Origin: Methylobacterium sp. NMS14P
GTDB taxonomy: Bacteria > Pseudomonadota > Alphaproteobacteria > Rhizobiales > Beijerinckiaceae
Assembly (NCBI RefSeq): GCF_028583545.1
Contig: NZ_CP087106.1
Location: 124,001 to 188,000, forward strand
Length of the DNA: 64,000 nt
Direction: 5' to 3'
This document shows positions 1-64,000 of this stretch, piece by piece. The position numbers were made by a program, and so were the translations under genes. Each line of letters opens with the position of its first letter. Position 1 is the first letter of the stretch. The notes under the pieces were generated by a model. The model searched no databases and was not told where the DNA came from. It worked only from the letters and a program-made list of their open reading frames with translations.

Positions 1-271
1 GCTGCTCTGGGCTCGCCTCGGTCTGGAAGCAGGCCTTCCACTCGGCGTAGGGCATCCCGTAGACCGTCTCGCGGCTCTCGTCCTTGGTCAGCGCCACGCC
101 CGCCTCGTCGGCGGCGTCCTTGAGCCAGTTCGACAGGCAGTTCCGGCAGAAGCCCGCCAGGTTCATCAGGTCGATGTTCTGCACATCCGTCCGGTTGCGC
201 AGATGCGCGACGAGGCGGCGGAACACCGCGGCCTCGAGTTCCGTCTGGGTCCGGGGATCGATCTCGCTCAT
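1..271 (-). CDS. DUF1244 family protein (3' end cut by window edge)
   Basis: The minus-strand frame begins with ATG at 271 and stays open to base 1, giving about 90 residues with the C-terminus missing. The reading includes a segment of the type NLAGFCRNCLSNW, with the closely spaced cysteines typical of the DUF1244 (SMc04008-like) family of small alphaproteobacterial and gammaproteobacterial proteins of unknown function. It lies 62 bp downstream of the N-formylglutamate amidohydrolase gene on the same strand, so the two are probably co-transcribed. In Rhizobiales this pair commonly sits beside pyruvate kinase, as it nearly does here. Function is unknown. The cysteines could bind metal, but that is a guess. 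Confidence 0.85.
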   Translation of the reverse strand, partial: MSEIDPRTQTELEAAVFRRLVAHLRNRTDVQNIDLMNLAGFCRNCLSNWLKDAADEAGVALTKDESRETVYGMPYAEWKACFQTEASPEQ

Positions 272-333
272 CGGTCGCAACTCTCTTCGGGTCGGGCGGG
301 CCGCTCCCGATTTCGGGACCGGCCGGACGGAGA

Positions 334-1098
334 TCAAGCCGCGAGCAGCGGGCGCAGGACGCGGGCGAAGCGCGCGGCCCACTCCGCCTGCCCGTCCGCT
401 CCGGCGATCAGGTCCTGGCGGATCTCCACGAGGGCGTTCGCGAGGCCGCGCGCGGTGGCGTGGCGGTCGATCGTGTCGCCCGGCAGGCCGCCGCCGTAGG
501 GCTGGTTGTCGCCGACGGTGAGCCCGGCCGGATCGGCCTCCAGCGCGCGGATGAGCGGGCGGGCGAAGCGCTCGTCGCGGTCGTACAGGATGCCGACCTG
601 CCAGGGCCGCGCGATCCCGCGCCAGTAGGGCGTGAAGCTGTGCATGGTCAGGAGCACGGGCGGCCGGCCCGCTGCCTGCGCGGCGGCGATCGCGTCGTCG
701 ATGGCCGCGTCGAACGGCGCGTAGAAGCGGGCGATCCGCGCCTGCTTCCCGGCCTCGTCGATCCGGGCGTTGCCCGGCACGACGGCGCCGTCGGACAGGC
801 GCATCACCAGGGTCGGGTCGGCGCGCCCGCGATTCGGGTCGATGATGAGGCGGGAGAAGTTCGTGAGGATCGCCGGGGCGCCGAGCTGCGCCGCGAGGCT
901 GCGCGTCACCGCCGCCGCGCCGATGTCGTAGGCGATGTGCCGGGCGTATTCCGACGCGGGCACGCCGAGCGCGATGTCCGCCGGCACGAAGTTCGAGGCG
1001 TGGTCGCAGGCGATGACGAGGCCGCAGGCGGGGTCGCCGGGGATGATCTCGCAGGGATGCGCCGGCGGGACGGCCGTTTCTGTCTCCGGACGGGTCAC
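334..1098 (-). CDS. N-formylglutamate amidohydrolase family protein
   Basis: The gene encodes 254 residues from a GTG start at 1098. The sequence fits the N-formylglutamate amidohydrolase (HutG-type) family, with an early CDHASNFVP segment (about residues 31-39), a central R-L-I-I-D-P-N-R segment and a TMHSF-type segment that probably carry metal ligands. Characterised members hydrolyse N-formylglutamate to formate and glutamate at the end of one histidine-degradation route. No other hut gene is in the window, so this copy may act on another N-formyl or N-acyl amino acid. It precedes the DUF1244 gene on the same strand and diverges from gckA across a 190-bp gap. Confidence 0.85.
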   Translation of the reverse strand: MTRPETETAVPPAHPCEIIPGDPACGLVIACDHASNFVPADIALGVPASEYARHIAYDIGAAAVTRSLAAQLGAPAILTNFSRLIIDPNRGRADPTLVMRLSDGAVVPGNARIDEAGKQARIARFYAPFDAAIDDAIAAAQAAGRPPVLLTMHSFTPYWRGIARPWQVGILYDRDERFARPLIRALEADPAGLTVGDNQPYGGGLPGDTIDRHATARGLANALVEIRQDLIAGADGQAEWAARFARVLRPLLAA

Positions 1099-1288
1099 GG
1101 GGCTCCGAGGTCTTCAGAGAGGTCTTCAGATCTGTGCGAGGGCGCCGATGGCGCTTGCCGTCGCGCGGCCGCTCGGGCAGATCACCTATCAAGGATCGTG
1201 CGCTCACGGCAAGAAACGGGCCCGCCGCCCAGACAAGAAACGGGCGGGGAGTGCGCGACGCGAACAAGAGAGGAGCCCGTTCGACGCC

Positions 1289-2608
1289 ATGACCGAGACC
1301 GTTCCGCCCGTCACCGACGCGGCCACCCGGGACCAGCGCGCGCTCCTCGACTCGATCCTCACGGCCGCGATCCGCGCCGCCCATCCGGATCTCTGCCTGC
1401 CGCCGCACCTGCCGGAGCCGAGCCCGGGCCGCCTGATCATTCTGGCCGCCGGCAAGGCCGCCGGCAGCATGAGCGCCGTGGCGAGCCGCTTCTACCGGCA
1501 GAAGCACGGCCTCGGTGACGACCGGATCGTCGGCCTCGCGGTGGCGCGCCACGGCTACGGGCAGGACGCGCCGGGCATCCACATGGTCGAGGCGGGCCAC
1601 CCGGTCCCCGACGAGGCCGGCATCTCGGCGACGCGGGAGGCGCTGCGGCTCGCCACCGAGGCCGGGCCGGACGACGAGGTGCTGGTGCTGCTCTCGGGCG
1701 GCGGCTCGGCCAACTGGATCGCCCCCGCCGGCGACCTGACGCTCATCGAGAAGCAGGCGATCACCCGGGCGATGCTCCGCTCCGGCGCGCCGATCGGCGA
1801 GATCAACACGGTGCGCAAGCACATCTCGCGGATCAAGGGCGGCCGGCTCGCCCTGGCGGCCCGCAACGCCCGGCGCGTCCTGACCCTGGCGATCTCCGAC
1901 GTGCCCTTCGACGATCCCGCGGTGATCGCCTCCGGGCCGACCGTGCCCGATCCGTCGACCCTGGCCGATGCCCGGGCCATCTGCGAGAAGCGCGGCATCC
2001 CGCTGCCCGAAGAGGCGGTCCGCCTTCTCAACGACCCGAACAACGAGACGCCGAAGGCCGGCGATCCCGCCTTCGCCCGGGCCGAGTACCGCATCATCGC
2101 CCGGCCGATCGACGCCCTCAACGCCGCCGCCGAGGCGGCCCGCGCGGCCGGCTACGAGCCGATCCTGCTCGGCGCCGACCTGGAGGGCGAGGCCCGCGAG
2201 GTCGCGGCCGAGCACGCGGCCGAGGCCAAGCGGCACAAGGCGGCCGGCCGGCGCGTCGCGCTGATCTCCGGCGGCGAGCTCACCGTCACCATCCGCGGCG
2301 AGGGCCACGGCGGTCCGAACCAGGAATACGCCCTGGCGCTGGCGGTGGCGCTCGACGGCGAGCCCGGCATCTTCGGCGTCAGCGCCGACACCGACGGGAC
2401 CGACGGCGGGCGGGGCCTCGCCACCGACCCGGCGGGCGGCCTCATCGACCCCACGACCCTGGAGCGGGCGCGGACCGCCGGCCTCGACCCGGCCGCGATG
2501 CTGGAGCAGAACGACTCCACCGCCTTCTTCGCGGCCCTCGGCGATCTCGTGAACCCCGGTCCGACCTGCACCAATGTCAACGACTGCCGCATCATCCTCG
2601 TCAACTAG
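1289..2608 (+). CDS. gckA: Glycerate 2-kinase, MOFRL family
   Basis: 439 residues from ATG at 1289. The protein has the two-part structure of class II glycerate kinases: an N-terminal domain with AAGKAAGSM (Lys about 56) and LLSGGGSAN, and a C-terminal MOFRL domain with ISGGELTV and GGPNQEYAL. The family phosphorylates D-glycerate to 2-phosphoglycerate with ATP. In Methylobacterium, GckA carries out this step of the serine cycle for C1 assimilation. The next gene, DUF1036, overlaps its 3' end by 35 bp, and pyruvate kinase follows, so lower-glycolytic enzymes are grouped here. The frame stays open upstream to 935, but the family N-terminus matches the 1289 start. Confidence 0.93.
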   Translation: MTETVPPVTDAATRDQRALLDSILTAAIRAAHPDLCLPPHLPEPSPGRLIILAAGKAAGSMSAVASRFYRQKHGLGDDRIVGLAVARHGYGQDAPGIHMVEAGHPVPDEAGISATREALRLATEAGPDDEVLVLLSGGGSANWIAPAGDLTLIEKQAITRAMLRSGAPIGEINTVRKHISRIKGGRLALAARNARRVLTLAISDVPFDDPAVIASGPTVPDPSTLADARAICEKRGIPLPEEAVRLLNDPNNETPKAGDPAFARAEYRIIARPIDALNAAAEAARAAGYEPILLGADLEGEAREVAAEHAAEAKRHKAAGRRVALISGGELTVTIRGEGHGGPNQEYALALAVALDGEPGIFGVSADTDGTDGGRGLATDPAGGLIDPTTLERARTAGLDPAAMLEQNDSTAFFAALGDLVNPGPTCTNVNDCRIILVN

Positions 2609-3056
2609 GTCTCGCGTCTCGGCGGCTCAGCTCCTCCCGGCTCTCACGGTCCTCGGCCTCGCGCTCCTCGGCGCGAGCCCCGCCAGGGCGGACCTGCGCC
2701 TGTGCAACCAGACCGCCAGCAAGGTCGGGATCTCGCTGGGCTACCGCGACCCCCAGGGCTGGGTGACGGAGGGCTGGTGGGACCTCGCGCCGAAGGCTTG
2801 CGAGACGCTGCTCAAGGGCGCGCTGGCGGCGCGGTTCTACTATGTCTTCGCGGTCGACTACACGCGCGGCGGCGAGTGGAGCGGCCGTTCGCTGATGTGC
2901 ACCCGCGATTCGGAGTTCACGATTCGCGGCATCGAGGATTGTCTCGCCCGCGGCTACGACCGCAACGGCTTCTTCGAAGTCGACACCGGCGAGCAGAAGA
3001 GCTGGACCATCCAGCTCACGGATCCGAACCGGCCGGACGCGCCGGCGAAACCGTGA
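2574..3056 (+). CDS. DUF1036 family secreted protein
   Basis: 160 residues from ATG at 2574, overlapping the end of gckA by 35 bp in another frame. Residues 1-39 look like a signal peptide: a Ser/Arg-rich head, a hydrophobic core and ASPARA before the likely cut after Ala39. The mature part begins DLRLCNQT and has the small beta-rich, Cys-containing composition of DUF1036 proteins. These are widespread in alphaproteobacteria and often lie next to pyruvate kinase, as here. A periplasmic location is likely. The function is unknown. The long overlap makes the exact start uncertain, but the signal peptide argues for it. Confidence 0.82.
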   Translation: MSTTAASSSSTRSRVSAAQLLPALTVLGLALLGASPARADLRLCNQTASKVGISLGYRDPQGWVTEGWWDLAPKACETLLKGALAARFYYVFAVDYTRGGEWSGRSLMCTRDSEFTIRGIEDCLARGYDRNGFFEVDTGEQKSWTIQLTDPNRPDAPAKP

Positions 3057-3195
3057 TGTGAAGGCGGCGGCCGAGACTGCGGTCTTGACGCTGTCCGGCC
3101 CGGGATGCTCACAGCCGGTCTGCGCTCTCTGAGCCAGATCTTTCAACCGCCGGTGCTCGACGCCGCGCGGCAACGAGAACACGGAGGAAATACGC

Positions 3196-4632
3196 TTGAA
3201 ACGGTCCCGCCGCACGAAGATCGTCGCCACCCTCGGTCCGGCCTCCGATTCGCCGGAGATGATCGAGCGGCTGTTCCGCGCGGGCGTCGACGTCTTCCGG
3301 CTCAACATGAGCCACCTGCCACGCGAGAAGCTCCCCGAGAAGGTGGAGGCGATCCGCACCATCGAGCGCGAGGCCAAGCGGCCGATCGGCATCCTGGTCG
3401 ACCTGCAGGGGCCGAAGCTGCGGCTCGGCACCTTCGCGGAGGGGGCCGCGATGATCGAGGCCGGCGGCACCTTCGTGCTCGACGGCGACCCGACGCCCGG
3501 CGACGCCGCCCGCTGCCACCTGCCGCATCCCGAGATCCTCGAGGCCCTGGAGCCGGGCCACGCCATCCTGCTCGACGACGGCAAGCTGCGGCTGACCGTG
3601 CTCGAGACGTCGCACAACCGGGCCGTGACCCGCGTCGAGGTGGGCGGCCGGATCTCGAACCGGAAGGGCGTGTCCCTGCCGCACACCGTGATCCCGGTGC
3701 CGGCGATGACCGACAAGGACCGGGCCGACCTCGATGCCGGCCTGAACGCCGGCGCCGACTGGATCGCCGTGTCCTTCGTCCAGCGTCCCGAGGACGTGGC
3801 CGAGGTGAAGAAGGTCTGCGCGGGTCGCGCCCTGGTGATGGCCAAGATCGAGAAGCCGCAGGCCCTGGCGCGCCTCGACGAGATCATCGAGATCTCCGAC
3901 GGTCTGATGGTCGCCCGCGGCGACCTCGGCGTGGAGATGCCCCTGGAGCAGGTCCCGGGCGTGCAGAAGCGCATCACCCGCGGGGCCCGGCGCTACGGCA
4001 AGCCGGTGGTCGTGGCGACCCAGATGCTCGAGTCGATGATCACCGCGCCGGTGCCGACCCGCGCCGAGGTCTCCGACGTCGCCACGGCGGTCTACGAGGG
4101 GGCCGACGCCGTGATGCTGTCCGCGGAGAGCGCCTCGGGCGCCCACCCGATCGGGGCCGTGGAGACCATGAACCGCATCGCCGAGCAGGTGGAGCGGGAC
4201 GCGATCTACTGGTCGATCATCCGGGCGCAGAGCGCGACCCCCGACGAGACGGCGGCCGACGCCATCGCGGCGGCGGCGCACCAGATGGTCGACGCGCTGA
4301 GCCTCGACGCGATCATGGCCTGGACCAATTCCGGCTCGACGGCGCTGCGGCTGTCGCGCGAGCGCCCGAACGCCACCGTGATCGCCCTGACGCCGCGGCG
4401 CGAGACCGCCCGGCGCCTCGCCCTGGCCTGGGGCACGCACCCGATCGTCACGAAGGACGCGAGCGACGTGGACGACATGTCGTTCCGCGCCGCCAAGTTC
4501 GCGGTGCGCGAGAAGTTCGCCGCCGTGGGGGACCGGGTGATCGTCGTGGCGGGCCTGCCGTTCGGCACGCCGGGCGCCACCAACCTGGTGCGGCTGACGT
4601 TCATCACCCGCGAGCACGCCGAGAAGGCCTGA
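3196..4632 (+). CDS. pyk: Pyruvate kinase
   Basis: 478 residues. The start is TTG at 3196, chosen because a strong GGAGG (3183-3187) lies at the right distance and the next residues, KRSRRTKIVATLGP, are the canonical pyruvate kinase N-terminus. Diagnostic motifs in order are RLNMSH, DLQGPKLR, AKIEKPQAL with the catalytic lysine, MVARGDLGVE, ATQMLESM and MLSAESASG. The enzyme converts phosphoenolpyruvate and ADP to pyruvate and ATP in the cytoplasm. The C-terminal allosteric domain is present, so the gene is full length. It follows DUF1036 and is convergent with the alpha/beta hydrolase gene. Confidence 0.96.
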   Translation: MKRSRRTKIVATLGPASDSPEMIERLFRAGVDVFRLNMSHLPREKLPEKVEAIRTIEREAKRPIGILVDLQGPKLRLGTFAEGAAMIEAGGTFVLDGDPTPGDAARCHLPHPEILEALEPGHAILLDDGKLRLTVLETSHNRAVTRVEVGGRISNRKGVSLPHTVIPVPAMTDKDRADLDAGLNAGADWIAVSFVQRPEDVAEVKKVCAGRALVMAKIEKPQALARLDEIIEISDGLMVARGDLGVEMPLEQVPGVQKRITRGARRYGKPVVVATQMLESMITAPVPTRAEVSDVATAVYEGADAVMLSAESASGAHPIGAVETMNRIAEQVERDAIYWSIIRAQSATPDETAADAIAAAAHQMVDALSLDAIMAWTNSGSTALRLSRERPNATVIALTPRRETARRLALAWGTHPIVTKDASDVDDMSFRAAKFAVREKFAAVGDRVIVVAGLPFGTPGATNLVRLTFITREHAEKA

Positions 4633-4668
4633 CGGCACCGTAGTACGAGAGCGGGACCGGCCGGCGTG

Positions 4669-5685
4669 TCAGTGCGCGACGGCCGGCTCCGGGCCGGCCG
4701 CGCCCGTCGCGCCGGCCAGCCGGGCGACCTCCTCGGTGACGCGATCGGCGGCGACGTACTGGAGCATGTGGCCGATGCCAGGCAGCAGCACGAGCCGCGC
4801 GCCGGGGATCGCGCGGGCCAGCGGCACCGCCTGCGTGTCGGCGCGGACGATCGGGTCCGCCTCGCCGGAGATCACCAGGGTGGGCACACGGATCGCGCCG
4901 TAGCGCGGGCTCTGCGCCGCGAGGGCGCGCGGCAGGCCGAGCAGGTCCTGGACGTTGGCGAGCAGCGTTCCGGGCCGCAGGACCAGGTCCGACCGCGCCA
5001 AGTCCGGGTAATCCGCCCACGGCGGTTGCGGCTGGAAGACCCGGCGCGCCGCCTCGGGCAGGAAGTGTTGCGCGATGGGCGGCCCGACCGTCCGGCTGAG
5101 CAGCCACGCCACCGGCGGGGTCACGGCGAGCCGCCAGTACCAGGGCAGGTCGGGCATCCGGTCCGGCATGGGCATCGCCACCGGCGCCGCGAGGGCGAGG
5201 GCCGACACCCTGTCCGGATGGTCCAGGGTGAGGGCCAGGGCGAGGGCGCCGGCCCAGGAATGCCCGAACACGAGCGCCGGACCGACACCTAAGCGCTCCA
5301 GCGCCTCCGCGATCAGGCCAGCCTGCGCGGCGGGGGGCGCGGCATCGCTGCCGCCGATCCGGTCACTCCAGCCGAAGCCGGGCCGGTCGAACGCGATGAC
5401 CCGGAAGCCCCGCGCGGCGAGGCGGCGGCCGATCCCCTCCATCGGATCCGACGCGTTGGCCGAGGCGCCGTGCAGGAGCACGACGGGCGGCCCGTCCGCC
5501 GGACCGTCCTGCAGGGTCGCGAGCCGCCCGCCAGTGACCGCCACGAACGGGCCGGCCGGCGGGTTGGCGGCGCAGACCCGCAGGGTGATGACCAGCGTCG
5601 CCAGCGCGCCGGCCGCGAGGATGAGCCCGGCGAGGGCGAGGGGCAGGGCCAGCAGGGTGAGGAGGACGGCGGTCACCCGGCTCAC
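4669..5685 (-). CDS. Alpha/beta hydrolase with N-terminal membrane anchor
   Basis: 338 residues from GTG at 5685, which overlaps the stop of the upstream TPR gene (GTGA). Residues 5-35 are one hydrophobic segment, a membrane anchor or uncleaved signal. The hydrolase fold follows with VLLHGASAN (oxyanion region), the nucleophile elbow GHSWAG (Ser143), GEADPIV (Asp277) and GIGHMLQ (His306), so the Ser-Asp-His triad is complete. The substrate cannot be told from sequence. Many relatives are esterases, lipases or haloperoxidase-like hydrolases. The active site would face the periplasm if the anchor is N-in. Confidence 0.88.
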
Positions 5686-6293
5686 AGGTCGCGGCCGTCG
5701 ACCTCCGGAGTGAGGCGGTTGATCGCCTCGCCGACCTTCTCCATCTGCGGATAGAGCGCCCGCGCTCGCCGGAAGGCGGAGAGCGCGCGTGCCTTGTCGT
5801 CGAGCGATTCGTAGATCCGGCCCATCGCCGCCCAGGCCTCGAAGTGGCGCGGCTCCAGCACCAGGGCCCGCTGCAGGTCCGCCAGGGCGTCGTCCTTGTC
5901 GGACAGCAGCCAGAACACCGTCGCGCGCCGGTTCCAGCCCTCCGACCAGTTCGGCTCGAGGGCGGTGACGCGGTCCATCAGCTCGGCCGCCAGGGGGAAG
6001 TCGTGTGCGGTGACCGCCTGACGGGCGCGGTCGGTGAGGAGGTCGGCGGTCGGGCTGCCCGACCCGGCCATGCGCCGCTCGATCAGCCGCGCGATACCCT
6101 TGGCCTCCGCCGGATCCTCGCTGGCGCGCAGGCGCGCGAACAGGTCGTCGAGGCTCGGCGGCTTGGGCGCCGGCTTCGCCTCGGGGGCGGCGCGGCCGGG
6201 ACGCGCGGAGTCCGGAGCGGCCCGCGCCGCCGAGATGTCCACGGCGAGGGCCGACAGGCAGACCAGGGCGACGAGGAGGCGGGTCGGCGTCAT
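5682..6293 (-). CDS. Tetratricopeptide-repeat protein, exported
   Basis: 203 residues if started at the ATG at 6293. The frame is open further upstream, but that part is basic and unlike the family, while the 6293 start is followed at once by a signal peptide (residues 1 to about 25, ending SAARA). A Pro/Ala-rich stretch leads to a helical region with two or three TPR units (about residues 110-190), including EPNWSEGWNRRATVFW and EPRHFEAWAAMGRIY. Such proteins are periplasmic scaffolds. No partner is obvious. Translationally coupled to the downstream hydrolase by a 4-bp overlap. Confidence 0.85.
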   Translation of the reverse strand: MTPTRLLVALVCLSALAVDISAARAAPDSARPGRAAPEAKPAPKPPSLDDLFARLRASEDPAEAKGIARLIERRMAGSGSPTADLLTDRARQAVTAHDFPLAAELMDRVTALEPNWSEGWNRRATVFWLLSDKDDALADLQRALVLEPRHFEAWAAMGRIYESLDDKARALSAFRRARALYPQMEKVGEAINRLTPEVDGRDL

Positions 6294-6353
6294 GCGGCCA
6301 GACTGTGCCCCGCCCCCGGATCCGTCAACGTGCCGCGGTGCCGCGCGCACGCG

Positions 6354-6384
6354 GAAACGGCCGCGCCCCTCCGGGCACGGCCGT
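6354..6384 (-). terminator. Rho-independent terminator downstream of rpmJ
   Basis: Read on the minus strand, ACGGCCG and CGGCCGT arms with inner GCCC/GGGC pairs form a strong hairpin (6357-6384), followed by three T residues (6354-6356). It lies 48 bp past the rpmJ stop codon. A second GC-rich inverted repeat (CCCGGCC/GGCCGGG) lies between it and rpmJ. Confidence 0.6.
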
Positions 6385-6431
6385 CCCAACGTCGATCGTC
6401 GCTAGCCCGGCCTGGGCCGGGCGGAGCGGCC

Positions 6432-6557
6432 TCAGCCCTGGCGGGCCTTGAAGCGCTTCTGGGTCTTGTTGATCACGTAGACCCGGCCCTTGCGGCGCAC
6501 GAGCTGGTTGTCGCGGTGGCGGCCACGCAGGGACTTGAGGGAGTTGCGGATCTTCAT
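6432..6557 (-). CDS. rpmJ: 50S ribosomal protein L36 (zinc-free type)
   Basis: 41 residues from ATG at 6557. The highly basic sequence begins [18 protein letters not shown] and continues [15 protein letters not shown], the typical alphaproteobacterial L36. It lacks the Cys/His zinc-ribbon ligands of the classical 37-38-residue L36, so it is the C-minus form. It belongs to the large ribosomal subunit. The gene stands alone rather than in a ribosomal operon and is followed by a hairpin terminator. A 32-residue upstream extension is open in frame but is not part of the family. Confidence 0.94.
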
Positions 6558-6732
6558 GGGTCTCTCGAGCCCGGAGGGCCGTCCGTTGTGTAAGGTATCG
6601 GGAACGTGGTCACGAGGCGGGACGCGGGGTCGCGTCCGGCGATCACGGCTCACGCATCGCGGGATGGCGCGGCCATATCAGGATTCGCCCCCGGAAGGCA
6701 AGGCGCGACGGGCGTCGCGGAGGCACGGCGGC

Positions 6733-7353
6733 TCAGTGGACCCTGTCGAGATCCGCGACGGCCGGCGCGAGCACGAGCTGCCGACCGATCTCGTGCAGCA
6801 GCACGTCGAGCAGCGGCTTCAGGCGCTCGAATCCCGGCTGGGGCAGGCCGTCCTCGGCGGCGTTGTAGAGGGCCAGGGCCATCTCGGCGACGCGGTCGAT
6901 GCCGCCGGCCGCCACGTCGGTCGCGCAGAAGGCGGACTCGTCGAGGAACCCGTCGCGGCCGCACTCGGTCACGTCGATGACGATCCCGTGCGCCTCGCTG
7001 ACGCTGCCCTGCGGGTCCAGGATGAAGCGGCCGCGCGCGAGGACCCAGCGGACCTCGCCGGGTTCCGGAACGGTCCGGTACTGCGCAATGTACAGGCCGC
7101 CCTGCCGGCGCAGGTCGTCGATGATCGACGCGATCCTCCGCCGATCCTCCGGGTGGATGCGGTCGAGGAAGGCTCCGAAGGTCGTCCCGCTGCCGCTCTT
7201 CGTCCTGGGCAGGCCCAGCATCGTCGCCGCGACGGGGTCGCACCGGAGAACGTCGTCAGCGATGTGCCAAGTCCAAGTCCCGACATCCGACACAGCGAGC
7301 GCGCGCGCCACACTGCTGCCGCCCCGCCGCTTCGTGCGCACGCCGACGCCCAC
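6733..7353 (-). CDS. PAS-domain sensor protein without output domain
   Basis: 206 residues from GTG at 7353, though the exact start is uncertain. Residues about 18-130 form a PAS fold of the PAS_3 type: GTWTWHIADD, a RIHPEDR motif, and RWVLARGRF before a PAC-like IDVTECG segment. The C-terminal 70 residues are helical, with no kinase, GGDEF or receiver domain. It could be a stand-alone sensor or adaptor that signals through a separate histidine kinase. The upstream region carries an 18-bp perfect palindrome. The ligand is unknown. Confidence 0.8.
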   Translation of the reverse strand: MGVGVRTKRRGGSSVARALAVSDVGTWTWHIADDVLRCDPVAATMLGLPRTKSGSGTTFGAFLDRIHPEDRRRIASIIDDLRRQGGLYIAQYRTVPEPGEVRWVLARGRFILDPQGSVSEAHGIVIDVTECGRDGFLDESAFCATDVAAGGIDRVAEMALALYNAAEDGLPQPGFERLKPLLDVLLHEIGRQLVLAPAVADLDRVH

Positions 7354-7378
7354 AGGCCCGATCTCCAGCCATTTTCAG

Positions 7379-7396
7379 GCGGTCTGTCCAGACCGC
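7379..7396. promoter_or_regulatory. Perfect palindrome upstream of the PAS gene (possible operator)
   Basis: GCGGTCTG (7379-7386) and CAGACCGC (7389-7396) are perfect inverted copies separated by TC. The site lies 26 bp upstream of the PAS gene start, where a repressor or activator would bind. Alternatively it is a hairpin in the 5' leader. Confidence 0.4.
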
Positions 7397-7486
7397 TCCA
7401 CTGGTCGACACAATACTGAGATCACCAATGCGGCACAACGCGCGAGATCCGCAGGGCTGAGCTGTATCGCGGTGGTAACGGCCGGA

Positions 7487-8059
7487 TCAGAGGCGATGGT
7501 AAACGCCGGTCAATATCCCCTTCGCGAGGACCTGACCGCGCATGGCCTCGATCAGTGCGCCGCGGCCCGGCGCCTCGGCCAGGGCGAGGGGCTGCCGCAG
7601 CGCGTAGACCTGGAAGAGGTACGGGTGCGGACCGTGGCCGCTGGGCGGATCCGGCGGCAGCCACTCCGCGCGCAGGAAGCTGTTCCGGCCGACGGCCTGG
7701 ACGGTGCCCCCGTGCCCGGGACCCGGCAGCGCGCCTTCCGGCAGCTCGGTGGGCTCCGGCGGGATCGACCAGGCGATGAGATGGACCAGCGGCCGGGGCG
7801 TCGGGCTGCCCGCATCCTCCACGAGGAGGACGAGGGCGGCGGTGCCCTCCGGCAGCCCGCTCCAGGCGAGGGGCGGCGACACGCCCGCGCCGTCGGCCGT
7901 GAAGCGCGCGGGCAGGTCCGCCCCGTCGGCGAAGGCCGGGCTCGACAGGGTCACGCTCTCGGGCACGTCGGGGAAGTCCGCGCGGGAGGCCGTCTTGTCC
8001 AGGCCCGCCTTCAGACTCGACAGGGCCTCGCCGACCGCACTGGGAATCTTCTCGAGCAT
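7487..8059 (-). CDS. YbhB/YbcL family (PEBP / Raf kinase inhibitor-like) protein
   Basis: 190 residues from ATG at 8059. This start is preferred to the in-frame GTG at 8080 because GGAGGA lies about nine bases before it. The domain (residues about 30-185) has the phosphatidylethanolamine-binding-protein signature: LSSPAFADG, FTADGAGVSPPLAW, VEDAGSPTPRPLVHLIAW and a C-terminal GxYHR. Bacterial members are cytoplasmic or periplasmic proteins of unclear role, and no signal peptide is visible here. It is followed by the PAS gene 133 bp downstream on the same strand. Confidence 0.9.
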   Translation of the reverse strand: MLEKIPSAVGEALSSLKAGLDKTASRADFPDVPESVTLSSPAFADGADLPARFTADGAGVSPPLAWSGLPEGTAALVLLVEDAGSPTPRPLVHLIAWSIPPEPTELPEGALPGPGHGGTVQAVGRNSFLRAEWLPPDPPSGHGPHPYLFQVYALRQPLALAEAPGRGALIEAMRGQVLAKGILTGVYHRL

Positions 8060-8105
8060 CGCCGCGTCCTCCGCCGGCACGCCAACGGCGGGGGACGCGA
8101 CCCGT

Positions 8106-8867
8106 TCACGCCGACCGCTCGGCCGCGACCATATAGTTCACCGCCTTGTCGCGGCTCGTGCGCCAGCCGTCGGTGAGCGGGTTGTAGGCGACCCCGACCG
8201 TGTCGGTGACGTCGAGCCCACCGGACCGGATGGCGCGCGCGAGCTCGTCCGGCGTCACGAACTTCTCCCAGTCGTGCGTGCCGCGCGGCAGCCAGCCGAG
8301 CACGTACTCGGCCCCGACGATGGCGAGCGCGAAGGAGCGCAGCGTCCGGTTGAGGGTGGCCCCGAACAACATCCCGCCGGGCTTCACGGCCGCGCAGGCG
8401 GTCCGCACGAAGGCCGGCATGTCGGACACGTGCTCGACGACCTCCATGATCAGCACCGCGTCGAAGCTCTCTCCGCCGGCGACCACCGACTCGATGGTCT
8501 GCCCGCGGTAGTCCACCGGCACGCCCGCCGCCTCGGCATGGGCCCGGGCGACCGCGATGTTCTGCTCGGCCGGATCGAGCCCGGTCACCCGGGCGCCGAG
8601 CCGGGCCAGCGGCTCCGAGAGGACGCCGCCTCCGCAGCCGACGTCGCAGATCATCAGCCCGTCGAGGGGGAAGGTGGCCTTCGGATCGCGACCGAACCGC
8701 CGGCAGAGGGCGTCGCGGATGTAGGCGAGCCGCACCGGGTTGAACCGGTGCAGGACCCGCATCGGGCCGGTCTCATCCCACCACGTGGCGGCGAGCGCGT
8801 CGAAGCGCGCAACCTCGCCGCGGTCGACGAACCCGTCCGTGACCCGGTCGGTGGCTGCCCTGTCCAT
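8106..8867 (-). CDS. ubiG: Ubiquinone biosynthesis O-methyltransferase
   Basis: 253 residues from ATG at 8867. The opening contains the UbiG-specific FDALAATWWDETGPMRVLH, and the SAM-binding motif I is DVGCGGGVLSEPLA (about residues 74-87). EVVEHV and the GTHDWEKFVTPDEL segment are further UbiG hallmarks. The enzyme performs both O-methylations of the ubiquinone ring using S-adenosylmethionine. It is divergent from lysC with a 226-bp gap, an arrangement commonly seen in Rhizobiales. Confidence 0.95.
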   Translation of the reverse strand: MDRAATDRVTDGFVDRGEVARFDALAATWWDETGPMRVLHRFNPVRLAYIRDALCRRFGRDPKATFPLDGLMICDVGCGGGVLSEPLARLGARVTGLDPAEQNIAVARAHAEAAGVPVDYRGQTIESVVAGGESFDAVLIMEVVEHVSDMPAFVRTACAAVKPGGMLFGATLNRTLRSFALAIVGAEYVLGWLPRGTHDWEKFVTPDELARAIRSGGLDVTDTVGVAYNPLTDGWRTSRDKAVNYMVAAERSA

Positions 8868-8995
8868 GCGCGTTCCGTCCTCATGCCGGCGGGCGGAATC
8901 CGCCGCGCGGCGTCGTGGCTGCGTCGTGCCCGCGCTCTAACACGGCGGCCGCCCGGAAGTCGCCGCGGCGCGCGGGCGCCATGCTTGGCCGGTTG

Positions 8996-9024
8996 TTGAC
9001 ACTCCCCCGGGCCGCTTGTACCCG
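8996..9024 (+). promoter_or_regulatory. Candidate sigma-70 promoter for lysC
   Basis: A perfect TTGACA (8996-9001) lies 93 bp upstream of the lysC start. At 17-bp spacing the -10 hexamer is only TACCCG, a poor match, so the call rests on the -35 element and position. Confidence 0.3.
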
Positions 9025-9093
9025 CCGGGCACCGTCCGGACGGGGCTGCAGCGGCCCGTCCAATCGCCACCGGGAACCCGCGACCGAGAGACC

Positions 9094-10329
9094 ATGCCCC
9101 GTCTGGTGATGAAATTCGGCGGCACCTCCGTCGCCAACGTCGACCGTATCCGCAACGTGGCGCGCCACGTCGCCCGCGAGGTGGCGGCCGGCTACGACGT
9201 CGCCGTGATCGTCTCGGCCATGTCGGGCAAGACAAACGAGCTGGTCGATTGGGTCAAGGACGCGAACCCGCTCTACGATCCGCGCGAGTACGACGCCGTC
9301 GTCGCCTCGGGCGAGCTCGTCACCGCCGGCCTCCTGGCGATCGCTCTCCAGAAGGACGGGGTCAAGGCCCGTTCCTGGCAGGGCTGGCAGATCCCGGTCG
9401 TGACCTCGGACGCGCACGGTTCGGCCCGCATCGCCGAGATCGACCCCAAGAACCTCGAGGCGGGCTTCGCCAAGGGCGAGGTCGCGGTCATCGCCGGCTT
9501 CCAGGGGGTCCACGGCGAGACCGGCAGGGTGACGACGCTGGGCCGCGGCGGCTCCGACACCTCGGCGGTGGCCGTGGCGGCCGCGATCGGGGCCGAGCGC
9601 TGCGACATCTACACGGACGTGGACGGCGTCTACACCACCGACCCGCGCATCGTCCCGAAGGCCCGCCGCATGGAGCGGGTGACCTTCGAGGAGATGCTGG
9701 AGATGGCCTCGCTGGGCGCCAAGGTGCTGCAGGTCCGCTCGGTGGAGCTCGCCATGGTCCACCGGGTGCCGACCACGGTCCGGTCCTCCTTCGATCCGCC
9801 GGACGCCGCGCGCCCGGGCACCCTCATCTGCGACGAGGACGACATCGTGGAACAGCAGATCATCACCGGGATCGCCTTCTCCCGGGACGAGGCGCAGATC
9901 ACCCTGCGCAAGGTCAAGGACAGCCCGGGCGTCGCCGCCGCCATCTTCGGGCCGCTGGCCGACGCCAACATCAACGTCGACATGATCATCCAGACCGTGT
10001 CGGGCGACCAGTCGACCACCGACATGACCTTCACGGTGCCGTCCGCCGAGTACGAGCGTGCCCGGAAGATCCTCGACGAGGCCCGCGCGCAGATCGGCTA
10101 CGCGCAGATCGAGGGTGCCACCGACGTGGTGAAGGTGTCGGCGATCGGTGTCGGGATGCGCAGCCACGCGGGCGTCGCCGCCAAGGCGTTCCGGGCGCTC
10201 GCCGAGAAGGGTATCAACATCCGCGCGATCACCACTTCGGAGATCAAGTTCTCCGTGCTGATCGACGCCGCCTATACGGAGCTTGCCGTGCGCACGCTTC
10301 ACTCGCTATACGGCCTGGATCAGGCCTGA
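9094..10329 (+). CDS. lysC: Aspartate kinase
   Basis: 411 residues from ATG at 9094, with a GAGAG just upstream. An upstream in-frame extension is not family-like. The kinase domain begins MPRLVMKFGGTSV, the ATP-binding signature, and includes GRGGSDTSAVA and TDVDGVYTTDPR. Two ACT domains follow (about residues 260-400), for example SPGVAAAIFGPLADANIN. The enzyme phosphorylates L-aspartate, the first step to lysine, threonine, methionine and diaminopimelate. The ACT domains imply feedback control, probably by lysine and threonine. It is followed by ptsP on the same strand. Confidence 0.96.
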   Translation: MPRLVMKFGGTSVANVDRIRNVARHVAREVAAGYDVAVIVSAMSGKTNELVDWVKDANPLYDPREYDAVVASGELVTAGLLAIALQKDGVKARSWQGWQIPVVTSDAHGSARIAEIDPKNLEAGFAKGEVAVIAGFQGVHGETGRVTTLGRGGSDTSAVAVAAAIGAERCDIYTDVDGVYTTDPRIVPKARRMERVTFEEMLEMASLGAKVLQVRSVELAMVHRVPTTVRSSFDPPDAARPGTLICDEDDIVEQQIITGIAFSRDEAQITLRKVKDSPGVAAAIFGPLADANINVDMIIQTVSGDQSTTDMTFTVPSAEYERARKILDEARAQIGYAQIEGATDVVKVSAIGVGMRSHAGVAAKAFRALAEKGINIRAITTSEIKFSVLIDAAYTELAVRTLHSLYGLDQA

Positions 10330-10515
10330 GCCTGGGACGCGGGTTCGAGCGGGGCGCGTGGTGTGAACTGAACAGTCACGGGCCGATCCGCCGATCCCAG
10401 ACCGCCTCTGGGACCAGCGGTCCGGTCCATCCGGCGCCGGCCGTCCCGGGTTTGGCGCCAAGGTTGCAGGGTGGTCGACGCCAAGGCCACTCACCGACGC
10501 TGGAACGACGAACCG

Positions 10516-12777
10516 ATGCCCGCTGCGCCCGGAGGCCCGCGCCTGCTGCTGCGCCGCCTCCGCGAAGCGATGGCGGAGCCGGTCAGCCCCCAGGCGCGCC
10601 TCGACCGCATCGTCGTCCTGATCGCCGCCAACGTCGTGGCCGAGGTCTGCTCGGTCTACGTGCTGCGCGACGACAACACCCTCGAGCTGTTCGCCACCGA
10701 GGGCCTGAACCGCGAGGCGGTGCACCAGACCCGCATGCGCACCGACGAGGGCCTCGTCGGCCTCATCGCGCGCACGGCCGAACCGCTCTCCCTGTCCGAC
10801 GCCCAGAACCACCCGGCCTTCTCGTACCGGCCTGAGACGGGCGAAGAGGCCTATCACGCCTTCCTGGGCGTGCCGCTGCTGCGCGCCGGCAACACGCTCG
10901 GCGTCCTGACGGTCCAGAACAAGACCTACCGCGTCTACTCCGAGGAGGAGATCGAGGCGCTCCAGACCACCGCCATGGTGCTCTCGGAGATGATCGCCTC
11001 GGGCGAGCTGGAGGGCTTGGCGCCGGACGCCGGCACGGCAGCCCGGCGCCCGGTCCTGGCCCGGGGTATCGCCCTCGCGGACGGGATCGGCCTCGGCTAC
11101 GTGGTGCTGCACGAGCCCCGCGTCGTGGTGAAGACGCTGATCGCCGAGAACGTCGAGCGCGAGGTCGCGCGCCTCGACGCGGCGATCGAGGAGGTCCGCT
11201 CGGCGATCGACGCCCTGGTGGAGCGCGGCGACCGGATCGGCACGGCGGAGTCCCGCGAAGTCCTCGAGACCGTCCGGATGTTCGCCCACGACAAGGGCTG
11301 GCTCCGCCGGATGCGCGAGGCCGTGGGCTCGGGCCTGACCGCGGAGGCCGCGGTCGAGCGGGTCCAGTCGGACAACCGCGCCCGGATGATGCGGCAATCG
11401 GATCCGTACCTGCGCGAGCGGCTGCACGATCTCGACGACCTCGCCAACCGCGTCCTGCGCACGCTGATCGGGCCCGAGGCGGCCGGCGCCCTGGTGCTGC
11501 CCGAGAATGCCATCCTCGTGGCGCGCACCATGGGGCCGGCGGCGCTCCTCGATTACGAAGCCTCGACCCTTCGCGGCATCGTCCTGGAGGAGGGCGGTCC
11601 GACCAGTCACGTGGCCATCGTCGCACGGGCGCTCGGCATCCCGGCGGTGGGCGAGGTCGAGAACGCGACCGCCCTGTGCGATGCCGGCGACGCGATCATC
11701 GTCGACGGCGTGGCCGGCGAGATCCATGTCCGGCCCGGTCCCGAGGTCGAGGCCGCCTACGCCGAGATGGTGCGCCTGCGCGCCCGCCGGCAGGAGCAGT
11801 ACCGGGCGCTGCGCGACGTCCCGGCCCAGACCCGCGACGGCGTGCGCGTCGGCCTGCACCTCAACGCCGGCCTGCTGGTGGATTTCAGCCATCTGCAGGA
11901 GACGGGCGCCGAGGGCGTCGGCCTGTTCCGCACCGAGCTACAATTCATGGTGGCGCAGCGGATGCCGTCGGCGGCCGAGCAGGAGGAGCTGTACCGCAAG
12001 GTCTTCGCGGCCTCGGCCGGCAAGTCCGTCACGGTCCGCACCCTCGACATCGGCGGCGACAAGATCCTGCCGTACATGGCCAAGCTCGAGGAGGAGAATC
12101 CGGCGCTGGGCTGGCGGGCGATCCGCATCGGCCTCGACCGGCCGGCGCTGCTGCGCATGCAGCTGCGCGCCCTCCTGAAGGCGGCCGACGGCGACCCGCT
12201 CAAGATCATGTTCCCGATGGTCGCCACGGTGGACGAGTTCGTGCGCGCCCGCGGGATCGTCGAGCGCGAGAAGGCCTACCTGAAGCGCCACGGCTACCGG
12301 CTCCCGACCGATTGCCGCCTCGGCGCGATGATCGAGGTGCCCTCGCTCCTCTTCCAGATCGACGAGATCGCCAAGGAGGCCGATTTCCTCTCGGTCGGCT
12401 CGAACGACCTGATGCAGTTCCTGTTCGCGGTGGACCGGGAAAACCGGCGCGTCGCCGACCGGTTCGATCCGCTGAGCGTCGCGGCGCTCCGCGCGTTCCG
12501 GCTGATCGCCGAGCGGGCCAACGCGGCCTCCTGCCCGGTGACGGTCTGCGGCGAGATCGGCGGCCGGCCCCTCGACGCCATGGCGCTGATCGGTCTCGGC
12601 TACCGGCAGCTCTCGATGTCGCCGGCCGCCATCGGCCCGGTCAAGGCGATGGTGCTGAGCCTCGACGCGGCCGCGATCGCCGAGCTGATCGACGCCGAGA
12701 TGGCGCGGATGCACGACGGCGACTCCCTTCGCCCGGCGCTCACGGCCTTCGCGCACGCGCGCGGCATCCCTATCTAA
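10516..12777 (+). CDS. ptsP: Phosphoenolpyruvate-protein phosphotransferase, nitrogen PTS enzyme I
   Basis: 753 residues from ATG at 10516. The frame also opens at GTG 10471, but relatives begin near [18 protein letters not shown]. An N-terminal GAF domain (about 25-165) precedes the enzyme I region. The phosphorylated histidine is His365 in [20 protein letters not shown], and the C-terminal PEP-binding barrel includes [16 protein letters not shown] and [10 protein letters not shown]. It autophosphorylates with PEP and passes phosphate to NPr, a regulatory cascade in alphaproteobacteria tied to nitrogen status, rather than sugar uptake. The GAF domain is expected to sense glutamine. It sits between lysC and prfA in a conserved order. 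Confidence 0.94.
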
Positions 12778-12998
12778 GCGCGAACGCGACCCTTGCCGAA
12801 CATTCGGCCGGGGTTGTACGGCAACGCCACGACGATTTCGGTCGACGCGCCGCGGCTTCCGCTCTCGGACGGACGAGGCGTGGATTCGGGGGACGTCCTG
12901 CCGGGTCCTACACCCTCGAAGCCACGCGTCCCCGTCCCGCGGGACGGGACCCGCGCCCGGCCCGGAACCGCACGCGCAGACCTGCAGAAACACGGGCG

Positions 12999-14084
12999 AT
13001 GATCCCCTTTCCCACCGAGCGCCTCGACGCCATCCTGGCGCGGCACGACATCGTCACCGCGCAGCTCGCCTCGGGCGAGATCGATCCCGAGACGGTGGTC
13101 CAGCTCTCCCGCGAGCTCTCCGACCTCGACCCGGTCGTGGCGGCGATCCGCGCCTACCGCGCCGCGCTGGAGAACCTCGCGGGCGTCGAGGCCCTGATCG
13201 ACGAGCCGGGCACGGATCCGGAGATGCGGGCGCTCGCCGCCGAGGAGAAGCCGGAGGCGCAGGAGGCGCTCGAGGCCGCCCACCGGGACCTCCAGCTGCT
13301 GCTCCTGCCCAAGGACGCCGCCGACGAGAAGAGCGCGATCCTCGAAGTCCGCGCCGGAACCGGCGGCGACGAGGCCGCCCTGTTCGCCGGTGACCTGTTC
13401 CGGATGTACGCGAAGTACGCCGAGTCGAAGGGCTGGCGGGTCGAGGTGATCTCCGAGAGCGAGGGCACGGTCGGCGGGTTCCGCGAGGTCGTGGCCGAGG
13501 TGAAGGGGCGGGGGGTCTTCGCCCGCCTCAAGTTCGAGAGCGGCGCCCACCGGGTGCAGCGGGTGCCCGACACCGAGACGCAGGGGCGGATCCACACCTC
13601 GGCCGCCACCGTCGCGGTGCTGCCCGAGGCCGAGGAAGTCGACATCCACGTCAACGACGCGGACCTGAAGATCGACACGATGCGGGCTCAGGGCGCCGGC
13701 GGCCAGCACGTCAACAAGACGGAATCGGCGATCCGCATCACCCACCTGCCGACCGGCATCGTGGTCTTCGTCCAGGAGGAGCGGTCGCAGCACAAGAATC
13801 GCGCCCGCGCCATGGCGCTCCTGCGGGCGCGTCTCTACGACGCCGAGCGCAGCGCCAAGGACTCGGCCCGGGCGGCCGACCGCAAGGCGCAGGTCGGCTC
13901 CGGCGACCGCAGCGAGCGGATCCGGACCTACAACTTCCCGCAGGGCCGGGTGACCGACCACCGGATCAACCTAACGCTCTACAAGCTCGAGGAGGTCATG
14001 GCCGGGACCGCCCTCGACGAGGTGGTCGACGCCCTGATCACCGAGCACCAGGCGGAGTTGCTGGCCGCCGAGGGCATGGCCTGA
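12999..14084 (+). CDS. prfA: Peptide chain release factor 1
   Basis: 361 residues from ATG at 12999. The hydrolysis motif GGQ (residues 234-236, in [15 protein letters not shown]) and the RF1-type codon-recognition segment [18 protein letters not shown] are both present, with PDT (190-192) in the PxT position, so it reads UAA/UAG rather than being RF2. A 221-bp gap separates it from ptsP. PrmC, which methylates the glutamine of GGQ, is encoded eight bases downstream, so enzyme and substrate are co-expressed. Confidence 0.97.
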
Positions 14085-14092
14085 GCCGCGCC

Positions 14093-14992
14093 GTGACGCC
14101 GGACTCGATGCAGGACCTGACCCGCCGCGAAGCGCTGCGCGCGCTGACGGCGCGCCTGCACGCCGGCGGCGTCGCGGAAGCGGCGGGCGACGCCCGCTTC
14201 CTCCTGCTCGGCATCCTCGGCCTGGAGACTCGCGACCTCCTGATCGAGGGGGATCGCCGGGTCGGAGCGGCGGGCGCGGCGGCCCTCGCGGCGGCGCTGG
14301 CCCGGCGGCTCGCCGGCGAGCCGGTCGCCCGCATCCTCGGCGCCTGGGAGTTCTGGGGGCTGCCGTTCCGGCTGGGCCCCGACACGCTCGTGCCCCGCCC
14401 GGACACCGAGATCCTGGTCGAGGTCGCGCTGGCCGCGCGGCCCGACCGCGCGGCGCCGCTCCGCTGCCTGGACCTGGGAACCGGAACGGGCTGCATCCTG
14501 ACGGCCCTCCTGTCCGAGCGACCGAGGGCCACCGGCATCGGGCTCGACCGCTCGGAGGGCGCCCTGCGCGTGGCCCGGGACAACGCCGTCTCGAACGGCG
14601 TCGGCGACCGGGCCCAATTCGTCGCCGGCGACTGGTGCGACGCCCTGCGGGGCCGCTTCGACCTCGTGGTCTCGAACCCGCCCTACATCGCCCGCGCCGT
14701 GATCGCGACCCTGGAGCGCGAGGTCCGCGGGCACGACCCGGCCGCCGCCCTCGACGGTGGCGTCGACGGCCTCGACGCCTACCGGCGGATCCTCGAAGGC
14801 GCGGGCGGGCGTCTCGCCCCCGGCGGCCTGCTCGTGCTCGAGATCGGCTACGATCAGGCGGCGGCCGTGACGGATCTCGCGCGCGCCGCCGGCTACCGCG
14901 AGCGCGGATTGACCCGCGACCTCGCCGGTCACGACCGTGTGCTGTGTTTCGACCGGCCGGAGGGTCTTTTTTCCGGCCACAGGGATGCCTAA
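14093..14992 (+). CDS. prmC: Release factor glutamine methyltransferase
   Basis: 299 residues from GTG at 14093. An ATG at 14108 is an alternative start, and no strong ribosome site decides between them. Motifs are the N-terminal helical domain, VPRPDTEILVE, the SAM-binding CLDLGTGTGCILTAL, and the catalytic NPPY (195-198) that binds the glutamine side chain. The enzyme N5-methylates the GGQ glutamine of RF1 and RF2. The gene lies immediately after prfA, the usual arrangement. The C-terminus looks complete. Confidence 0.95.
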   Translation: MTPDSMQDLTRREALRALTARLHAGGVAEAAGDARFLLLGILGLETRDLLIEGDRRVGAAGAAALAAALARRLAGEPVARILGAWEFWGLPFRLGPDTLVPRPDTEILVEVALAARPDRAAPLRCLDLGTGTGCILTALLSERPRATGIGLDRSEGALRVARDNAVSNGVGDRAQFVAGDWCDALRGRFDLVVSNPPYIARAVIATLEREVRGHDPAAALDGGVDGLDAYRRILEGAGGRLAPGGLLVLEIGYDQAAAVTDLARAAGYRERGLTRDLAGHDRVLCFDRPEGLFSGHRDA

Positions 14993-15388
14993 GTCTGGGT
15001 CGACCATCCCGGCACCGAAAAATTGCTTGTTGCATCAACCGGGGAACGCTAGAGTCGGCTTGAAGATCGCGAACCGTCCGTTAAGACGGACGGCTGTAAG
15101 GTCGGTGGTGACCATGGGTCGCCGATTGGTTCGCTGATCCCCCTTAACCGTCGAACCAGAACGCGCCGGTGCCAGCGCGGCGGGACGACACATTCGAACC
15201 TGACAATCGACTGACGATCGGCGGCTGTCACCGGGCGCTCGGTTCGAGGGATGGTCAGGCAGACGCGCGGACCGAAGAGCGGTCCCACGCGCGGCGCCGC
15301 CGGATGCGCTTGGCCGGACTGCGCCACGACATCCGCCCGGGCGCCTCCGTAGACAGTCGTTTGCGTGAACGAGGGTCATTACAGACCG
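14993..15388. other. Intergenic region: probable long leader of the DUF4167 gene
   Basis: This 396-bp gap contains a promoter-like pair (15027-15055) and, just after it, a perfect 7-bp hairpin: CCGTCCG (15074-15080) and CGGACGG (15087-15093) around a 6-base loop. A second short stem, GGACC/GGTCC, lies near 15268-15284. If the promoter is real the DUF4167 mRNA has a leader of about 330 nt, or a small RNA is made here. No T-run follows the first hairpin. No tRNA could be folded by eye. Confidence 0.4.
15027..15055 (+). promoter_or_regulatory. Candidate sigma-70 promoter upstream of the DUF4167 gene
   Basis: TTGTTG (15027-15032), a 17-bp spacer and TAGAGT (15050-15055) form a good housekeeping-type promoter, 35 bp past the prmC stop. 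Confidence 0.45.
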
Positions 15389-16483
15389 ATGAGACCAAAC
15401 CAGAATCGACGGATGCGCGGCCGGAACCGGCCGAAGGGTCCGAATCCGCTGACGCGCTCCTACGAATCCAACGGTCCCGACGTCAAAATCCGCGGCACCG
15501 CGCAGCACATCGCCGACAAATACGCGCAGCTCGCGCGGGATGCTCTGGCGGCCGGCGATCCGGTTGCGGCCGAAAACTACTTTCAGCACGGCGAGCACTA
15601 CTTCCGTATTGTCTCTGGCGCTCAGGACCAGACTCGCCCGGCCAATACCGGCGGCTACGCCAGTCGTCCCTACGACGACGACATGGATGAGGGCGACGAC
15701 GACGCCCAGGGCAATGGCGGATCGCAGAACGGTCACGCCTACAACGGCTACGACGACAACGACCCCGGCCAGCAGCCGCAGCCCTACGAGAGCCGTCCGG
15801 ACGGGAATCAGGACGGTCGCCAGAACCGTGACCGGTTCCAGAACCGCGACCAGCGCCGGTTCGACAACAACGGCCGGCAGGATTACCGGCGCCAGGACCA
15901 GCCGCGTCAGGATTATCAGCGCCAGGACTACCAGCGGCAGGACTATCGCCCGGAGAACCGGCAGGATCGTCAGGACCGCCAGGATTACGGCCGTCCGGAC
16001 TACCGCCAGGATCGGAACGAGGGCCGGCAGGATCGTCAGGACCGTCCGGACAATCGGCAGGACGGCCGGCAAGACAGCCGCCAGGACGCCCGTCAGGACA
16101 ACCGCGGCGACCAGGGCCGCTACGAGAACGGGCGCGGCGACGCCCCGCGCTCTGAGAACCGGCAGGAGGCCCGTCCCGAGGGCCGGCCCGAGCGGGCACC
16201 GCGCGGCGAGGCCGTTCGCCAGGGTGAGGCGGCGCCGCGCCGCGAGCGCCGCCGCGAGGCCGCGCCCGCCGTGGAGGCCGAGGAGCCCACGGGCCTGCCG
16301 GCCTTCCTGATGGCGCCCGCGCGTCCCGCGCCCGCGGCCGAGCCGTCGACCGCTCCCGAGCCGGAGACGGCGGCCGAGGAGGCCCCGGCCGCCAAGCCCC
16401 GCCGCCGTCGGCGCCCGCGCTTCGAGAGCGCTGCCGAGGAGGGGGGCGCGACCACGCCGGCGGCGGACGTGCCGACCGAGTGA
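15389..16483 (+). CDS. DUF4167 domain protein with Arg/Gln/Asp-rich repeats
   Basis: 364 residues from ATG at 15389. An in-frame GTG at 15365 is open, but relatives begin MRPxQ-rich then RMRGRN. The N-terminal 80 residues are the DUF4167 domain, with GPNPLTRSYESNGPDVKIRG and an AENYFQHGEHYFR segment. The next 200 residues are an almost uninterrupted run of QDR/QDY/RQD units, followed by a Pro/Ala/Glu-rich region and a basic RRRRRP tail. The domain is found across alphaproteobacteria, and the charge pattern suggests RNA or nucleic-acid binding, possibly phase-separating. The function is not established. Ends at a strong terminator. Confidence 0.88.
   Translation: MRPNQNRRMRGRNRPKGPNPLTRSYESNGPDVKIRGTAQHIADKYAQLARDALAAGDPVAAENYFQHGEHYFRIVSGAQDQTRPANTGGYASRPYDDDMDEGDDDAQGNGGSQNGHAYNGYDDNDPGQQPQPYESRPDGNQDGRQNRDRFQNRDQRRFDNNGRQDYRRQDQPRQDYQRQDYQRQDYRPENRQDRQDRQDYGRPDYRQDRNEGRQDRQDRPDNRQDGRQDSRQDARQDNRGDQGRYENGRGDAPRSENRQEARPEGRPERAPRGEAVRQGEAAPRRERRREAAPAVEAEEPTGLPAFLMAPARPAPAAEPSTAPEPETAAEEAPAAKPRRRRRPRFESAAEEGGATTPAADVPTE
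15880..16110 (+). repeat. Imperfect short tandem repeats inside the DUF4167 gene
   Basis: Units of 6-15 bp built on CGKCAGGAY are repeated many times in register with the codons and encode RQD, RQDY and RQDR. Because unit boundaries respect the frame, repeat gain or loss would change protein length without frameshift. Confidence 0.6.
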
Positions 16484-16510
16484 GCCGCCATCACGGATGA
16501 CACCGTCGAG

Positions 16511-16542
16511 AGGCCGTCCCGGGCAACCGGGGCGGCCTTCTT
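16511..16542 (+). terminator. Rho-independent terminator after the DUF4167 gene
   Basis: A 12-bp stem with one G-T wobble (16511-16522 with 16527-16538), a GCAA loop and a following T-rich stretch (TTCTT) lie 28 bp past the stop. The gene on the other strand ends just beyond, so it may serve both directions. Confidence 0.75.
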
Positions 16543-16552
16543 CACGTTCGGC

Positions 16553-17314
16553 TCAGCGCGCCGACCGCCGCGCGGCCTTCCAGTCCGGGTAGGCGTGCAT
16601 GCGGTGGATCAGGCGGCGGCGCCGGCCGATCTCGCCGAACGGCGCGATCTCCCAGTCCCAGGTTTCCGGCGGAGGCGGGACCGTGATCCCGAACAGCAGA
16701 TCTGCGCTGTCGACGGTCCGGCCCGCCCGATCCTCCTCGCGCTGCACCGTGTCGGTGATCAGGCAGACGCACTCGACGCGCGCCGCGAGGGCGTCCAGGG
16801 CCGCCAGATGGGCCTCGACGAGGTGCGCGCCGAGTCGCGGCGGCGCCTCGTGGCCCCGCGCCTCATGGGCGTCGATCGGGACGAGCGGGATCTGCGACAG
16901 CAGGTTCGCCGAGACGATCAGGTCGGCGTCCGCGCAGAGATCGGCCCAGGCCCCGGCCAGACCGGCGCTGATCTCGGCCGTCACCAGCGCGACGTTCGGG
17001 TGCCGGCGGGCGGCGAGGCGCGCCGGCCAGGGATGGACGGCGTCCACGAGGCTGACCCGGCCGAACAGGCGGGCGAGAGCGTCGAGCGGGACGTCGTCGA
17101 GCAGGCCCGAGCCGAGCACGACCGCGTGCCGGCGCTCCCGGGTCCGCTCGGCGGCCGCCGCGATCACGCTCCGCGCCCGCGCGAGGTGGGGCGCCCAGGC
17201 TGTCCGGCAGCGGCGCGAGCGGGCGTGGAGCAGGCCGCTCTGCCGGACATAGCCGAGCCGGCGCAGGGGCAGCGGCGCCGGGTTGAGGACGGACAGGACC
17301 CAGGCGAGGAGCAT
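16553..17314 (-). CDS. Conserved hypothetical, methyltransferase-like fold
   Basis: 253 residues from ATG at 17314. I do not recognise a named family. The middle has the alternation of a Rossmann-type methyltransferase: AVVLGSGLLDDVPLDAL, then SLVDAVHP, then DLIVSANLLSQIPLVP. The last segment, IPLVP after a conserved Asn, resembles the post-motif of class I SAM-dependent enzymes, but the glycine-rich motif I is weak. Trp-rich ETWDWEIAPFGEIG near the C-terminus is distinctive. It lies 11 bp downstream of rlmE on the same strand, so co-transcription with that rRNA methyltransferase is likely. No substrate can be proposed. Confidence 0.75.
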   Translation of the reverse strand: MLLAWVLSVLNPAPLPLRRLGYVRQSGLLHARSRRCRTAWAPHLARARSVIAAAAERTRERRHAVVLGSGLLDDVPLDALARLFGRVSLVDAVHPWPARLAARRHPNVALVTAEISAGLAGAWADLCADADLIVSANLLSQIPLVPIDAHEARGHEAPPRLGAHLVEAHLAALDALAARVECVCLITDTVQREEDRAGRTVDSADLLFGITVPPPPETWDWEIAPFGEIGRRRRLIHRMHAYPDWKAARRSAR

Positions 17315-17325
17315 CGCCGGGCGGC

Positions 17326-18051
17326 TCAGTCCTCGTCGGTGGGCGCGGGCCGGGCCGCCGTACCGCGGTAGCCGGTCGCCAGGACGTAGAGCTCGCTCGA
17401 ATCGGCCCGGCTCGCGGCGGGCTTGACGTGGCGCACCGTGGCGAAGTCGCGCTTCAGGTCGGTGAGCAGCGCGCCCTCCGTGCCGCCCTGGAGCACCTTG
17501 GCGAGGTAGGCGCCGCCGGGACCCAGGATCTCGCGGGCGAATTCCGCCGCGGTCTCGGCGAGGCCGATGATGCGCAGGTGGTCGGTCTTCTTGTGGCCGG
17601 TGGCGTTGGCGGCCATGTCGGACATGACGAGGTCGGCCGGGCCGCCCAGCATGCCGGTCAGCCGGGTAGGGGCCTCGGGATCGAGGAAGTCCAGGGTGAT
17701 GAACTCGACCCCGGCCATCGGCTCGATCTCCAGGAGATCGATGCCCACGACCCGGCCCGTCGGCCCGACAACCCGCGCGGCCACCTGCGACCAGCCCCCC
17801 GGCGCGGCGCCGAGATCGACGATCTTCTGGCCGGGCCGCAGGAGCTTGTAGCGCTCGTCGATCTCCAGGAGCTTGTAGGCGGCCCGCGACCGGTAGCCCT
17901 CGCGCTTGGCGCGCGCCACGTAGGGATCGTTGAGCTGGCGCTCGAGCCAGCGCTTCTGGGACAGGGTCCGTCCGCGGCCGGTCTTCACCCGCTGCTTCAG
18001 TTCGCCCCGGACGCCGCCGCCAGAGCTCGCGCCGCCGCGCCGGTCGCTCAT
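17326..18051 (-). CDS. rlmE: 23S rRNA 2'-O-ribose methyltransferase
   Basis: 241 residues from ATG at 18051. The FtsJ/RrmJ fold is clear: the K-D-K-E tetrad fits Lys60 (RSRAAYK), Asp145 (MSDMAAN), Lys185 (YLAKV) and Glu220 (SSELYV), with SAM motif VDLGAAPGGWSQV. The enzyme methylates U2552 (E. coli numbering) of 23S rRNA in the A loop. A basic N-terminal tail of about 45 residues is longer than in E. coli and common in alphaproteobacteria. It follows ppx/gppA after only 10 bp. Confidence 0.94.
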   Translation of the reverse strand: MSDRRGGASSGGGVRGELKQRVKTGRGRTLSQKRWLERQLNDPYVARAKREGYRSRAAYKLLEIDERYKLLRPGQKIVDLGAAPGGWSQVAARVVGPTGRVVGIDLLEIEPMAGVEFITLDFLDPEAPTRLTGMLGGPADLVMSDMAANATGHKKTDHLRIIGLAETAAEFAREILGPGGAYLAKVLQGGTEGALLTDLKRDFATVRHVKPAASRADSSELYVLATGYRGTAARPAPTDED

Positions 18052-18061
18052 CGCGCCGCCC

Positions 18062-19150
18062 TCATCGGACCGCCTTCCGGTTCCAGACCCCGTCCTCCCG
18101 CATCATGTTCATCAGCAATCCTTCGCGCAGGCCGCGATCGGCGATGCGCAGGCGCTCCGAGGGGAACGCCCGGCGGATCGCCTCGAGGATCGCGCAGCCC
18201 GCGAGCACCAGATCGGCACGGTCGCGGCCGATGCAGGGGTTGTCGGCGCGCTGCTCGAGCCGCGTGTCGAGCAGGTCGTCGATGGCGGTCGAGACCGCGT
18301 CGTCGCTCATCCACAACCCGTCGACGCGCCGACGCTCGTAGCGGGCGAGCCGCAGATGCATCGCGGCGATGGTCGTCACGGTACCCGAAGTGCCGAGCAG
18401 GTGGAAATGCGGCGCCGTCGCCGCGGGGGCGGCCCGGAGCGCGAAGGCCGAGAGCTTCTCGGCCACCTCCTCGACCATGCCCTCGAACATCCGTCGGGTG
18501 ACCTCGGCGCCGCCGTGGCGCTCGGCCAGCGTCACCACGCCGACCGGAAGCGAATCCCAGGCCCGGATCCGCAGCGTCGGGTCGGTCGACGGGTTGGCGG
18601 CCGCGCCGTCCAGCCACGCGATCTCGGTCGAGCCGCCGCCGATGTCGAAGATGATGACCGATTCGGCCATCGGATCCGCGAGCGCCGCGCAGCCGGTGAC
18701 AGCGAGATAGGCCTCGGTCTGCCGGTCGACAATCTCGAGGTCGAGGCCGACGCCGCGGCGGACGCGTTCCACGAAGGCGCCGCCGTTGACCGCGAGGCGG
18801 CAGGCTTCGGTGGCGATGATCTTGGCCCGCTGCACCCCGCGGGCCTGCATCTTGGCCCGGCAGATCCGCAGGGCCTCGACGGTCCGCTCGATCGCCGCCT
18901 CGCTCAGGCGGTCGGACGTGCCGAGACCCTCGCCGAGGCGCACGATCCGCGAGAACGCGTCGATCACGCGGAAGCCGCTGAAGGTCGGCTCGGCGACCAG
19001 CAGGCGGCAGTTGTTGGTGCCGAGGTCGAGCGCCGCGTAGGCAGCGCGCCGACGCTCACGGCCCGGTATAGAAGCAGACGCTTGCGTCTGAAGCGGCACC
19101 GCGCCGGTCTGAATTCGGGACGGCGCGGCCGCGGCGGTCTCGTCCCTCAT
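18062..19150 (-). CDS. Ppx/GppA family phosphatase
   Basis: 362 residues from ATG at 19150. After a variable N-terminus of about 40 residues come the actin-like ATPase-fold motifs ALDLGTNNCRLLVAEP, TEACRLAVNG, IIFDIGGGSTEIAW and LLGTSGTVTTIAAMH. Members hydrolyse inorganic polyphosphate or pppGpp. Sequence alone does not separate the two, and the long C-terminal extension of full Ppx enzymes is absent. It is probably the first gene of a run with rlmE and the methyltransferase-like hypothetical. Confidence 0.9.
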   Translation of the reverse strand: MRDETAAAAPSRIQTGAVPLQTQASASIPGRERRRAAYAALDLGTNNCRLLVAEPTFSGFRVIDAFSRIVRLGEGLGTSDRLSEAAIERTVEALRICRAKMQARGVQRAKIIATEACRLAVNGGAFVERVRRGVGLDLEIVDRQTEAYLAVTGCAALADPMAESVIIFDIGGGSTEIAWLDGAAANPSTDPTLRIRAWDSLPVGVVTLAERHGGAEVTRRMFEGMVEEVAEKLSAFALRAAPAATAPHFHLLGTSGTVTTIAAMHLRLARYERRRVDGLWMSDDAVSTAIDDLLDTRLEQRADNPCIGRDRADLVLAGCAILEAIRRAFPSERLRIADRGLREGLLMNMMREDGVWNRKAVR

Positions 19151-19260
19151 CGGCGCGGCCGTCGATCCTTCGGGTCGGCCTTGAGCAGCGCGCTCGGCCT
19201 TTGTTGATCTGCGACCCTACAGGCTCGGCGGCGAACTGCAATGTCCCATCGCGGTCGCGG

Positions 19261-19734
19261 TCAGGCGACGGCCTTCATTGCGCTGGCCCGGCGCGGGATC
19301 GGCCGGAGAAGGCTCTTCACCTGCGAGTAGGGGCGGGGCCGGTTGATCACCTCGTCCAGCCGCGACCACAGCGTCTTCGGCGAGAACGGCTTGGCGATGA
19401 TCTCGTTGACGCCGAGCGTCACCGCCCGGTCGACCACGTTCCGGCGCGGCTGGGCCAGCATCAGGATGATCGGGATCGTGGGGCAGGGGGAGGTGGTCGG
19501 CGTCCGCGCCAGCCGGATGAACTCCTCGCCCGACAGGATCGACAGGTCCCAGTCGATGATGCTGATGTCGGGCTTGCTCTCGGCGAGCACGCCGAGCGCC
19601 TCGGCCCCGTCCGGCGCTTCGAGCACCCGCTTGATGCCGACTCGCATCAGCATGTCGCGCACGATTCGGCGGATGTAGAGACTCTCGTCGACCACAAGAG
19701 CGGAGAGATCGGGGAAAGTCGGTGTCGCGATCAT
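19261..19734 (-). CDS. Response regulator receiver protein (CheY-like, stand-alone)
   Basis: 157 residues from ATG at 19734. The receiver fold has the acidic pair Asp16-Glu17, the phosphoacceptor Asp61 (SIIDWDLS) and Lys115 (IAKPFSP). The usual Thr/Ser of strand beta-4 is absent: the segment reads PIILMLAQP. No output domain follows, only a basic tail with NRPRPYSQV, a C-terminal pattern I associate with a group of rhizobial single-domain regulators. No histidine kinase is adjacent. It may relay phosphate or act by protein contact. Loss of the Thr could alter the switching mechanism. Confidence 0.88.
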   Translation of the reverse strand: MIATPTFPDLSALVVDESLYIRRIVRDMLMRVGIKRVLEAPDGAEALGVLAESKPDISIIDWDLSILSGEEFIRLARTPTTSPCPTIPIILMLAQPRRNVVDRAVTLGVNEIIAKPFSPKTLWSRLDEVINRPRPYSQVKSLLRPIPRRASAMKAVA

Positions 19735-20048
19735 GGCCGGCCGGTTCTGCGGGGCGCGGGGCCGAGTCTAGCCGGACAGCCTTTGCGTTTCGCTAACGTA
19801 CTCCCTCGAATGAGAAAGGGTCGGCCGGGAGGCGGGGGCGGACTCCGTTGTTTGCCGCAAGAAAGTAACGAAACGGGCGCCTCTGGGCCAAGAAGGTCCT
19901 TGCGGTCAAGGCCCAATTGCGTCAGGACTGGGGCGTTATTCTTGGTTACCGCGACCTGGGGTAATGATAGTGCGGGGCGTGGGCTGTCTGGGATGGCGCG
20001 CACGCGGTATTCGAGACAAGGGCGGCGGACGGTTTTTGCGAGCTTTCT
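19735..20048. other. Intergenic region between the receiver gene and the cold-shock gene
   Basis: This 314-bp gap holds the divergent promoters of both genes and probably a long 5' leader for the cold-shock gene, as is common for csp mRNAs. A weak pair TTGCGT (near 19783) and TCGAAT at 17-bp spacing reads towards the cold-shock gene. The start codon is preceded only by GCGAGC, a poor ribosome site. I see no gene or RNA family in it. Confidence 0.35.
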
Positions 20049-20852
20049 ATGGGACGTGGTCGTGATTTCAGAGGGCCGCAGAAGCGCGGCTTCGACGAGA
20101 GTGGCGAGCCGAGATGGCCTGATCAGGCTCCCCCCAGCGGCGGATACGGCGGCGGCGGTGGTTTCGGCGGTGGCGGCGGTGGTTTCGGCGGGGGCGGTTT
20201 CGATCGCGGCCCGTCGCGTGGCGCGGCTCCGGTCGCGTCCGGGCCGGAGCGCGATGCGACGGTCAAGTGGTTCAACAAGGAGAAGGGCTTCGGCTTCGTC
20301 GAACTCGGCGACGGTTCGGGCGATGCCTTCCTCCACATCCGCGCTGTCGAGGCGGCCGGCCACGACGATCTGATGCCGGGCACCCGGCTGACGGTCACGA
20401 CGGCCCAGGGCCAGAAGGGCCCGCAGGTCACGAGCGTCACCAGCGTTGACACATCCACGGCCGAGGCGCCCGCGCCCCGGCGTGAGTTCCGTCCGCGCAC
20501 CGGCGGCTTCGGCGCTGGTGCCGGCGGCGGCTACGGTGATCGCGACCGCGGCGGCTACGGCGGCGGTGGTGGCGGCTACGGCGGCGGCGGTGGTGGCGGC
20601 TACGGTGGTGGCGGCGGTGGCCGTTCCGCCGGCGGCCCGTCGGTCGAGATGAGCGGGACCGTGAAGTGGTACGATCCCGCCAAGGGCTTCGGCTTCGTCT
20701 CGGTCAACGACGGCGGCAAGGACGTGTTCGTCCACCGCTCCGCTCTGTCCCGCGCCGGTCTCGATTCGCTCGCCGAAGGTCAGCAGGTCACGCTCGGCGT
20801 GGTCGAGGGCCAGAAGGGCCGCGAGGCCCAGAGCATCAACGTCGAGGATTGA
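20049..20852 (+). CDS. Double cold-shock-domain protein with Gly-rich linkers
   Basis: 267 residues from ATG at 20049. Cold-shock domain 1 is about residues 70-133 (TVKWFNKEKGFGFV, then AFLHI) and domain 2 about 201-265 (TVKWYDPAKGFGFV, then VFVHRS), so both RNP1 and RNP2 motifs are intact in each. Two Gly-rich segments (about 31-51 and 153-195) of GGYGGGGG type flank domain 1. The family binds single-stranded RNA or DNA and melts mRNA structure. The RGG/YGG-like linkers recall eukaryotic RNA-binding proteins and are unusual beside short bacterial Csp proteins. Two strong hairpins follow the gene. Confidence 0.93.
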   Translation: MGRGRDFRGPQKRGFDESGEPRWPDQAPPSGGYGGGGGFGGGGGGFGGGGFDRGPSRGAAPVASGPERDATVKWFNKEKGFGFVELGDGSGDAFLHIRAVEAAGHDDLMPGTRLTVTTAQGQKGPQVTSVTSVDTSTAEAPAPRREFRPRTGGFGAGAGGGYGDRDRGGYGGGGGGYGGGGGGGYGGGGGGRSAGGPSVEMSGTVKWYDPAKGFGFVSVNDGGKDVFVHRSALSRAGLDSLAEGQQVTLGVVEGQKGREAQSINVED

Positions 20853-20900
20853 GGATCACGCGGCGGTCTCTCTGCCGCCGCGATCCGCGCGAAGACTGCG

Positions 20901-20940
20901 AGGCGGCGGCTCCCTGCGGGGCCGCCGCCTTCCTCGTTTC
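20901..20940 (+). terminator. Terminator after the cold-shock gene
   Basis: A perfect 10-bp stem, AGGCGGCGGC (20901-20910) and GCCGCCGCCT (20921-20930), is followed by TCCTCGTTT. A first hairpin, GCGGCGG/CCGCCGC, lies at 20860-20881 directly after the stop codon. The pair is probably a double terminator. Confidence 0.7.
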
Positions 20941-20950
20941 GGGACGACCC

Positions 20951-21217
20951 ATGCGCCGCCTGCTGCTGTCCACGGCTCTGATGTTGCTCGCGGGGAGTGC
21001 CCGGGCGGAGGACTTCACGGGCTTCTACGCCGGGGTCAACGCCGGCTACGGCTGGGGACACGCGCGTGACGGCCGCGCCACGGGCCCGGCGCCCGGATCC
21101 GCCGCGGCCTCCACCAGACCGGATCCCGGGGCCGATCTCCCGCCGAGTGCCCGGAGCGCGGCCGTGGCGATCCGCAAGTCCGCGCGCGACGGAGCACCGG
21201 GAGCCGCCGGCTTCTGA
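20951..21217 (+). CDS. Short exported protein with outer-membrane-barrel-like N-terminus
   Basis: 88 residues from ATG at 20951, just after the terminator. Residues 1-19 are a clear signal peptide ending GSARA. The mature N-terminus, EDFTGFYAGVNAGYGWG, is the usual first beta-strand of Omp25-like eight-stranded outer-membrane proteins. The rest is Pro/Ala/Ser-rich and disordered, with no barrel. It is either a remnant of a barrel gene that lost its 3' part or a genuine small secreted protein. Position before the iron-type membrane operon may be chance, because that operon has its own promoter. Confidence 0.65.
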   Translation: MRRLLLSTALMLLAGSARAEDFTGFYAGVNAGYGWGHARDGRATGPAPGSAAASTRPDPGADLPPSARSAAVAIRKSARDGAPGAAGF

Positions 21218-21281
21218 GAACAGGCGCCGGGCGCGCTGGAGCACCGCCGCGCGCGGCGACGCCCCGTCCTAAACACCTCTT

Positions 21282-21310
21282 TTCACACTGGAATCGTTCC
21301 GGAATATAGG
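21282..21310 (+). promoter_or_regulatory. Promoter with internal inverted repeat, upstream of the DUF3649-PepSY-DUF3325 operon
   Basis: TTCACA (21282-21287), a 17-bp spacer and TATAGG (21305-21310) match the housekeeping consensus well. The spacer contains GGAA-TCG-TTCC (21290-21300), whose GAA-N3-TTC core resembles the centre of rhizobial iron-control elements bound by Irr. A regulator bound there would block RNA polymerase. The regulator is an inference. Confidence 0.5.
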
Positions 21311-21376
21311 CGTTGCGCCGCGGCCTCGGCCGCTGCTAGGTCGCGCCATGGGCTCACGGGAACGACAGGTGGCGCC

Positions 21377-21688
21377 ATGAGCGCCCGTACCATGCCGACG
21401 CTGGCCGATCGCGCGGCGGTCGCCGGGCGGGTGCTGCTCGCGACGCTCGGCGGCTACACGGTCGCAGCCCTGGCGAGCGCGCTGCTGGCCCTGATTCTTC
21501 CCCTTCCGCGGGCCGAGGCGGTCTCGGCCGGAACGCTGGCGAGCTTCGCCATCATGGCGGGCGCGGTGATCTGGGTGTTCGCGGCCCGCACCCTCGGCCG
21601 GGCGGCCCTGGTCCTCGGCCTGACGACGCTCCTGCTGACCGGCGCCCTGTGGCTCGCCGGCGCTTTCGCGCCCGGAGCGGTCGCTTGA
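21377..21688 (+). CDS. DUF3649 family small membrane protein
   Basis: 103 residues from ATG at 21377. Three hydrophobic helices (about residues 17-45, 52-70 and 74-98) make up nearly the whole protein, as in DUF3649 (annotated as iron transporter or iron uptake protein by context). It is translationally coupled to the PepSY gene by a TTGA overlap. The family recurs with PepSY-TM and DUF3325 genes beside siderophore receptors, so a role in a membrane complex handling iron is likely. No receptor gene is in this window. Confidence 0.8.
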   Translation: MSARTMPTLADRAAVAGRVLLATLGGYTVAALASALLALILPLPRAEAVSAGTLASFAIMAGAVIWVFAARTLGRAALVLGLTTLLLTGALWLAGAFAPGAVA

Positions 21689-23208
21689 GCCCGGCACGGA
21701 GCTTCCGCCAGGCGATGGCGTGGCTGCACACGTGGTCGGGCCTCGTGGTCGGCTGGGTGCTGTTCGCCATCTTCGTCACCGGCACCGCCAGCTATTACCG
21801 CACCGACATCTCGCAGTGGATGCGGCCGGAACTGTCCGCGACGGCCCCTGATCCGGCGGCCGCGGCGACGCGGGCCGGGGCGTTCCTGCGCCAGACCATG
21901 CCGGACGCGGCCGGCTGGTCGATCAAGCTGCCGAGCGCCGAGACCTCGGCCGTCGAGGTGTACTGGTGGCAGCATCCGGGCGGCCCGTTCCACCACGCGC
22001 TGCTCGATCCCGCCACGGGCGAGCCCGCGGGCGTCCGCGACACGCGCGGCGGCGAATTCCTGTACCGCTTCCACTTCGAGTTGAGCCTGCCGCCGATCTG
22101 GGGCCGCTGGATCGTGTCGGCCTGCGCCATGGTCCTGCTGATCGCGCTGATCTCCGGGATCGTGACGCACCGGCGCATCTTCGCGGACTTCTTCACCTTC
22201 CGGCGCGACCGCTCGGCGCAGCGCGGCTGGCTCGACGCCCACAACGTGGTCGGCGTGCTGGCGCTGCCCTTCCACCTGATGATCGTCTACACGGGCCTCG
22301 TCACCCTTTCGGCGATGCTGATGCCCTGGGGGCTGAAGGCCGTCTACGGCAACGACATGCTGCGCTACTACGCCGAGGCCGGCCTCGCGACGCCGGGCGC
22401 GGCCCCGGCCGGGCGCCCCGGCACGCCGCTGCCGCTCGGCGAGATCGTCGCCCGCGCCACGGCGGCCGGCGGGGAAGTGCCCGAGGTCATGCTCGTCTCC
22501 CATCCGGGCGATGCCGGCGCCACCGTGACGGCGTATTTCGAGGAGCCGCACGGGCTCGCGCACCTGCACCCGCAGATCGCCTACGCGGCCGATACCGGCG
22601 CGGAGATCGCCCGCGTCGGCGAGGCCGGCGCCGCGACCCGGACCGGGGCCGTGATGGCGGGACTGCACGAGGCGCACTTCGCCGCCGCGCCCCTGCGCCT
22701 CCTGTTCTTCCTCTGCGGCGTGATGGGCGCCGCCACGGTCGCGAGCGGCCTCGTGCTCTGGACCGTGGCGCGGGCGCCGAAGGGCGCGGATCCCGAGGGC
22801 TTCGGCCTGCGGCTCGTGCGGTTCCTCAACCTCGGCACCATCGCGGGTCTGCCGGTGGGCCTCGCCGCCTATCTCCTCGCGAACCGGTTGCTGCCCGACG
22901 GGCTCGGGGCCCGGGCGGACTGGGAGGTGCGCGCGTTCTTCGCCGCCTGGGTCGTCGCCGCCCTCGCCGCGGCCCTGTATCCGCGGCCGCGGGCGTGGTC
23001 GCTCGCCCTGGCCGTGCCGGCCTGCGCCTTCCTGGCGATCCCGCTGGTGGACGCGCTCCTCGTCGGTCAGCAGCGCTTCCTCGCCTTCGACGCCGCCCTG
23101 CTGGCCGTGGGCGTCACCCTCGGCCTCGGATCCTGGCTGGCGACCCGGCGAACGCTGGCGGCGGCGCGCCCCGCCGAGGCCAGCCTGTCACGGACGGTCG
23201 AAGCATGA
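21685..23208 (+). CDS. PepSY-associated TM protein (putative ferric-siderophore reductase)
   Basis: 507 residues if it starts at TTG 21685, which overlaps the DUF3649 stop. This fits the tight operon. The frame is open a little further upstream. The sequence opens RQAMAWLHTWSGLVVGWVLFA, the first of four or more membrane helices (others near 145-165, 195-220 and 340-365, then a cluster of C-terminal helices). A periplasmic PepSY-like region and conserved membrane-proximal His residues (for example FHLMIV, HEAHFAAAP) are typical of PiuB/FpvG-type proteins that reduce iron in siderophores. Biochemical role here is by homology only. Confidence 0.87.
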   Translation: MSPARSFRQAMAWLHTWSGLVVGWVLFAIFVTGTASYYRTDISQWMRPELSATAPDPAAAATRAGAFLRQTMPDAAGWSIKLPSAETSAVEVYWWQHPGGPFHHALLDPATGEPAGVRDTRGGEFLYRFHFELSLPPIWGRWIVSACAMVLLIALISGIVTHRRIFADFFTFRRDRSAQRGWLDAHNVVGVLALPFHLMIVYTGLVTLSAMLMPWGLKAVYGNDMLRYYAEAGLATPGAAPAGRPGTPLPLGEIVARATAAGGEVPEVMLVSHPGDAGATVTAYFEEPHGLAHLHPQIAYAADTGAEIARVGEAGAATRTGAVMAGLHEAHFAAAPLRLLFFLCGVMGAATVASGLVLWTVARAPKGADPEGFGLRLVRFLNLGTIAGLPVGLAAYLLANRLLPDGLGARADWEVRAFFAAWVVAALAAALYPRPRAWSLALAVPACAFLAIPLVDALLVGQQRFLAFDAALLAVGVTLGLGSWLATRRTLAAARPAEASLSRTVEA

Positions 23209-23552
23209 CATCCGCCGCGCTGATCCTCAGCCTGCTCCTGAGCTTCTCGGGCTTCGCGGCCCTGGCCCTCAGCCTCGACCGGCATCACCGGGCCGCCTAC
23301 CGCGTCGGCGTGCCGAAGGCGCGCGTCGGCAGCCTGCGGATGGCGGGCTGGTGCGGGCTCGGGCTCTCGTTCGCGGCGGCCGTCGCGGTGGCGGGCTGGA
23401 ATTTCGGCCCGGTGCAGTGGGTCGGGTCGCTGACCGGCTCCGCGCTGGCCGTGGTGGCGATCGTCGCCTATCGGCCGACCTGGCTGCGGACCGCGGCCCT
23501 GGCGGCGCTCCCGCTCGCGGCGGCGGCCGTTCCGCTCGCCCTGCTCGGCTGA
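23205..23552 (+). CDS. DUF3325 family small membrane protein
   Basis: 115 residues from ATG at 23205, in an ATGA overlap with the PepSY gene. Four hydrophobic segments (about 1-22, 44-63, 68-87 and 93-114) with a short basic loop, DRHHRAAYRV, match DUF3325. It is the third gene of the operon and has no soluble domain, so it probably works as a subunit of the PepSY protein complex. Confidence 0.8.
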   Translation: MTSAALILSLLLSFSGFAALALSLDRHHRAAYRVGVPKARVGSLRMAGWCGLGLSFAAAVAVAGWNFGPVQWVGSLTGSALAVVAIVAYRPTWLRTAALAALPLAAAAVPLALLG

Positions 23553-23858
23553 GCCGCCGCGCGGGCCTCCGGCGCGCACGGTGATTCGGCCAATCGTCCG
23601 AGCGGCTCGGCGGCCGCGCGTGGTGGAACGGGACGGGTCCGAGCCGGGAATTTTGCCCGCTCGCGATGACGCCGGGAAGCGCGTAGGATCGCCCCACTCG
23701 CGCACTGGCCAAAAGTCCACCTTGATTCGGCAGGCCAAAAGCCATTGGCTGCGAACAGAGCGGAAGCGGATGCGACCCCCACGATCGGTCGCTCGAGCGC
23801 CAGCTTAAGCCCAAGAGCCGCGGTTCGCGAGGCCGGGGCCCACGGAGGGAACATAGCC
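23553..23858. other. Intergenic region upstream of the aldehyde dehydrogenase gene
   Basis: 306 bp without a gene. It contains two direct copies of GGCCAAAAG (23707-23715 and 23733-23741), 26 bp apart, on one face of the helix within about 150 bp of the dehydrogenase start. They may be activator sites. I found no convincing sigma-54 or sigma-70 pair. Confidence 0.35.
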
Positions 23859-25382
23859 ATGAACAAGCCGGAATTCCTCGGCGACTCGAAGGTCAAGTCG
23901 CCCTTCTCGGCCCGCTACGACAACTTCATCGGCGGCCAGTGGGTCGCCCCCGCGGCCGGCCGCTACTTCGAGAACACCTCGCCGATCACCGGCAAGGTGG
24001 TGTGCGAGGTGGCCCGCTCCGACGCCCAGGACATCGAGAAGGCCCTCGACGCCGCCCATACCGCCAAGGAGGCCTGGGGCCGCACGGCGCCGGCCGAGCG
24101 CGCCCGCATCCTCCTCAAGATGGCCGACCGGATGGAGGAGAACCTCGATCTGATCGCGCTCGCCGAGACCTGGGACAACGGCAAGCCGATCCGCGAGACG
24201 ACGCACGCCGACATTCCGCTCGCCATCGATCATTTCCGCTACTTCGCCGGCTGCGTGCGGGCACAGGAAGGCTCGATCTCCGAGATCGACCACGACACGG
24301 TGGCCTACCACTTCCACGAGCCGCTGGGCGTCGTCGGCCAGATCATCCCGTGGAACTTCCCGATCCTGATGGCGGTGTGGAAGCTGGCTCCGGCGCTCGC
24401 TGCCGGCAACTGCGTGGTCCTGAAGCCCGCCGAGCAGACCCCGGCCTCCGTGCTGGTGCTGATGGAGATCATCGGCGATCTGCTGCCGCCGGGCGTGCTC
24501 AACATCGTCAACGGCTTCGGCCTCGAGGCGGGCAAGCCGCTCGCCTCGTCGCCGCGGATCGCCAAGATCGCCTTCACGGGTGAGACGACCACCGGCCGCC
24601 TCATCATGCAGTACGCGTCGCAGAACCTGATCCCGGTGACGCTGGAGCTCGGCGGCAAGTCGCCGAACATCTTCTTCGCCGACGTGGCGAACGAGGACGA
24701 CGACTTCTTCGACAAGGCCCTCGAGGGCTTCACGATGTTCGCCCTCAACCAGGGCGAAGTCTGCACCTGCCCGAGCCGCGCGCTCGTGCACGAATCGATC
24801 TACGACCGGTTCATGGAGCGCGCGGTGAAGCGCGTCGAGGCGATCACCCAGGGCTCGCCGCTGGATCCGGCCACGATGATCGGCGCCCAGGCGTCGGGCG
24901 AGCAGATGGAGAAGATCCTCTCCTACATCGACATCGGCCGGCAGGAGGGCGCGCAGCTGCTCACGGGCGGCGAGCGGAACGTCAAGGACGGCGAGTTCGC
25001 CGAGGGCTTCTACGTGAAGCCGACGGTGTTCCGCGGCCACAACAAGATGCGCATCTTCCAGGAGGAGATCTTCGGGCCGGTCCTGTCGGTCACGACCTTC
25101 AAGGACGACGCCGAGGCGCTCTCCATCGCCAACGACACGCTCTACGGCCTCGGCGCCGGTGTCTGGACCCGCGACGGGACCCGCGCCTACCGCTTCGGCC
25201 GGGCGATCCAGGCCGGCCGCGTCTGGACGAACTGCTACCACGCCTACCCGGCCCACGCGGCTTTCGGCGGCTACAAGCAGTCCGGCATCGGCCGCGAGAC
25301 CCACAAGATGATGCTCGATCACTACCAGCAGACCAAGAACATGCTGGTCAGCTACTCGGCCAAGAAGCTCGGGTTCTTCTGA
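23859..25382 (+). CDS. NAD-dependent aldehyde dehydrogenase (acetaldehyde dehydrogenase-like, AldB/ExaC type)
   Basis: 507 residues from ATG at 23859, with GGAGGGA upstream. Aldehyde dehydrogenase motifs are complete: [12 protein letters not shown], the LELGGK glutamate (Glu263) and the catalytic cysteine Cys302 in [11 protein letters not shown]. The VCTCPSR variant is typical of the AldB/ExaC branch that oxidises acetaldehyde and related short aldehydes to acids. A DUF779 gene lies 523 bp downstream, a partner often found with this branch. The gene ends at a textbook terminator, so the partners are a separate transcript. Confidence 0.94.
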
Positions 25383-25416
25383 GTTTCTTCCCGGGTTAAC
25401 CCCCCGAGACAACTTC

Positions 25417-25444
25417 AGCCCCGGCCGCAAGGCTGGGGCTTTTT
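25417..25444 (+). terminator. Rho-independent terminator after the aldehyde dehydrogenase
   Basis: A 10-bp stem (25417-25426 with 25431-25440, one G-T wobble), a GCAA loop and five T residues lie 34 bp past the stop codon. Confidence 0.9.
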
Positions 25445-25463
25445 CGATCCCGGATCGCCCCGC

Positions 25464-25838
25464 TCAGTGGAGGCCGAGGCCGTGACCTTCGACCGGCGCG
25501 CTGACGATCGAGCCGGGGGGCATCGGCCCGGAATCGCCGCCGACGCTCGGCACGTCGTCCGGCGGGCCGTCCCGGCCGACCACGCCCATCGGGTTGTCGG
25601 TCGCGACGTCGGGATTTCCCGCGACGCGCCGCGCGTGCTGCACGAACAGGGGATGCCAGTGGGGCCGGACGCGGAGGACGACCGGCCCGGCGTCGGCTGG
25701 GCCGGCGAGACCGATCGGGGCCAGGACCAGGCAGGCGGCGCGTGTTCGAACCGACGTCGTGCGGGCTCCCCGTCCGCCGGGCGGTGACCGCCACCCTTCG
25801 CCGACACAATGCGCGACGCGACCGCTCGGGGCCGGCAT
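25464..25838 (-). CDS. Putative small secreted protein, no known family
   Basis: 124 residues if started at ATG 25838. The start is unsure because no ATG, GTG or TTG lies nearer the apparent signal peptide. Around residues 30-50 there is RTRAACLVLAPIGLAGPADAG, signal-like. The remaining 75 residues contain LRVRPHWHPLFVQHARRV and a Gly/Pro-rich tail ending GLGLH. Third codon positions are strongly G/C, as in neighbouring genes, supporting coding. It is convergent with the aldehyde dehydrogenase. The frame stays open to 26081, so an earlier start is possible though unlikely. Confidence 0.45.
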   Translation of the reverse strand: MPAPSGRVAHCVGEGWRSPPGGRGARTTSVRTRAACLVLAPIGLAGPADAGPVVLRVRPHWHPLFVQHARRVAGNPDVATDNPMGVVGRDGPPDDVPSVGGDSGPMPPGSIVSAPVEGHGLGLH

Positions 25839-25905
25839 CCGGCGCGCCGCGCAGTGGAAACCCGCCGGGAACGCCGCATATTCAGGCATCGCCAGGGAGG
25901 AGCAT

Positions 25906-26331
25906 ATGAGTTCGGACCAGATCACGGACGCCAATGTCGCCGAGCAGGCCGGCGTCGACGGGACACCCCTGCGGGTCACCGCCACCCCGGTGGCCCTCGC
26001 CCTGATCGAGGAGCTGCGGAGCGAGTACGGCCCGGTCATGTTCCACCAGTCGGGCGGCTGCTGCGACGGCTCCTCGCCCATGTGCTACCCGGTGGGCGAC
26101 TTCCTGGTGAGCGATGGCGACGTGAATCTCGGCACGGTGGGGGGCGCGGACTTCTTCATCAGCCGGTCCCAGTTCGAGGTCTGGAAGCACACGCACCTGA
26201 TCCTCGACGTGGTGCCGGGCCGCGGCGGCATGTTCTCGCTGGAGAACGGGCGGGAGAAGCGCTTCCATATCCGCTCGCGCCTGTTCTCCGAGGCGGAGAA
26301 CCGCGCGCTCGAGGGTGCGTGCAAGCTGTGA
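25906..26331 (+). CDS. DUF779 family protein
   Basis: 141 residues from ATG at 25906, with GGGAGGAG just upstream. The protein carries the DUF779 signature: HQSGGCCDGSSPMCYP, three cysteines near residues 52-60, then a VWKHTHLILDVVPGRGG segment. Members are usually adjacent to NAD-dependent acetaldehyde dehydrogenases, as here, and may bind metal or aid aldehyde handling. The function is not established. It starts a short operon with the AhpD-like and cupin genes 28 bp and less downstream. Confidence 0.9.
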   Translation: MSSDQITDANVAEQAGVDGTPLRVTATPVALALIEELRSEYGPVMFHQSGGCCDGSSPMCYPVGDFLVSDGDVNLGTVGGADFFISRSQFEVWKHTHLILDVVPGRGGMFSLENGREKRFHIRSRLFSEAENRALEGACKL

Positions 26332-26359
26332 GGACGGGACCAGCGGGGAGGGGGCTGCC

Positions 26360-26779
26360 ATGGCGACCGTGAAACTCTGGTCCGACGCCGAGGCCGAGGC
26401 CGAGGCCGACTCGCGCGTCCGCGCGGTCTTCGCCGACATCCGGGCGACCCGGGGATCCGACTTCGTCAACAATTTCTGGCGCGGCCTCGCCAACGATCCG
26501 GCGCTGCTCGAGCGCACGTGGTCCACCCTGAAGATCGTCATGGGGCCGGGGACACTCGATCCCGTCACCAAGGAACTGGTCTACATCGCGGTCTCGATCG
26601 CCAATGGCTGCCCGTACTGCATCCACTCGCACACCGCGGCGGCGCGGGCCAAGGGCTTGACGGACGCCCAGCACGGCGAGTTCCTGGCGGTGGTCGGGAT
26701 GGCCAACCAGACGAACGCGCTGGTCAACGGCCTGCAGGTCCCGGTCGATCCCGCCTTCAGAGTGGAGGAAGGTCCATGA
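26360..26779 (+). CDS. AhpD-like carboxymuconolactone decarboxylase family protein
   Basis: 139 residues from ATG at 26360, preceded by GGGGAGGGGG. The all-helical family core includes TKELVYIAVSIANGCPYCIHSH, giving Cys84-x2-Cys87 and His91, the redox motif of AhpD-type alkylhydroperoxidase proteins. It could reduce peroxides or act as a thiol redox partner. Its position between DUF779 and a cupin gene suggests handling of reactive carbonyls or peroxides, but that is inferred. Confidence 0.88.
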   Translation: MATVKLWSDAEAEAEADSRVRAVFADIRATRGSDFVNNFWRGLANDPALLERTWSTLKIVMGPGTLDPVTKELVYIAVSIANGCPYCIHSHTAAARAKGLTDAQHGEFLAVVGMANQTNALVNGLQVPVDPAFRVEEGP

Positions 26780-27216
26780 GTTCCGCGTCCGACACGGAGA
26801 ACCAGGGGTTCCGGGTGGTGCACGAGAGTGCGCCGTTCCGCGGCAAGCAGGGACACATCTACCGGCCGGCGATCTCGGCCGAGGCCGTGGGCTCGCGGGC
26901 GCTGCACATGCAGCTCCTCGAGATCCCGCCCGGCGAGCGGGCCCACGCCCACAAGCACGAATCCCACGAGACCGCGATCTACGTGCTGTCGGGTGTATCG
27001 GGCTGCTTCTGGGGCGAGCGGCTGGAGAATCACGCGATCGCGGGTGCCGGCGAGTTCGTCTACATCGCCGCCGACGTGCCGCACCTGCCCTACAACCGCA
27101 GCCAGACGGAGCCCGTCACGGCCGTGATCTCCCGGACGGACCCGAACGAGCAGGAGAGCGTCGTCCTGCTGCCGCACCTCGAGGCGGGCGTCGACTGGTC
27201 CAAGGCCGAGGCCTAG
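26776..27216 (+). CDS. Cupin-domain protein
   Basis: 146 residues from ATG at 26776, overlapping the previous stop (ATGA). A single cupin barrel (about 35-125) has the metal-binding pattern GERAHAHKHESHETAIYVLSG in motif 1 and GEFVYIAADVPHLPYN in motif 2, with several His and Glu ligands. Small one-barrel cupins range from dioxygenases to isomerases, so the reaction cannot be named. Third gene of the DUF779 operon and convergent with the Sel1 gene across only 4 bp. Confidence 0.88.
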   Translation: MSSASDTENQGFRVVHESAPFRGKQGHIYRPAISAEAVGSRALHMQLLEIPPGERAHAHKHESHETAIYVLSGVSGCFWGERLENHAIAGAGEFVYIAADVPHLPYNRSQTEPVTAVISRTDPNEQESVVLLPHLEAGVDWSKAEA

Positions 27217-27220
27217 CGGC

Positions 27221-28270
27221 TCAGCGCTGCTCGATCCGCTCGTTGGCGAGGCGCTCCGCCCGGGTGCGCTCGTCGGCCGACAGACCGGAGAGGGTCTGAT
27301 CCAGCCACGCGTCGGACAGGCCCTGTCCGGCGGCAGCGAGGTTCCACGCCGCCGCCTCCACGGGATTCTTGTTCACGCCGCGGCCCACGGCGTAGAGCCG
27401 CGCCACGCGGTTCTGCGCGATGGCGTTGCCGCGCGAGGCCGCGTGCAGGAAGTATCGGGCGGCCGCCCGCTCGTCCTTGGTGACGCCGTTGCCGTTGAAC
27501 AGCAGGATCGCGTACTCGACCTCGCTGGCGAGATCGCCGTTGTCGGCGCCGCGCCGGAACAGCTCCGCGGCCTTCGAGGGATCCTTCGCCACGCCGCGGC
27601 CCTGCAGGTAGAGCACGCCCAGGTCGTGCTGGGCCGGGCCGATCTCGGCGTCGGCCGCCTTGCGGAACTGCGCGGCCGCCGCCGCCTCGTCGGCGGTCGC
27701 GCCGGTGCCGATCAGGATCAGGCCGAGATTGTAGGCCGCGGTCGGCGAACCGTGGGCCGTCGCCTGCTCGAGCCAGCGTCGCCCGGCCTTCGGATCCTTC
27801 GGCATGCCGCGGCCGTCGAGGGCCATCAAGCCCAGCGAGGCCATGGCGGACGCGTCGTTCTGCGCGGCGGCCAGGCGGTACCAGTCGGCTGCCTTGACCG
27901 GATTCTGCTTCACGCCGAGGCCCTGATTGTACAGCTCGCCGAGCAGCGTCATGGCGGCGGCATCCTTGGGATTCGCCTCAATGCGCTTCGTCGCCTCGCG
28001 GAAGGCGGTGACGTACTGGCCCTTCTGGTAGGCGCCGTAGGCGAAATCCGGCGGCTGGCCGCCCGCCGGCGGCACGGCGCCGCGCGAGTAGTTCGGCGTG
28101 TACGGGCTCGGCAGTTCCGGCATCGGCGTCTTGCCGGTCTGCGCCGCGGGACCGATCGACCCGGGCGCCGCGGTCCGAGCCGGGTCGGCCGCCCCCGAGG
28201 CCGCCGAGGCCGGCAGTGCCAGAAGCGCGGCGCCGGCGAAGGCCGCCAGACGAACGTCGCGGCTCCTCAC
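27221..28270 (-). CDS. Sel1-repeat (TPR-like) exported protein
   Basis: 349 residues from GTG at 28270, overlapping the stop of the ThiE-like gene. A signal peptide occupies about residues 1-28. A Pro-rich linker leads to roughly six Sel1 repeats (about 85-330), recognisable as LGELYNQGLGVKQNPVKAADWY, LGVLYLQGRGVAKDPSKAAE and similar. Sel1 proteins are periplasmic or membrane-associated scaffolds. Its place at the end of the glycolytic run is unexplained and may reflect read-through. Confidence 0.88.
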   Translation of the reverse strand: MRSRDVRLAAFAGAALLALPASAASGAADPARTAAPGSIGPAAQTGKTPMPELPSPYTPNYSRGAVPPAGGQPPDFAYGAYQKGQYVTAFREATKRIEANPKDAAAMTLLGELYNQGLGVKQNPVKAADWYRLAAAQNDASAMASLGLMALDGRGMPKDPKAGRRWLEQATAHGSPTAAYNLGLILIGTGATADEAAAAAQFRKAADAEIGPAQHDLGVLYLQGRGVAKDPSKAAELFRRGADNGDLASEVEYAILLFNGNGVTKDERAAARYFLHAASRGNAIAQNRVARLYAVGRGVNKNPVEAAAWNLAAAGQGLSDAWLDQTLSGLSADERTRAERLANERIEQR

Positions 28271-28911
28271 GCCTCGGTCTCCCGGACGGCACGCTGGGCC
28301 CGCTCGACCGCGCCCGGGTCCTGCAGCCAGAGGCCGCTCTCCAGGCCGACGAACTCCGCACCCGTCGCGGCGAGCGGCGCGATCTCGTCGGCGGCGGCGG
28401 CCACCGCGATGCAGGGCGTCTCGAAGATCTCGGCCCACCACGCGGCGCGCGCCCGCACGGTCTCCGCCTCGGGCGCGACGCCGTCCGGGTACAGGCCGCC
28501 GAACATCAGGTAGTCGATCCCGGCCTCGCCGGCCTCCATCGCGCCGTGCTTGGTCTCCAGGCCGCCGGCGCCGAGGATGCGCCCCTCTCGGAGCCGGCCG
28601 CGCAGGTCCTTCAGGTCGCGCGGCTTGTCGACGTGGATGCCGTCGGCCCCACCGCGGATCGCCACCGTGGCGAGGTCGCCGGCGAAGCCCGGGCAGGCGA
28701 CGACCAGGGCCGCGCCGCGCTCCTGCACGATCGGGGCGGCCGACTTGACGCGGGCCGTCAGCCCGCGCTCGTCGGTGGTCGCGAGCCTCAGGATCACGGC
28801 GGCGACATCGCCGGCTTCGCTGGCGGCCTTCAGGGCCGCCACGAAATCCGCTAGGCCCTCCGCGTCGAGACCGTGCGGTCCGAGTAGGGCGAGACGGGCG
28901 CTGGTGCTCAT
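28267..28911 (-). CDS. ThiE-like protein, possibly catalytically degenerate
   Basis: 214 residues from ATG at 28911. TTG at 28923 is an alternative. The overall pattern is the TIM-barrel of thiamine phosphate synthase (ThiE/TenI), with DGIHVDKPRDL and IDYLMFGGLYPDG. Two signatures are altered: the GxHxGQxD motif reads GIHVDKPRD, and the G-x-S-x-H segment reads GAGGLETKH, while the usual T-x-TK after the GP-x-F loop is missing. It may bind thiazole or pyrimidine phosphate without full activity, or be a TenI-type relative. It lies between fba and Sel1 genes, a gene order I believe is common in Rhizobiales. Confidence 0.75.
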   Translation of the reverse strand: MSTSARLALLGPHGLDAEGLADFVAALKAASEAGDVAAVILRLATTDERGLTARVKSAAPIVQERGAALVVACPGFAGDLATVAIRGGADGIHVDKPRDLKDLRGRLREGRILGAGGLETKHGAMEAGEAGIDYLMFGGLYPDGVAPEAETVRARAAWWAEIFETPCIAVAAAADEIAPLAATGAEFVGLESGLWLQDPGAVERAQRAVRETEA

Positions 28912-28930
28912 CGCGGCCGACAACCAGCGC

Positions 28931-30001
28931 CTACTGCGGGCCGATCTTCGGGTCGAGGGCGCCGCTGGCGTAGCGCTTGGCCATCTCGGCGACGGAGATC
29001 GGGCGGATCTTCGAGCCCTTGCCGGCGGTGTTGAACTCCTCGAAGCGCTGCTTGCAGAGCTTCGTCATCGCCTCCATGGCGGGCTTCAGGTACTTGCGCG
29101 GGTCGAACTCGGACGGGTTCTCGGTGAGCACCTTCCGGATCTGGCCGGTCATCGCCATGCGGTTGTCGGTGTCGATGTTGATCTTGCGCACGCCGTGCTT
29201 GATGCCGCGCTGGATCTCCTCGACCGGGACGCCCCAGGTCGGCTTCATCTGGCCGCCGTACTGGTTGATGATGTCCTGCAGGTCCTGCGGCACCGACGAG
29301 GAGCCGTGCATGACGAGGTGGGTCGTCGGCAACCGGCGGTGGATCTCCTCGATCACGTTCATCGCCAGCACCTCGCCGTCGGGCTTGCGAGTGAACTTGT
29401 AGGCGCCGTGGCTTGTGCCCATGGCCACCGCCAGCGCGTCCACCTTGGTGGCCTCGACGAACTTCACCGCCTCTTCCGGGTCGGTCAGGAGCTGGTCGTG
29501 GCTCAGCGTGCCCTCGGCGCCGTGGCCGTCCTCGGCCTCGCCCTGGCCGCTCTCCAGCGAGCCGAGCACGCCCAGCTCGCCCTCGACCGAGACGCCGGCC
29601 CAGTGGGCCATCTTGGTCACGTTGCGGGTGATCTCGACGTTGTAGTTGTAGTCGGCCGGGGTCTTGCCGTCGGCCTTCAGCGAGCCGTCCATCATCACCG
29701 AGGTGAAGCTGTACTGGATGGCGGTGGCGCAGGTGGCTTCGTTGTTGCCGTGGTCGAGATGCATGCAGACCGGGATGTGCGGGTAGATCTCGACGAGGCC
29801 GTCGATCAGCTTGGCCAGCACGACGTCGTTGGCGTAGGCGCGGGCGCCGCGGCTCGCCTGGAGGATCACCGGCGAGTCGGTGGCGTCGGCGGCCGCCATG
29901 ATGGCGAGCCCCTGCTCCATGTTGTTCAGGTTGAACGCGGGCACGCCGTACTCGTACTCAGCGGCGTGATCGAGGAGCTGCCGGAGGGTGATGCGTGCCA
30001 T
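28931..30001 (-). CDS. fba: Fructose-bisphosphate aldolase, class II
   Basis: 356 residues from ATG at 30001. Class II zinc-aldolase motifs include [11 protein letters not shown], the ligand segment [28 protein letters not shown] and HGSSSVP. It splits fructose 1,6-bisphosphate to glyceraldehyde 3-phosphate and dihydroxyacetone phosphate, or the reverse in gluconeogenesis. In methylotrophic alphaproteobacteria the reverse direction is likely. The length and the KINIDTD segment fit the type also found with Calvin-cycle enzymes. It follows pgk and a small ORF on the same strand. Confidence 0.95.
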
Positions 30002-30064
30002 CGTGCGTGTCTTCCCGTTTCCCGTTTCGTCGTCCGCCCGATCGCCGGAGGCGCCGTGTGGCCC

Positions 30065-30328
30065 TCAGCTGAGCTGTATCGTGTCGCTCTGCCGAGTGCC
30101 CTGCTCTCGGTCAATCTCCGACGCGGCGCAGGGCATTCTTTCGGCGGATGATCCTCGCCCGGTCCGGCTCTCCGGGGCCGCGACGCGCTCCTCGACCTCG
30201 CCGACCCGCGCGTCGAGGTCGCCCGCCGTGGCGCGCATCATCACGACCGTCTCGGGCCACAGATCCGCCAAGCTCGCCCGGATGCCCTTCAGGATCTCGA
30301 AGGTCGCGCTCTCCACGTCGTCACCCAT
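30065..30328 (-). CDS. Small hypothetical, probable coiled coil
   Basis: 87 residues from ATG at 30328. The first 50 residues, with MGDDVESATFEILKGIRASLADLW and RVGEVEERV, look helical and coiled-coil-like, while the tail is polar and low in structure. I do not recognise a family. It lies between pgk and fba on the same strand, and similar small DUF-type proteins do occur inside glycolytic runs of related bacteria. Coding potential is moderate, and the alternative is an untranslated spacer. Confidence 0.5.
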   Translation of the reverse strand: MGDDVESATFEILKGIRASLADLWPETVVMMRATAGDLDARVGEVEERVAAPESRTGRGSSAERMPCAASEIDREQGTRQSDTIQLS

Positions 30329-30406
30329 CGACTCGGCCCCCCGGCCGATGAAGGCCGGCAGTATAGACAGGGTCGGGCAGCAGGGGGAGGAGAGCAAGGC
30401 GCCCTT

Positions 30407-31609
30407 TCAGCCCTTCGCCCGCAGCGCCTCGACCCCCGGGAGGGCCTTGCCTTCCAGCCACTCGAGGAAGGCGCCGCCGGCGGTCGACACGTAGGTGAAG
30501 TCCTGCGCCACGCCGGCGTGGTTGAGCGCGGCCACGGTGTCGCCGCCGCCCGCCACCGAGACGAGCTGCCCGTCCTTCGTCCGCGCGGCCGCGTGCTTGG
30601 CGGCGGCCACGGTCGCGGCGTCGAACGGGGCGAGCTCGAAGGCGCCGAGCGGGCCGTTCCACACCAGGGTCTTGGCCCCGTCGATGGCGGCGTTGATCTC
30701 GGCGACCGAGCGCGGGCCGGCATCGAGGATCATGCTCGCGTCCGGCACGGCGCCCACCGGCACGGTCTCGTGGGGGGCCTGCGCCTTGAACTCGCTCGCG
30801 GCGACCGCGTCGACCGGCAGGATGATCCGGCACCCGGCCTTCTCGGCCGCCGCCAGGATGCGCGTGGCTGTCTCGGCGAGATCCTTCTCGCAGAGGGACT
30901 TGCCCACCGCCTTGCCCTGCGCGTGCAGGAAGGTGTTGGCCATGCCGCCGCCGATCACCAGCATGTCGACCTTGGCGACGAGGTTCTCCAGGAGATCGAT
31001 CTTCGACGAGACCTTGGCGCCGCCGACCAGCGCGATCACCGGGCGCTGGGGCGATTCCAGGCCCTTGGTCAACGCGTCGAGCTCGGCCTGCATCTCGCGG
31101 CCCGCGTAGGCCGGCAGCCGGTGCGCCAGACCCTCGGTCGACGCGTGGGCGCGGTGGGCCGCCGAGAACGCCTCGTTGACGTAGACGTCACCGTTCGCCG
31201 CCAGGGCGTCCGCGAAGGCCGCGTCGTTCTTCTCCTCACCCGCGTGGTAGCGGGTGTTCTCGAGGAGGAGGACGTCACCGTCCTTCAGGGCCGCCACCGC
31301 CTGCGCGGCCGCGTCGCCGACGCAGTCCGCCGCGAAGGCGACGCTGCGCCCGAGGGCGTTGCCGAGGGCGGGAACCACCGGCTCCAGCGAATCCTTCGGC
31401 TCGCGCTTGCCCTTCGGCCGGCCGAAATGGGCGAGCAGGATCACCCTGGCGCCCTGCTCGGCGACCTCGCGGATCGTCGGCGCGACGCGCTCGATGCGGG
31501 TCGCGTCGGTCACCCGCCCGCTCTCCATGGGCACGTTCAGGTCGACGCGCATGAGGACCCGCTTGCCCTTGAGGGAGCCGGCGTCGTCGAGGGTGCGGAA
31601 GGCGCTCAT
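30407..31609 (-). CDS. pgk: Phosphoglycerate kinase
   Basis: 400 residues from ATG at 31609. Signature sequences are [45 protein letters not shown] and the ATP-binding [12 protein letters not shown]. The enzyme interconverts 1,3-bisphosphoglycerate and 3-phosphoglycerate with ADP/ATP. It sits between gap and fba in the same direction, with a small membrane-protein gene between it and gap. A 110-codon upstream extension of the frame overlaps that gene and is not coding for Pgk. Confidence 0.96.
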
Positions 31610-31644
31610 GCGGTCTGGTGCGGTCCTGTGCGGGGCGAGGGCGA

Positions 31645-32130
31645 TTACTGCGCGGTGGTGCCGATGGTGGCCCGCTGCGGCAGCAGGCGGTCGAGATTGA
31701 GCCGCTGGACGGCGACCATCAGGACGACGGTGAGGATGGCGGTGATCACGGCGGTGAGGACCAGGGCGCCGGTCCCGGGCAGGCGCCGGGTGCGCTCGGC
31801 GAGGCCGCGCATCTCCGTCCGGAGCGCCGCGAGGTCGGACTGGCGCGCGGATTCGTTCATCCGGTTCGCGGCGTTCTCGACCTTGTCCTCGACCCGGGAC
31901 AGCAGCGCCTCGGAGCGGGCGTACTTGTCCTCGATGCGCGAGCACTTGTCCTCGATGCGCGCGAGCTGATCGAAGAGCTGGTTGGCCGGGAGCGCGTGCG
32001 ACGGGACCGCGGAGGATGCGGGTGCCGCGGTCGGTGCCACGGCGGGTGCGGTGGGCGGCGGCGGAGCCGGCCTGGGGGCGGGCGGCACGGCAGCCGGCCC
32101 GCTCGACGTGCCCTGCGAAGCGTCGGTCAT
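31645..32130 (-). CDS. Hypothetical Pro-rich, coiled-coil, single-pass membrane protein
   Basis: 161 residues from ATG at 32130. A Pro/Ala-rich N-terminal stretch (10-48) leads to a helical region (51-115) with heptad-like [22 protein letters not shown], then one membrane helix near 119-141, and a short tail with [11 protein letters not shown]. No family is recognised. It lies between gap and pgk, so it is likely co-transcribed with glycolytic genes. A scaffold role at the membrane is possible but has no direct support. Confidence 0.68.
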
Positions 32131-32219
32131 CCCTGGAGAGTCCCTGGTTCGAAGATAGGCCGTCCGAAGAGAGGTGCGGCCGCCGACCCCTCGGGAGGCG
32201 GCGGCCGCTGCAGTCCGGC

Positions 32220-33224
32220 TCAGATGAGCTTGGCCATCGCCACGGCCGTGTCGGCCATGCGGTTCGAGAAGCCCCACTCGTTGTCGTACCAAGTCAGAAT
32301 GCGCACCAGCACGCCGTCCATGACCTTGGTCTGGTCGAGGTGGAAGGTCGACGAGTGCGGATCGTGGTTGAAGTCGATCGAGACGTTCGGCCGGTCGGTG
32401 ACGCCGAGCACGCCCTTCAGCGGGCCCGCGGCCGCGGCCTTGATCGCGTCGTTGATCTCCTGGACCGTGGTCGCGCGCTTGGCCGTGAACACGAGGTCCA
32501 CCGCCGAGACGTTCGGGGTCGGCACGCGGATCGCGGTGCCGTCGAGCTTGCCCTTCAGCTCGGGGAGCACGAGGCCGACGGCCTTGGCGGCGCCGGTCGA
32601 GGTCGGGATCATCGAGAGCGCCGCGGCGCGGGCCCGGTAGAGATCCTTGTGCATCTGGTCCAGCGAGGGCTGGTCGTTGGTGTAGGAGTGGATCGTGGTC
32701 ATGAAGCCGCGCTCGATGCCGACCGCCGCGTCCAGCACCTGCGCGACCGGGGCGAGGCAGTTCGTGGTGCAGGAGGCGTTCGACACGACGTGGTGCTCGC
32801 TGGTGAGCTTGTCATGGTTGACGCCGTAGACCACCGTCAGGTCGGCGCCGTCGGCCGGGGCCGAGACGAGGACGCGCTTGGCGCCGGCGTCGAGATGGGC
32901 CTTGGCCTTGTCCTTCGAGGTGAAGATGCCGGTGCACTCGAGCGCGATGTCGACGCCGAGGTCGCGGTGCGGCAGCTCGGCCGGGTTGCGCACGGCCGTG
33001 ACCTTGATGCGCTTGCCGTTCACCACCAGGAACTCGCCGTCCACCGCCACCTCGCCGGGGAAGCGGCCGTGCACCGAGTCGTAGCGGAGCAGGTGGGCGT
33101 TGGTCTCCACCGGGCCGAGATCGTTGATCGCCACGACCTCGATGTCGCTGCGGCCGGCTTCCGCGATCGCCCGCAGGACGTTGCGGCCGATGCGTCCGAA
33201 CCCGTTGATGGCAACCTTCGTCAC
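32220..33224 (-). CDS. gap: Glyceraldehyde-3-phosphate dehydrogenase, type I
   Basis: 334 residues. The start is GTG at 33224, chosen because AAGGAG lies at the proper distance and [15 protein letters not shown] follows directly. The catalytic Cys152 is in [12 protein letters not shown], and HxD and the [10 protein letters not shown] segment complete the family signature. The NAD-binding fold begins at once, so no N-terminal piece is missing. It oxidises glyceraldehyde 3-phosphate with phosphate and NAD(P). First gene of the minus-strand glycolytic run, preceded by a strong promoter 264 bp upstream. Confidence 0.96.
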
Positions 33225-33673
33225 GGCGTGACTCCTTCCTGATGCGGCTCGCCGCCCGCCGGACCTCGGGGCGGTCCGCGGAGCGGTCTCGGCGGCCCGC
33301 CGTACCGTCCGGGCCGGGCCGGGCGGGATCTGGGCGGGCGGGTTTGAACCTGCGATGAACCGGACCGGGAGAGGCCGGGCTTCCACGCCCGTGACCGTCG
33401 GATCGGACGGTGTCGGCTGAGGCCTCGGAACTGTCGCGGACCGGCCCTCCGGCATGTCTCGCGCGGTCCCTCTCGGGATCGCGCGGCTGTCTAGCATGGA
33501 GCCTCGACCTGTCAAACGCGTCGCTGTGACAAAGACCTTCGATCCACCGACCAATAAACAGGAGTCGCGACAATCCATTCGGCCAACGGGCAGATCGGGG
33601 ATCGAACGCGTTTTCGCGCTGGAATTTCGCCTGCATTCGACGGAAAGCTTCGCCTCGGGGTAGACGAAGAACC
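33225..33673. other. Divergent control region: gap leader and DUF4164 upstream region
   Basis: 449 bp between gap and the DUF4164 gene. The gap promoter (33488-33515) implies a leader of about 255 nt on the minus strand. That leader includes a short CCGTC/GACGG stem near 33390-33410 and a GC-rich stretch, but no known riboswitch could be assigned by eye. No promoter for the plus side stands out. The AT-rich part near 33520-33570 is where one would be expected. Confidence 0.4.
33488..33515 (-). promoter_or_regulatory. Promoter of the gap operon
   Basis: Read on the minus strand, a perfect TTGACA (33510-33515), a 16-bp spacer and TAGACA (33488-33493) form one of the best promoter pairs in the window, upstream of gap. 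Confidence 0.6.
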
Positions 33674-33958
33674 ATGGCCGACGAGACCGAGACCCGTTCC
33701 ATCGACGATGCGCTCAGCCGGCTCGAAGCGGCGATCAACCGCCTCGACGCCGTCGTCCAGCACCGCCTCGAGACCGACGCGCAGCCCGACGACCGGGACG
33801 CGGAACTCGCCCTGATGGACGAGGATCGGGCCCGGCTCGCCGCCGCCCTCGACGCGGCGAGCGCCCGCCTCGCCACGGTCTCGGCGACGACCGGGGAGGT
33901 CGGGCACCGGCTCGACCGGGCCATCGAGACCGTTCAGGATGTGCTCGGACGCGCCTGA
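33674..33958 (+). CDS. DUF4164 family protein
   Basis: 94 residues from ATG at 33674. The protein is nearly all helix, with coiled-coil character from [21 protein letters not shown] onward, as in DUF4164. It precedes zapA by 42 bp in the order seen in Rhizobiales. A role in division or as a ZapA partner is suggested by context only. Confidence 0.85.
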
Positions 33959-34000
33959 CCCCACCGCCCACGCCCGTCGGAGCGACCAGCGGAGCCACCC

Positions 34001-34372
34001 TTGCCGCAGATCAACGTGACCATCGACGGCCGCAGCTACCGCATGGCCTGCGGCGCGGGGGAGGAGGCGCATCTCACGGGTCTCGCCGCCACCCTCGACG
34101 GGCGCATCGCCGAGATGCGCAAGAGCTTCGGCGAGATCGGCGACATGCGCCTGCAGGTCATGGCGGCGCTGACCATCGCCGACGAGCTCGCGGAGCTGCG
34201 TTCGCGGATCGCGGCGCTGGAAGGCGACGTCGCGGAGCTGCGCGCCGCCGCCGAGACCGCGGAGCGGGGGCGGGCGGAGGATGCCGAGCGGGCCGCGTTC
34301 GGGATCGGTCGGGCGGCCGAGCATATCGGGAGGCTCGCCGACGCCCTCGGCGGGTCGGCGCCGCGGGCCTGA
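34001..34372 (+). CDS. zapA: Cell division protein ZapA
   Basis: 123 residues from TTG at 34001, with GGAG (33991-33994) before it. An N-terminal beta-rich head (PQINVTIDGRSYRMACGAGEEAHL) and a long helix (about residues 50-100) are the ZapA layout. ZapA bundles FtsZ filaments in the Z ring. The C-terminal helix is longer than in E. coli and common in alphaproteobacteria. No 6S RNA or 5-formyltetrahydrofolate cyclo-ligase gene, the usual downstream partners, was identified. Confidence 0.9.
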   Translation: MPQINVTIDGRSYRMACGAGEEAHLTGLAATLDGRIAEMRKSFGEIGDMRLQVMAALTIADELAELRSRIAALEGDVAELRAAAETAERGRAEDAERAAFGIGRAAEHIGRLADALGGSAPRA

Positions 34373-34515
34373 CCCTCGGTGCGCGGACGGGCTTCGCGTG
34401 GGCCGACGTCCGAGTGGAACCGAGACAGGCCGCGCGCGACTCTTCGAGAGCGGTTCCCGATCGTCTTGCGACGGTCGGGAAGGACGACGATCCCGGTCGA
34501 GACAGCCGCGCCATG

Positions 34516-34606
34516 CCCCCTCCGCCGTGCGGGAGAGGGCCGGGGTGAGGGCCGAGAAGTCTCAGGATCGAGCCCGAGATCGACGCGCCCCGTGCGGCAC
34601 GGGCTC
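34516..34606. repeat. REP-like intergenic element and overlapping hairpins downstream of zapA
   Basis: The segment from 34516 carries a CCCCCTCC...GGGAGAGGGCCGGGGTGAGG pattern, like repetitive intergenic elements in many proteobacteria. It is followed by GAGCCCG/CGGGCTC (34570-34576 and 34600-34606) around an inner CCCGTGC/GCACGGG hairpin (34589-34603). The two hairpins share bases and exclude each other. The element may end zapA transcription. Confidence 0.4.
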
Positions 34607-34641
34607 AGCGCGCCTCCGCCTCACCTTGATCGGGACCGGCT

Positions 34642-35046
34642 CTAGGAGGGAGTCGCGTCGAACCGGGTGCGCGCCGCCTGGATGGCGCCGTGGCTCTCCT
34701 CCGCCCATTGGACGAGGCGCGCGAGCGGCTCGAGCAGCGCGACCCCGAGATCCGTGAGCCGGTACTCGACGCTGGGCGGCTTCGTCGGGAACACCGTCCG
34801 CGCGACGAAACCGTTCCGCTCCAGGTCCCGCAGCGTCTGCGTCAGCATCCGTTTCGAGATGTCGGGCAGCGTGCGGAGGAGGGCGCTGAACCGGTGCGGC
34901 CCGTCGGCAAGGGCGATCAGGAGCAGCATCGACCACTTGTCGCCGACCCGGTCCAGCACGTCCCGGACCGGGCACGCCGCCGGATCGAGGGTGCCGGCCT
35001 GCCACGCCGCGTACTTGGCCGCCAGCTCGAGGCGGGCGGGCGGCAC
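34642..35046 (-). CDS. HxlR family transcriptional regulator
   Basis: 134 residues. The start is GTG at 35046, preferred because GGAGGAG lies just upstream at ideal spacing. A TTG at 35076 extends the frame without a site. The winged-helix HxlR domain has the conserved [19 protein letters not shown] opening (Cys25) and [19 protein letters not shown] recognition helix. In HxlR proteins such as QorR and YodB, that conserved cysteine senses quinones or oxidants. It diverges from the reductase gene, so it probably controls it. Confidence 0.9.
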
Positions 35047-35150
35047 GGCGGTCTCCTCCGAGTAACCTGGTCCCAAAATCCTGCCTCCTTCACCACCCCT
35101 ACGGTCTCATCTAGTGACCTTGTTCCGGGATTGAACCTCAAGGAGCGAGC

Positions 35151-36035
35151 ATGAGCCCGACCAGTCAGCCGACCTACTTCGTGACAGGGGCCACGGGCCA
35201 GCTCGGCCGCCAAGTCATCACGGCGCTGCTGGAGCGCGTGCCGGCCGCCGCGGTGGTGGCCGGCGCGCGCGACGCCGAGGGCGACGCGGCGCGCGGCCTG
35301 CGAAGCCTGGGGGTCGCCGTCCGACGGGCCGACTACGCGGACCCGGCGAGCCTGGACGCGGCGTTCCAGGGCATCGAGCGTCTCCTGCTGATCTCGTCGA
35401 GCGAGATCGGCCGGCGGGTTGCGCAGCATCGCAACGTCATCGACAGCGCCAAGCGGGCCGGCGTCGACTTCATCGCCTACACGAGCGTCCTGCACGCCGA
35501 CACTTCGGCCCTCGCCCTGGCCGAGGAGCATCGTCGAACCGAGCGTCTGCTCGAAGCCTCCGGCGTGCCGTTCGCCGTGTTGCGCAACGGCTGGTACACG
35601 GAGAACTACGCCGCCGGCATCGCGCCGGCGCTCGCCCACGGGGCCGTCCTCGGCTGCGCGGGCGACGGGCGGATCGCTTCGGCCGCGCGGGCCGACTACG
35701 CCGAGGCGGCGGCGGCGGTTCTCACCGGCGAGGGGCAGGGCGGCCGCGTCTACGAGCTGGCGGGCGACGAGGCCTACACGCTGACCGAGTTCGCCGCGGC
35801 GATCGCTGCGGCCGCCCGCAAGCCGGTCGCGTACCGCGATCTGCCGCAGGCCGAGTACGAGGCGGCGCTGGTCGCCGCCGGGATGCCGGCGGACTTCACG
35901 GCGCTGCTCGCCGACTCGGACGCGGCCGCGGCCCGCGGCGCCCTCAACGACGACACGCGTCAGCTGAGCGCGCTGATCGGCAGGCCGACGACGCCCTACC
36001 GGTCCACGGTGGGCGACGCCGTCGCGCGGCTCTGA
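35151..36035 (+). CDS. NAD(P)-binding oxidoreductase, NmrA/QorB-like
   Basis: 294 residues from ATG at 35151. The Rossmann motif GATGQLGRQV (about residues 13-22) is followed by the YTSVLHAD and RNGWYTENY segments of atypical short-chain reductases of the QorB/NmrA group. Characterised QorB reduces quinones with NADPH. The divergent HxlR regulator recalls the QorR-QorB pairing. An alternative role is as an NADPH sensor. Full length. Confidence 0.88.
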   Translation: MSPTSQPTYFVTGATGQLGRQVITALLERVPAAAVVAGARDAEGDAARGLRSLGVAVRRADYADPASLDAAFQGIERLLLISSSEIGRRVAQHRNVIDSAKRAGVDFIAYTSVLHADTSALALAEEHRRTERLLEASGVPFAVLRNGWYTENYAAGIAPALAHGAVLGCAGDGRIASAARADYAEAAAAVLTGEGQGGRVYELAGDEAYTLTEFAAAIAAAARKPVAYRDLPQAEYEAALVAAGMPADFTALLADSDAAAARGALNDDTRQLSALIGRPTTPYRSTVGDAVARL

Positions 36036-36050
36036 GCCCGCGCCGGCCCG

Positions 36051-36719
36051 TCACTCCGTCTCGGCGATGTAGCGCCCCAGCGCCGCCGCGGCCCGGAGCA
36101 TGTGGGCGCGCATCCGCCGGGCGGCCGTCTCGCCGTCCCCCTCGGCGATCGCCGCCAGGATCTCGCCGTGCTCCTCCCGCGAGCGGCGGATCCGGTCGGC
36201 GTGGCGGAGCTGCGTGCGCCGGAACGCGGCGAGCCGCTCGCGGATCGCCAGAGCCTGCTCGGCCATGAAGCCGTTGTGGGTCGCCGTGTAGAGCGCCTCG
36301 TGGAAGGCGCGGTTGAACCGGTCGTAGGCGTCGACGTCGCCCGCCTCGACCGCCTTGGCCGACTCCTCGTGGAGCTCCATCAGCTCCCCGCGCTCCAGGG
36401 GCGTCATCCGATAGGTGGCGAGCCGGGCGCACATCGCCTCGATCTCGGCGGTCGTCTCGAACATGTCGGCGATCCGCTGCGGCGTCAGGCGCGCCACCAC
36501 CACGCCCCGGCGGGGCCGGATCTCGACGAGCCCCGAGGCCGCGAGCTGGCGCAGCGCTTCCCGGACGGGCGTGCGCGACGCGCCGTAGCGATCGGCCAGG
36601 TTCTGCTCGTCGAGGGCCGTGCCGGCCGCGATCGTCCCCGACGCGATGGCGTCGGTGAGTGCGTCGCGGATCCGGTCCGAGAGCAGCCCGCTGTCGATCT
36701 TCTGGAAGTCGCCGTGCAT
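36051..36719 (-). CDS. GntR family regulator, FCD subfamily (likely regulator of malonate genes)
   Basis: 222 residues from ATG at 36719. A GntR winged helix (about 10-75) with RTPVREALRQLAASGLVEI is followed by an all-helical FCD ligand-binding domain with DRFNRAFHEALYTATHN and EEHGEIL, including the His/Asp residues of its metal site. In Acinetobacter and relatives MdcY, a GntR-type protein, regulates malonate decarboxylase genes. Position next to madM supports that role here. Effector probably malonate or malonyl-CoA. Confidence 0.9.
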   Translation of the reverse strand: MHGDFQKIDSGLLSDRIRDALTDAIASGTIAAGTALDEQNLADRYGASRTPVREALRQLAASGLVEIRPRRGVVVARLTPQRIADMFETTAEIEAMCARLATYRMTPLERGELMELHEESAKAVEAGDVDAYDRFNRAFHEALYTATHNGFMAEQALAIRERLAAFRRTQLRHADRIRRSREEHGEILAAIAEGDGETAARRMRAHMLRAAAALGRYIAETE

Positions 36720-36841
36720 GCGCCGTTCCTCGAGCGTCCCGTGAGCGGCGCCTGCCAGTCCTCGGGAAGACGATGCGGGACCATACCCTAATCCGCGCGT
36801 GCCGATCCGCTTTTCGGCCGGGAGGCCGGTGAGCCGGCGCG

Positions 36842-37618
36842 TCAGCCGACCAGGGCCCGCACCGTCAGGAACAGGATCGAGGGTCCGACGAGGCAGCCGA
36901 TGCCGGTGTGGAACGTCGCCGTCAGCGCGCCGTAGGGGACGAGCTTCGGATCGGTCGCCGCGAGGCCGCCCGCGACCCCGCTGACCGTGCCCATCAGGCC
37001 GCCATACGCCATGGCCGAGCGCGGGTTGTCGAGGCCGATCAGCCGGGCCACCAGGGGCGTCCCGACCATCACCATGACCGCCTTCGTCACACCGGTGGCG
37101 ATGGACAACGCCATCACGGTGGAATCCGCGCCGATCGCCGCGCCGGTGACGGGCCCGACGATGTAGGTGATCGCCCCAGCGCCGATCGTCGTGATCGAGA
37201 CCGCGTCGTGGTAGCCGAAGGCCACGGCGGTCAGGGTGCCGACGATGAACGGCAGGATCGTGCCCAGCGCGAGCGCCAGGACACCCAGCAGGCCCGCGCG
37301 CCGCGCCTCGATCACGTCGACCTCGAAGGCCGTGGCGACGATGGCGAAGTCGCGCAGCATCGCCCCGCCCATGAGGCCGATCCCGGCGAGCGCCGGGATG
37401 TCGGCGAGGCCCTTCCTCCCGCCCGTGTAGAGCCCGCCGGCGTAGGCGAGCACCAGCCCCAGCACGATCGCGATCGCGGAGCCGTGGACGCGACCGTTGG
37501 TGAGGTGCTTGGCAGCGAGGTTCGAGACCAGGATCAGCGCGCCGACCACCGCGAAGGCGGCCACGAGGCTCTGCTCGACGAAGACGTGCTCGATGCCGTG
37601 CCAGATGTCGTGTCCCAT
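36842..37618 (-). CDS. madM: Malonate transporter subunit MadM
   Basis: 258 residues from ATG at 37618. About eight hydrophobic helices with conserved GGAMLRDFAIVATAFEV and VGPVTGAAIGADSTVMAL segments match MadM of the sodium-dependent malonate carrier. It lies 5 bp after madL, with which it forms the two-subunit transporter. The gene pair diverges from the malonate decarboxylase genes. Confidence 0.92.
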   Translation of the reverse strand: MGHDIWHGIEHVFVEQSLVAAFAVVGALILVSNLAAKHLTNGRVHGSAIAIVLGLVLAYAGGLYTGGRKGLADIPALAGIGLMGGAMLRDFAIVATAFEVDVIEARRAGLLGVLALALGTILPFIVGTLTAVAFGYHDAVSITTIGAGAITYIVGPVTGAAIGADSTVMALSIATGVTKAVMVMVGTPLVARLIGLDNPRSAMAYGGLMGTVSGVAGGLAATDPKLVPYGALTATFHTGIGCLVGPSILFLTVRALVG

Positions 37619-37623
37619 GGCGT

Positions 37624-38082
37624 TCACACCTTCCTGGCGACGGGCACGGCGGCCGGCGCGACCGCGTCGGGCTCGGCGTCGCCGCCGATCACGGAGCCGC
37701 CGTGCGCGACGGCGCCGCCGCCGGGATCGCGCCGGCCGATCCGGCTGAGCAGGGCGACGGCGCCGAAGCACAGGACCAGGGAGCCGGTCGCCGCGATCAG
37801 CACGATCGGGCCGCCGCTCACGGCCGCGACGACGTTCTGCTGGGCCGCCATGGCGACCACGATCGGGATGTACATCCCCGCCCAGAACTCGACGCCGAAC
37901 TGGACGCCCTTGGTCAGGCGGCCCCGCCGGGACAGCCACAGGCGCGCGGCGATGAGCAGGATCATGGCGATGCCGACACCGCCGACATTGGCCTTCACGC
38001 CGAGGGCGAGGCCGAGGAGGTCACCGAGATACACGCCGATCAGCGTGCAGGCGGCGAGCAGGGCGACACCGAGGACGATCAT
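37624..38082 (-). CDS. madL: Malonate transporter subunit MadL
   Basis: 152 residues from ATG at 38082. Four hydrophobic helices with TLIGVYLGDLLGLALGVKANVGGVG and FWAGMYIPIVVAMAAQQNVV are the MadL signature. The C-terminal 30 residues are polar and Gly/Ala-rich, an extension beyond the family core. It imports malonate together with MadM, probably driven by sodium or protons. Confidence 0.92.
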   Translation of the reverse strand: MIVLGVALLAACTLIGVYLGDLLGLALGVKANVGGVGIAMILLIAARLWLSRRGRLTKGVQFGVEFWAGMYIPIVVAMAAQQNVVAAVSGGPIVLIAATGSLVLCFGAVALLSRIGRRDPGGGAVAHGGSVIGGDAEPDAVAPAAVPVARKV

Positions 38083-38205
38083 CGGCGTTGCCCCTTCGAT
38101 GGAGCGGTTCCTCCGACCGCATCCTGCGGCCCTGTGGACGCGTGCGTCATGGAGCGTTTCCTTCCCGGGTCGGTCTCTGAATTGTTGCGGAAAGTATGCA
38201 AGATA

Positions 38206-38293
38206 TTGACAGAACCGCAATCCGGTATACGAAACTGTGATTGAGACGGGTTTGAAAATACCGGAACGGCGGCTATGTGACGTTCGGTACACC
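38206..38293. promoter_or_regulatory. mad-mdc divergent control region with candidate GntR operators
   Basis: GGTATACG (38224-38231) and GGTACACC (38286-38293) share a GGTAYACS core and resemble palindromic sites of FCD-type GntR regulators. A TTGACA lies at 38206-38211, but the TATACG beyond it is spaced only 14 bp, so it is a weak promoter, or the site is simply an operator. The pair lies between madL and mdcA. The regulator is encoded 1.3 kb away. Confidence 0.45.
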
Positions 38294-38308
38294 GGTTGGA
38301 GCACGCGG

Positions 38309-39955
38309 ATGGGCGAGTGGCGCGGTGAGAGGCAGGCGCGCGACGCGCGCATCGCGGCGGGGCGCGCCCACGCGGACGGCAAGGTCGTGCCGGCCGGTTC
38401 CGTGGTCGACCTGCTGGAGGCGATCCTCCGGCCCGGCGACCGCGTCTGCCTCGAGGGCGACAACCAGAAGCAGGCCGACTGCCTCGCCCGCGGCCTGAGC
38501 GCCTGCGATCCCGGGAAGATCCACGACCTGCACATGGTCCAGTCGGGGATCGTGCTGCCCGAGCACCTCGACGTGTTCGAGACCGGGATCGCCAAGCGGC
38601 TCGACTACTCGTACTCGGGTCCGCAGGGCGCCCGCATCGCCAAGATGCTCTACGGCGGCCAGATCGAGCTCGGGGCGGTCCACACTTACCTGGAGCTGTT
38701 CGCCCGCTACTTCGTCGACCTGACGCCCAACGTGGCGCTGATCGCGGGCGTCTCGGCCGACCGGAACGGCAACCTGTATACGGGGCCGAACACCGAGGAC
38801 ACGCCGACCGTCGTGGAGGCGACCGCCTTCAAGAACGGTGTCGTGGTCGCGCAGGTCAACGAGATCGTCGACACGGTCCCGCGGGTCGACATCCCGGGCG
38901 ACCGGATCGACTTCGTGGTCGAGGCCGACAAGCCCTTCTACGTGGAGCCGCTCTTCACCCGCGACCCGGCGGCGATGACCGAGACGCAGATCCTGATCGC
39001 CATGATGGCGATCAAGGGGATCTACGCCGAGTACGGCATCAAGCGGCTCAACCACGGCATCGGGTTCGGCACGGCGGCGATCGAGCTGCTGCTGCCGACC
39101 TACGGCGAGAGGCTCGGCCTCAGGGGCAAGATCGCCACCCACTGGGCGCTCAACCCGCACCCGACCCTCATCCCGGCGATCGAGTCCGGCTGGGTCAAGC
39201 AGGTCCACTGCTTCGGCTCCGAGGTCGGGATGGACCGCTACATCCGGGAGCGGCCCGACGTCTTCTTCACCGGCGCCGACGGGAGCCTCCGCTCGAACCG
39301 GGCGTTCTGCCAGACCGCCGGCCTCTACGCCTGCGACATGTTCATCGGCGCGACGCTCCAGATCGACCTGATGGGCCATTCCTCGACCATCACCCAGTCG
39401 CGGGTGGCGGGCTTCGGCGGGGCGCCCAACATGGGCTCGGACCCGCACGGCCGCCGCCACCCCTCCGACGCCTGGATGAAGGCCGGCCGCGAGGGCGAGA
39501 TCGTCGGCGACCCGGCGCTGATGCGCGGGCGCAAGCTCGTGGTGCAGCTGGTCGAGACCTTCGGCGACAAGCTGGTCCCGACCTTCGTGGAGAAGCTCGA
39601 CGCCCTCGAACTGGCGAGGAAGATCGGCCTCGAGCTGGCGCCGGTGATGATCTACGCCGACGACGTGACCCACATCGTCACCGAGGAGGGCATCGCCAAC
39701 CTGCTGCTCTGCCGGGACGCGGACGAGCGCGAGCAGGCGATCCGCGGCGTGGCCGGCTACACCGAGGTCGGTCGCGGCCGCGACCGGGCGAAGGTCGAGG
39801 AGCTGCGCGCCCGGGGCGTCATCCGCCGCCCGGAGGATCTCGGCATCGAGCCCCTCGACGCCGACCGCGCGCTGCTCGCCGCGAAGTCGATCAAGGATCT
39901 CGTGCACTGGTCCGGCGGGCTCTACGAGCCGCCGGCCCGGTTCCGGAACTGGTGA
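38309..39955 (+). CDS. mdcA: Malonate decarboxylase subunit alpha
   Basis: 548 residues from ATG at 38309. GTG at 38237 is in frame, but relatives begin at this point and the longer start would overlap the operator. The protein is a malonate:ACP transferase: it exchanges acetyl on the carrier protein for malonate. Motifs include GDRVCLEGDNQKQADCLARGL, TGPNTEDTPTVVEATAFK, LLLPTYGERLGLRGKIATHWALNP and GHSSTITQSRVAGFGGAPNM. First gene of a tightly packed mdcACDEGH run. Confidence 0.95.
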   Translation: MGEWRGERQARDARIAAGRAHADGKVVPAGSVVDLLEAILRPGDRVCLEGDNQKQADCLARGLSACDPGKIHDLHMVQSGIVLPEHLDVFETGIAKRLDYSYSGPQGARIAKMLYGGQIELGAVHTYLELFARYFVDLTPNVALIAGVSADRNGNLYTGPNTEDTPTVVEATAFKNGVVVAQVNEIVDTVPRVDIPGDRIDFVVEADKPFYVEPLFTRDPAAMTETQILIAMMAIKGIYAEYGIKRLNHGIGFGTAAIELLLPTYGERLGLRGKIATHWALNPHPTLIPAIESGWVKQVHCFGSEVGMDRYIRERPDVFFTGADGSLRSNRAFCQTAGLYACDMFIGATLQIDLMGHSSTITQSRVAGFGGAPNMGSDPHGRRHPSDAWMKAGREGEIVGDPALMRGRKLVVQLVETFGDKLVPTFVEKLDALELARKIGLELAPVMIYADDVTHIVTEEGIANLLLCRDADEREQAIRGVAGYTEVGRGRDRAKVEELRARGVIRRPEDLGIEPLDADRALLAAKSIKDLVHWSGGLYEPPARFRNW

Positions 39956-39994
39956 GCGTCGCGCGATGACGTATCCGCACTCGAGGAGCCGGCG

Positions 39995-40303
39995 ATGGAA
40001 TCCCTGACCTTCCGCCACACCACGAAGAAGCCGCTCACCGGCTCGGCGCCGAGCGCGATCACCGGCGTCGTGGCGTCCGGCAACCTGGAGATCCTGCTGG
40101 AGCGGGTCCTGCCGCCGGATGCCTGCGAGGTGGCCATCGAGACCCCGATCGCCGGCTACGGCGACGTCTGGGAGGCGGTGGTGGCCGATTTCGTCGCCCG
40201 GGCGCAGCCCGGCGGCCTCCGCATCAGCATCAACGACGGCGGCGCCCGCCCCGACACCGTGTCGCTGCGCCTGCTCCAGGGCGCGCGGCTGATGGAGGCC
40301 TGA
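39995..40303 (+). CDS. mdcC: Malonate decarboxylase acyl-carrier protein (delta subunit)
   Basis: 102 residues from ATG at 39995. The serine that carries the 2'-(5''-phosphoribosyl)-3'-dephospho-CoA arm is Ser28 in GVVASGNLEILLERV, matching the VGSGDLEVL region of known MdcC proteins. The C-terminal part has NDGGARPDTVSLRLLQGA. The acetyl or malonyl group rides on this arm during the cycle. It precedes mdcD by two bases. Confidence 0.93.
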   Translation: MESLTFRHTTKKPLTGSAPSAITGVVASGNLEILLERVLPPDACEVAIETPIAGYGDVWEAVVADFVARAQPGGLRISINDGGARPDTVSLRLLQGARLMEA

Positions 40304-40305
40304 CC

Positions 40306-41235
40306 ATGGCTGCCGACCGCGCCGCCAGCTTCGATCCGGACGCCCTGAGCTGGTACGAGGCCACCGCCCGCCAGCGCGTGCTGGCGCTGACCGATCCGGG
40401 CAGCTTCCGCGAAATCCTGCCGCCGACCGAGCGGCGCATGAGCCCGCACCTGCCGCTCTTCGACCTGCCCCGCGCCTTCGACGACGGCATCGTGGTCGGA
40501 AGCGCGCGCCTCGACGGCGACCCGGTCCTGGTCGCCGCCCAGGAGGGCCGCTTCATGGGCGGCGCCTTCGGCGAGGTGCACGGGGGCAAGCTGGTCGGCC
40601 TGCTCCGGGCGGCCCTGGAGCTGAAGCCGAGGGCGGTCCTGATCCTGTTCGACACCGGCGGCGTCCGCCTGCAGGAGGCCAATGCCGGCGAGACGGCCAT
40701 CGCCGAGACCATGCGGGCCATCGTCGACGTCCGCGCGGCCGGCATCCCGGTCGTCGGGCTGATCGGCGGGCGGGCCGGCTGCTACGGCGGCGGCGGCCTG
40801 ATCGCCGGCACCTGCTCGCGGCTCGCCGTGTCGGAGGGCGGGCGCATCTCGGTCTCCGGCCCCGAGGTGATCGAGACCAACAAGGGCGCCGAGGAGTTCG
40901 ATTCCCGCGACCGGGCGCTGGTCTGGCGGACCATGGGCGGCAAGCACCGCCGCCTGATCGGGGGCGCCGACGCGTTCTGCGCCGACACGGTCGCGGCCTT
41001 CCGCGCGGCCGCCCGCGACCTCGTCGGCCGCGCGCCGGCCCTCGACCTGGACACTCTGGAGGCCGAGCAGGCGCGCCTGGAGGCCCGGATCGACCGGTTC
41101 GGCGACTGCCGCGACGCCACGGATGTCTGGGCGCGCCTCGGCGTGAACGATCCCGAATCCGTGCCCGCGATGGACACGGCCGCCTTCGACGAGACCGTGG
41201 CCCGGAGCCCGGAGGCCGACCATGACGCTCGCTGA
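40306..41235 (+). CDS. mdcD: Malonate decarboxylase subunit beta
   Basis: 309 residues from ATG at 40306. It has the crotonase-type carboxyltransferase fold with FDTGGVRLQEANAGE and GGRAGCYGGGGLIAGTCSRL. With MdcE it decarboxylates malonyl-ACP to acetyl-ACP. The C-terminus overlaps mdcE by 14 bp. The biotin-dependent type would instead have separate MadCD proteins and a biotin carrier, none of which is present. Confidence 0.94.
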   Translation: MAADRAASFDPDALSWYEATARQRVLALTDPGSFREILPPTERRMSPHLPLFDLPRAFDDGIVVGSARLDGDPVLVAAQEGRFMGGAFGEVHGGKLVGLLRAALELKPRAVLILFDTGGVRLQEANAGETAIAETMRAIVDVRAAGIPVVGLIGGRAGCYGGGGLIAGTCSRLAVSEGGRISVSGPEVIETNKGAEEFDSRDRALVWRTMGGKHRRLIGGADAFCADTVAAFRAAARDLVGRAPALDLDTLEAEQARLEARIDRFGDCRDATDVWARLGVNDPESVPAMDTAAFDETVARSPEADHDAR

Positions 41236-41938
41236 GATCCTCGCATCCCTGTTCCCGCAGGGCCACGCGGTCGCGGTGCGCGACGGCCTCGTGACCGGCA
41301 CCGGTCCCTTCGCGGGCGGCCGGATGCACGTGGTCGGCGTCGACGGCGACACGCCGCTGGGCGTCGACGGGGCGCTCGTCCTGTCGCGCGCCGTGCTCGA
41401 CGCCGTGCGGGCCGGCGACCGCGCGCCGATCCTCGTGGCGGTGGATTCCGACAGCCAGCGCATGAGCCGCCGCGACGAGCTGCTGGGCCTCAACGAGTGC
41501 CTCGCGCACCTCGCCAAGGCGCTGCTCCTGGCCGACCGGTCGGGCCATCCGACGATCGGGCTGATCTACGGCCACTCGGCCGCCGGCGCCTTCATCGCCA
41601 CGGCCCTCGCGACGCGGGTCCTCGCGGCCCTGCCCGGGGCGAATCCGAGTGTGATGGACCTGCCGTCGGTCGCCCGGGTGACCAAGCTGCCCCTCGACAC
41701 GCTGAAGGACATGGCGAAGTCGACGCCCGTCTTCGCGCCCGGCCTCGACAACATGGTGGCGACCGGCGCCGTCCACGTGGTTCTGGACCCGGACCGGCCC
41801 CTCGAGGGCCAGATCCGCGCGGTGATCGACACCCTGCCGGCGGAGGACGTCCGCGACCGGCTGGGCGCCGAGCGGGGCGGTCGCCCGGTCGCCCGCGCCG
41901 TCGCGGCGGCCGTCATCGAACAAGCCCGCCTTGGCTGA
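41222..41938 (+). CDS. mdcE: Malonate decarboxylase subunit gamma
   Basis: 238 residues from ATG at 41222. Sequence includes RRDELLGLNECLAHLAKALL and GLIYGHSAAGAFIATALA, diagnostic for MdcE, the partner of MdcD in the decarboxylation active site. It overlaps the genes on both sides, 14 bp with mdcD and 8 bp with mdcG. Confidence 0.94.
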   Translation: MTLAEILASLFPQGHAVAVRDGLVTGTGPFAGGRMHVVGVDGDTPLGVDGALVLSRAVLDAVRAGDRAPILVAVDSDSQRMSRRDELLGLNECLAHLAKALLLADRSGHPTIGLIYGHSAAGAFIATALATRVLAALPGANPSVMDLPSVARVTKLPLDTLKDMAKSTPVFAPGLDNMVATGAVHVVLDPDRPLEGQIRAVIDTLPAEDVRDRLGAERGGRPVARAVAAAVIEQARLG

Positions 41939-42590
41939 GCCTCTCCGACGCCACGATCTCGTCCGGGTCGACCCGGCGGCCTGGGCGGCGTGGCGCGCGG
42001 ACCGGCCCGATCTCGGCGACGTCCCGCATCTCGAGGACTGGGCGAATTTGGGCCTGCCGCTGATCGTCCGCCGCCGCGTCCCCGGAGAGACCGGCGACGC
42101 GGTGCCGCTCGGCCTGCCGCTGCCGCCCGCGGACGGCAAGCGGCGGATCAGGCTCGCGCTGCCGGTATCCGCGCTGTCGCCCGCTCCGGTGGTGACACTC
42201 GCCGAGGCCGCCATTCACGCGCCGGCGGCCTGGGGCGCGGCGCTCGACGCGCTGACGGCACTCGGCCGACGGCACGGCCTCGTTCCGCGCCCCTTCGGCA
42301 GCCTCCTCTGGCAAGCTGTGACGGGCCTGACCTACCTGAGCGCCACCTCCGACCTCGACTTGCTCTGGCGATGCACGGCACCGGTGCCGGTCGGCCTTCT
42401 CGACGGCATCGCCGCCGTGGCGGAGACGGCGCCGATGGGCATCGACGGCGAGATCCTGCTGCCGGACGGCGCCGGTCTGCATTGGCGCGAGCTGCGCGAC
42501 GCGCCGGAGGACGGTTCGGTGCTCGCCAAGAGCCTGGACCGGCTGCTTCTGCGGCCGGTCGCGGGCCTCCGCGGTCCGGGCGCGGCATGA
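41931..42590 (+). CDS. mdcG: Phosphoribosyl-dephospho-CoA transferase
   Basis: 219 residues from TTG at 41931, within the end of mdcE. The protein has the MdcG layout: RRHDLVRVDP at the start, PLIVRRR, and a nucleotidyltransferase-like segment with LSATSDLDLLW that includes the metal-binding Asp pair. It attaches triphosphoribosyl-dephospho-CoA to the carrier serine of MdcC. Its substrate is made by MdcB, which is not encoded in this window. Confidence 0.9.
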   Translation: MAEPLRRHDLVRVDPAAWAAWRADRPDLGDVPHLEDWANLGLPLIVRRRVPGETGDAVPLGLPLPPADGKRRIRLALPVSALSPAPVVTLAEAAIHAPAAWGAALDALTALGRRHGLVPRPFGSLLWQAVTGLTYLSATSDLDLLWRCTAPVPVGLLDGIAAVAETAPMGIDGEILLPDGAGLHWRELRDAPEDGSVLAKSLDRLLLRPVAGLRGPGAA

Positions 42591-43513
42591 CCGTCGCGAT
42601 CCTCCTCTCCGGCCAGGGCGGTCAGCACCCGGCTATGTTCGACCTCACGGCCGATCATCCGGCGGCTCAGGACGTGTTCGCGGCCGCCAGACCGGTCCTC
42701 GGCGGCGCCGACCCGCGCGAGCTTGTCCGCGCGGGCGGCGACAACCTGCACGCGAATAGGACCGGCCAGATCCTGTGCTGCGTCGCCGCCCTGGCGGCGT
42801 GGCGAGCCCTGGCCGAAGCGGAGCCGGACCGGTCGATCGTGGCCGGCTACAGCATCGGCGATCTCGCGGCATGGGGCGTCGCCGGGCGCCTCGACCCCGC
42901 GGACGTGCTGGCCCTGGCGGCCCGGCGGGCGGAGGTCATGGACGCGGCCTCCGGCGCGGGGTTCGGGCTGGCGGGGATCCGCGGCCTGAGCCTCGACGCG
43001 CTCGGAGATCTCGCGGCGCGCCACGGCTGCCACCTCGCCATCCGCAACGCGGCCGACAGCGGCGTCGTCGGCGGTTCGCGCGCGGCGCTCGAGGCACTGT
43101 GCCGGGAGGCGGCCGCCTCGGGCGCGCAGCGGGCCGTGGTCCTGCCGGTCCACACGCCGTCGCACACGCCGCTGCTCGACGCCGCGACGGCAGCCTTCCG
43201 GGACGCCCTCGCCGCCGTGTCGCCGCTCCGCCCGCCGCCCCGCGCGCCGCGGCTGGTCAGCGGGCTGGACGGGAGCACGGTGTTCCGCGACGCGGACGGT
43301 CGGGAGAAGCTGGCGCTCCAGATCTCGCGCACGATCGACTGGGCCGCCTGCCTGGAGGCGTGCCGCGAGTACGGCGCGGACCGCGTGCTCGAACTCGGGC
43401 CTGGCCACGCGCTCGCCACGATGGCCCGGGCCGCGCTCCCGGCAGCGCGCGTCCACGCCGTCGAGGAATTCCGCTCTCTCGGCGGCGTGGCGGACTGGCT
43501 CGCGCGAACTTAG
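42587..43513 (+). CDS. mdcH: Malonate decarboxylase malonyl-CoA:ACP transacylase
   Basis: 308 residues from ATG at 42587, coupled to mdcG by an ATGA overlap. The acyltransferase nucleophile is Ser89 in AGYSIGD, the catalytic His is His193 in VHTPSHTPLL, and LLSGQGGQHPAM begins the domain. It charges the carrier protein with malonate from malonyl-CoA to start the cycle. Last gene of the run. Confidence 0.93.
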   Translation: MTVAILLSGQGGQHPAMFDLTADHPAAQDVFAAARPVLGGADPRELVRAGGDNLHANRTGQILCCVAALAAWRALAEAEPDRSIVAGYSIGDLAAWGVAGRLDPADVLALAARRAEVMDAASGAGFGLAGIRGLSLDALGDLAARHGCHLAIRNAADSGVVGGSRAALEALCREAAASGAQRAVVLPVHTPSHTPLLDAATAAFRDALAAVSPLRPPPRAPRLVSGLDGSTVFRDADGREKLALQISRTIDWAACLEACREYGADRVLELGPGHALATMARAALPAARVHAVEEFRSLGGVADWLART

Positions 43514-43635
43514 CCACGCCGCGCAGATGCCGCACAACCGTTGCGGATGGTTGTACCCCTGCGACGCTAGTCTGGTGATGTGCCCGTCCGGCACAGCTTG
43601 CTTGGCACAATACTGATGTCGACACCTCGCCTTGA

Positions 43636-44673
<1,038 letters not shown>

Positions 44674-44741
44674 GCCGTCGGGCTCGCCGCGGGCGGGCTT
44701 CGGATCCATATGGCGCGCATCCCCGGACGGAGAGGCGTGCC

Positions 44742-46223
44742 GTGAAGACCTACCAGCTCTACATCGACGGGCAGTCCGTCGATCCGGTCGAGGGCTCGTG
44801 GTTCGAGTCCATCGACCCCTATCGCGGCGAGCCCTGGGCGCGGATCCCGCGCGCGGGGCGCGTCGACGCCGACCGGGCGGTGGCCGCCGCCAAGCGCGCC
44901 ATGTGGGACGGTCCTTGGGCGACCATGACGGCCTCGGCCCGCGGCAAGATCCTGCGCCGGATCGGCGACCTCGTCGAGCGCGAGGCCAAGGCGCTGGCCG
45001 AGGTCGAGGTCCGCGATAACGGCAAGCTGTTCGCCGAGATGTACGGCCAGACCCGCTACCAGCCGGAATGGTGGTGGTACTACGCGGGGCTCGCCGACAA
45101 GGTCGAGGGCGCCCAGGTGCCGATCGACAAGCCCGAGACCTTCGCGTTCACGCGGCACGAGCCGGTCGGCGTGGTCGGGGCGCTGACGGCGTGGAACTCG
45201 CCGCTCCTGTTCGTCGCCTGGAAATGCGCCCCCGCGCTCGCGGCCGGTTGCGCGGTCGTGGTGAAGCCCTCCGAATTCGCCTCCGCGAGCACGCTGGAAT
45301 TCGCCCGCCTGACCAAGGAGGCGGGGCTGCCCGACGGCATGTTCAACGTCGTCACCGGTTTCGGCGGCGAGGCCGGCACCGCCATCGTCGAGCATCCCGA
45401 CGTCGCCAAGATCACCTTCACGGGCTCCGACGTCACCGGCGCGAAGGTCTACGAGGCGGCCGCGCGGCAGATCAAGCGCGTCTCCCTGGAGCTCGGCGGC
45501 AAGTCGCCCAACATCGTCTTCGCCGATGCCGACCTGAAGGCGGCCGCCGCGGGGGCGATCTCGGGCATCTTCGCGGCCACCGGGCAGACCTGCATCGCCG
45601 GCTCGCGCCTCCTGGTCCAGAACAGCATCCGCCAGGAATTCACCGAGCGCCTGGTCGAGCTCGCCCGCACCGCCAAGCTCGGCGACCCGATGCAGGCCGA
45701 CACCAATATCGGGCCGATCACGACGCCGCCCCAGTACACGAAGGTGCTCGACTACATCGCGCTCGCCAAGAGCGAGGGCGCGCGCTGCGTGTTCGGCGGC
45801 AACCCCGCCTCCGGTCCCGGCGTGCTCGGCGGCCAGTTCGTCGAGCCGACCATCTTCACCGGCGTCACCAACGACATGCGCATCGCCCAGGAGGAGGTGT
45901 TCGGCCCGGTGCTGTCGATCATCGGCTTCGAGGACGAGGCCGAGGCCCTGAGGGTCGGCAACGACGTGATCTACGGGCTCGCGGCGGGCGTCTGGACCCA
46001 GGATATCGGCCGCGCGATGCGCATGTCGAAGGGGCTGCGGGCCGGCACCGTCTGGGTGAACACCTACCGGGCGGTGAGCTACATGATGCCGTTCGGCGGC
46101 ATGAAGCGCTCGGGCATCGGCCGCGAGAGCGGCATCGAGTCGATCCGCGAGTACCTGGAGACCAAGAGCGTCTGGATCTCCACGAGCCGCGACGCCCCGG
46201 AGAACCCCTTCGTCATGCGGTGA
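44742..46223 (+). CDS. Aldehyde dehydrogenase family protein
   Basis: 493 residues from GTG at 44742. The motifs VVGALTAWNSPL, the LELGGK glutamate (Glu250) and Cys284 in GQTCIAGSR show a complete active site. The WWWYYAGLADKVEG and SYMMPFGGMKRSGIGRE segments occur in the betaine-aldehyde / gamma-aminobutyraldehyde / medium-chain group. The substrate cannot be set. It lies 68 bp after gmd on the same strand and convergent with the polysaccharide polymerase gene. Confidence 0.92.
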   Translation: MKTYQLYIDGQSVDPVEGSWFESIDPYRGEPWARIPRAGRVDADRAVAAAKRAMWDGPWATMTASARGKILRRIGDLVEREAKALAEVEVRDNGKLFAEMYGQTRYQPEWWWYYAGLADKVEGAQVPIDKPETFAFTRHEPVGVVGALTAWNSPLLFVAWKCAPALAAGCAVVVKPSEFASASTLEFARLTKEAGLPDGMFNVVTGFGGEAGTAIVEHPDVAKITFTGSDVTGAKVYEAAARQIKRVSLELGGKSPNIVFADADLKAAAAGAISGIFAATGQTCIAGSRLLVQNSIRQEFTERLVELARTAKLGDPMQADTNIGPITTPPQYTKVLDYIALAKSEGARCVFGGNPASGPGVLGGQFVEPTIFTGVTNDMRIAQEEVFGPVLSIIGFEDEAEALRVGNDVIYGLAAGVWTQDIGRAMRMSKGLRAGTVWVNTYRAVSYMMPFGGMKRSGIGRESGIESIREYLETKSVWISTSRDAPENPFVMR

Positions 46224-46226
46224 AGG

Positions 46227-46250
46227 CGCGCCGCGGATCGTCGCGGCGCG
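46227..46250. terminator. Bidirectional hairpin between convergent genes
   Basis: Perfect 9-bp arms CGCGCCGCG and CGCGGCGCG with a six-base loop lie between the ends of the aldehyde dehydrogenase and polymerase genes. No T-run follows on either strand, so it may act with Rho. Confidence 0.45.
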
Positions 46251-46254
46251 ACCC

Positions 46255-47499
46255 CTATCGGGTCCCGGACTGCGCCCGGTCCGGCGGCAGCGCGAGGGAC
46301 GCCAGGATGAAGCCCATGAAGAAGAGGAAGTACTGGTTGACCGACAGCTCCTCGAACATCAGCGACGGGATCAGGAACACCGCGCTGTAGGTCAGGAACG
46401 GCCCGAACGCGGCGGGCGCCAGCAGGACCCGCCCGAGGCCGGCGACGAGCAGCAGCGCCGTGGCGATGCCGCTCTGGAGCGCCAGCGAGACGAAGCCGTT
46501 ATGGGGCGTCACGAGTCCGGTCAGCGCCTGCAGCTCCTCCCGGCGGGCGACCTCGCCGACGCCGAACGGGTACTCGACGACGAGCTGGAGCGCGGTCACG
46601 CCGGACAGGAATCGCTCGTCGAAATTGCCCGTGACGTTGTGGTCCTCGGCGAAGCGCCGCTCGATCGCCTGGGACAGGGTCCCCGGCAGCGGGAATTCCC
46701 CCGTCACCGCCCAGGCCACGAGCAGGACGCCCAGGACGCCGAGCGCGGCCAGCACCGCCGGTGCCTTGAGGTTCCGGCGCATCAGCAGGCCGAGGAACAG
46801 GACCGGCATGAACAGGCCGGCGCGGTTGTTGGTGAACGGGAAGCTCGCCAGCAGGGCCGCGAAGTAGGCGAGATAGATGATCTTGAGGCGGTAGCGCAGG
46901 CTGAGCAGCAGGGCCGCGGCCCCGGCCAGCGCGAAGACGTGGCCGGTCTCGTTGCCGGAGGCCCAGAGGCCGCCCTGCTTGTCCTGCACGAACAGCTTCA
47001 ACTCCTCGTCGAGCCCGTCCGTGGGGACCGCGAGCCCGAACCGGTCGAGCGGCGTGCCGGAGGCGGCGAGCAGCAGCACCGCCAGGGAGGCGAGCATGCC
47101 GGCGAGCAGACCGACGCAGAACGCGTCCTCGACGCGCCGGTCGCGGAACATCACCAGCAGGATGAACGCCTGGACCACGTAGAGCAGCAGGACGAGGGTC
47201 AGGTAGACGTCGCCCGCCTGCTTGTGCGCCTTCAGCACCAGCGAGGCCGCGATCAGCGCCAGGATGCCGGCGAGCGGTGCGGCCTGCCGCACCGCCTCCG
47301 CGACGACGGCGCGGCGCAACCCGAGCCAGGGGATGAGCAGGAACGGCAGCAGGTCGGACAGGCGCTGGAACGGCAGCCCGAAGGTCGAGGTCAGGACGTT
47401 GAAGTTCAGGGCGGCGCCGAGCAGGAACACGGCGACGCGGTCCGCGAGGAGGGACGCGGCCGGCGCACTCGTCCCGATCGGCAACGCCTGTCCCGCCAT
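46255..47499 (-). CDS. O-antigen ligase / Wzy-type polysaccharide polymerase
   Basis: 414 residues from ATG at 47499. About eleven hydrophobic helices with a large periplasmic loop (about 275-330, QAIERRFAEDHNVTGNFDERF) place it in the Wzy/WaaL group. A conserved RAGLF in a helix boundary and the PHNGFVSLALQSG segment are typical. Polymerases of this type join repeat units in the periplasm. Last gene of the polysaccharide operon. Confidence 0.85.
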   Translation of the reverse strand: MAGQALPIGTSAPAASLLADRVAVFLLGAALNFNVLTSTFGLPFQRLSDLLPFLLIPWLGLRRAVVAEAVRQAAPLAGILALIAASLVLKAHKQAGDVYLTLVLLLYVVQAFILLVMFRDRRVEDAFCVGLLAGMLASLAVLLLAASGTPLDRFGLAVPTDGLDEELKLFVQDKQGGLWASGNETGHVFALAGAAALLLSLRYRLKIIYLAYFAALLASFPFTNNRAGLFMPVLFLGLLMRRNLKAPAVLAALGVLGVLLVAWAVTGEFPLPGTLSQAIERRFAEDHNVTGNFDERFLSGVTALQLVVEYPFGVGEVARREELQALTGLVTPHNGFVSLALQSGIATALLLVAGLGRVLLAPAAFGPFLTYSAVFLIPSLMFEELSVNQYFLFFMGFILASLALPPDRAQSGTR

Positions 47500-47599
47500 C
47501 ACCCTGCACCGTCCCCGCGCACCGGCCGCCGATGAACCCACCGCCGGCCGCGGCCTTCGGCCGGCAGTGTCGCCCACAAAGGTTGGCGGAGGGTGCAGA

Positions 47600-49111
47600 T
47601 CAGGCGGGGCGTCTCAGGAACACGCCGACGGCCGTGCGGAGCGTACCGCGCATGAAGATCCAGGCGAGGCCCAGATAGGCCGCGATCCCGAGTCCGACCG
47701 CGGCGAACAGGCCGAACCGGTCCCCGAGCGCGGCGTGGATCGGACTCTGGACGAGCAGCACGACCCCGGCCATCGCGCCGGCGCAGAGCGTGATCGGCGC
47801 GAGGAGCCGCACGAGCCGCCCGTTCGTGACCGGGACGACGCGCCCCGCGCTGGCGACGACCGCGGGCGTGAACAGGTAGGCCCGCACCACGTGCCCGGCG
47901 ACCAGGGCGGCGAGGCCGAAGGGCGCGGTCACGACTGCCGCCACGGCGCCGAGGCCGAACTGCGCGCCGGCGAGCCGCAGGGCCGTGCCGTTGCGGCCCA
48001 GGGCCGTGAAGATCATCCACAGCATCGAGGTGGCGACGAATTCCGGGGCGAGGAGCGCCAGCGTCCGCAGCACCGGCGCCGCGGCGTGCCACTGGTCGCC
48101 GAACAGGAACGGGATGAGGGTCGGGGCCACGGCCGCCATGCCGAAGAAGGCGGGGACGGCCAGGAACGCGGAGGCCTCGGTGAAGCCGTGGAAGGCCGCG
48201 GCCAGCTCGCCGGGCCGGTCCTGGAGGCGCGCGTAGGTGGTCAGCCCGACCGTGGTGAGCGGGATGACAGCCAATTGGCTCACGAGGTCGATGCAGCGCC
48301 ACGCGAGGCGCAGGTATCCGACATCGGTCGCGGACAGGAAGTAGGCCGCGATCACCTCCTGGCTCCGGATCGAGGCGACGAGCAGCAGGTAGGTGCAGAA
48401 CAGCCGCGAGCCGAACGCGACCTGCTCGCGCACGGAGGCGAGGTGCAGCCGCAGGGGCGGGATCCAGCGGGCCGCCGCCCAGGTCAGGAGCGTGGTCGCG
48501 GTCGCGGCGACGAGCCGCTGGACCACCAGGCTCCAGACGCCGTAGCCGTCGAGGGCCAGCACGAGGGCCGCGGCCCCGCCGAGCACGTTGGCGCCGAGCG
48601 CCCGCAAGGCGAGCTTGCGGAAGCCGAAGCTCCGCTGGAGCCGCGCCTCGTGGATCGCGCCCGCGGCCGTGATCACGAAGCAGGCGGAGAGCGCGCACAG
48701 GACCGGCTGCAGCGCCGGCAGGTCGAAGATCCAGGCGATCGGGCCGGCCAGGGCCACGAGGCCCACGGCGCACAGGATGCCCGTAACGAGCATCACCCAG
48801 AAGGCGGTGGCGGCGAAGTCCTCGTCGAGGTCGGCGCGCTGGACCACCGCGTCCGGCAGACCGCAGCGGGCCACGATCTGCAGGATGTCGATGAAGACCG
48901 CGGCGATCGCCACCATCCCGAACTCGGCGGGCCCGATGAGGCGCGCGAGCACGAGGAACACCCCGAAGCTCAGGACGACGTTGCCGACGGAGGCGACCGC
49001 CACCCAGCGCGCCGCGTCGAACGAGCGGCGCGTCACCGCGGCGCCGGAGGCGAGCCCCGGCTCCTCCTCGGCGGCCGCGGCCTCCGACAGGACCGGCGCG
49101 GCGGCGCTCAC
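47600..49111 (-). CDS. Polysaccharide flippase (Wzx/MOP superfamily)
   Basis: 503 residues from GTG at 49111, overlapping the previous stop by 4 bp. Twelve or more hydrophobic helices and the opening RWVAVASVGNVVLSFGVFLVLARLIGPAEFG match lipopolysaccharide/exopolysaccharide translocases of the MOP superfamily (PST group, such as ExoT or WzxC). It flips lipid-linked repeat units across the inner membrane. The N-terminal 30 residues are cytoplasmic and Ala-rich. Confidence 0.88.
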   Translation of the reverse strand: MSAAAPVLSEAAAAEEEPGLASGAAVTRRSFDAARWVAVASVGNVVLSFGVFLVLARLIGPAEFGMVAIAAVFIDILQIVARCGLPDAVVQRADLDEDFAATAFWVMLVTGILCAVGLVALAGPIAWIFDLPALQPVLCALSACFVITAAGAIHEARLQRSFGFRKLALRALGANVLGGAAALVLALDGYGVWSLVVQRLVAATATTLLTWAAARWIPPLRLHLASVREQVAFGSRLFCTYLLLVASIRSQEVIAAYFLSATDVGYLRLAWRCIDLVSQLAVIPLTTVGLTTYARLQDRPGELAAAFHGFTEASAFLAVPAFFGMAAVAPTLIPFLFGDQWHAAAPVLRTLALLAPEFVATSMLWMIFTALGRNGTALRLAGAQFGLGAVAAVVTAPFGLAALVAGHVVRAYLFTPAVVASAGRVVPVTNGRLVRLLAPITLCAGAMAGVVLLVQSPIHAALGDRFGLFAAVGLGIAAYLGLAWIFMRGTLRTAVGVFLRRPA

Positions 49112-50454
49112 GGGCGAGATGCCCGACGCTCGGCGACGAGTTCGGCGTAGAGATCGAGATACTTCTCGGCGACGCGCTCCGAGGTCGACTCGCGGATGAC
49201 GTGCTGGAAGGCGCGCTCGTCCGGCAGGTCGCCGCGGCCGCGGTCGATCACGCTCCGCAGCCGCGCGGCGAGGTCGGCGTCGTCGCCCGGCGTGAACAGC
49301 CAGTCGGCGTTGTCCTCGCCGATCAGCTCGGGGATCCCGCCCGAGGCCGCTCCGATCACCGGAACGCCCATCGTGTAGGCCTCGTAGATCGTCCGCGGCG
49401 ACGGCTCGGCCCAGAACGACGGGACGATGAGCACGTCGATGGCGCTGAGGAACTCGGCGGGCTTCGCCCAGCCGACGAAGTCGATCGGCAGGCCCTCGGC
49501 CTGGGCCTTGAAGCGCTCGATCGAGTCGTCCATCGCGTGGCCGGCGACGAGGCAGCGCCAGTCGCCGGGACCGAGCCGCCGGAAGGCGTCGATCATCGTG
49601 CCGACCCCCTTCTCGGTGTTGATCCGGCCGAGATAGCCGAAGGACATCGGCTGGCCGGTCCGATCGATCCGGCGCCGAGCCTCCGGGTCGCCCTCTGGAA
49701 CGGTGCAGGAATAGAAGATCACGCGCCGCCGCTCGGGCGCGAGATGCGCGAACAACCCGTGATCGACATGGGTCTTGAGAATCTCGGTCCCGACGCTGAC
49801 GACGGCGTCCACCGACCGGTTGGTGATCTGCTTGCCGGCGTTGACCACCTTGCAGCCCAGGTGCCAGCGGTCGCACGGCTTGCCGTCCTTGAACATCGCG
49901 GCGTTGCCGCAGATCAGGTCGTACTCGCAGACCGTGTGGACGATCGGGATTCCGCGCTTGGCCGCCTCGCGCCAGACGAGGGTCGAGACGTCGAGCAGCG
50001 AGTGCGTGTTGACGATGTCGGGGCGGAAATCGTCGAGGACGCGGCCGAACTCGGCCGCGACGGCGAAATTCCACTGCTGCTTGAGCTTGGCCCAGGCCCG
50101 GCCGAACCGGCTCGCCTTGGGCCAGTCCTCCAGCCAGAAATCGTTGTGGTGAGCCATGCGGTAGACGGTGACGCCGCCGCGCACGCTCTTGGGCTCGGGT
50201 TCCCGGGCGATGCAGGCCGCCGCCACCGTGTGGCCGGCCGCGACGAGCTCCTCGGCGAGGTGCTCCACCGAGCGCTCGGCGCCGCCCACGATGTAGGGCG
50301 GGTAGAGGGCGCTGAGATGCAGGATCCGCAGGGGGCCGGTCACCGCGCGCGCGGCGGCCCGCTCCCTCGGCCGGTCTTGGTCATGGGCGCGCGGCTCCTC
50401 GGCGAGGACCCGGGCATAGTTCGACGACAGGGTGGGGGTCATCATGAACGGCAC
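49108..50454 (-). CDS. Glycosyltransferase family 4
   Basis: 448 residues from ATG at 50454, with other Met residues close behind. GT-B fold: RILHLSALYPPYIVGGAERSVEHL at the N-terminus and FGYLGRINTEKGVGTMIDAF plus EAYTMGVPVIGAASGGIPELI in the C-terminal nucleotide-sugar domain. A C-x11-C-x6-C cluster lies in CEYDLICGNAAMFKDG and beyond, shared with the next gene upstream, to which this protein is clearly paralogous. Sugar donor unknown. Overlaps that gene by 13 bp. Confidence 0.9.
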   Translation of the reverse strand: MPFMMTPTLSSNYARVLAEEPRAHDQDRPRERAAARAVTGPLRILHLSALYPPYIVGGAERSVEHLAEELVAAGHTVAAACIAREPEPKSVRGGVTVYRMAHHNDFWLEDWPKASRFGRAWAKLKQQWNFAVAAEFGRVLDDFRPDIVNTHSLLDVSTLVWREAAKRGIPIVHTVCEYDLICGNAAMFKDGKPCDRWHLGCKVVNAGKQITNRSVDAVVSVGTEILKTHVDHGLFAHLAPERRRVIFYSCTVPEGDPEARRRIDRTGQPMSFGYLGRINTEKGVGTMIDAFRRLGPGDWRCLVAGHAMDDSIERFKAQAEGLPIDFVGWAKPAEFLSAIDVLIVPSFWAEPSPRTIYEAYTMGVPVIGAASGGIPELIGEDNADWLFTPGDDADLAARLRSVIDRGRGDLPDERAFQHVIRESTSERVAEKYLDLYAELVAERRASRP

Positions 50455-51698
50455 TCGCTGAGGTGCGGGCGCTCCGCGCGGGCGGAAAGCTCGGGAAGCG
50501 GTTCGGTGCGGGTTGCGTCGCGGGTCGCGGCGTAGAGGTCCAGGTAGGCGGTCGCGACGGCGACCGGATCGGTGCCGGCGCGGATCCGGGCAGCGCGGGC
50601 GAGCCCTTCGGCGAGGCGGGCCGGCTCCGCGACGATCCGCGCCATCGCGGCGGCGAGCGCCGGCGCGTCGCCCGGCGGCACCAGCCAGGGGCCGGGCCCG
50701 ATCTGCTCGCCGATGCCGCCGGTGGCGGTGCCGATCACCGGGACGCCGCGCCCGTAGGCCTCCGCCACCGTCCGGCCGAAGGGCTCGGGCCAGGTCGGCG
50801 GGACGACGAGACAGTCCAGATCATCGAGGAAGGCGTCGCGCTCCGCGTAGCCCAGGAAGGACACGGGCAGGCCCTCGGCCAGGCCGCGGTAGCGGTCCAG
50901 CCCGTCCACGGCGCGGCCCGCGACGGCGAGGCTCCAGCCCGATTCCGGCAGGCGTCTGCAGGCGTCGAGGAGGACGTCGAAGCCCTTCGCGCCCTCGATC
51001 CGGCCCAGGTAGCCGAACCGGATCGGCGCGCCGGGCGCCCGCTTCCCCCGCGCCACCGGCGAACCGGACGGGATCGGGTTCCAGATCACCCGGCGCAGCG
51101 ACGGCGGGACCTGGGTGAAGAGGCCGGCGGCGAGGTGGCGGTCGAGGATGTCCGTGCCTACGGCGGTGACGGCCGTCACGGCGCGCTGGCAGCGCCGGTG
51201 CGGCGCGGCGTAGAGGCGGCACTTCAGGTGCTGCCGGGCGCAGGGACGCCCGTGGCGCACCATCGCGCCGTTGGTGCAGAGGCTGGTGAAGTCGTGTAGC
51301 GTGTGCACGATCGGCACTCCGATCCGCCGGAGCATCGGCCAGAGCGCCGGCGGCAGCTCGGAGATGGAGTGCGTGTTCACGAGGTCGGGGCCGAAGTCGC
51401 GGACCGCCCCCGCCATCCGGTCGAGGGCGTGGCGGTTCCACTGCGCCGCGAGCTTGTAGCGGAGGCGGTCGGCCCGCCCGCGCTGCGGCCAGTCGAGGAT
51501 GTGGAACGGCGTTCCGTACCCGGTCCGGTAGACGGTGACGCCGTCCTGCAGGGCCGGTCCGCCCTCCGTCCGCGCCGGGCAGGCGACGGCGACGCCGTGG
51601 CCGAGATCCGCCTGGGTCCGGGCGAGCGTCTCGACCATCAGTTCGGCGCCGCCGACCTGCTCGGGCGGGTACAGCGAGCTAAGGTGCAGGATGCGCAT
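50442..51698 (-). CDS. Glycosyltransferase family 4
   Basis: 418 residues from ATG at 51698. MRILHLSSLYPPEQVGGAE and EAYGRGVPVIGTATGGIGEQI mark the two GT-B domains. The Cys cluster SLCTNGAMVRHGRPC is spaced as in its downstream paralogue. Tandem duplication is likely, so the two may add related sugars. Its 5' end overlaps the upstream glycosyltransferase by 20 bp. Confidence 0.9.
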   Translation of the reverse strand: MRILHLSSLYPPEQVGGAELMVETLARTQADLGHGVAVACPARTEGGPALQDGVTVYRTGYGTPFHILDWPQRGRADRLRYKLAAQWNRHALDRMAGAVRDFGPDLVNTHSISELPPALWPMLRRIGVPIVHTLHDFTSLCTNGAMVRHGRPCARQHLKCRLYAAPHRRCQRAVTAVTAVGTDILDRHLAAGLFTQVPPSLRRVIWNPIPSGSPVARGKRAPGAPIRFGYLGRIEGAKGFDVLLDACRRLPESGWSLAVAGRAVDGLDRYRGLAEGLPVSFLGYAERDAFLDDLDCLVVPPTWPEPFGRTVAEAYGRGVPVIGTATGGIGEQIGPGPWLVPPGDAPALAAAMARIVAEPARLAEGLARAARIRAGTDPVAVATAYLDLYAATRDATRTEPLPELSARAERPHLSECRS

Positions 51699-52815
51699 GC
51701 GGCACCTCCCGGGCGGGTTGTGCCGACGCGCCGTCCCGCAGCGCGTCGAGCAGCAGAGTTTCGTAACGGCGGGCGGTCTCGGCCCAGTCGTAGCGCCGAA
51801 CATTGTCGCGGCCGCGGGCGATCAGCGCGGCCCGGAGCTCGGGCTGGTCGAGCAGGCGGCGCAGGCACTCGGTCAGCGCCGCCGCGTCGGCTGGATCGAA
51901 GGTGAGGGCGCCCGCTCCGGCGATCTCGGGCGTCGCGGAGCGGTCCGAGCAGATCACCGGGCAGTCGAGGGCCTGCGCCTCCAGCACGGGCAGGCAGAAC
52001 CCCTCTGCGAAGGACGGGACGCACAGGCACAGCGCCCCGCGATAGAGGGCCGCCAGCCTGTCGTCGCCGATGCGCGACAGGCGGGTCAGCGGGACCGGCG
52101 CGTCGCCGAGCGCGGCGGCGATCGCCTCGTCGGGATCCTCGCCGACGTGGACGATCCCGATCCCCGCCCGGCCGAGGCCGACCACGGCGCACGCGAGGGT
52201 GGCGAAGTTCTTGTTGTAGAGGGCGTTGCCGACCGCCAGCACGTACGGCCCCGCGGGGACCCCGGCGGCGGATCCGCCCGCCTTCGGGTCGAGCATGGCC
52301 GCGGACCGCACGGTCTGGGTCCGGCCGCGGAGGCGCGGGTAATGGTGCTCCAGATCGCGCCGCGTCGCCTCCGAGACGGCGATCACCCGGGCGCTGTTGC
52401 CGAGGACCAGGCGGAAGATCGGGTCGGTGGTCAGGGCCTCGCGGGACCGGATGCGCTCGGGCAGCGTGCGGAAGTAGAGGTCGTGCACGACGCTGACGCG
52501 GGCGCGGCCACCGAAGGCCGCACCGTAGGGATCGATGTTCAGCACCACGTCGATGGCGCGGGCGCGGCACAGCCGTGGGACGGCGAGGCACTGGCGCAGG
52601 ACGTCGAGCAGCATGATCCGCGGTCGCGGCACCGTCACGACCTCGACGCGGTCGCGGATCGCCGCCGGCAGCTGGTCGCGACGCCAGGGAGAGCGGAGCA
52701 CCACCGCGAAGGTGCCGCGCGCGACCAGACCGGCGATCACCCGGAAGGCGACGAGCGCCACGCCCGACGGCCGACCGGCATGCTGGCTCGGCATGTTGAC
52801 GAGGACACGCGGCAT
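51679..52815 (-). CDS. Glycosyltransferase family 4
   Basis: 378 residues from ATG at 52815. Motifs include SVVHDLYFRTLPERIRS, AVSEATRRDLEHHYP, YVLAVGNALYNKNF and PSFAEGFCLPVLEAQALDCP, with the EGF-x-L-x2-LE acceptor-site Glu pattern typical of GT4 mannosyl- or glucosyltransferases. It shares the run with the other glycosyltransferases. Confidence 0.9.
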   Translation of the reverse strand: MPRVLVNMPSQHAGRPSGVALVAFRVIAGLVARGTFAVVLRSPWRRDQLPAAIRDRVEVVTVPRPRIMLLDVLRQCLAVPRLCRARAIDVVLNIDPYGAAFGGRARVSVVHDLYFRTLPERIRSREALTTDPIFRLVLGNSARVIAVSEATRRDLEHHYPRLRGRTQTVRSAAMLDPKAGGSAAGVPAGPYVLAVGNALYNKNFATLACAVVGLGRAGIGIVHVGEDPDEAIAAALGDAPVPLTRLSRIGDDRLAALYRGALCLCVPSFAEGFCLPVLEAQALDCPVICSDRSATPEIAGAGALTFDPADAAALTECLRRLLDQPELRAALIARGRDNVRRYDWAETARRYETLLLDALRDGASAQPAREVPHAHPAP

Positions 52816-52862
52816 GGCGGCTCTGACGGCTCCGAACGGGATGAGGGGGGATCGCCGGCCCG

Positions 52863-54089
52863 TCAGGCCTGGCCGGCGACCTGGAGGATGAGGTCGGCGA
52901 GATCGCGCTGCATGCGGTCGGCGCCGTAGCGGGACAGCGCCCGCTCCTGGGCGAGCGCGGTGCGCGCCCGGAAGGAATCGGGATCGGCGAACAGCCCCGA
53001 CAGGGCTGCCGCGAGGCGGTCCGGTCGCCGCGGTGGCACCAGCGTCCCGGCCGCGCCGCCGTCGAGGATCTCGGCGGACGCGCCGGCATCGGTGGCGATT
53101 ACCGGCACGCCGACCAGCATCGCCTCGACCAGGGTGCGGCCGAACGGTTCGGGATCGACCGAGGGGTGCACGACCGCGTCGACTGCCCGCATCAGCCGGG
53201 GAACGTCGTCGCGCTGACCGAGGAACAGCACCCGGTCCGACAGCCCTTGGCGCGCCGCGAGATCCCGCAGGTGCGCCGCGTAGGCATCCTCGCCGAAGAG
53301 CGGCGCCCCCACCACGATGCAGCCGAGGCCGGGCAGGGTCGCGAGCGCCTCGATCAGGATGTCCTGGCCCTTCCACGGGGCGAGGCGGCTGAAGACGCCG
53401 ACGAGGGGGCCGTCCGGCAGGCCGAGCTCCGCGCGCAGCGTCGCGGCGGGGCAGGGCGCCGGATCGACGTCGAGGCCGTTCGGCACGATACGGATGAGGG
53501 ACCGACGGCCGCCGGCCTGGACGAAGGCCCGCGCGGCGGCCTCGGAGGGCACGATCACCCGGGCAGCGCAGAGATTGGCGAGCCGGACCTGCAGGACGCG
53601 CTGCACCCGGCCGAAATGCGCGCCGTCGAGGATGTCGTGCAGGTGCCAGATCAGGGGACGCCCGACGGCGCGGGCCGCCAGGGACGAGAGCAGGAACGCC
53701 TTCTGCGAGTTGGCGTAGACCACATCGTAGGACCGGGCCGCCCCGGCGATCTCCAGCGCCAGGGCGCCGAGCTGGCCCAGGACCGGCAGGGCGCTCAACG
53801 GGGAGACATCGCGCTTGAGGCCCGCCAGGGCGGACCGGCGGCGCGCGAGGCGGATCTCCAGACCCTCATTGCGGAGGGCCTCGGTCAGCGCGCCGTCCTC
53901 GAACAGGAAGGCGCTCGAGCCCGCCCAGGGCCGGACCGCGTCGCGGAGCACCAGCTCGGCCCCCGACATGGTACCGGTATGGCTCACGAACAGGACGCGC
54001 GGCCGCGCGGCGACGCCTGAGCGCGCCGCCCGCGCCCGGTCCCTGGGGCCGCGCTCCGCGAGCGCGTGGACGGGAAGAACCTCGGTCAT
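52863..54089 (-). CDS. Glycosyltransferase family 4
   Basis: 408 residues from ATG at 54089, in an ATGA overlap with the co-polymerase gene. RVLFVSHTGTMSGAELVLRD opens the N-domain, and VGVFSRLAPWKGQDILIEAL and DPEPFGRTLVEAMLVGVPVIA complete the C-domain. About 25 polar residues precede the fold. Donor and acceptor are unknown. Confidence 0.9.
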   Translation of the reverse strand: MTEVLPVHALAERGPRDRARAARSGVAARPRVLFVSHTGTMSGAELVLRDAVRPWAGSSAFLFEDGALTEALRNEGLEIRLARRRSALAGLKRDVSPLSALPVLGQLGALALEIAGAARSYDVVYANSQKAFLLSSLAARAVGRPLIWHLHDILDGAHFGRVQRVLQVRLANLCAARVIVPSEAAARAFVQAGGRRSLIRIVPNGLDVDPAPCPAATLRAELGLPDGPLVGVFSRLAPWKGQDILIEALATLPGLGCIVVGAPLFGEDAYAAHLRDLAARQGLSDRVLFLGQRDDVPRLMRAVDAVVHPSVDPEPFGRTLVEAMLVGVPVIATDAGASAEILDGGAAGTLVPPRRPDRLAAALSGLFADPDSFRARTALAQERALSRYGADRMQRDLADLILQVAGQA

Positions 54090-56281
54090 CGCGCGCTCGC
54101 GGCCGTGCGGGGATCGGGCAGCGGCATCACGTCGTAGGTCGACTGGTGGCCCGGCCGGACCATCGTCATGGCGATCCCGAGCACGTGCCCGCCGGCGCGG
54201 CGCAGGTTCGCCACGGTCTCGACGGTGTCGGAGAGCTGCGAGCGGCCGTAGCGGGCGCAGCAGAGCACGCCGTCGACGTGGCGGGCGAGCATCGCCGCGT
54301 CCATCAGGAGGCTGGTGGGCGGGGTGTCGAGGAGGACGAGGTCGTAGCGGCGGCTCCACCTGAGGAACTCCGCCATCCGGTCGCCCATCAGGAGCTCGGT
54401 CGAGTCGGCGGTGGGCGTCCCGGCCGGGATGACGTCGAAGCGTCCGGCCTGGACCACGGCCTCGGCCGGGTCGATCTCGCCGCGGAGCACGCCGCCGAGG
54501 CCGGGGCCGCGGCCGAGCCCGAGGGAGGCCTCGAAGTTCGGCCGCCGCAGGTCGCACTCGACCACGAGCACCCGTCGGCCGCTCGCGGCGCCGATCCCGG
54601 CGAGCGCGAAGGCCGTGAAGGACTTGCCCTCCCGCGGCTTCGCCGAGGTCACCAGGATGACGCGGGATTTGCCGCCGCCCGCCAGCACGAGATGGGCGTG
54701 CAGGTTGCGCAGGACGTTCTGCATCACCGGCTCGACCCGCGCCCGCGCCAGGGCTTCTGCCAGGTCGAGTTCGCGCTGGCGCTCGGAGAAGCGGCCGACC
54801 AGGCCGGCGGGCTCCAGGCTCGGCAGCTGCGCGAAGACCGGCGCGCCGGTGCCGGCGATCAGCTGCGCCGAGGTGCGCACGCGGCGGTCGGTGAAGTCCC
54901 GCAGCAGCGCGGCGGCGGCGGCGAGCACGCCCGCGAGCACGATGCCGCCCGCCAGGAGCGGGACGGCCTTGGGGGAGAACGGCTCCTGCGGCAGCTCGGC
55001 GAGGCTGACCAGCCGCGTGCTGCCGGTGAGGATGCGCCGCTCCGTCTCCAGCTCGCCCGCCCGCTTCACGAGATCGGCGTAGCGGGTGCGCTTGATCTCC
55101 GCGTTCCGCACCATGCCCTCGATCGAGGCCTCGTCGTCCATCGCGGCGGCGGCGTCGGTCTTCGCGGTCTCGAGCTGGACGCGCAGCGATTTGGCGAGGG
55201 CGTTCGAGGCCTCGTAGGACTTGCGCAGTCCCCGGGCGACGTTCCCGACCTCCTGCTCGATCCGCGCGCGCAGGCTCGCCTGCTCGGTCTCGAGCGCCCG
55301 GATGACGGGGTGGTTCGCGCCCAGGAGGGTGCTCTGGTTGGCGAGCTGCGCGCTGACGCCGCTGAGCTGCTGCTTCAGCGAGACGATGGTCGGGCTCGCC
55401 AGGACGGCCGGGGCGCTGTCGGCACCGCGGGCGCCCTTGGCCTCGATCTCGGAGAGCCGCGCGGCGGCGTCCGCCTTGGCGGTCTCGGCGGCCGAGAGCT
55501 GCTGGCTGATGCTGGTGAGCCGCTCCGCGCTGATCGGGGCCAGCGAGCCCTTGAGCAGGCCCTTGCGGCGCCGGAAGGTCTGGATCCGCGTCTCGTCGGC
55601 CCGGATCGAGGCGTCCAGCTGGCCGATCTCGGTGTGCAGCCAGTCGGCCGCCGCCTTGCGGCTGGAGGCCTGCGCCTCCCGCTGGTCGTCCAGGAAGGCG
55701 TTGATCACGCCGTTTGCCATCGTCTGCGCCGTCTCGGGCAGCGGCGACTTGTAGCCGATGGTGATGATGCGCGAGCGGCCGGAACTCAGCACCGTGTAGC
55801 GCTTCTGCAGGTACTCGACGAGGGCGTTGCGGTCGGTCGTGAGCTTCGTGCAGGCGGCCTCCTTCTTGTCGCTGATCCGGTCCGGCTGCCCGCGGGTGGC
55901 CGCGTAGCGGCACTCGGCCAGGACCGCGGCGACGAGGTTGTCGTCGATCGCGAGGCGCAGGAGCCGCGGGGAGCGGATCACCAGGATCTGGCTCTCGATG
56001 TCGGCCGGGTCGCCGATCTTCTGGATCCAGGCCATCGAGGCGTTGTTGGCGCCCGGCTCCGCCTCGGCGACGATCACCGAGCCGCTCGCCACGTATTGCG
56101 GCTGGATCATCAGCAGGGCGGTGACGGCGAGGCCGAAGATCGCGGCGAACACCGCCGCGAACAGGTAGCGGCGATGCCAGATCCGCGAAACGGCGGCGGC
56201 CAGTGGACCGCCGCGCGCCGGTTCCTGGGCGAGGGCGCGAACCGGCGTCCGGTCGGCCAGATCGACAGTCAGGAAGGACAT
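54086..56281 (-). CDS. Polysaccharide co-polymerase with tyrosine-autokinase domain (Wzc/ExoP-like)
   Basis: 731 residues from ATG at 56281. Wzz-type membrane helices near 38-60 and 438-460 enclose a long periplasmic coiled coil. The cytoplasmic kinase has Walker A SAKPREGKS (about 546-554), Walker A' VLVVECDLRRPNF (571-583) and Walker B LVLLDTPP (648-655). These proteins control chain length and export. The usual Tyr-rich tail is missing: only Tyr716 lies in the last 30 residues. An outer-membrane export channel gene is not present nearby. Confidence 0.9.
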   Translation of the reverse strand: MSFLTVDLADRTPVRALAQEPARGGPLAAAVSRIWHRRYLFAAVFAAIFGLAVTALLMIQPQYVASGSVIVAEAEPGANNASMAWIQKIGDPADIESQILVIRSPRLLRLAIDDNLVAAVLAECRYAATRGQPDRISDKKEAACTKLTTDRNALVEYLQKRYTVLSSGRSRIITIGYKSPLPETAQTMANGVINAFLDDQREAQASSRKAAADWLHTEIGQLDASIRADETRIQTFRRRKGLLKGSLAPISAERLTSISQQLSAAETAKADAAARLSEIEAKGARGADSAPAVLASPTIVSLKQQLSGVSAQLANQSTLLGANHPVIRALETEQASLRARIEQEVGNVARGLRKSYEASNALAKSLRVQLETAKTDAAAAMDDEASIEGMVRNAEIKRTRYADLVKRAGELETERRILTGSTRLVSLAELPQEPFSPKAVPLLAGGIVLAGVLAAAAALLRDFTDRRVRTSAQLIAGTGAPVFAQLPSLEPAGLVGRFSERQRELDLAEALARARVEPVMQNVLRNLHAHLVLAGGGKSRVILVTSAKPREGKSFTAFALAGIGAASGRRVLVVECDLRRPNFEASLGLGRGPGLGGVLRGEIDPAEAVVQAGRFDVIPAGTPTADSTELLMGDRMAEFLRWSRRYDLVLLDTPPTSLLMDAAMLARHVDGVLCCARYGRSQLSDTVETVANLRRAGGHVLGIAMTMVRPGHQSTYDVMPLPDPRTAASAR

Positions 56282-56292
56282 GCGGCCCGCCC

Positions 56293-57462
56293 TCAGCCGA
56301 CGGCTTCGAGGCGCGGCAGGATCCGCGGGCGCGTCTCGCAGGCGGCAAGGTGCAGGGCCATCTGCTCGTCGACGAAGTTCGAGAACCGGCTGCGGAACAG
56401 CTCGGCCGAGAACATCTCGGCCTGCGCCCAACAGGCCTCGCGGGTGAAGTGGCTCTCCTGAAGCAGGAAGCGGTGGACGCACTCGGCGACCGCCTCGGGT
56501 TCGGGCACGTCGAAGAACATCCCGGTGCGCTGCGGGCCGCGGGTCTGGACCGTCTCGCGGGCGCCGCCGCGGCCGAGCGCGAGGACCGGCGTGCCCTCCG
56601 ACGTGGCCTCGACCACGATGATCCCGAAATCCTCCTCGGCCGCGAAGATGAAGGCGCGGGCCGTCGCCATGAGGTGGCGCAGCTCCGCGTCGGGCACGAA
56701 GCCGGAGAACGACACGTTGGGCCCGGCGATCTCGCGCAGCCGCGCGGCATCGGGTCCGGTGCCCGCCACCACGAGTTCGAGGTCGGGAAGCAGCGCGAAG
56801 GCGCGGATCACCGCCTCGACGTTCTTGTACGGCACGAGCCGGCTGGCCACGAGGAAGTGGTTGCCGCGCGGCCCGTCGTACCGCTGGCTCGGCAGCGTGA
56901 TCGGTGGGTGGATGACCTCGGCGGTGCGGCCGTAGACCTTGTGGATGCGGCGGGCGACGAAGGCCGAGTTGGCCACGATCGCGTTGGGGCCGGCCGCCGT
57001 GCGGAAATCCCAGACGCGCATCCGGTGCAGGATCAGCCGGGCGAGCAGGCTTTTCATGCCCGCGTCGCAGCCGCTCTCTCGCAGGTAGGTGTGCTGCATG
57101 TCCCAGGCGTAGCGCATGGGCGAGTGGATGTAGGAGACGTGGAGCTGATCGGGCCCGGTCAGGACGCCCTTCGCCACCGCGTAGCTGCTCGAGATGATGA
57201 GATCGTAGGCCGACAGGTCGAACTGCTCGATCGCGAGCGGCATCAGCGGCAGGTAGTTGCGGTGCCGCGTTCGCGCGAACGGCATGCGCTGGATGAAGCT
57301 CGTACGCGCCCGGGTGTATCCCAGACGCGCCCGGTCCGCCTCCGGCAGGAAGTCGAAGAGCGCGAAGACATCGGCGTCCGGATAGATCCGCAGCAGCTGC
57401 TCGAGGACACGCTCGGCGCCACCGACGATGTACAACCAGTCGTGAACAATCGCGACACGCAT
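56293..57462 (-). CDS. Glycosyltransferase family 4 (first gene of the polysaccharide operon)
   Basis: 389 residues from ATG at 57462. MRVAIVHDWLYIVGGAERVLEQL is the N-domain start, NHFLVASRLVPYKNVEAVIRAF and AEEDFGIIVVEATSEGTPVLAL mark the donor domain. The HSPMRYAWDMQHTYLRESG segment occurs in a subgroup of mannosyltransferase-like proteins. It follows a promoter region and leads the eight-gene run. Confidence 0.9.
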   Translation of the reverse strand: MRVAIVHDWLYIVGGAERVLEQLLRIYPDADVFALFDFLPEADRARLGYTRARTSFIQRMPFARTRHRNYLPLMPLAIEQFDLSAYDLIISSSYAVAKGVLTGPDQLHVSYIHSPMRYAWDMQHTYLRESGCDAGMKSLLARLILHRMRVWDFRTAAGPNAIVANSAFVARRIHKVYGRTAEVIHPPITLPSQRYDGPRGNHFLVASRLVPYKNVEAVIRAFALLPDLELVVAGTGPDAARLREIAGPNVSFSGFVPDAELRHLMATARAFIFAAEEDFGIIVVEATSEGTPVLALGRGGARETVQTRGPQRTGMFFDVPEPEAVAECVHRFLLQESHFTREACWAQAEMFSAELFRSRFSNFVDEQMALHLAACETRPRILPRLEAVG

Positions 57463-57568
57463 CACAGCTTCCTCGTCGGTGCGCCGGACGCTGGACCATG
57501 CATTCCGTCCTGCCGGTCCCGCCTGCGACAGCGGGCCAAGGCACACACGAGAGGGTAATAGCGACGTG

Positions 57569-57598
57569 ATCTCTAAAAAAGCGGTCACCGAGCCGGCA
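57569..57598 (-). promoter_or_regulatory. Candidate promoter of the polysaccharide operon
   Basis: On the minus strand TTGCCG (57593-57598), an 18-bp spacer and TAGAGA (57569-57574) lie about 107 bp before the first glycosyltransferase start. Confidence 0.4.
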
Positions 57599-57644
57599 AC
57601 AGTCGAAAATAGTGCCGATTTAGACCCGAGATGCGAGGTGTAAA

Positions 57645-57667
57645 CTTAATTTTTGCGAATAATTAAG
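57645..57667. repeat. AT-rich inverted repeat upstream of the polysaccharide operon
   Basis: CTTAATT (57645-57651) and AATTAAG (57661-57667) are perfect inverted copies 9 bp apart, about 50 bp upstream of the candidate promoter. Such AT palindromes can bind helix-turn-helix regulators or H-NS-like proteins such as MucR/Ros. Confidence 0.45.
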
Positions 57668-57771
57668 GTTAAGCAACGGGTTTTGTTAGAGGTGCAGTCT
57701 CTGGCTCGACCTTCGGCGGGCGCTCGCTGCGCGATGTCGGCAGACGGCCGGCCGAGGTTCAGCCACGCGGC

Positions 57772-58860
57772 CTACGAAGCGGCCGGAGCGGGCAGGAGGG
57801 CGGGAGACTGCCGCCGGTCGAGCCGACGCCGCAGGGCCGCGATCACCGGCGTCTCGACGTACCGGAACAGCAGCTCCCCGGAGGCGACCGCCGCCGGGAA
57901 CGCGATCGCGAAGATCAGGGCGGCGCGCGCGAGTCCAGGCGCCGCGACGAGGGACGCGATCTTGGCGGCGCTGTGCAGCAGCAGGTTGTGAACCAGGTAG
58001 AAGGAATAGCTGGCATTGCCCTGGGACAGGAGCCAGCGCGACTTCAGGGCGATGCCGGCCCGCTCCAGCAGCAGCATCGCACCCACGATCAGGACGGCCG
58101 CGGCCCCCCAGACGAGCGGGCGGGCGAACCCCGACAGTTCGGGACTGGCGCCGAGCGCTTCGGTCACGATCTGGCCGCCGAGGATGAGCACCAGCGCCGC
58201 CGCGCCGGCCGCGCCGGCGACCCGTCGGACCGGGAAGCCCGCGGGCGGCGCTCCCAGCCTCAGATAGGCGTAGCCCAGCCCGATGCCGGCGGCGAACTCG
58301 ATGAGGATCGGTTTCGTGTAGTACGCCCAGTAGAGGCTCGACGCGGGCAGCAATCCGAGGAGGATCAGCGCCAGGAAGATCGCGCCCGCGCCGAGCGCCC
58401 GGAAGGCGGGCCTCGGCACCAGCAGCAGTCCCGCGAAGACCACGTAGAAGAACATCTCGTAATTGAGGGTCCAGCCCACGGAGTTCAGCGGCTCGATGTA
58501 GCCGCCCCGGGAGAACGGCAGGAACAGCAGGGACTGGACGACGTAGTCCGGCCGCATCTCCACGATCCCGATGGGCTTCAAGCCGGTCAGCGCGATCAGC
58601 GCCAGGCCGATCGTGACGAACCAGTAGACCGGGACGACGCGCGACGCGCGGCGGAGCAGGAACTCGCCCGGTCTCTCGCGGCGCCCGCTCGTGCTCACGA
58701 ACATGATGAACCCGGAGAGCACGAAGAACACGTCGACTCCGCTCGCGCCGAAGGCGAGCAGGTCCGGTCGCGGCAGCACGGGGCCGATGTAGAGACCGAA
58801 ATGCGTGAGGAAGACGAGGTACGACGCGAGGGCGCGCAGGATTTGCAGGTTGTAGATCAT
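57772..58860 (-). CDS. Acyltransferase 3 family membrane protein
   Basis: 362 residues from ATG at 58860. ATG at 58923 is in frame, but the family begins near IYNLQILRALAS. Ten or so helices, the conserved His in VFLTHFGLY, FFVLSGFIMF, and LLRRASRVVPVYWF match acyltransferase 3 (OafA/ExoZ-like), which O-acetylate polysaccharides at the membrane. Location beside the polysaccharide operon suggests that the polymer is decorated. It could equally serve the carrier-protein operon next door. Confidence 0.87.
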   Translation of the reverse strand: MIYNLQILRALASYLVFLTHFGLYIGPVLPRPDLLAFGASGVDVFFVLSGFIMFVSTSGRRERPGEFLLRRASRVVPVYWFVTIGLALIALTGLKPIGIVEMRPDYVVQSLLFLPFSRGGYIEPLNSVGWTLNYEMFFYVVFAGLLLVPRPAFRALGAGAIFLALILLGLLPASSLYWAYYTKPILIEFAAGIGLGYAYLRLGAPPAGFPVRRVAGAAGAAALVLILGGQIVTEALGASPELSGFARPLVWGAAAVLIVGAMLLLERAGIALKSRWLLSQGNASYSFYLVHNLLLHSAAKIASLVAAPGLARAALIFAIAFPAAVASGELLFRYVETPVIAALRRRLDRRQSPALLPAPAAS

Positions 58861-59244
58861 CGCGCGCCGGCAGATCGCTGGGCCCGCCCGGGACGGGCGA
58901 CGCTGCACCCTTATGGCCGACATGGCCCCGCCGCGTCACGACGAGTCCGGAATCGTCCTAAATGCCGCCGCGTACCGAATTAAGACCACGCTGGCCATTT
59001 ACGCGCTTGAGCCGCTAGATCCGCGAAATCGCTGGACGGACGATCACGAAATCAAGAGCTGGAAAGTGATCGTAAAGGTGGCGCCGCCAAATGTGGGCCA
59101 CCGGCTGCATCGGGCTCCTGATTGCACGGCCCGCAGCCCTGTCCTGACCAGTGCGGACCGCTATTTACTATTAATCAATAGATAATTTGACGGCGGGCCG
59201 ATCCGTTCAATAGCGTCGCGACAACCGGTATAAGGAGTTCCGCC
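58861..59244. other. Upstream region of the carrier-protein operon
   Basis: 384 bp between the acyltransferase gene and the carrier-protein gene, with long AT-rich stretches (58970-59060 and 59150-59190). A CTATT-AATC-AATAG hairpin lies at 59167-59180, just before the promoter pair. No gene is evident. A 90-codon frame starting at 58913 has codon usage unlike the neighbours and is not called. Confidence 0.5.
59187..59216 (+). promoter_or_regulatory. Candidate promoter of the carrier-protein operon
   Basis: TTGACG (59187-59192), an 18-bp spacer and TAGCGT (59211-59216) precede the ribosome site AAGGAG (59232-59237) and TTG start at 59245. The leader would be only about 20-25 nt. Confidence 0.42.
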
Positions 59245-59499
59245 TTGAACATCGCTCAAGATATCCGTGAGATTCTGGGCTCGAACGAAGCCTTCGCCGG
59301 GAAGGCCGACCAGCTCTCCGAGGACGACAGCCTTTTCGATCTCGGCCTGGACTCGTTCGGTTCGGTCCAGCTGATGCTGGGCCTCGAGGAGCGCTTCAAT
59401 ATCGAGTTCCCCGACGAGCTCCTGAACCGCAAGTCGTTCTCGTCGATCCGCGCGATCCGCGAGGCCGTCTCCACCCTGATCCAGCAGGAAGCCGCATGA
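59245..59499 (+). CDS. Acyl-carrier-protein-like carrier protein
   Basis: 84 residues from TTG at 59245, with AAGGAG eight bases before it. The carrier fold is complete, with the phosphopantetheine serine Ser37 in GLDSFGSVQLM. It is not the fatty-acid AcpP of this organism type: the region around the serine (DSFGS rather than DSLD) and the absence of fab genes argue for a dedicated carrier. It is the natural acceptor for the aminoacyl ligase two genes on. The end overlaps the next gene by four bases. Confidence 0.9.
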   Translation: MNIAQDIREILGSNEAFAGKADQLSEDDSLFDLGLDSFGSVQLMLGLEERFNIEFPDELLNRKSFSSIRAIREAVSTLIQQEAA

Positions 59500-60659
59500 G
59501 CACGCTCGCCGCGCGCGCCGAGCGGGCCGCGGCGGTGGCGGCCCGCCACGCCGACGCTGTCGACCGCGAGGGCCGCTTTCCCGAGGAGGCCGTGGCCGCG
59601 ATGAAGGCCGAGCAGCTGCTCGGCCTTCAGATCCCGGGGCAGTTCGGCGGTGAGGGGGCCGGGCTGGTGCAGATCGCCGAGCTGTGCAGCACGCTCGGGC
59701 AGGCCTGCAGCGCGGCCGCGATGGTCTTCGCGATGCACCACATCAAGGTGTCCAGCCTCGTGACGCACGGCCTCGACAGCCCGTGGCACGGACGCCTGAT
59801 GGAGCGCATCGCGCGCGAGCAGCTGCTGGTCGCCTCCTCGACCACCGAGGCGGGCATCGGCGGCGACCTGCGCAACAGCCTCTGCGCCGTGGAGACCGCC
59901 GGCGAGGTCTTCGCCCTCGGCAAGGACGCGTCGGTGATCTCCTACGGCGCCCACGCCGACCTGATCCTCGCCACGGCCCGGCGCCATCCGGACGCGGCCA
60001 CGTCCGATCAGGTCCTCGTCGCGCTGATGGCCGATCAGATCTCCCTCGTGCGCACCGGGGACTGGGACACCCTCGGCATGCGCGGGACCTGCAGCGACGG
60101 CTTCCGGCTGGAGGCCCGGAATGTCCCGGTCGAGCAGATCCTTCCGAAGCCGTTCGCGGAGATCGCCGCCCAGTCGATGCTGGCCTCCTCGCACCTGCTG
60201 TGGAGCAGTGTCTGGTACGGGATCGCGACCTACGCGGTCGATCGCGCCCGCGCCTTCGTGCAGGCCGAGGCGCGGCGCCGGCCCGGGCAGGTCCCGCCGA
60301 CCGCGACGCGCCTGGCCGAGGTCTCCAACGCGCACCAAGCCATGCGCGGCACCATCGTGTCGGCCCTGCGCCGCTTCGAGGACGCACACGGGGACGCCGA
60401 CACGATCGGGTCTGTCGGCTTCTGCGTGATGCTCAACAACCTGAAGATCACCGTCTCCGACATGGCGGTCGACATCGTCCGGCGGGCGCTCGCCATCGTC
60501 GGCCTCGCCGGCTACCGCAACGACACGCCCTTCAGCCTGGGACGGCCGCTGCGCGACGTCCTCTCCGCGCCGCTGATGATCGGCAACGACCGCATCCTCG
60601 CCAACACCGCCAAGCTCCTGCTCGTGCAGAAGGGCAGCGGCCAGCTCATGAGCGCGTGA
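59496..60659 (+). CDS. Acyl-CoA dehydrogenase family flavoprotein
   Basis: 387 residues from ATG at 59496. The fold is shown by [25 protein letters not shown], and a C-terminal helical domain ending in the [22 protein letters not shown] region that holds the usual base position. Members oxidise acyl thioesters with FAD. In this operon it probably acts on aminoacyl or related thioesters on the carrier protein, as in amino-acid-modifying dehydrogenases of natural-product pathways. Substrate not proven. Confidence 0.88.
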
Positions 60660-61615
60660 TGGAATCGATCTCCTCTCCCCCCGGCGACGTCGTGCTCGAG
60701 GACGAGCCGGCCGGCGGCCCGACCTTCCTCGACCGCCTGTTCGACCACGGCCTGCTCGTCCGGACCGGCGTCGACGGCCTCTACGGCCGCAGCGGCGGCT
60801 TCGAGAGCGTCGTCGACGCCCTCGACCGGATGATCACGCGCCTCGGGGACGCCGAGGGGGCCGAGGTGCTGCGCTTCCCGCCGGCCATGAGCCGCCCGGC
60901 CTTCGAGCGCAGCGGCTACCTGAAGGGCTTCCCGAACCTCGCCGGCACCGTCCACAGCTTCTGCGGCGACGCGCGCGGCCACGCCGAGATCCTCGCGTGC
61001 CTCGAGGCCGGCACGGACTGGACCGGCCAGCAGGAGGCTACCGACATCGTGCTGACGCCCGCGGCCTGCTACCCGGTCTACCCGGTCGCCGCCGCGCGGG
61101 GCGCGCTGCCGGCCGAGGGCCGCCTGTTCGACCTGCAATCCTACTGCTTCCGGCGCGAGCCCTCGCTCGAACCGACCCGGATGCAGCTCTTCCGGATGCG
61201 CGAGTACGTGCGCATGGGCAGCCCCGAGCAGGTTCTGGCCTTCCGCGAATCCTGGCTCGAGCGCGGCACGGCCATGATCCGCGCCCTCGGCCTCCCCCTC
61301 GCGATCGACGCGGCCAACGACCCGTTCTTCGGCCGCGCCGGCCGGATGCTCGCCAACAACCAGCGGGCGCAGGGGCTGAAGTTCGAGCTGAACGTCCCGG
61401 TCAACAGCGTCGACAAGCCGACGGCCTGCCTCAGCTTCAACTATCACCAGGATCATTTCGGCAGCACCTGGGAGCTGCGTCAGGCGGACGGCGAGGTCGC
61501 CCACACGGCCTGCGTCGGCTTCGGCCTGGAGCGGATCACCCTGGCGCTCCTGCGCCACCACGGGCTCGATCTCGCCGCCTGGCCCGAGGCCGTGCGCGCC
61601 GAGCTGTGGGGCTGA
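60659..61615 (+). CDS. Amino acid:[carrier protein] ligase, class II aminoacyl-tRNA synthetase homologue
   Basis: 318 residues from ATG at 60659, overlapping the previous stop by one base (TGATG). The catalytic core of atypical seryl-tRNA synthetases is present, with motif 2 [22 protein letters not shown] and motif 3 [16 protein letters not shown], but there is no tRNA-binding arm. The zinc ligands fit Cys137, Glu182 and Cys285. Related enzymes from Bradyrhizobium and Agrobacterium activate small amino acids and load them on a phosphopantetheine carrier protein, not on tRNA. That carrier is encoded two genes upstream. Confidence 0.93.
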
Positions 61616-61619
61616 GGCG

Positions 61620-62591
61620 GTGACCGCCGCTCTGCGCCTGCCGGACGGTCTCGGAGCCGCGGGACCGTACGTCCCGCATCCGCTCCACGATTCCGGCCGC
61701 GACTGGCCGGAGACGAACTGCTACGTCGACCTCTGGATCGAGCTCCTGCACGGCCGCGGCCTCGTCCCGGAGGCGATGCTGGGCTTCACCCTGCGGCAGG
61801 ACTTCGAAGGCGACCAGTTCACCTTCTTCAAACCGCCGACCGGCGACATCGAGCGGCTCTACGGTCTCGAGGTGCTGGAGCTCGCGGTCTACGGCGGCCT
61901 CGAGAACCACGCCGTGATCCAGGCCGCGGCCGGCCGGCCGGTCCTGGTCGAGGTCGACGCGATCCACCTGCCCGACACGCAGGGGACCACCTACGGCCGC
62001 GAGCACGGCAAGACTACGATCGGGATCCTGGCCCTCGATCCGGCCTCTCAGGAACTCGACTACCTGCACAACGCGGGTCGCTTCCGGCTCTCGGGGGCGG
62101 ATTACGCCGGGATCTTCGGGCCGGCGACGTTGCCGCCCTACGCCGAGTTCGTGAAGGCCGTTGCCGCGCCGCTCGGCACGGCGGAGCTGCCGACGGTCGC
62201 GCGCGAACTGCTCGTCCGGCATCGAGCCCGGGCGCCCCGGCGCAACCCCGTCCTGGCGTTCCGCGACGCCCTCGCGGCGAGTGCCGGGAATCTGGTCGTC
62301 CGGCCGCTCGGCGTGTTCCACGCCTATGCCTTCAACACGACGCGCCAGCTCGGCGCCAATTTCGAGATGCTCGCCAGCCATCTCACGTGGCTCGAAGCCC
62401 GGGAGGCCGGCGGATTCGCGCCCGCCGCCGCGGCCGCCGCGGATCTCAGCCGCGAGGCCAAGGCCTTCCAGTTCCAGCTCGCCCGCGCCTTCCACCGCCG
62501 CTCGGCCGAGGGCATGGCGCCGCGCCTCGACCGCCTCGCGGCGACCTACGATCGCGTCTTCGCGGACCTCGACCGCGCGCTGGACGGCTGA
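61620..62591 (+). CDS. DUF1839 family protein
   Basis: 323 residues from GTG at 61620, five bases after the ligase. The family signature includes HDSGRDWPETNCYVDLWIELLHG, FTFFKPPTGDIERLYGLEV and FHAYAFNTTRQLGANFEMLASHL. DUF1839 proteins are found next to the carrier-protein ligase in proteobacteria. No catalytic residue is assigned. A transferase moving the aminoacyl group to its final acceptor is one hypothesis. The C-terminal half is helical. Confidence 0.88.
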   Translation: MTAALRLPDGLGAAGPYVPHPLHDSGRDWPETNCYVDLWIELLHGRGLVPEAMLGFTLRQDFEGDQFTFFKPPTGDIERLYGLEVLELAVYGGLENHAVIQAAAGRPVLVEVDAIHLPDTQGTTYGREHGKTTIGILALDPASQELDYLHNAGRFRLSGADYAGIFGPATLPPYAEFVKAVAAPLGTAELPTVARELLVRHRARAPRRNPVLAFRDALAASAGNLVVRPLGVFHAYAFNTTRQLGANFEMLASHLTWLEAREAGGFAPAAAAAADLSREAKAFQFQLARAFHRRSAEGMAPRLDRLAATYDRVFADLDRALDG

Positions 62592-62599
62592 GAGCCGCG

Positions 62600-64000
62600 A
62601 TGGCCCGCATCCGCAGCGTCGACGATCGGGCGCCGGAGGTCGAGCTCGGGCCGTGGCGGCTCGCCGCGACGCCGCCGGGCGCCTGCGCAGGGCCCGGCGA
62701 CCTCGACGCGGTCACCGACTGGATCCCGGCCGAGGTTCCCGGCACGGCCGCCGCCGCCCTGCAGGCGGCCGGACGCTGGAGCGCCGCGGCGCCGGAGCCG
62801 ATCCACGACCGCGACGTCTGGTATCGGACCCACCTCACCGGCTCCGGCCCGGCCCGGCTGCGCTTCGCGGGTCTCGCCACCATCGCCGAGATCTGGCTCG
62901 ACGGCATCCCGGTCCTCTGCACCCGCTCGATGTTCGAGGAGCACGTCGTCGACGTGGATCTCGGCGGCACCTCCGAGCTCGCGCTGTGCTTCCGCGCGCT
63001 CCGGGCGGCGCTCGACCGTCCGGCCAAGCGCGGGCGCTGGCGGCCGCGGATGATCACGCCCGGGTCGCTGCGCCACCTGCGCACCAGCGTCCTCGGATTC
63101 ATGCCGGGCTGGTGTCCCGAGATCGACCATGTCGGTCCCTACCGCCCGCTGACGGTCGAGCCTGTCCGCCTCCGGGTATCCGCCGCGGACGTGCGTCCGA
63201 CCCTCGACGGCGACATCGGCCGCCTGGCCGTGAGTCTGCGGGTCGACGGACCGGTCGGCACCGTCCGCCTCCGGTGCGGCGGCGGCGAAGCCCCGCTCGC
63301 CGAGGTCGAGCCGGGCGTGTTCGCGGGCGCCCTGGCGCTGCCCGGCATCGCGCCCTGGTGGCCGCATACCCACGGGGTGCCGAACCTCCACCCGGTCGAG
63401 GTCCGCGTCGACGATGCGGGGGTCGACCTGGGCCTCGTCGGCTTCCGGACCCTGGCGCTCACGCGGCCGTTCGAGGAGGGTCTCGCGCTGGCCGTGAACG
63501 GCGTGCCGGTCTTCTGCCGCGGCGCCGTCTGGACGCCGCCGGACCTCGTCGGGCTGGGCTCGGACGGCGCTCGCACGCTGCTCGGGCTGGCGCGCGCGGC
63601 CGGCATGAACATGCTGCGCGTCCCGGGGACGACGCTCTATCCGCCCCCGGACTTCTACGATCTCTGCGACGAGCTCGGCATCCTGGTCTGGCAGGACCTG
63701 ATGCTCGCCAACTTCGACTACCCGCACGCCGACCCGGCCTTCGCGGCCGAGCTCGACCGCGAGCTGTCGGGCTTCCTCGACCGGACGCAGACCGCGCCGT
63801 CGCTCTGCGTGATCTGCGGCGGGAGCGAGGTCTGGCAGCAGGCAGCGATGCTCGGGGCGCCGCGCGCCGTCTGGGCCGACGCGTTCTGCGCCGGGACCCT
63901 GCCCGGGCGCGTGGCGGCGCTGCGCCCCGATCTCGTCGTCGTGCCGAACTCGCCCTCCGGCGGCGACCTGCCGTTCTCGCCGCGCGGGGGCTGCACCCAC
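62600..64000 (+). CDS. Glycoside hydrolase family 2-like protein (3' end beyond window)
   Basis: 467 residues are visible from ATG at 62600, eight bases after DUF1839, and the frame is open at the edge. It has an N-terminal jelly-roll domain (DVWYRTHLTG, IAEIWLDGIPVL), an immunoglobulin-like part, and a TIM-barrel start with ARAAGMNMLRVPGTTLYPPPDFYDLCDELGILVWQDLM, close to beta-mannosidases. The acid/base region, normally GNNE, reads ICGGSEVWQQ. A sugar-handling protein that follows an aminoacyl-loading pathway is unusual. Confidence 0.85.
   Translation, partial: MARIRSVDDRAPEVELGPWRLAATPPGACAGPGDLDAVTDWIPAEVPGTAAAALQAAGRWSAAAPEPIHDRDVWYRTHLTGSGPARLRFAGLATIAEIWLDGIPVLCTRSMFEEHVVDVDLGGTSELALCFRALRAALDRPAKRGRWRPRMITPGSLRHLRTSVLGFMPGWCPEIDHVGPYRPLTVEPVRLRVSAADVRPTLDGDIGRLAVSLRVDGPVGTVRLRCGGGEAPLAEVEPGVFAGALALPGIAPWWPHTHGVPNLHPVEVRVDDAGVDLGLVGFRTLALTRPFEEGLALAVNGVPVFCRGAVWTPPDLVGLGSDGARTLLGLARAAGMNMLRVPGTTLYPPPDFYDLCDELGILVWQDLMLANFDYPHADPAFAAELDRELSGFLDRTQTAPSLCVICGGSEVWQQAAMLGAPRAVWADAFCAGTLPGRVAALRPDLVVVPNSPSGGDLPFSPRGGCTH

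Follow-up and report, generated by a model that had tools for sequence, protein, structure and literature searches.

To determine what five tightly packed genes at the end of the window, the 64,000 nucleotides of the Methylobacterium sp. NMS14P genome analyzed here, might make together, we re-read their coordinates, compared their products with profiles and solved structures, and surveyed related loci. The genes form a co-directional operon on the (+) strand at 59245-64000. A ribosome-binding-like AAGGAG (59232..59237, +) lies 5' of the TTG start of a carrier protein gene (59245..59499, 84 aa). An acyl-CoA-dehydrogenase-like flavoprotein (59496..60659, 387 aa), an amino acid:[carrier protein] ligase with a class II aaRS core (60659..61615, 318 aa), a DUF1839 protein (61620..62591, 323 aa) and the first part of a β-mannosidase-like GH2 glycosidase (62600..64000) follow. 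The first two genes overlap by 4 bases and the next pair by 1 base, with gaps of 4 bases before DUF1839 and 8 bases before GH2, confirming the five-gene layout with overlaps or gaps of no more than about eight bases given in an earlier, sequence-only reading. The GH2 gene extends past the window end and is complete, at 811 aa, in the locus fetched beyond it (L002:3600-6035). There the gene run goes on with a tandem α/β hydrolase (L002:6025-7806), which is an optional partner, and a 427-aa protein without a Pfam match (L002:7803-9086). With slightly better than even confidence, we propose that the operon joins an amino acid to an acceptor that carries an amine, most probably an amino sugar.

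The carrier is over the Pfam cut-off for PP-binding (PF00550, 1.6e-10), scores 92 bits against NF005480 (cut-off 72), and has 4h2w_C and 2jq4 (Atu2571) as its closest solved chains (about 8e-19 to 9e-19). Its DltC profile match is below cut-off. The ligase belongs to NCBIfam NF005479, 'amino acid--[acyl-carrier-protein] ligase' (514.3 bits, cut-off 357, 9.5e-155), scores under the Pfam cut-off for tRNA-synt_2b (20.5 vs 29.3), and matches the solved chains 4h2w_A (7e-101) and 3mey_A (Bll0957; 3.8e-97). The pair thus resembles the ligases and carriers of Agrobacterium and Bradyrhizobium, among them Atu2573, which we take to be the Agrobacterium amino acid:[carrier protein] ligase. The residues singled out by the sequence-only reading are present and invariant in a near-neighbor sample of ligase loci (the best 80 of at least 584 relatives): Cys137, Glu182 and Cys285 of the ligase, aligned to 3mey and presumably zinc ligands, in 81 of 81 loci, and the phosphopantetheine Ser37 of the carrier (codon 59353-59355) in 79 of 79. 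The ligase regions it called intact, which we likewise take to be motif 2 and motif 3, align to 3mey without a gap. The ligase helix GRMLANNQR resembles that of the 4h2w chain, from which 3mey differs. Three of 12 mid-scoring ligases of the host's order (L098, L099, L109) read GQMKAVSQK as does Bll0957, whose type is presumably glycine-specific. None of the 12 comes with DUF1839, unlike the ligase of the window. Family membership supports the earlier suggestion that an aaRS-derived ligase loads the carrier. The enzyme would adenylate a small amino acid and load it on the Ser37 phosphopantetheine arm, with Ala favored among Ala, Gly and Ser, the amino acids given for homologous ligases in a review table. 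Carrier loading is established for homologues and, by analogy, we infer it for this pair.

The flavoprotein is over the Pfam cut-offs for Acyl-CoA_dh_N and _1 and has the acyl-CoA dehydrogenase fold. Acyl-CoA dehydrogenases use a catalytic Glu at the YEGT position, where the flavoprotein has Ile362 (codon 60579-60581). This position is Ile in 73 and Val in 4 of 77 near-neighbor loci (best 80 of at least 584 relatives) and Ile in 13 of 13 outside relatives; the solved dehydrogenase 7p98 likewise has another residue there. His233 (codon 60192-60194) is invariant. Dehydrogenases and monooxygenases fit the fold about equally well, leaving the chemistry undecided on that basis. The flavoprotein would oxidize the aminoacyl group while it is carrier-bound, as the sequence-only reading had suggested; the suggestion gains support but is still a guess. 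Oxidation at N or at Cα-N is probably likelier than ordinary α,β-dehydrogenation, because the usual Glu base is missing and because the flavoprotein is kept with Bll0957-type ligases, whose presumed substrate glycine has no β carbon.

A candidate for the transfer step is the DUF1839 protein, which matches PF08893 over its full length (residues 17-317; 7e-110, 367.6 bits vs a cut-off of 22.5). Its predicted model (pLDDT 92.2, pTM 0.90) has a full-length fold match to CcbD, AziU3/U2 and CtaG, lending fold evidence to the transfer to an acceptor that had been suggested earlier. In contrast to this resemblance to the lincosamide condensing enzymes CcbD/LmbD, neither phmmer nor profile comparison gave a sequence-level match to CcbD or CtaG, and the DUF1839 profile matched none of the solved structures. 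AziU3/U2 is presumably an aziridine synthase and the fold alone is therefore no proof of amide transfer; CtaG we take to be part of closthioamide biosynthesis. In a 2023 survey (PMC10318531), DUF1839 is classed as papain-like, with an atypical active site, C(T/S)H, and a catalytic His outside the canonical papain-fold place. This proposed His also lies elsewhere than in CcbD-type enzymes. A word search of the survey returned neither CcbD nor lincosamide, and no DUF1839-CcbD link was found in the openly accessible literature searched. Cys34 (61719-61721), the candidate nucleophile, is invariant and starts a helix (34-45) in the model. CcbD is described as working with a cysteine and with an acyl donor bound to a carrier. 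By a similar ping-pong route, Cys34 of DUF1839 would accept the aminoacyl group and pass it to an amine, with His150 (62067-62069) and Thr132/133 completing the active site. Here the donor would be loaded by an aaRS-derived ligase, a further difference from CcbD-type systems. The predicted model shows the fold; the transfer chemistry is proposed.

The glycosidase hints at the class of acceptor. It is over the Pfam cut-off for Glyco_hydro_2_N2 (PF22666, 3e-11) and aligns with the solved β-mannosidases 5n6u (2.4e-37) and 2vqu (6.6e-28). The acid/base Glu410 (63827-63829) and the nucleophile Glu491, encoded beyond the window, fall into line with their counterparts in this alignment and are each conserved in 72 of 72 near-neighbor proteins (best 80 of at least 584 relatives). 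Clan members as a rule have Asn before the acid/base Glu, as does 2vqu; here it is Ser409, again in 72 of 72, a replacement that would fit a 2-amino sugar. The protein has no signal peptide evident by eye and is apparently cytosolic, where it would make, trim or free a glycosidic acceptor or product. A sugar-like acceptor, as raised by the sequence-only reading, is supported, though by inference. That reading's appeal to polysaccharide and acyltransferase genes in the vicinity carries little weight: only 20 of the 81 ligase loci (best 80 of at least 584 relatives) have relatives of the window's polysaccharide genes within about 10 kb, and 6 have relatives of its acyltransferase gene. The window's own locus (L002) starts downstream of the polysaccharide genes and is scored as a miss in this count. 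We rejected polysaccharide linkage as general evidence, and the low count stands against an amino-sugar acceptor.

To see how constant the cassette is, we surveyed 249 genomes of the host's order, of which 52 encode the ligase and 36 DUF1839. Every DUF1839 gene adjoins a ligase (36/36), and the fetched loci also have the flavoprotein (36/36) and GH2 (35/36). The co-occurrence on which the sequence-only reading had made its own refutation depend thus holds for the ligases closest to that of the window but not for the 16 of 52 ligase genomes without a DUF1839 match; there the flavoprotein is kept in all 12 loci examined. In the near-neighbor sample (best 80 of at least 584 relatives), a carrier gene lies near the ligase in 79 of 81 loci. 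DUF1839 and GH2 are missing at a contig end in L006 and L039, carrier and flavoprotein at a contig start in L036, and L016 has only carrier and ligase. The contig of L026 begins just before the ligase, with no DUF1839 or GH2 in the 10 kb after it. Among 87 plasmid records with a ligase match, 9 were examined: three loci have all five genes (L084, L085, L087), one from Priestia has the core only (L083), and the distant L086 and L088-L091 have no DUF1839 or GH2. Gene co-occurrence across the near-neighbor loci and the 249 genomes leads us to reject a chance neighborhood; the five-gene association is far above chance.

It is possible, if rather doubtful, that the operon yields a small, diffusible compound derived from an amino acid and acting as an antimetabolite or signal. 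DUF1839 would then couple the oxidized aminoacyl group to an amine that is not a sugar, and GH2 would unmask a pro-form that is glycosylated. Priestia megaterium has the same core (ligase 42%, flavoprotein 39%) next to genes for AcpS, a DMT transporter, an ATP-grasp protein, a thioesterase, an alanine permease, an alanine racemase and a D-Ala-D-Ala ligase, a set that looks like metabolite production with self-protection. Distant ligase-like proteins sit in PKS/NRPS-like clusters, and the fold match to CtaG, presumably a closthioamide biosynthesis protein, points the same way. Against this, the additional partner found most regularly with the proteobacterial cassette is a glycosidase. That GH2 is linked as tightly as the other genes also makes it unlikely that it is a fellow traveler of an operon that oxidizes a carrier-bound amino acid for catabolism or redox housekeeping, with DUF1839 as a hydrolase or thioesterase. 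Papain-like folds are frequently hydrolases and the C(T/S)H site described in PMC10318531 is atypical, but the fold match of the model spans the whole of CcbD and CtaG, beyond the protease core alone. We consider it quite improbable that the substrate of the flavoprotein is the acceptor amino sugar, in the manner of the KijD3/DnmZ nitrososynthases, and not the carrier-bound amino acid, as the flavoprotein adjoins the ligase without DUF1839 and GH2 in 12 of 12 loci and in Priestia.

The Priestia core, without DUF1839 or GH2 and adjoining an ATP-grasp gene, stands against an amino-sugar acceptor as well; the core is therefore not tied to sugars. One tentative extension of the amino-sugar reading is that carrier, Glu-less flavoprotein and ligase are a portable module oxidizing tethered Ala or Gly at N or Cα-N, served by lineage-specific acceptor enzymes (DUF1839 with GH2, ATP-grasp ligases, others). 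The DUF1839 version might then yield an N-oxidized or imino-acyl sugar amide, which, if so, is an undescribed product.

The idea itself is older than the sequence-only reading, which had called the end product undescribed: a 2010 Biol Direct note (PMC2922099), in its relevant section, describes the neighborhood of this StRS paralogue and predicts nearly the same function, in which an amide bond is formed with an amino sugar of the cell surface. As in our operon, the neighborhood there includes an ACP, a redox enzyme, a conserved uncharacterized protein (Atu2574) and a glycosidase. That section calls the redox enzyme Rossmann-fold, whereas ours is an acyl-CoA-dehydrogenase-type flavoprotein; it gives Atu2574 no fold, whereas we provide a predicted one for DUF1839; and it cites saccharide neighbors, which are inconstant among our 81 loci. 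The system is already known, and a likely mechanism for the transfer enzyme is what we add. The operon offers a testable chain of aminoacyl carrier donor, flavoprotein modifier, DUF1839 transferase and a glycosidase pointing to the acceptor class. If this is right, an aaRS-derived enzyme is linked to lincosamide-type carrier-to-amino-sugar amide chemistry in soil and plant bacteria.

D-alanylation by DltA/DltC similarly places an amino acid on a small carrier for transfer to an envelope polymer, but its AMP-forming ligase DltA belongs to a different family, and the products are D-alanyl esters. EpmA/EpmB/EF-P-like genes lie beside 29-32 of the 81 ligase loci (best 80 of at least 584 relatives), which we take as local synteny.

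The sequence-only reading had placed five genes in one operon, and all are present in the window, closely packed in one direction. The window covers positions 124001-188000 of contig C1 in the 6.9 Mb source genome, which has a single ligase match. The nearest relatives of the window DUF1839 protein are from Methylobacterium, the top one (95% identity) bearing the name M. radiotolerans.

We searched 249 genomes of the order for DUF1839 and the ligase, which are encoded in 36 and 52 genomes, respectively. The top 36 ligases (E 3.4e-152 or better) belong to exactly the 36 DUF1839 genomes, where the two genes are adjacent on one strand. In a sample of the class, DUF1839 was found in 2/240 genomes, the source genome included. 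We fetched 35 of the 36 DUF1839 loci, leaving out the window's own, plus that of G186 from the class sample. These 36 loci encode the carrier protein (33), flavoprotein (36), ligase (36), DUF1839 (36), and GH2 (35), in every case on the same strand as the ligase. A carrier match is missing from three loci of a single genus (L121, L124, L140), and a GH2 match is missing only from the G186 locus (L145). One DUF1839 match (G447:C1:2515620-2516545) is in two overlapping pieces, possibly from a frameshift or sequencing error. Twelve of the other 16 ligases score 1e-110 to 1e-120 and four are weaker (2.6e-40 to 3.2e-11). The expected co-occurrence of all five genes holds nearly always beside the top ligases but not at the 12 mid-scoring loci, none of which has a DUF1839 or GH2 match. 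The flavoprotein is encoded in 12/12 of these; the carrier is matched directly in 4/12, with a clustered carrier-like ORF, judged from the cluster representative, in 10/12. Seven of the 12 also have a conserved ORF near the ligase (L109:6489-7568 and six others); the one member scanned had no Pfam match.

Among the best 80 of at least 584 ligase relatives in named genomes plus the window's own locus (n=81), the carrier is encoded in 79, the flavoprotein in 78, and DUF1839 and GH2 in 77 each. One locus (L016:9526-10891) encodes carrier and ligase but, within 10 kb, none of the other three cassette genes.

A ligase match is found in 87 plasmid records, nine of which were read. Priestia megaterium plasmid NZ_CP085444.1 (L083) encodes the carrier-flavoprotein-ligase core preceded by acpS, with a D-Ala-D-Ala ligase upstream and a DMT transporter, ATP-grasp protein, thioesterase, alanine permease, and alanine racemase after it. 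This gene context favors alanine, and it demonstrates that the core can exist apart from DUF1839 and GH2. The cluster looks like one for production of an alanine-analogue metabolite with self-protection. More distant ligase-like proteins are located in PKS/NRPS-like clusters. On an Alkalihalophilus plasmid, a BtrH_N-domain protein (L091:8488-9381), a candidate for another carrier-to-amine transferase, adjoins a distant ligase-like gene.

In the literature searched, DUF1839, PF08893, Atu2574 or Atu2572 is named in two papers (PMC2922099, PMC10318531); the system is therefore already known, uncharacterised. We add a predicted CcbD/CtaG-type fold for DUF1839, a quantified cassette with a separable core, and active-site oddities of the flavoprotein and GH2.

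Against NF005479 (cut-off 357) the window ligase reaches 514 bits, and its residues 12-314 align with 4h2w_A (7e-101) and 3mey_A, named Bll0957 (3.8e-97). The proposed zinc ligands Cys137, Glu182, and Cys285 are unchanged in 81/81 loci, as is the proposed carrier serine, Ser37, in 79/79. The ligase helix GRMLANNQR is similar to that of the 4h2w chain; the sequence differs in a second ligase group, three members of which have GQMKAVSQK like 3mey. For the carrier, the matches to 4h2w_C and Atu2571 (about 8e-19) are much stronger than that to 4h2s_C (2e-5), another aminoacyl carrier protein that we take to be from Bradyrhizobium. Amino acids loaded by such ligases include Gly, Ala, and Ser, according to a review table (PMC9437257). 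Two ligase matches (G454:C25:101400-102311 and G474:C76:164330-165241) contain one internal stop codon each, possibly as decayed copies or because the match overruns the gene end.

Among the solved structures nearest the flavoprotein are dehydrogenases as well as the nitrososynthases DnmZ and KijD3, and fold comparison did not separate dehydrogenase from monooxygenase. One structure in that comparison, ColB1 (7xp7), is titled an assembly-line-tethered cysteine dehydrogenase. Ile362 aligns with the Glu of YEGTNQI in 3pfd; the position is Ile in 73/77 and Val in 4/77 sequences, and Ile in 13/13 outside relatives. The cyclohexene-carboxyl-CoA dehydrogenase 7p98 likewise lacks this Glu, which is not universal in dehydrogenases. 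His233, Trp190, Trp236, and Trp240 are unchanged in the 77 and the 13. Because the flavoprotein is kept with both ligase types and glycine has no beta carbon, we infer that it is not an ordinary alpha,beta-dehydrogenase, if Bll0957 prefers glycine as we assume.

The GH2 gene (L002:3600-6035, operon strand, in the window's own locus) extends beyond the window. Its product aligns with beta-mannosidases (5n6u, 2.4e-37; 2vqu, 6.6e-28), and Glu410 and Glu491, both 72/72, fall on the two beta-mannosidase Glu positions, presumably acid/base and nucleophile. Ser409 (72/72) replaces an Asn of 2vqu that contacts the sugar 2-hydroxyl; Ser at this position occurs in glucosaminidases. By eye, no signal peptide is evident at the start of the GH2 sequence.

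After GH2 on the same strand is a tandem alpha/beta hydrolase (L002:6025-7806), found in 51 of the 81 loci (best 80 of at least 584 plus own), 24 of them same-strand. It is kin to exosortase-A-associated hydrolases 1 and 2, scoring under their cut-offs. The first half has GLRLG at the expected GxSxG serine site. The second likely uses a cysteine nucleophile, judging from its GGCSG motif with Cys389 kept in 49/49 aligned relatives. A 427-aa protein follows (L002:7803-9086, same strand), without a Pfam or PDB match and encoded in 6 of the 81, all Methylobacterium. Also among these 81, ORFs labeled by eye near proteobacterial cassettes are ABC-ATPase-like (21) or glycosyltransferase-like (26). 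Immediately upstream of the cassette in Rhizobiaceae (29-32 of the 81), EpmB-, EpmA-, and EF-P-like genes were seen by eye (for example L064:7263-8315, L043:6065-7129, and L066:5435-6031), probably reflecting local synteny.
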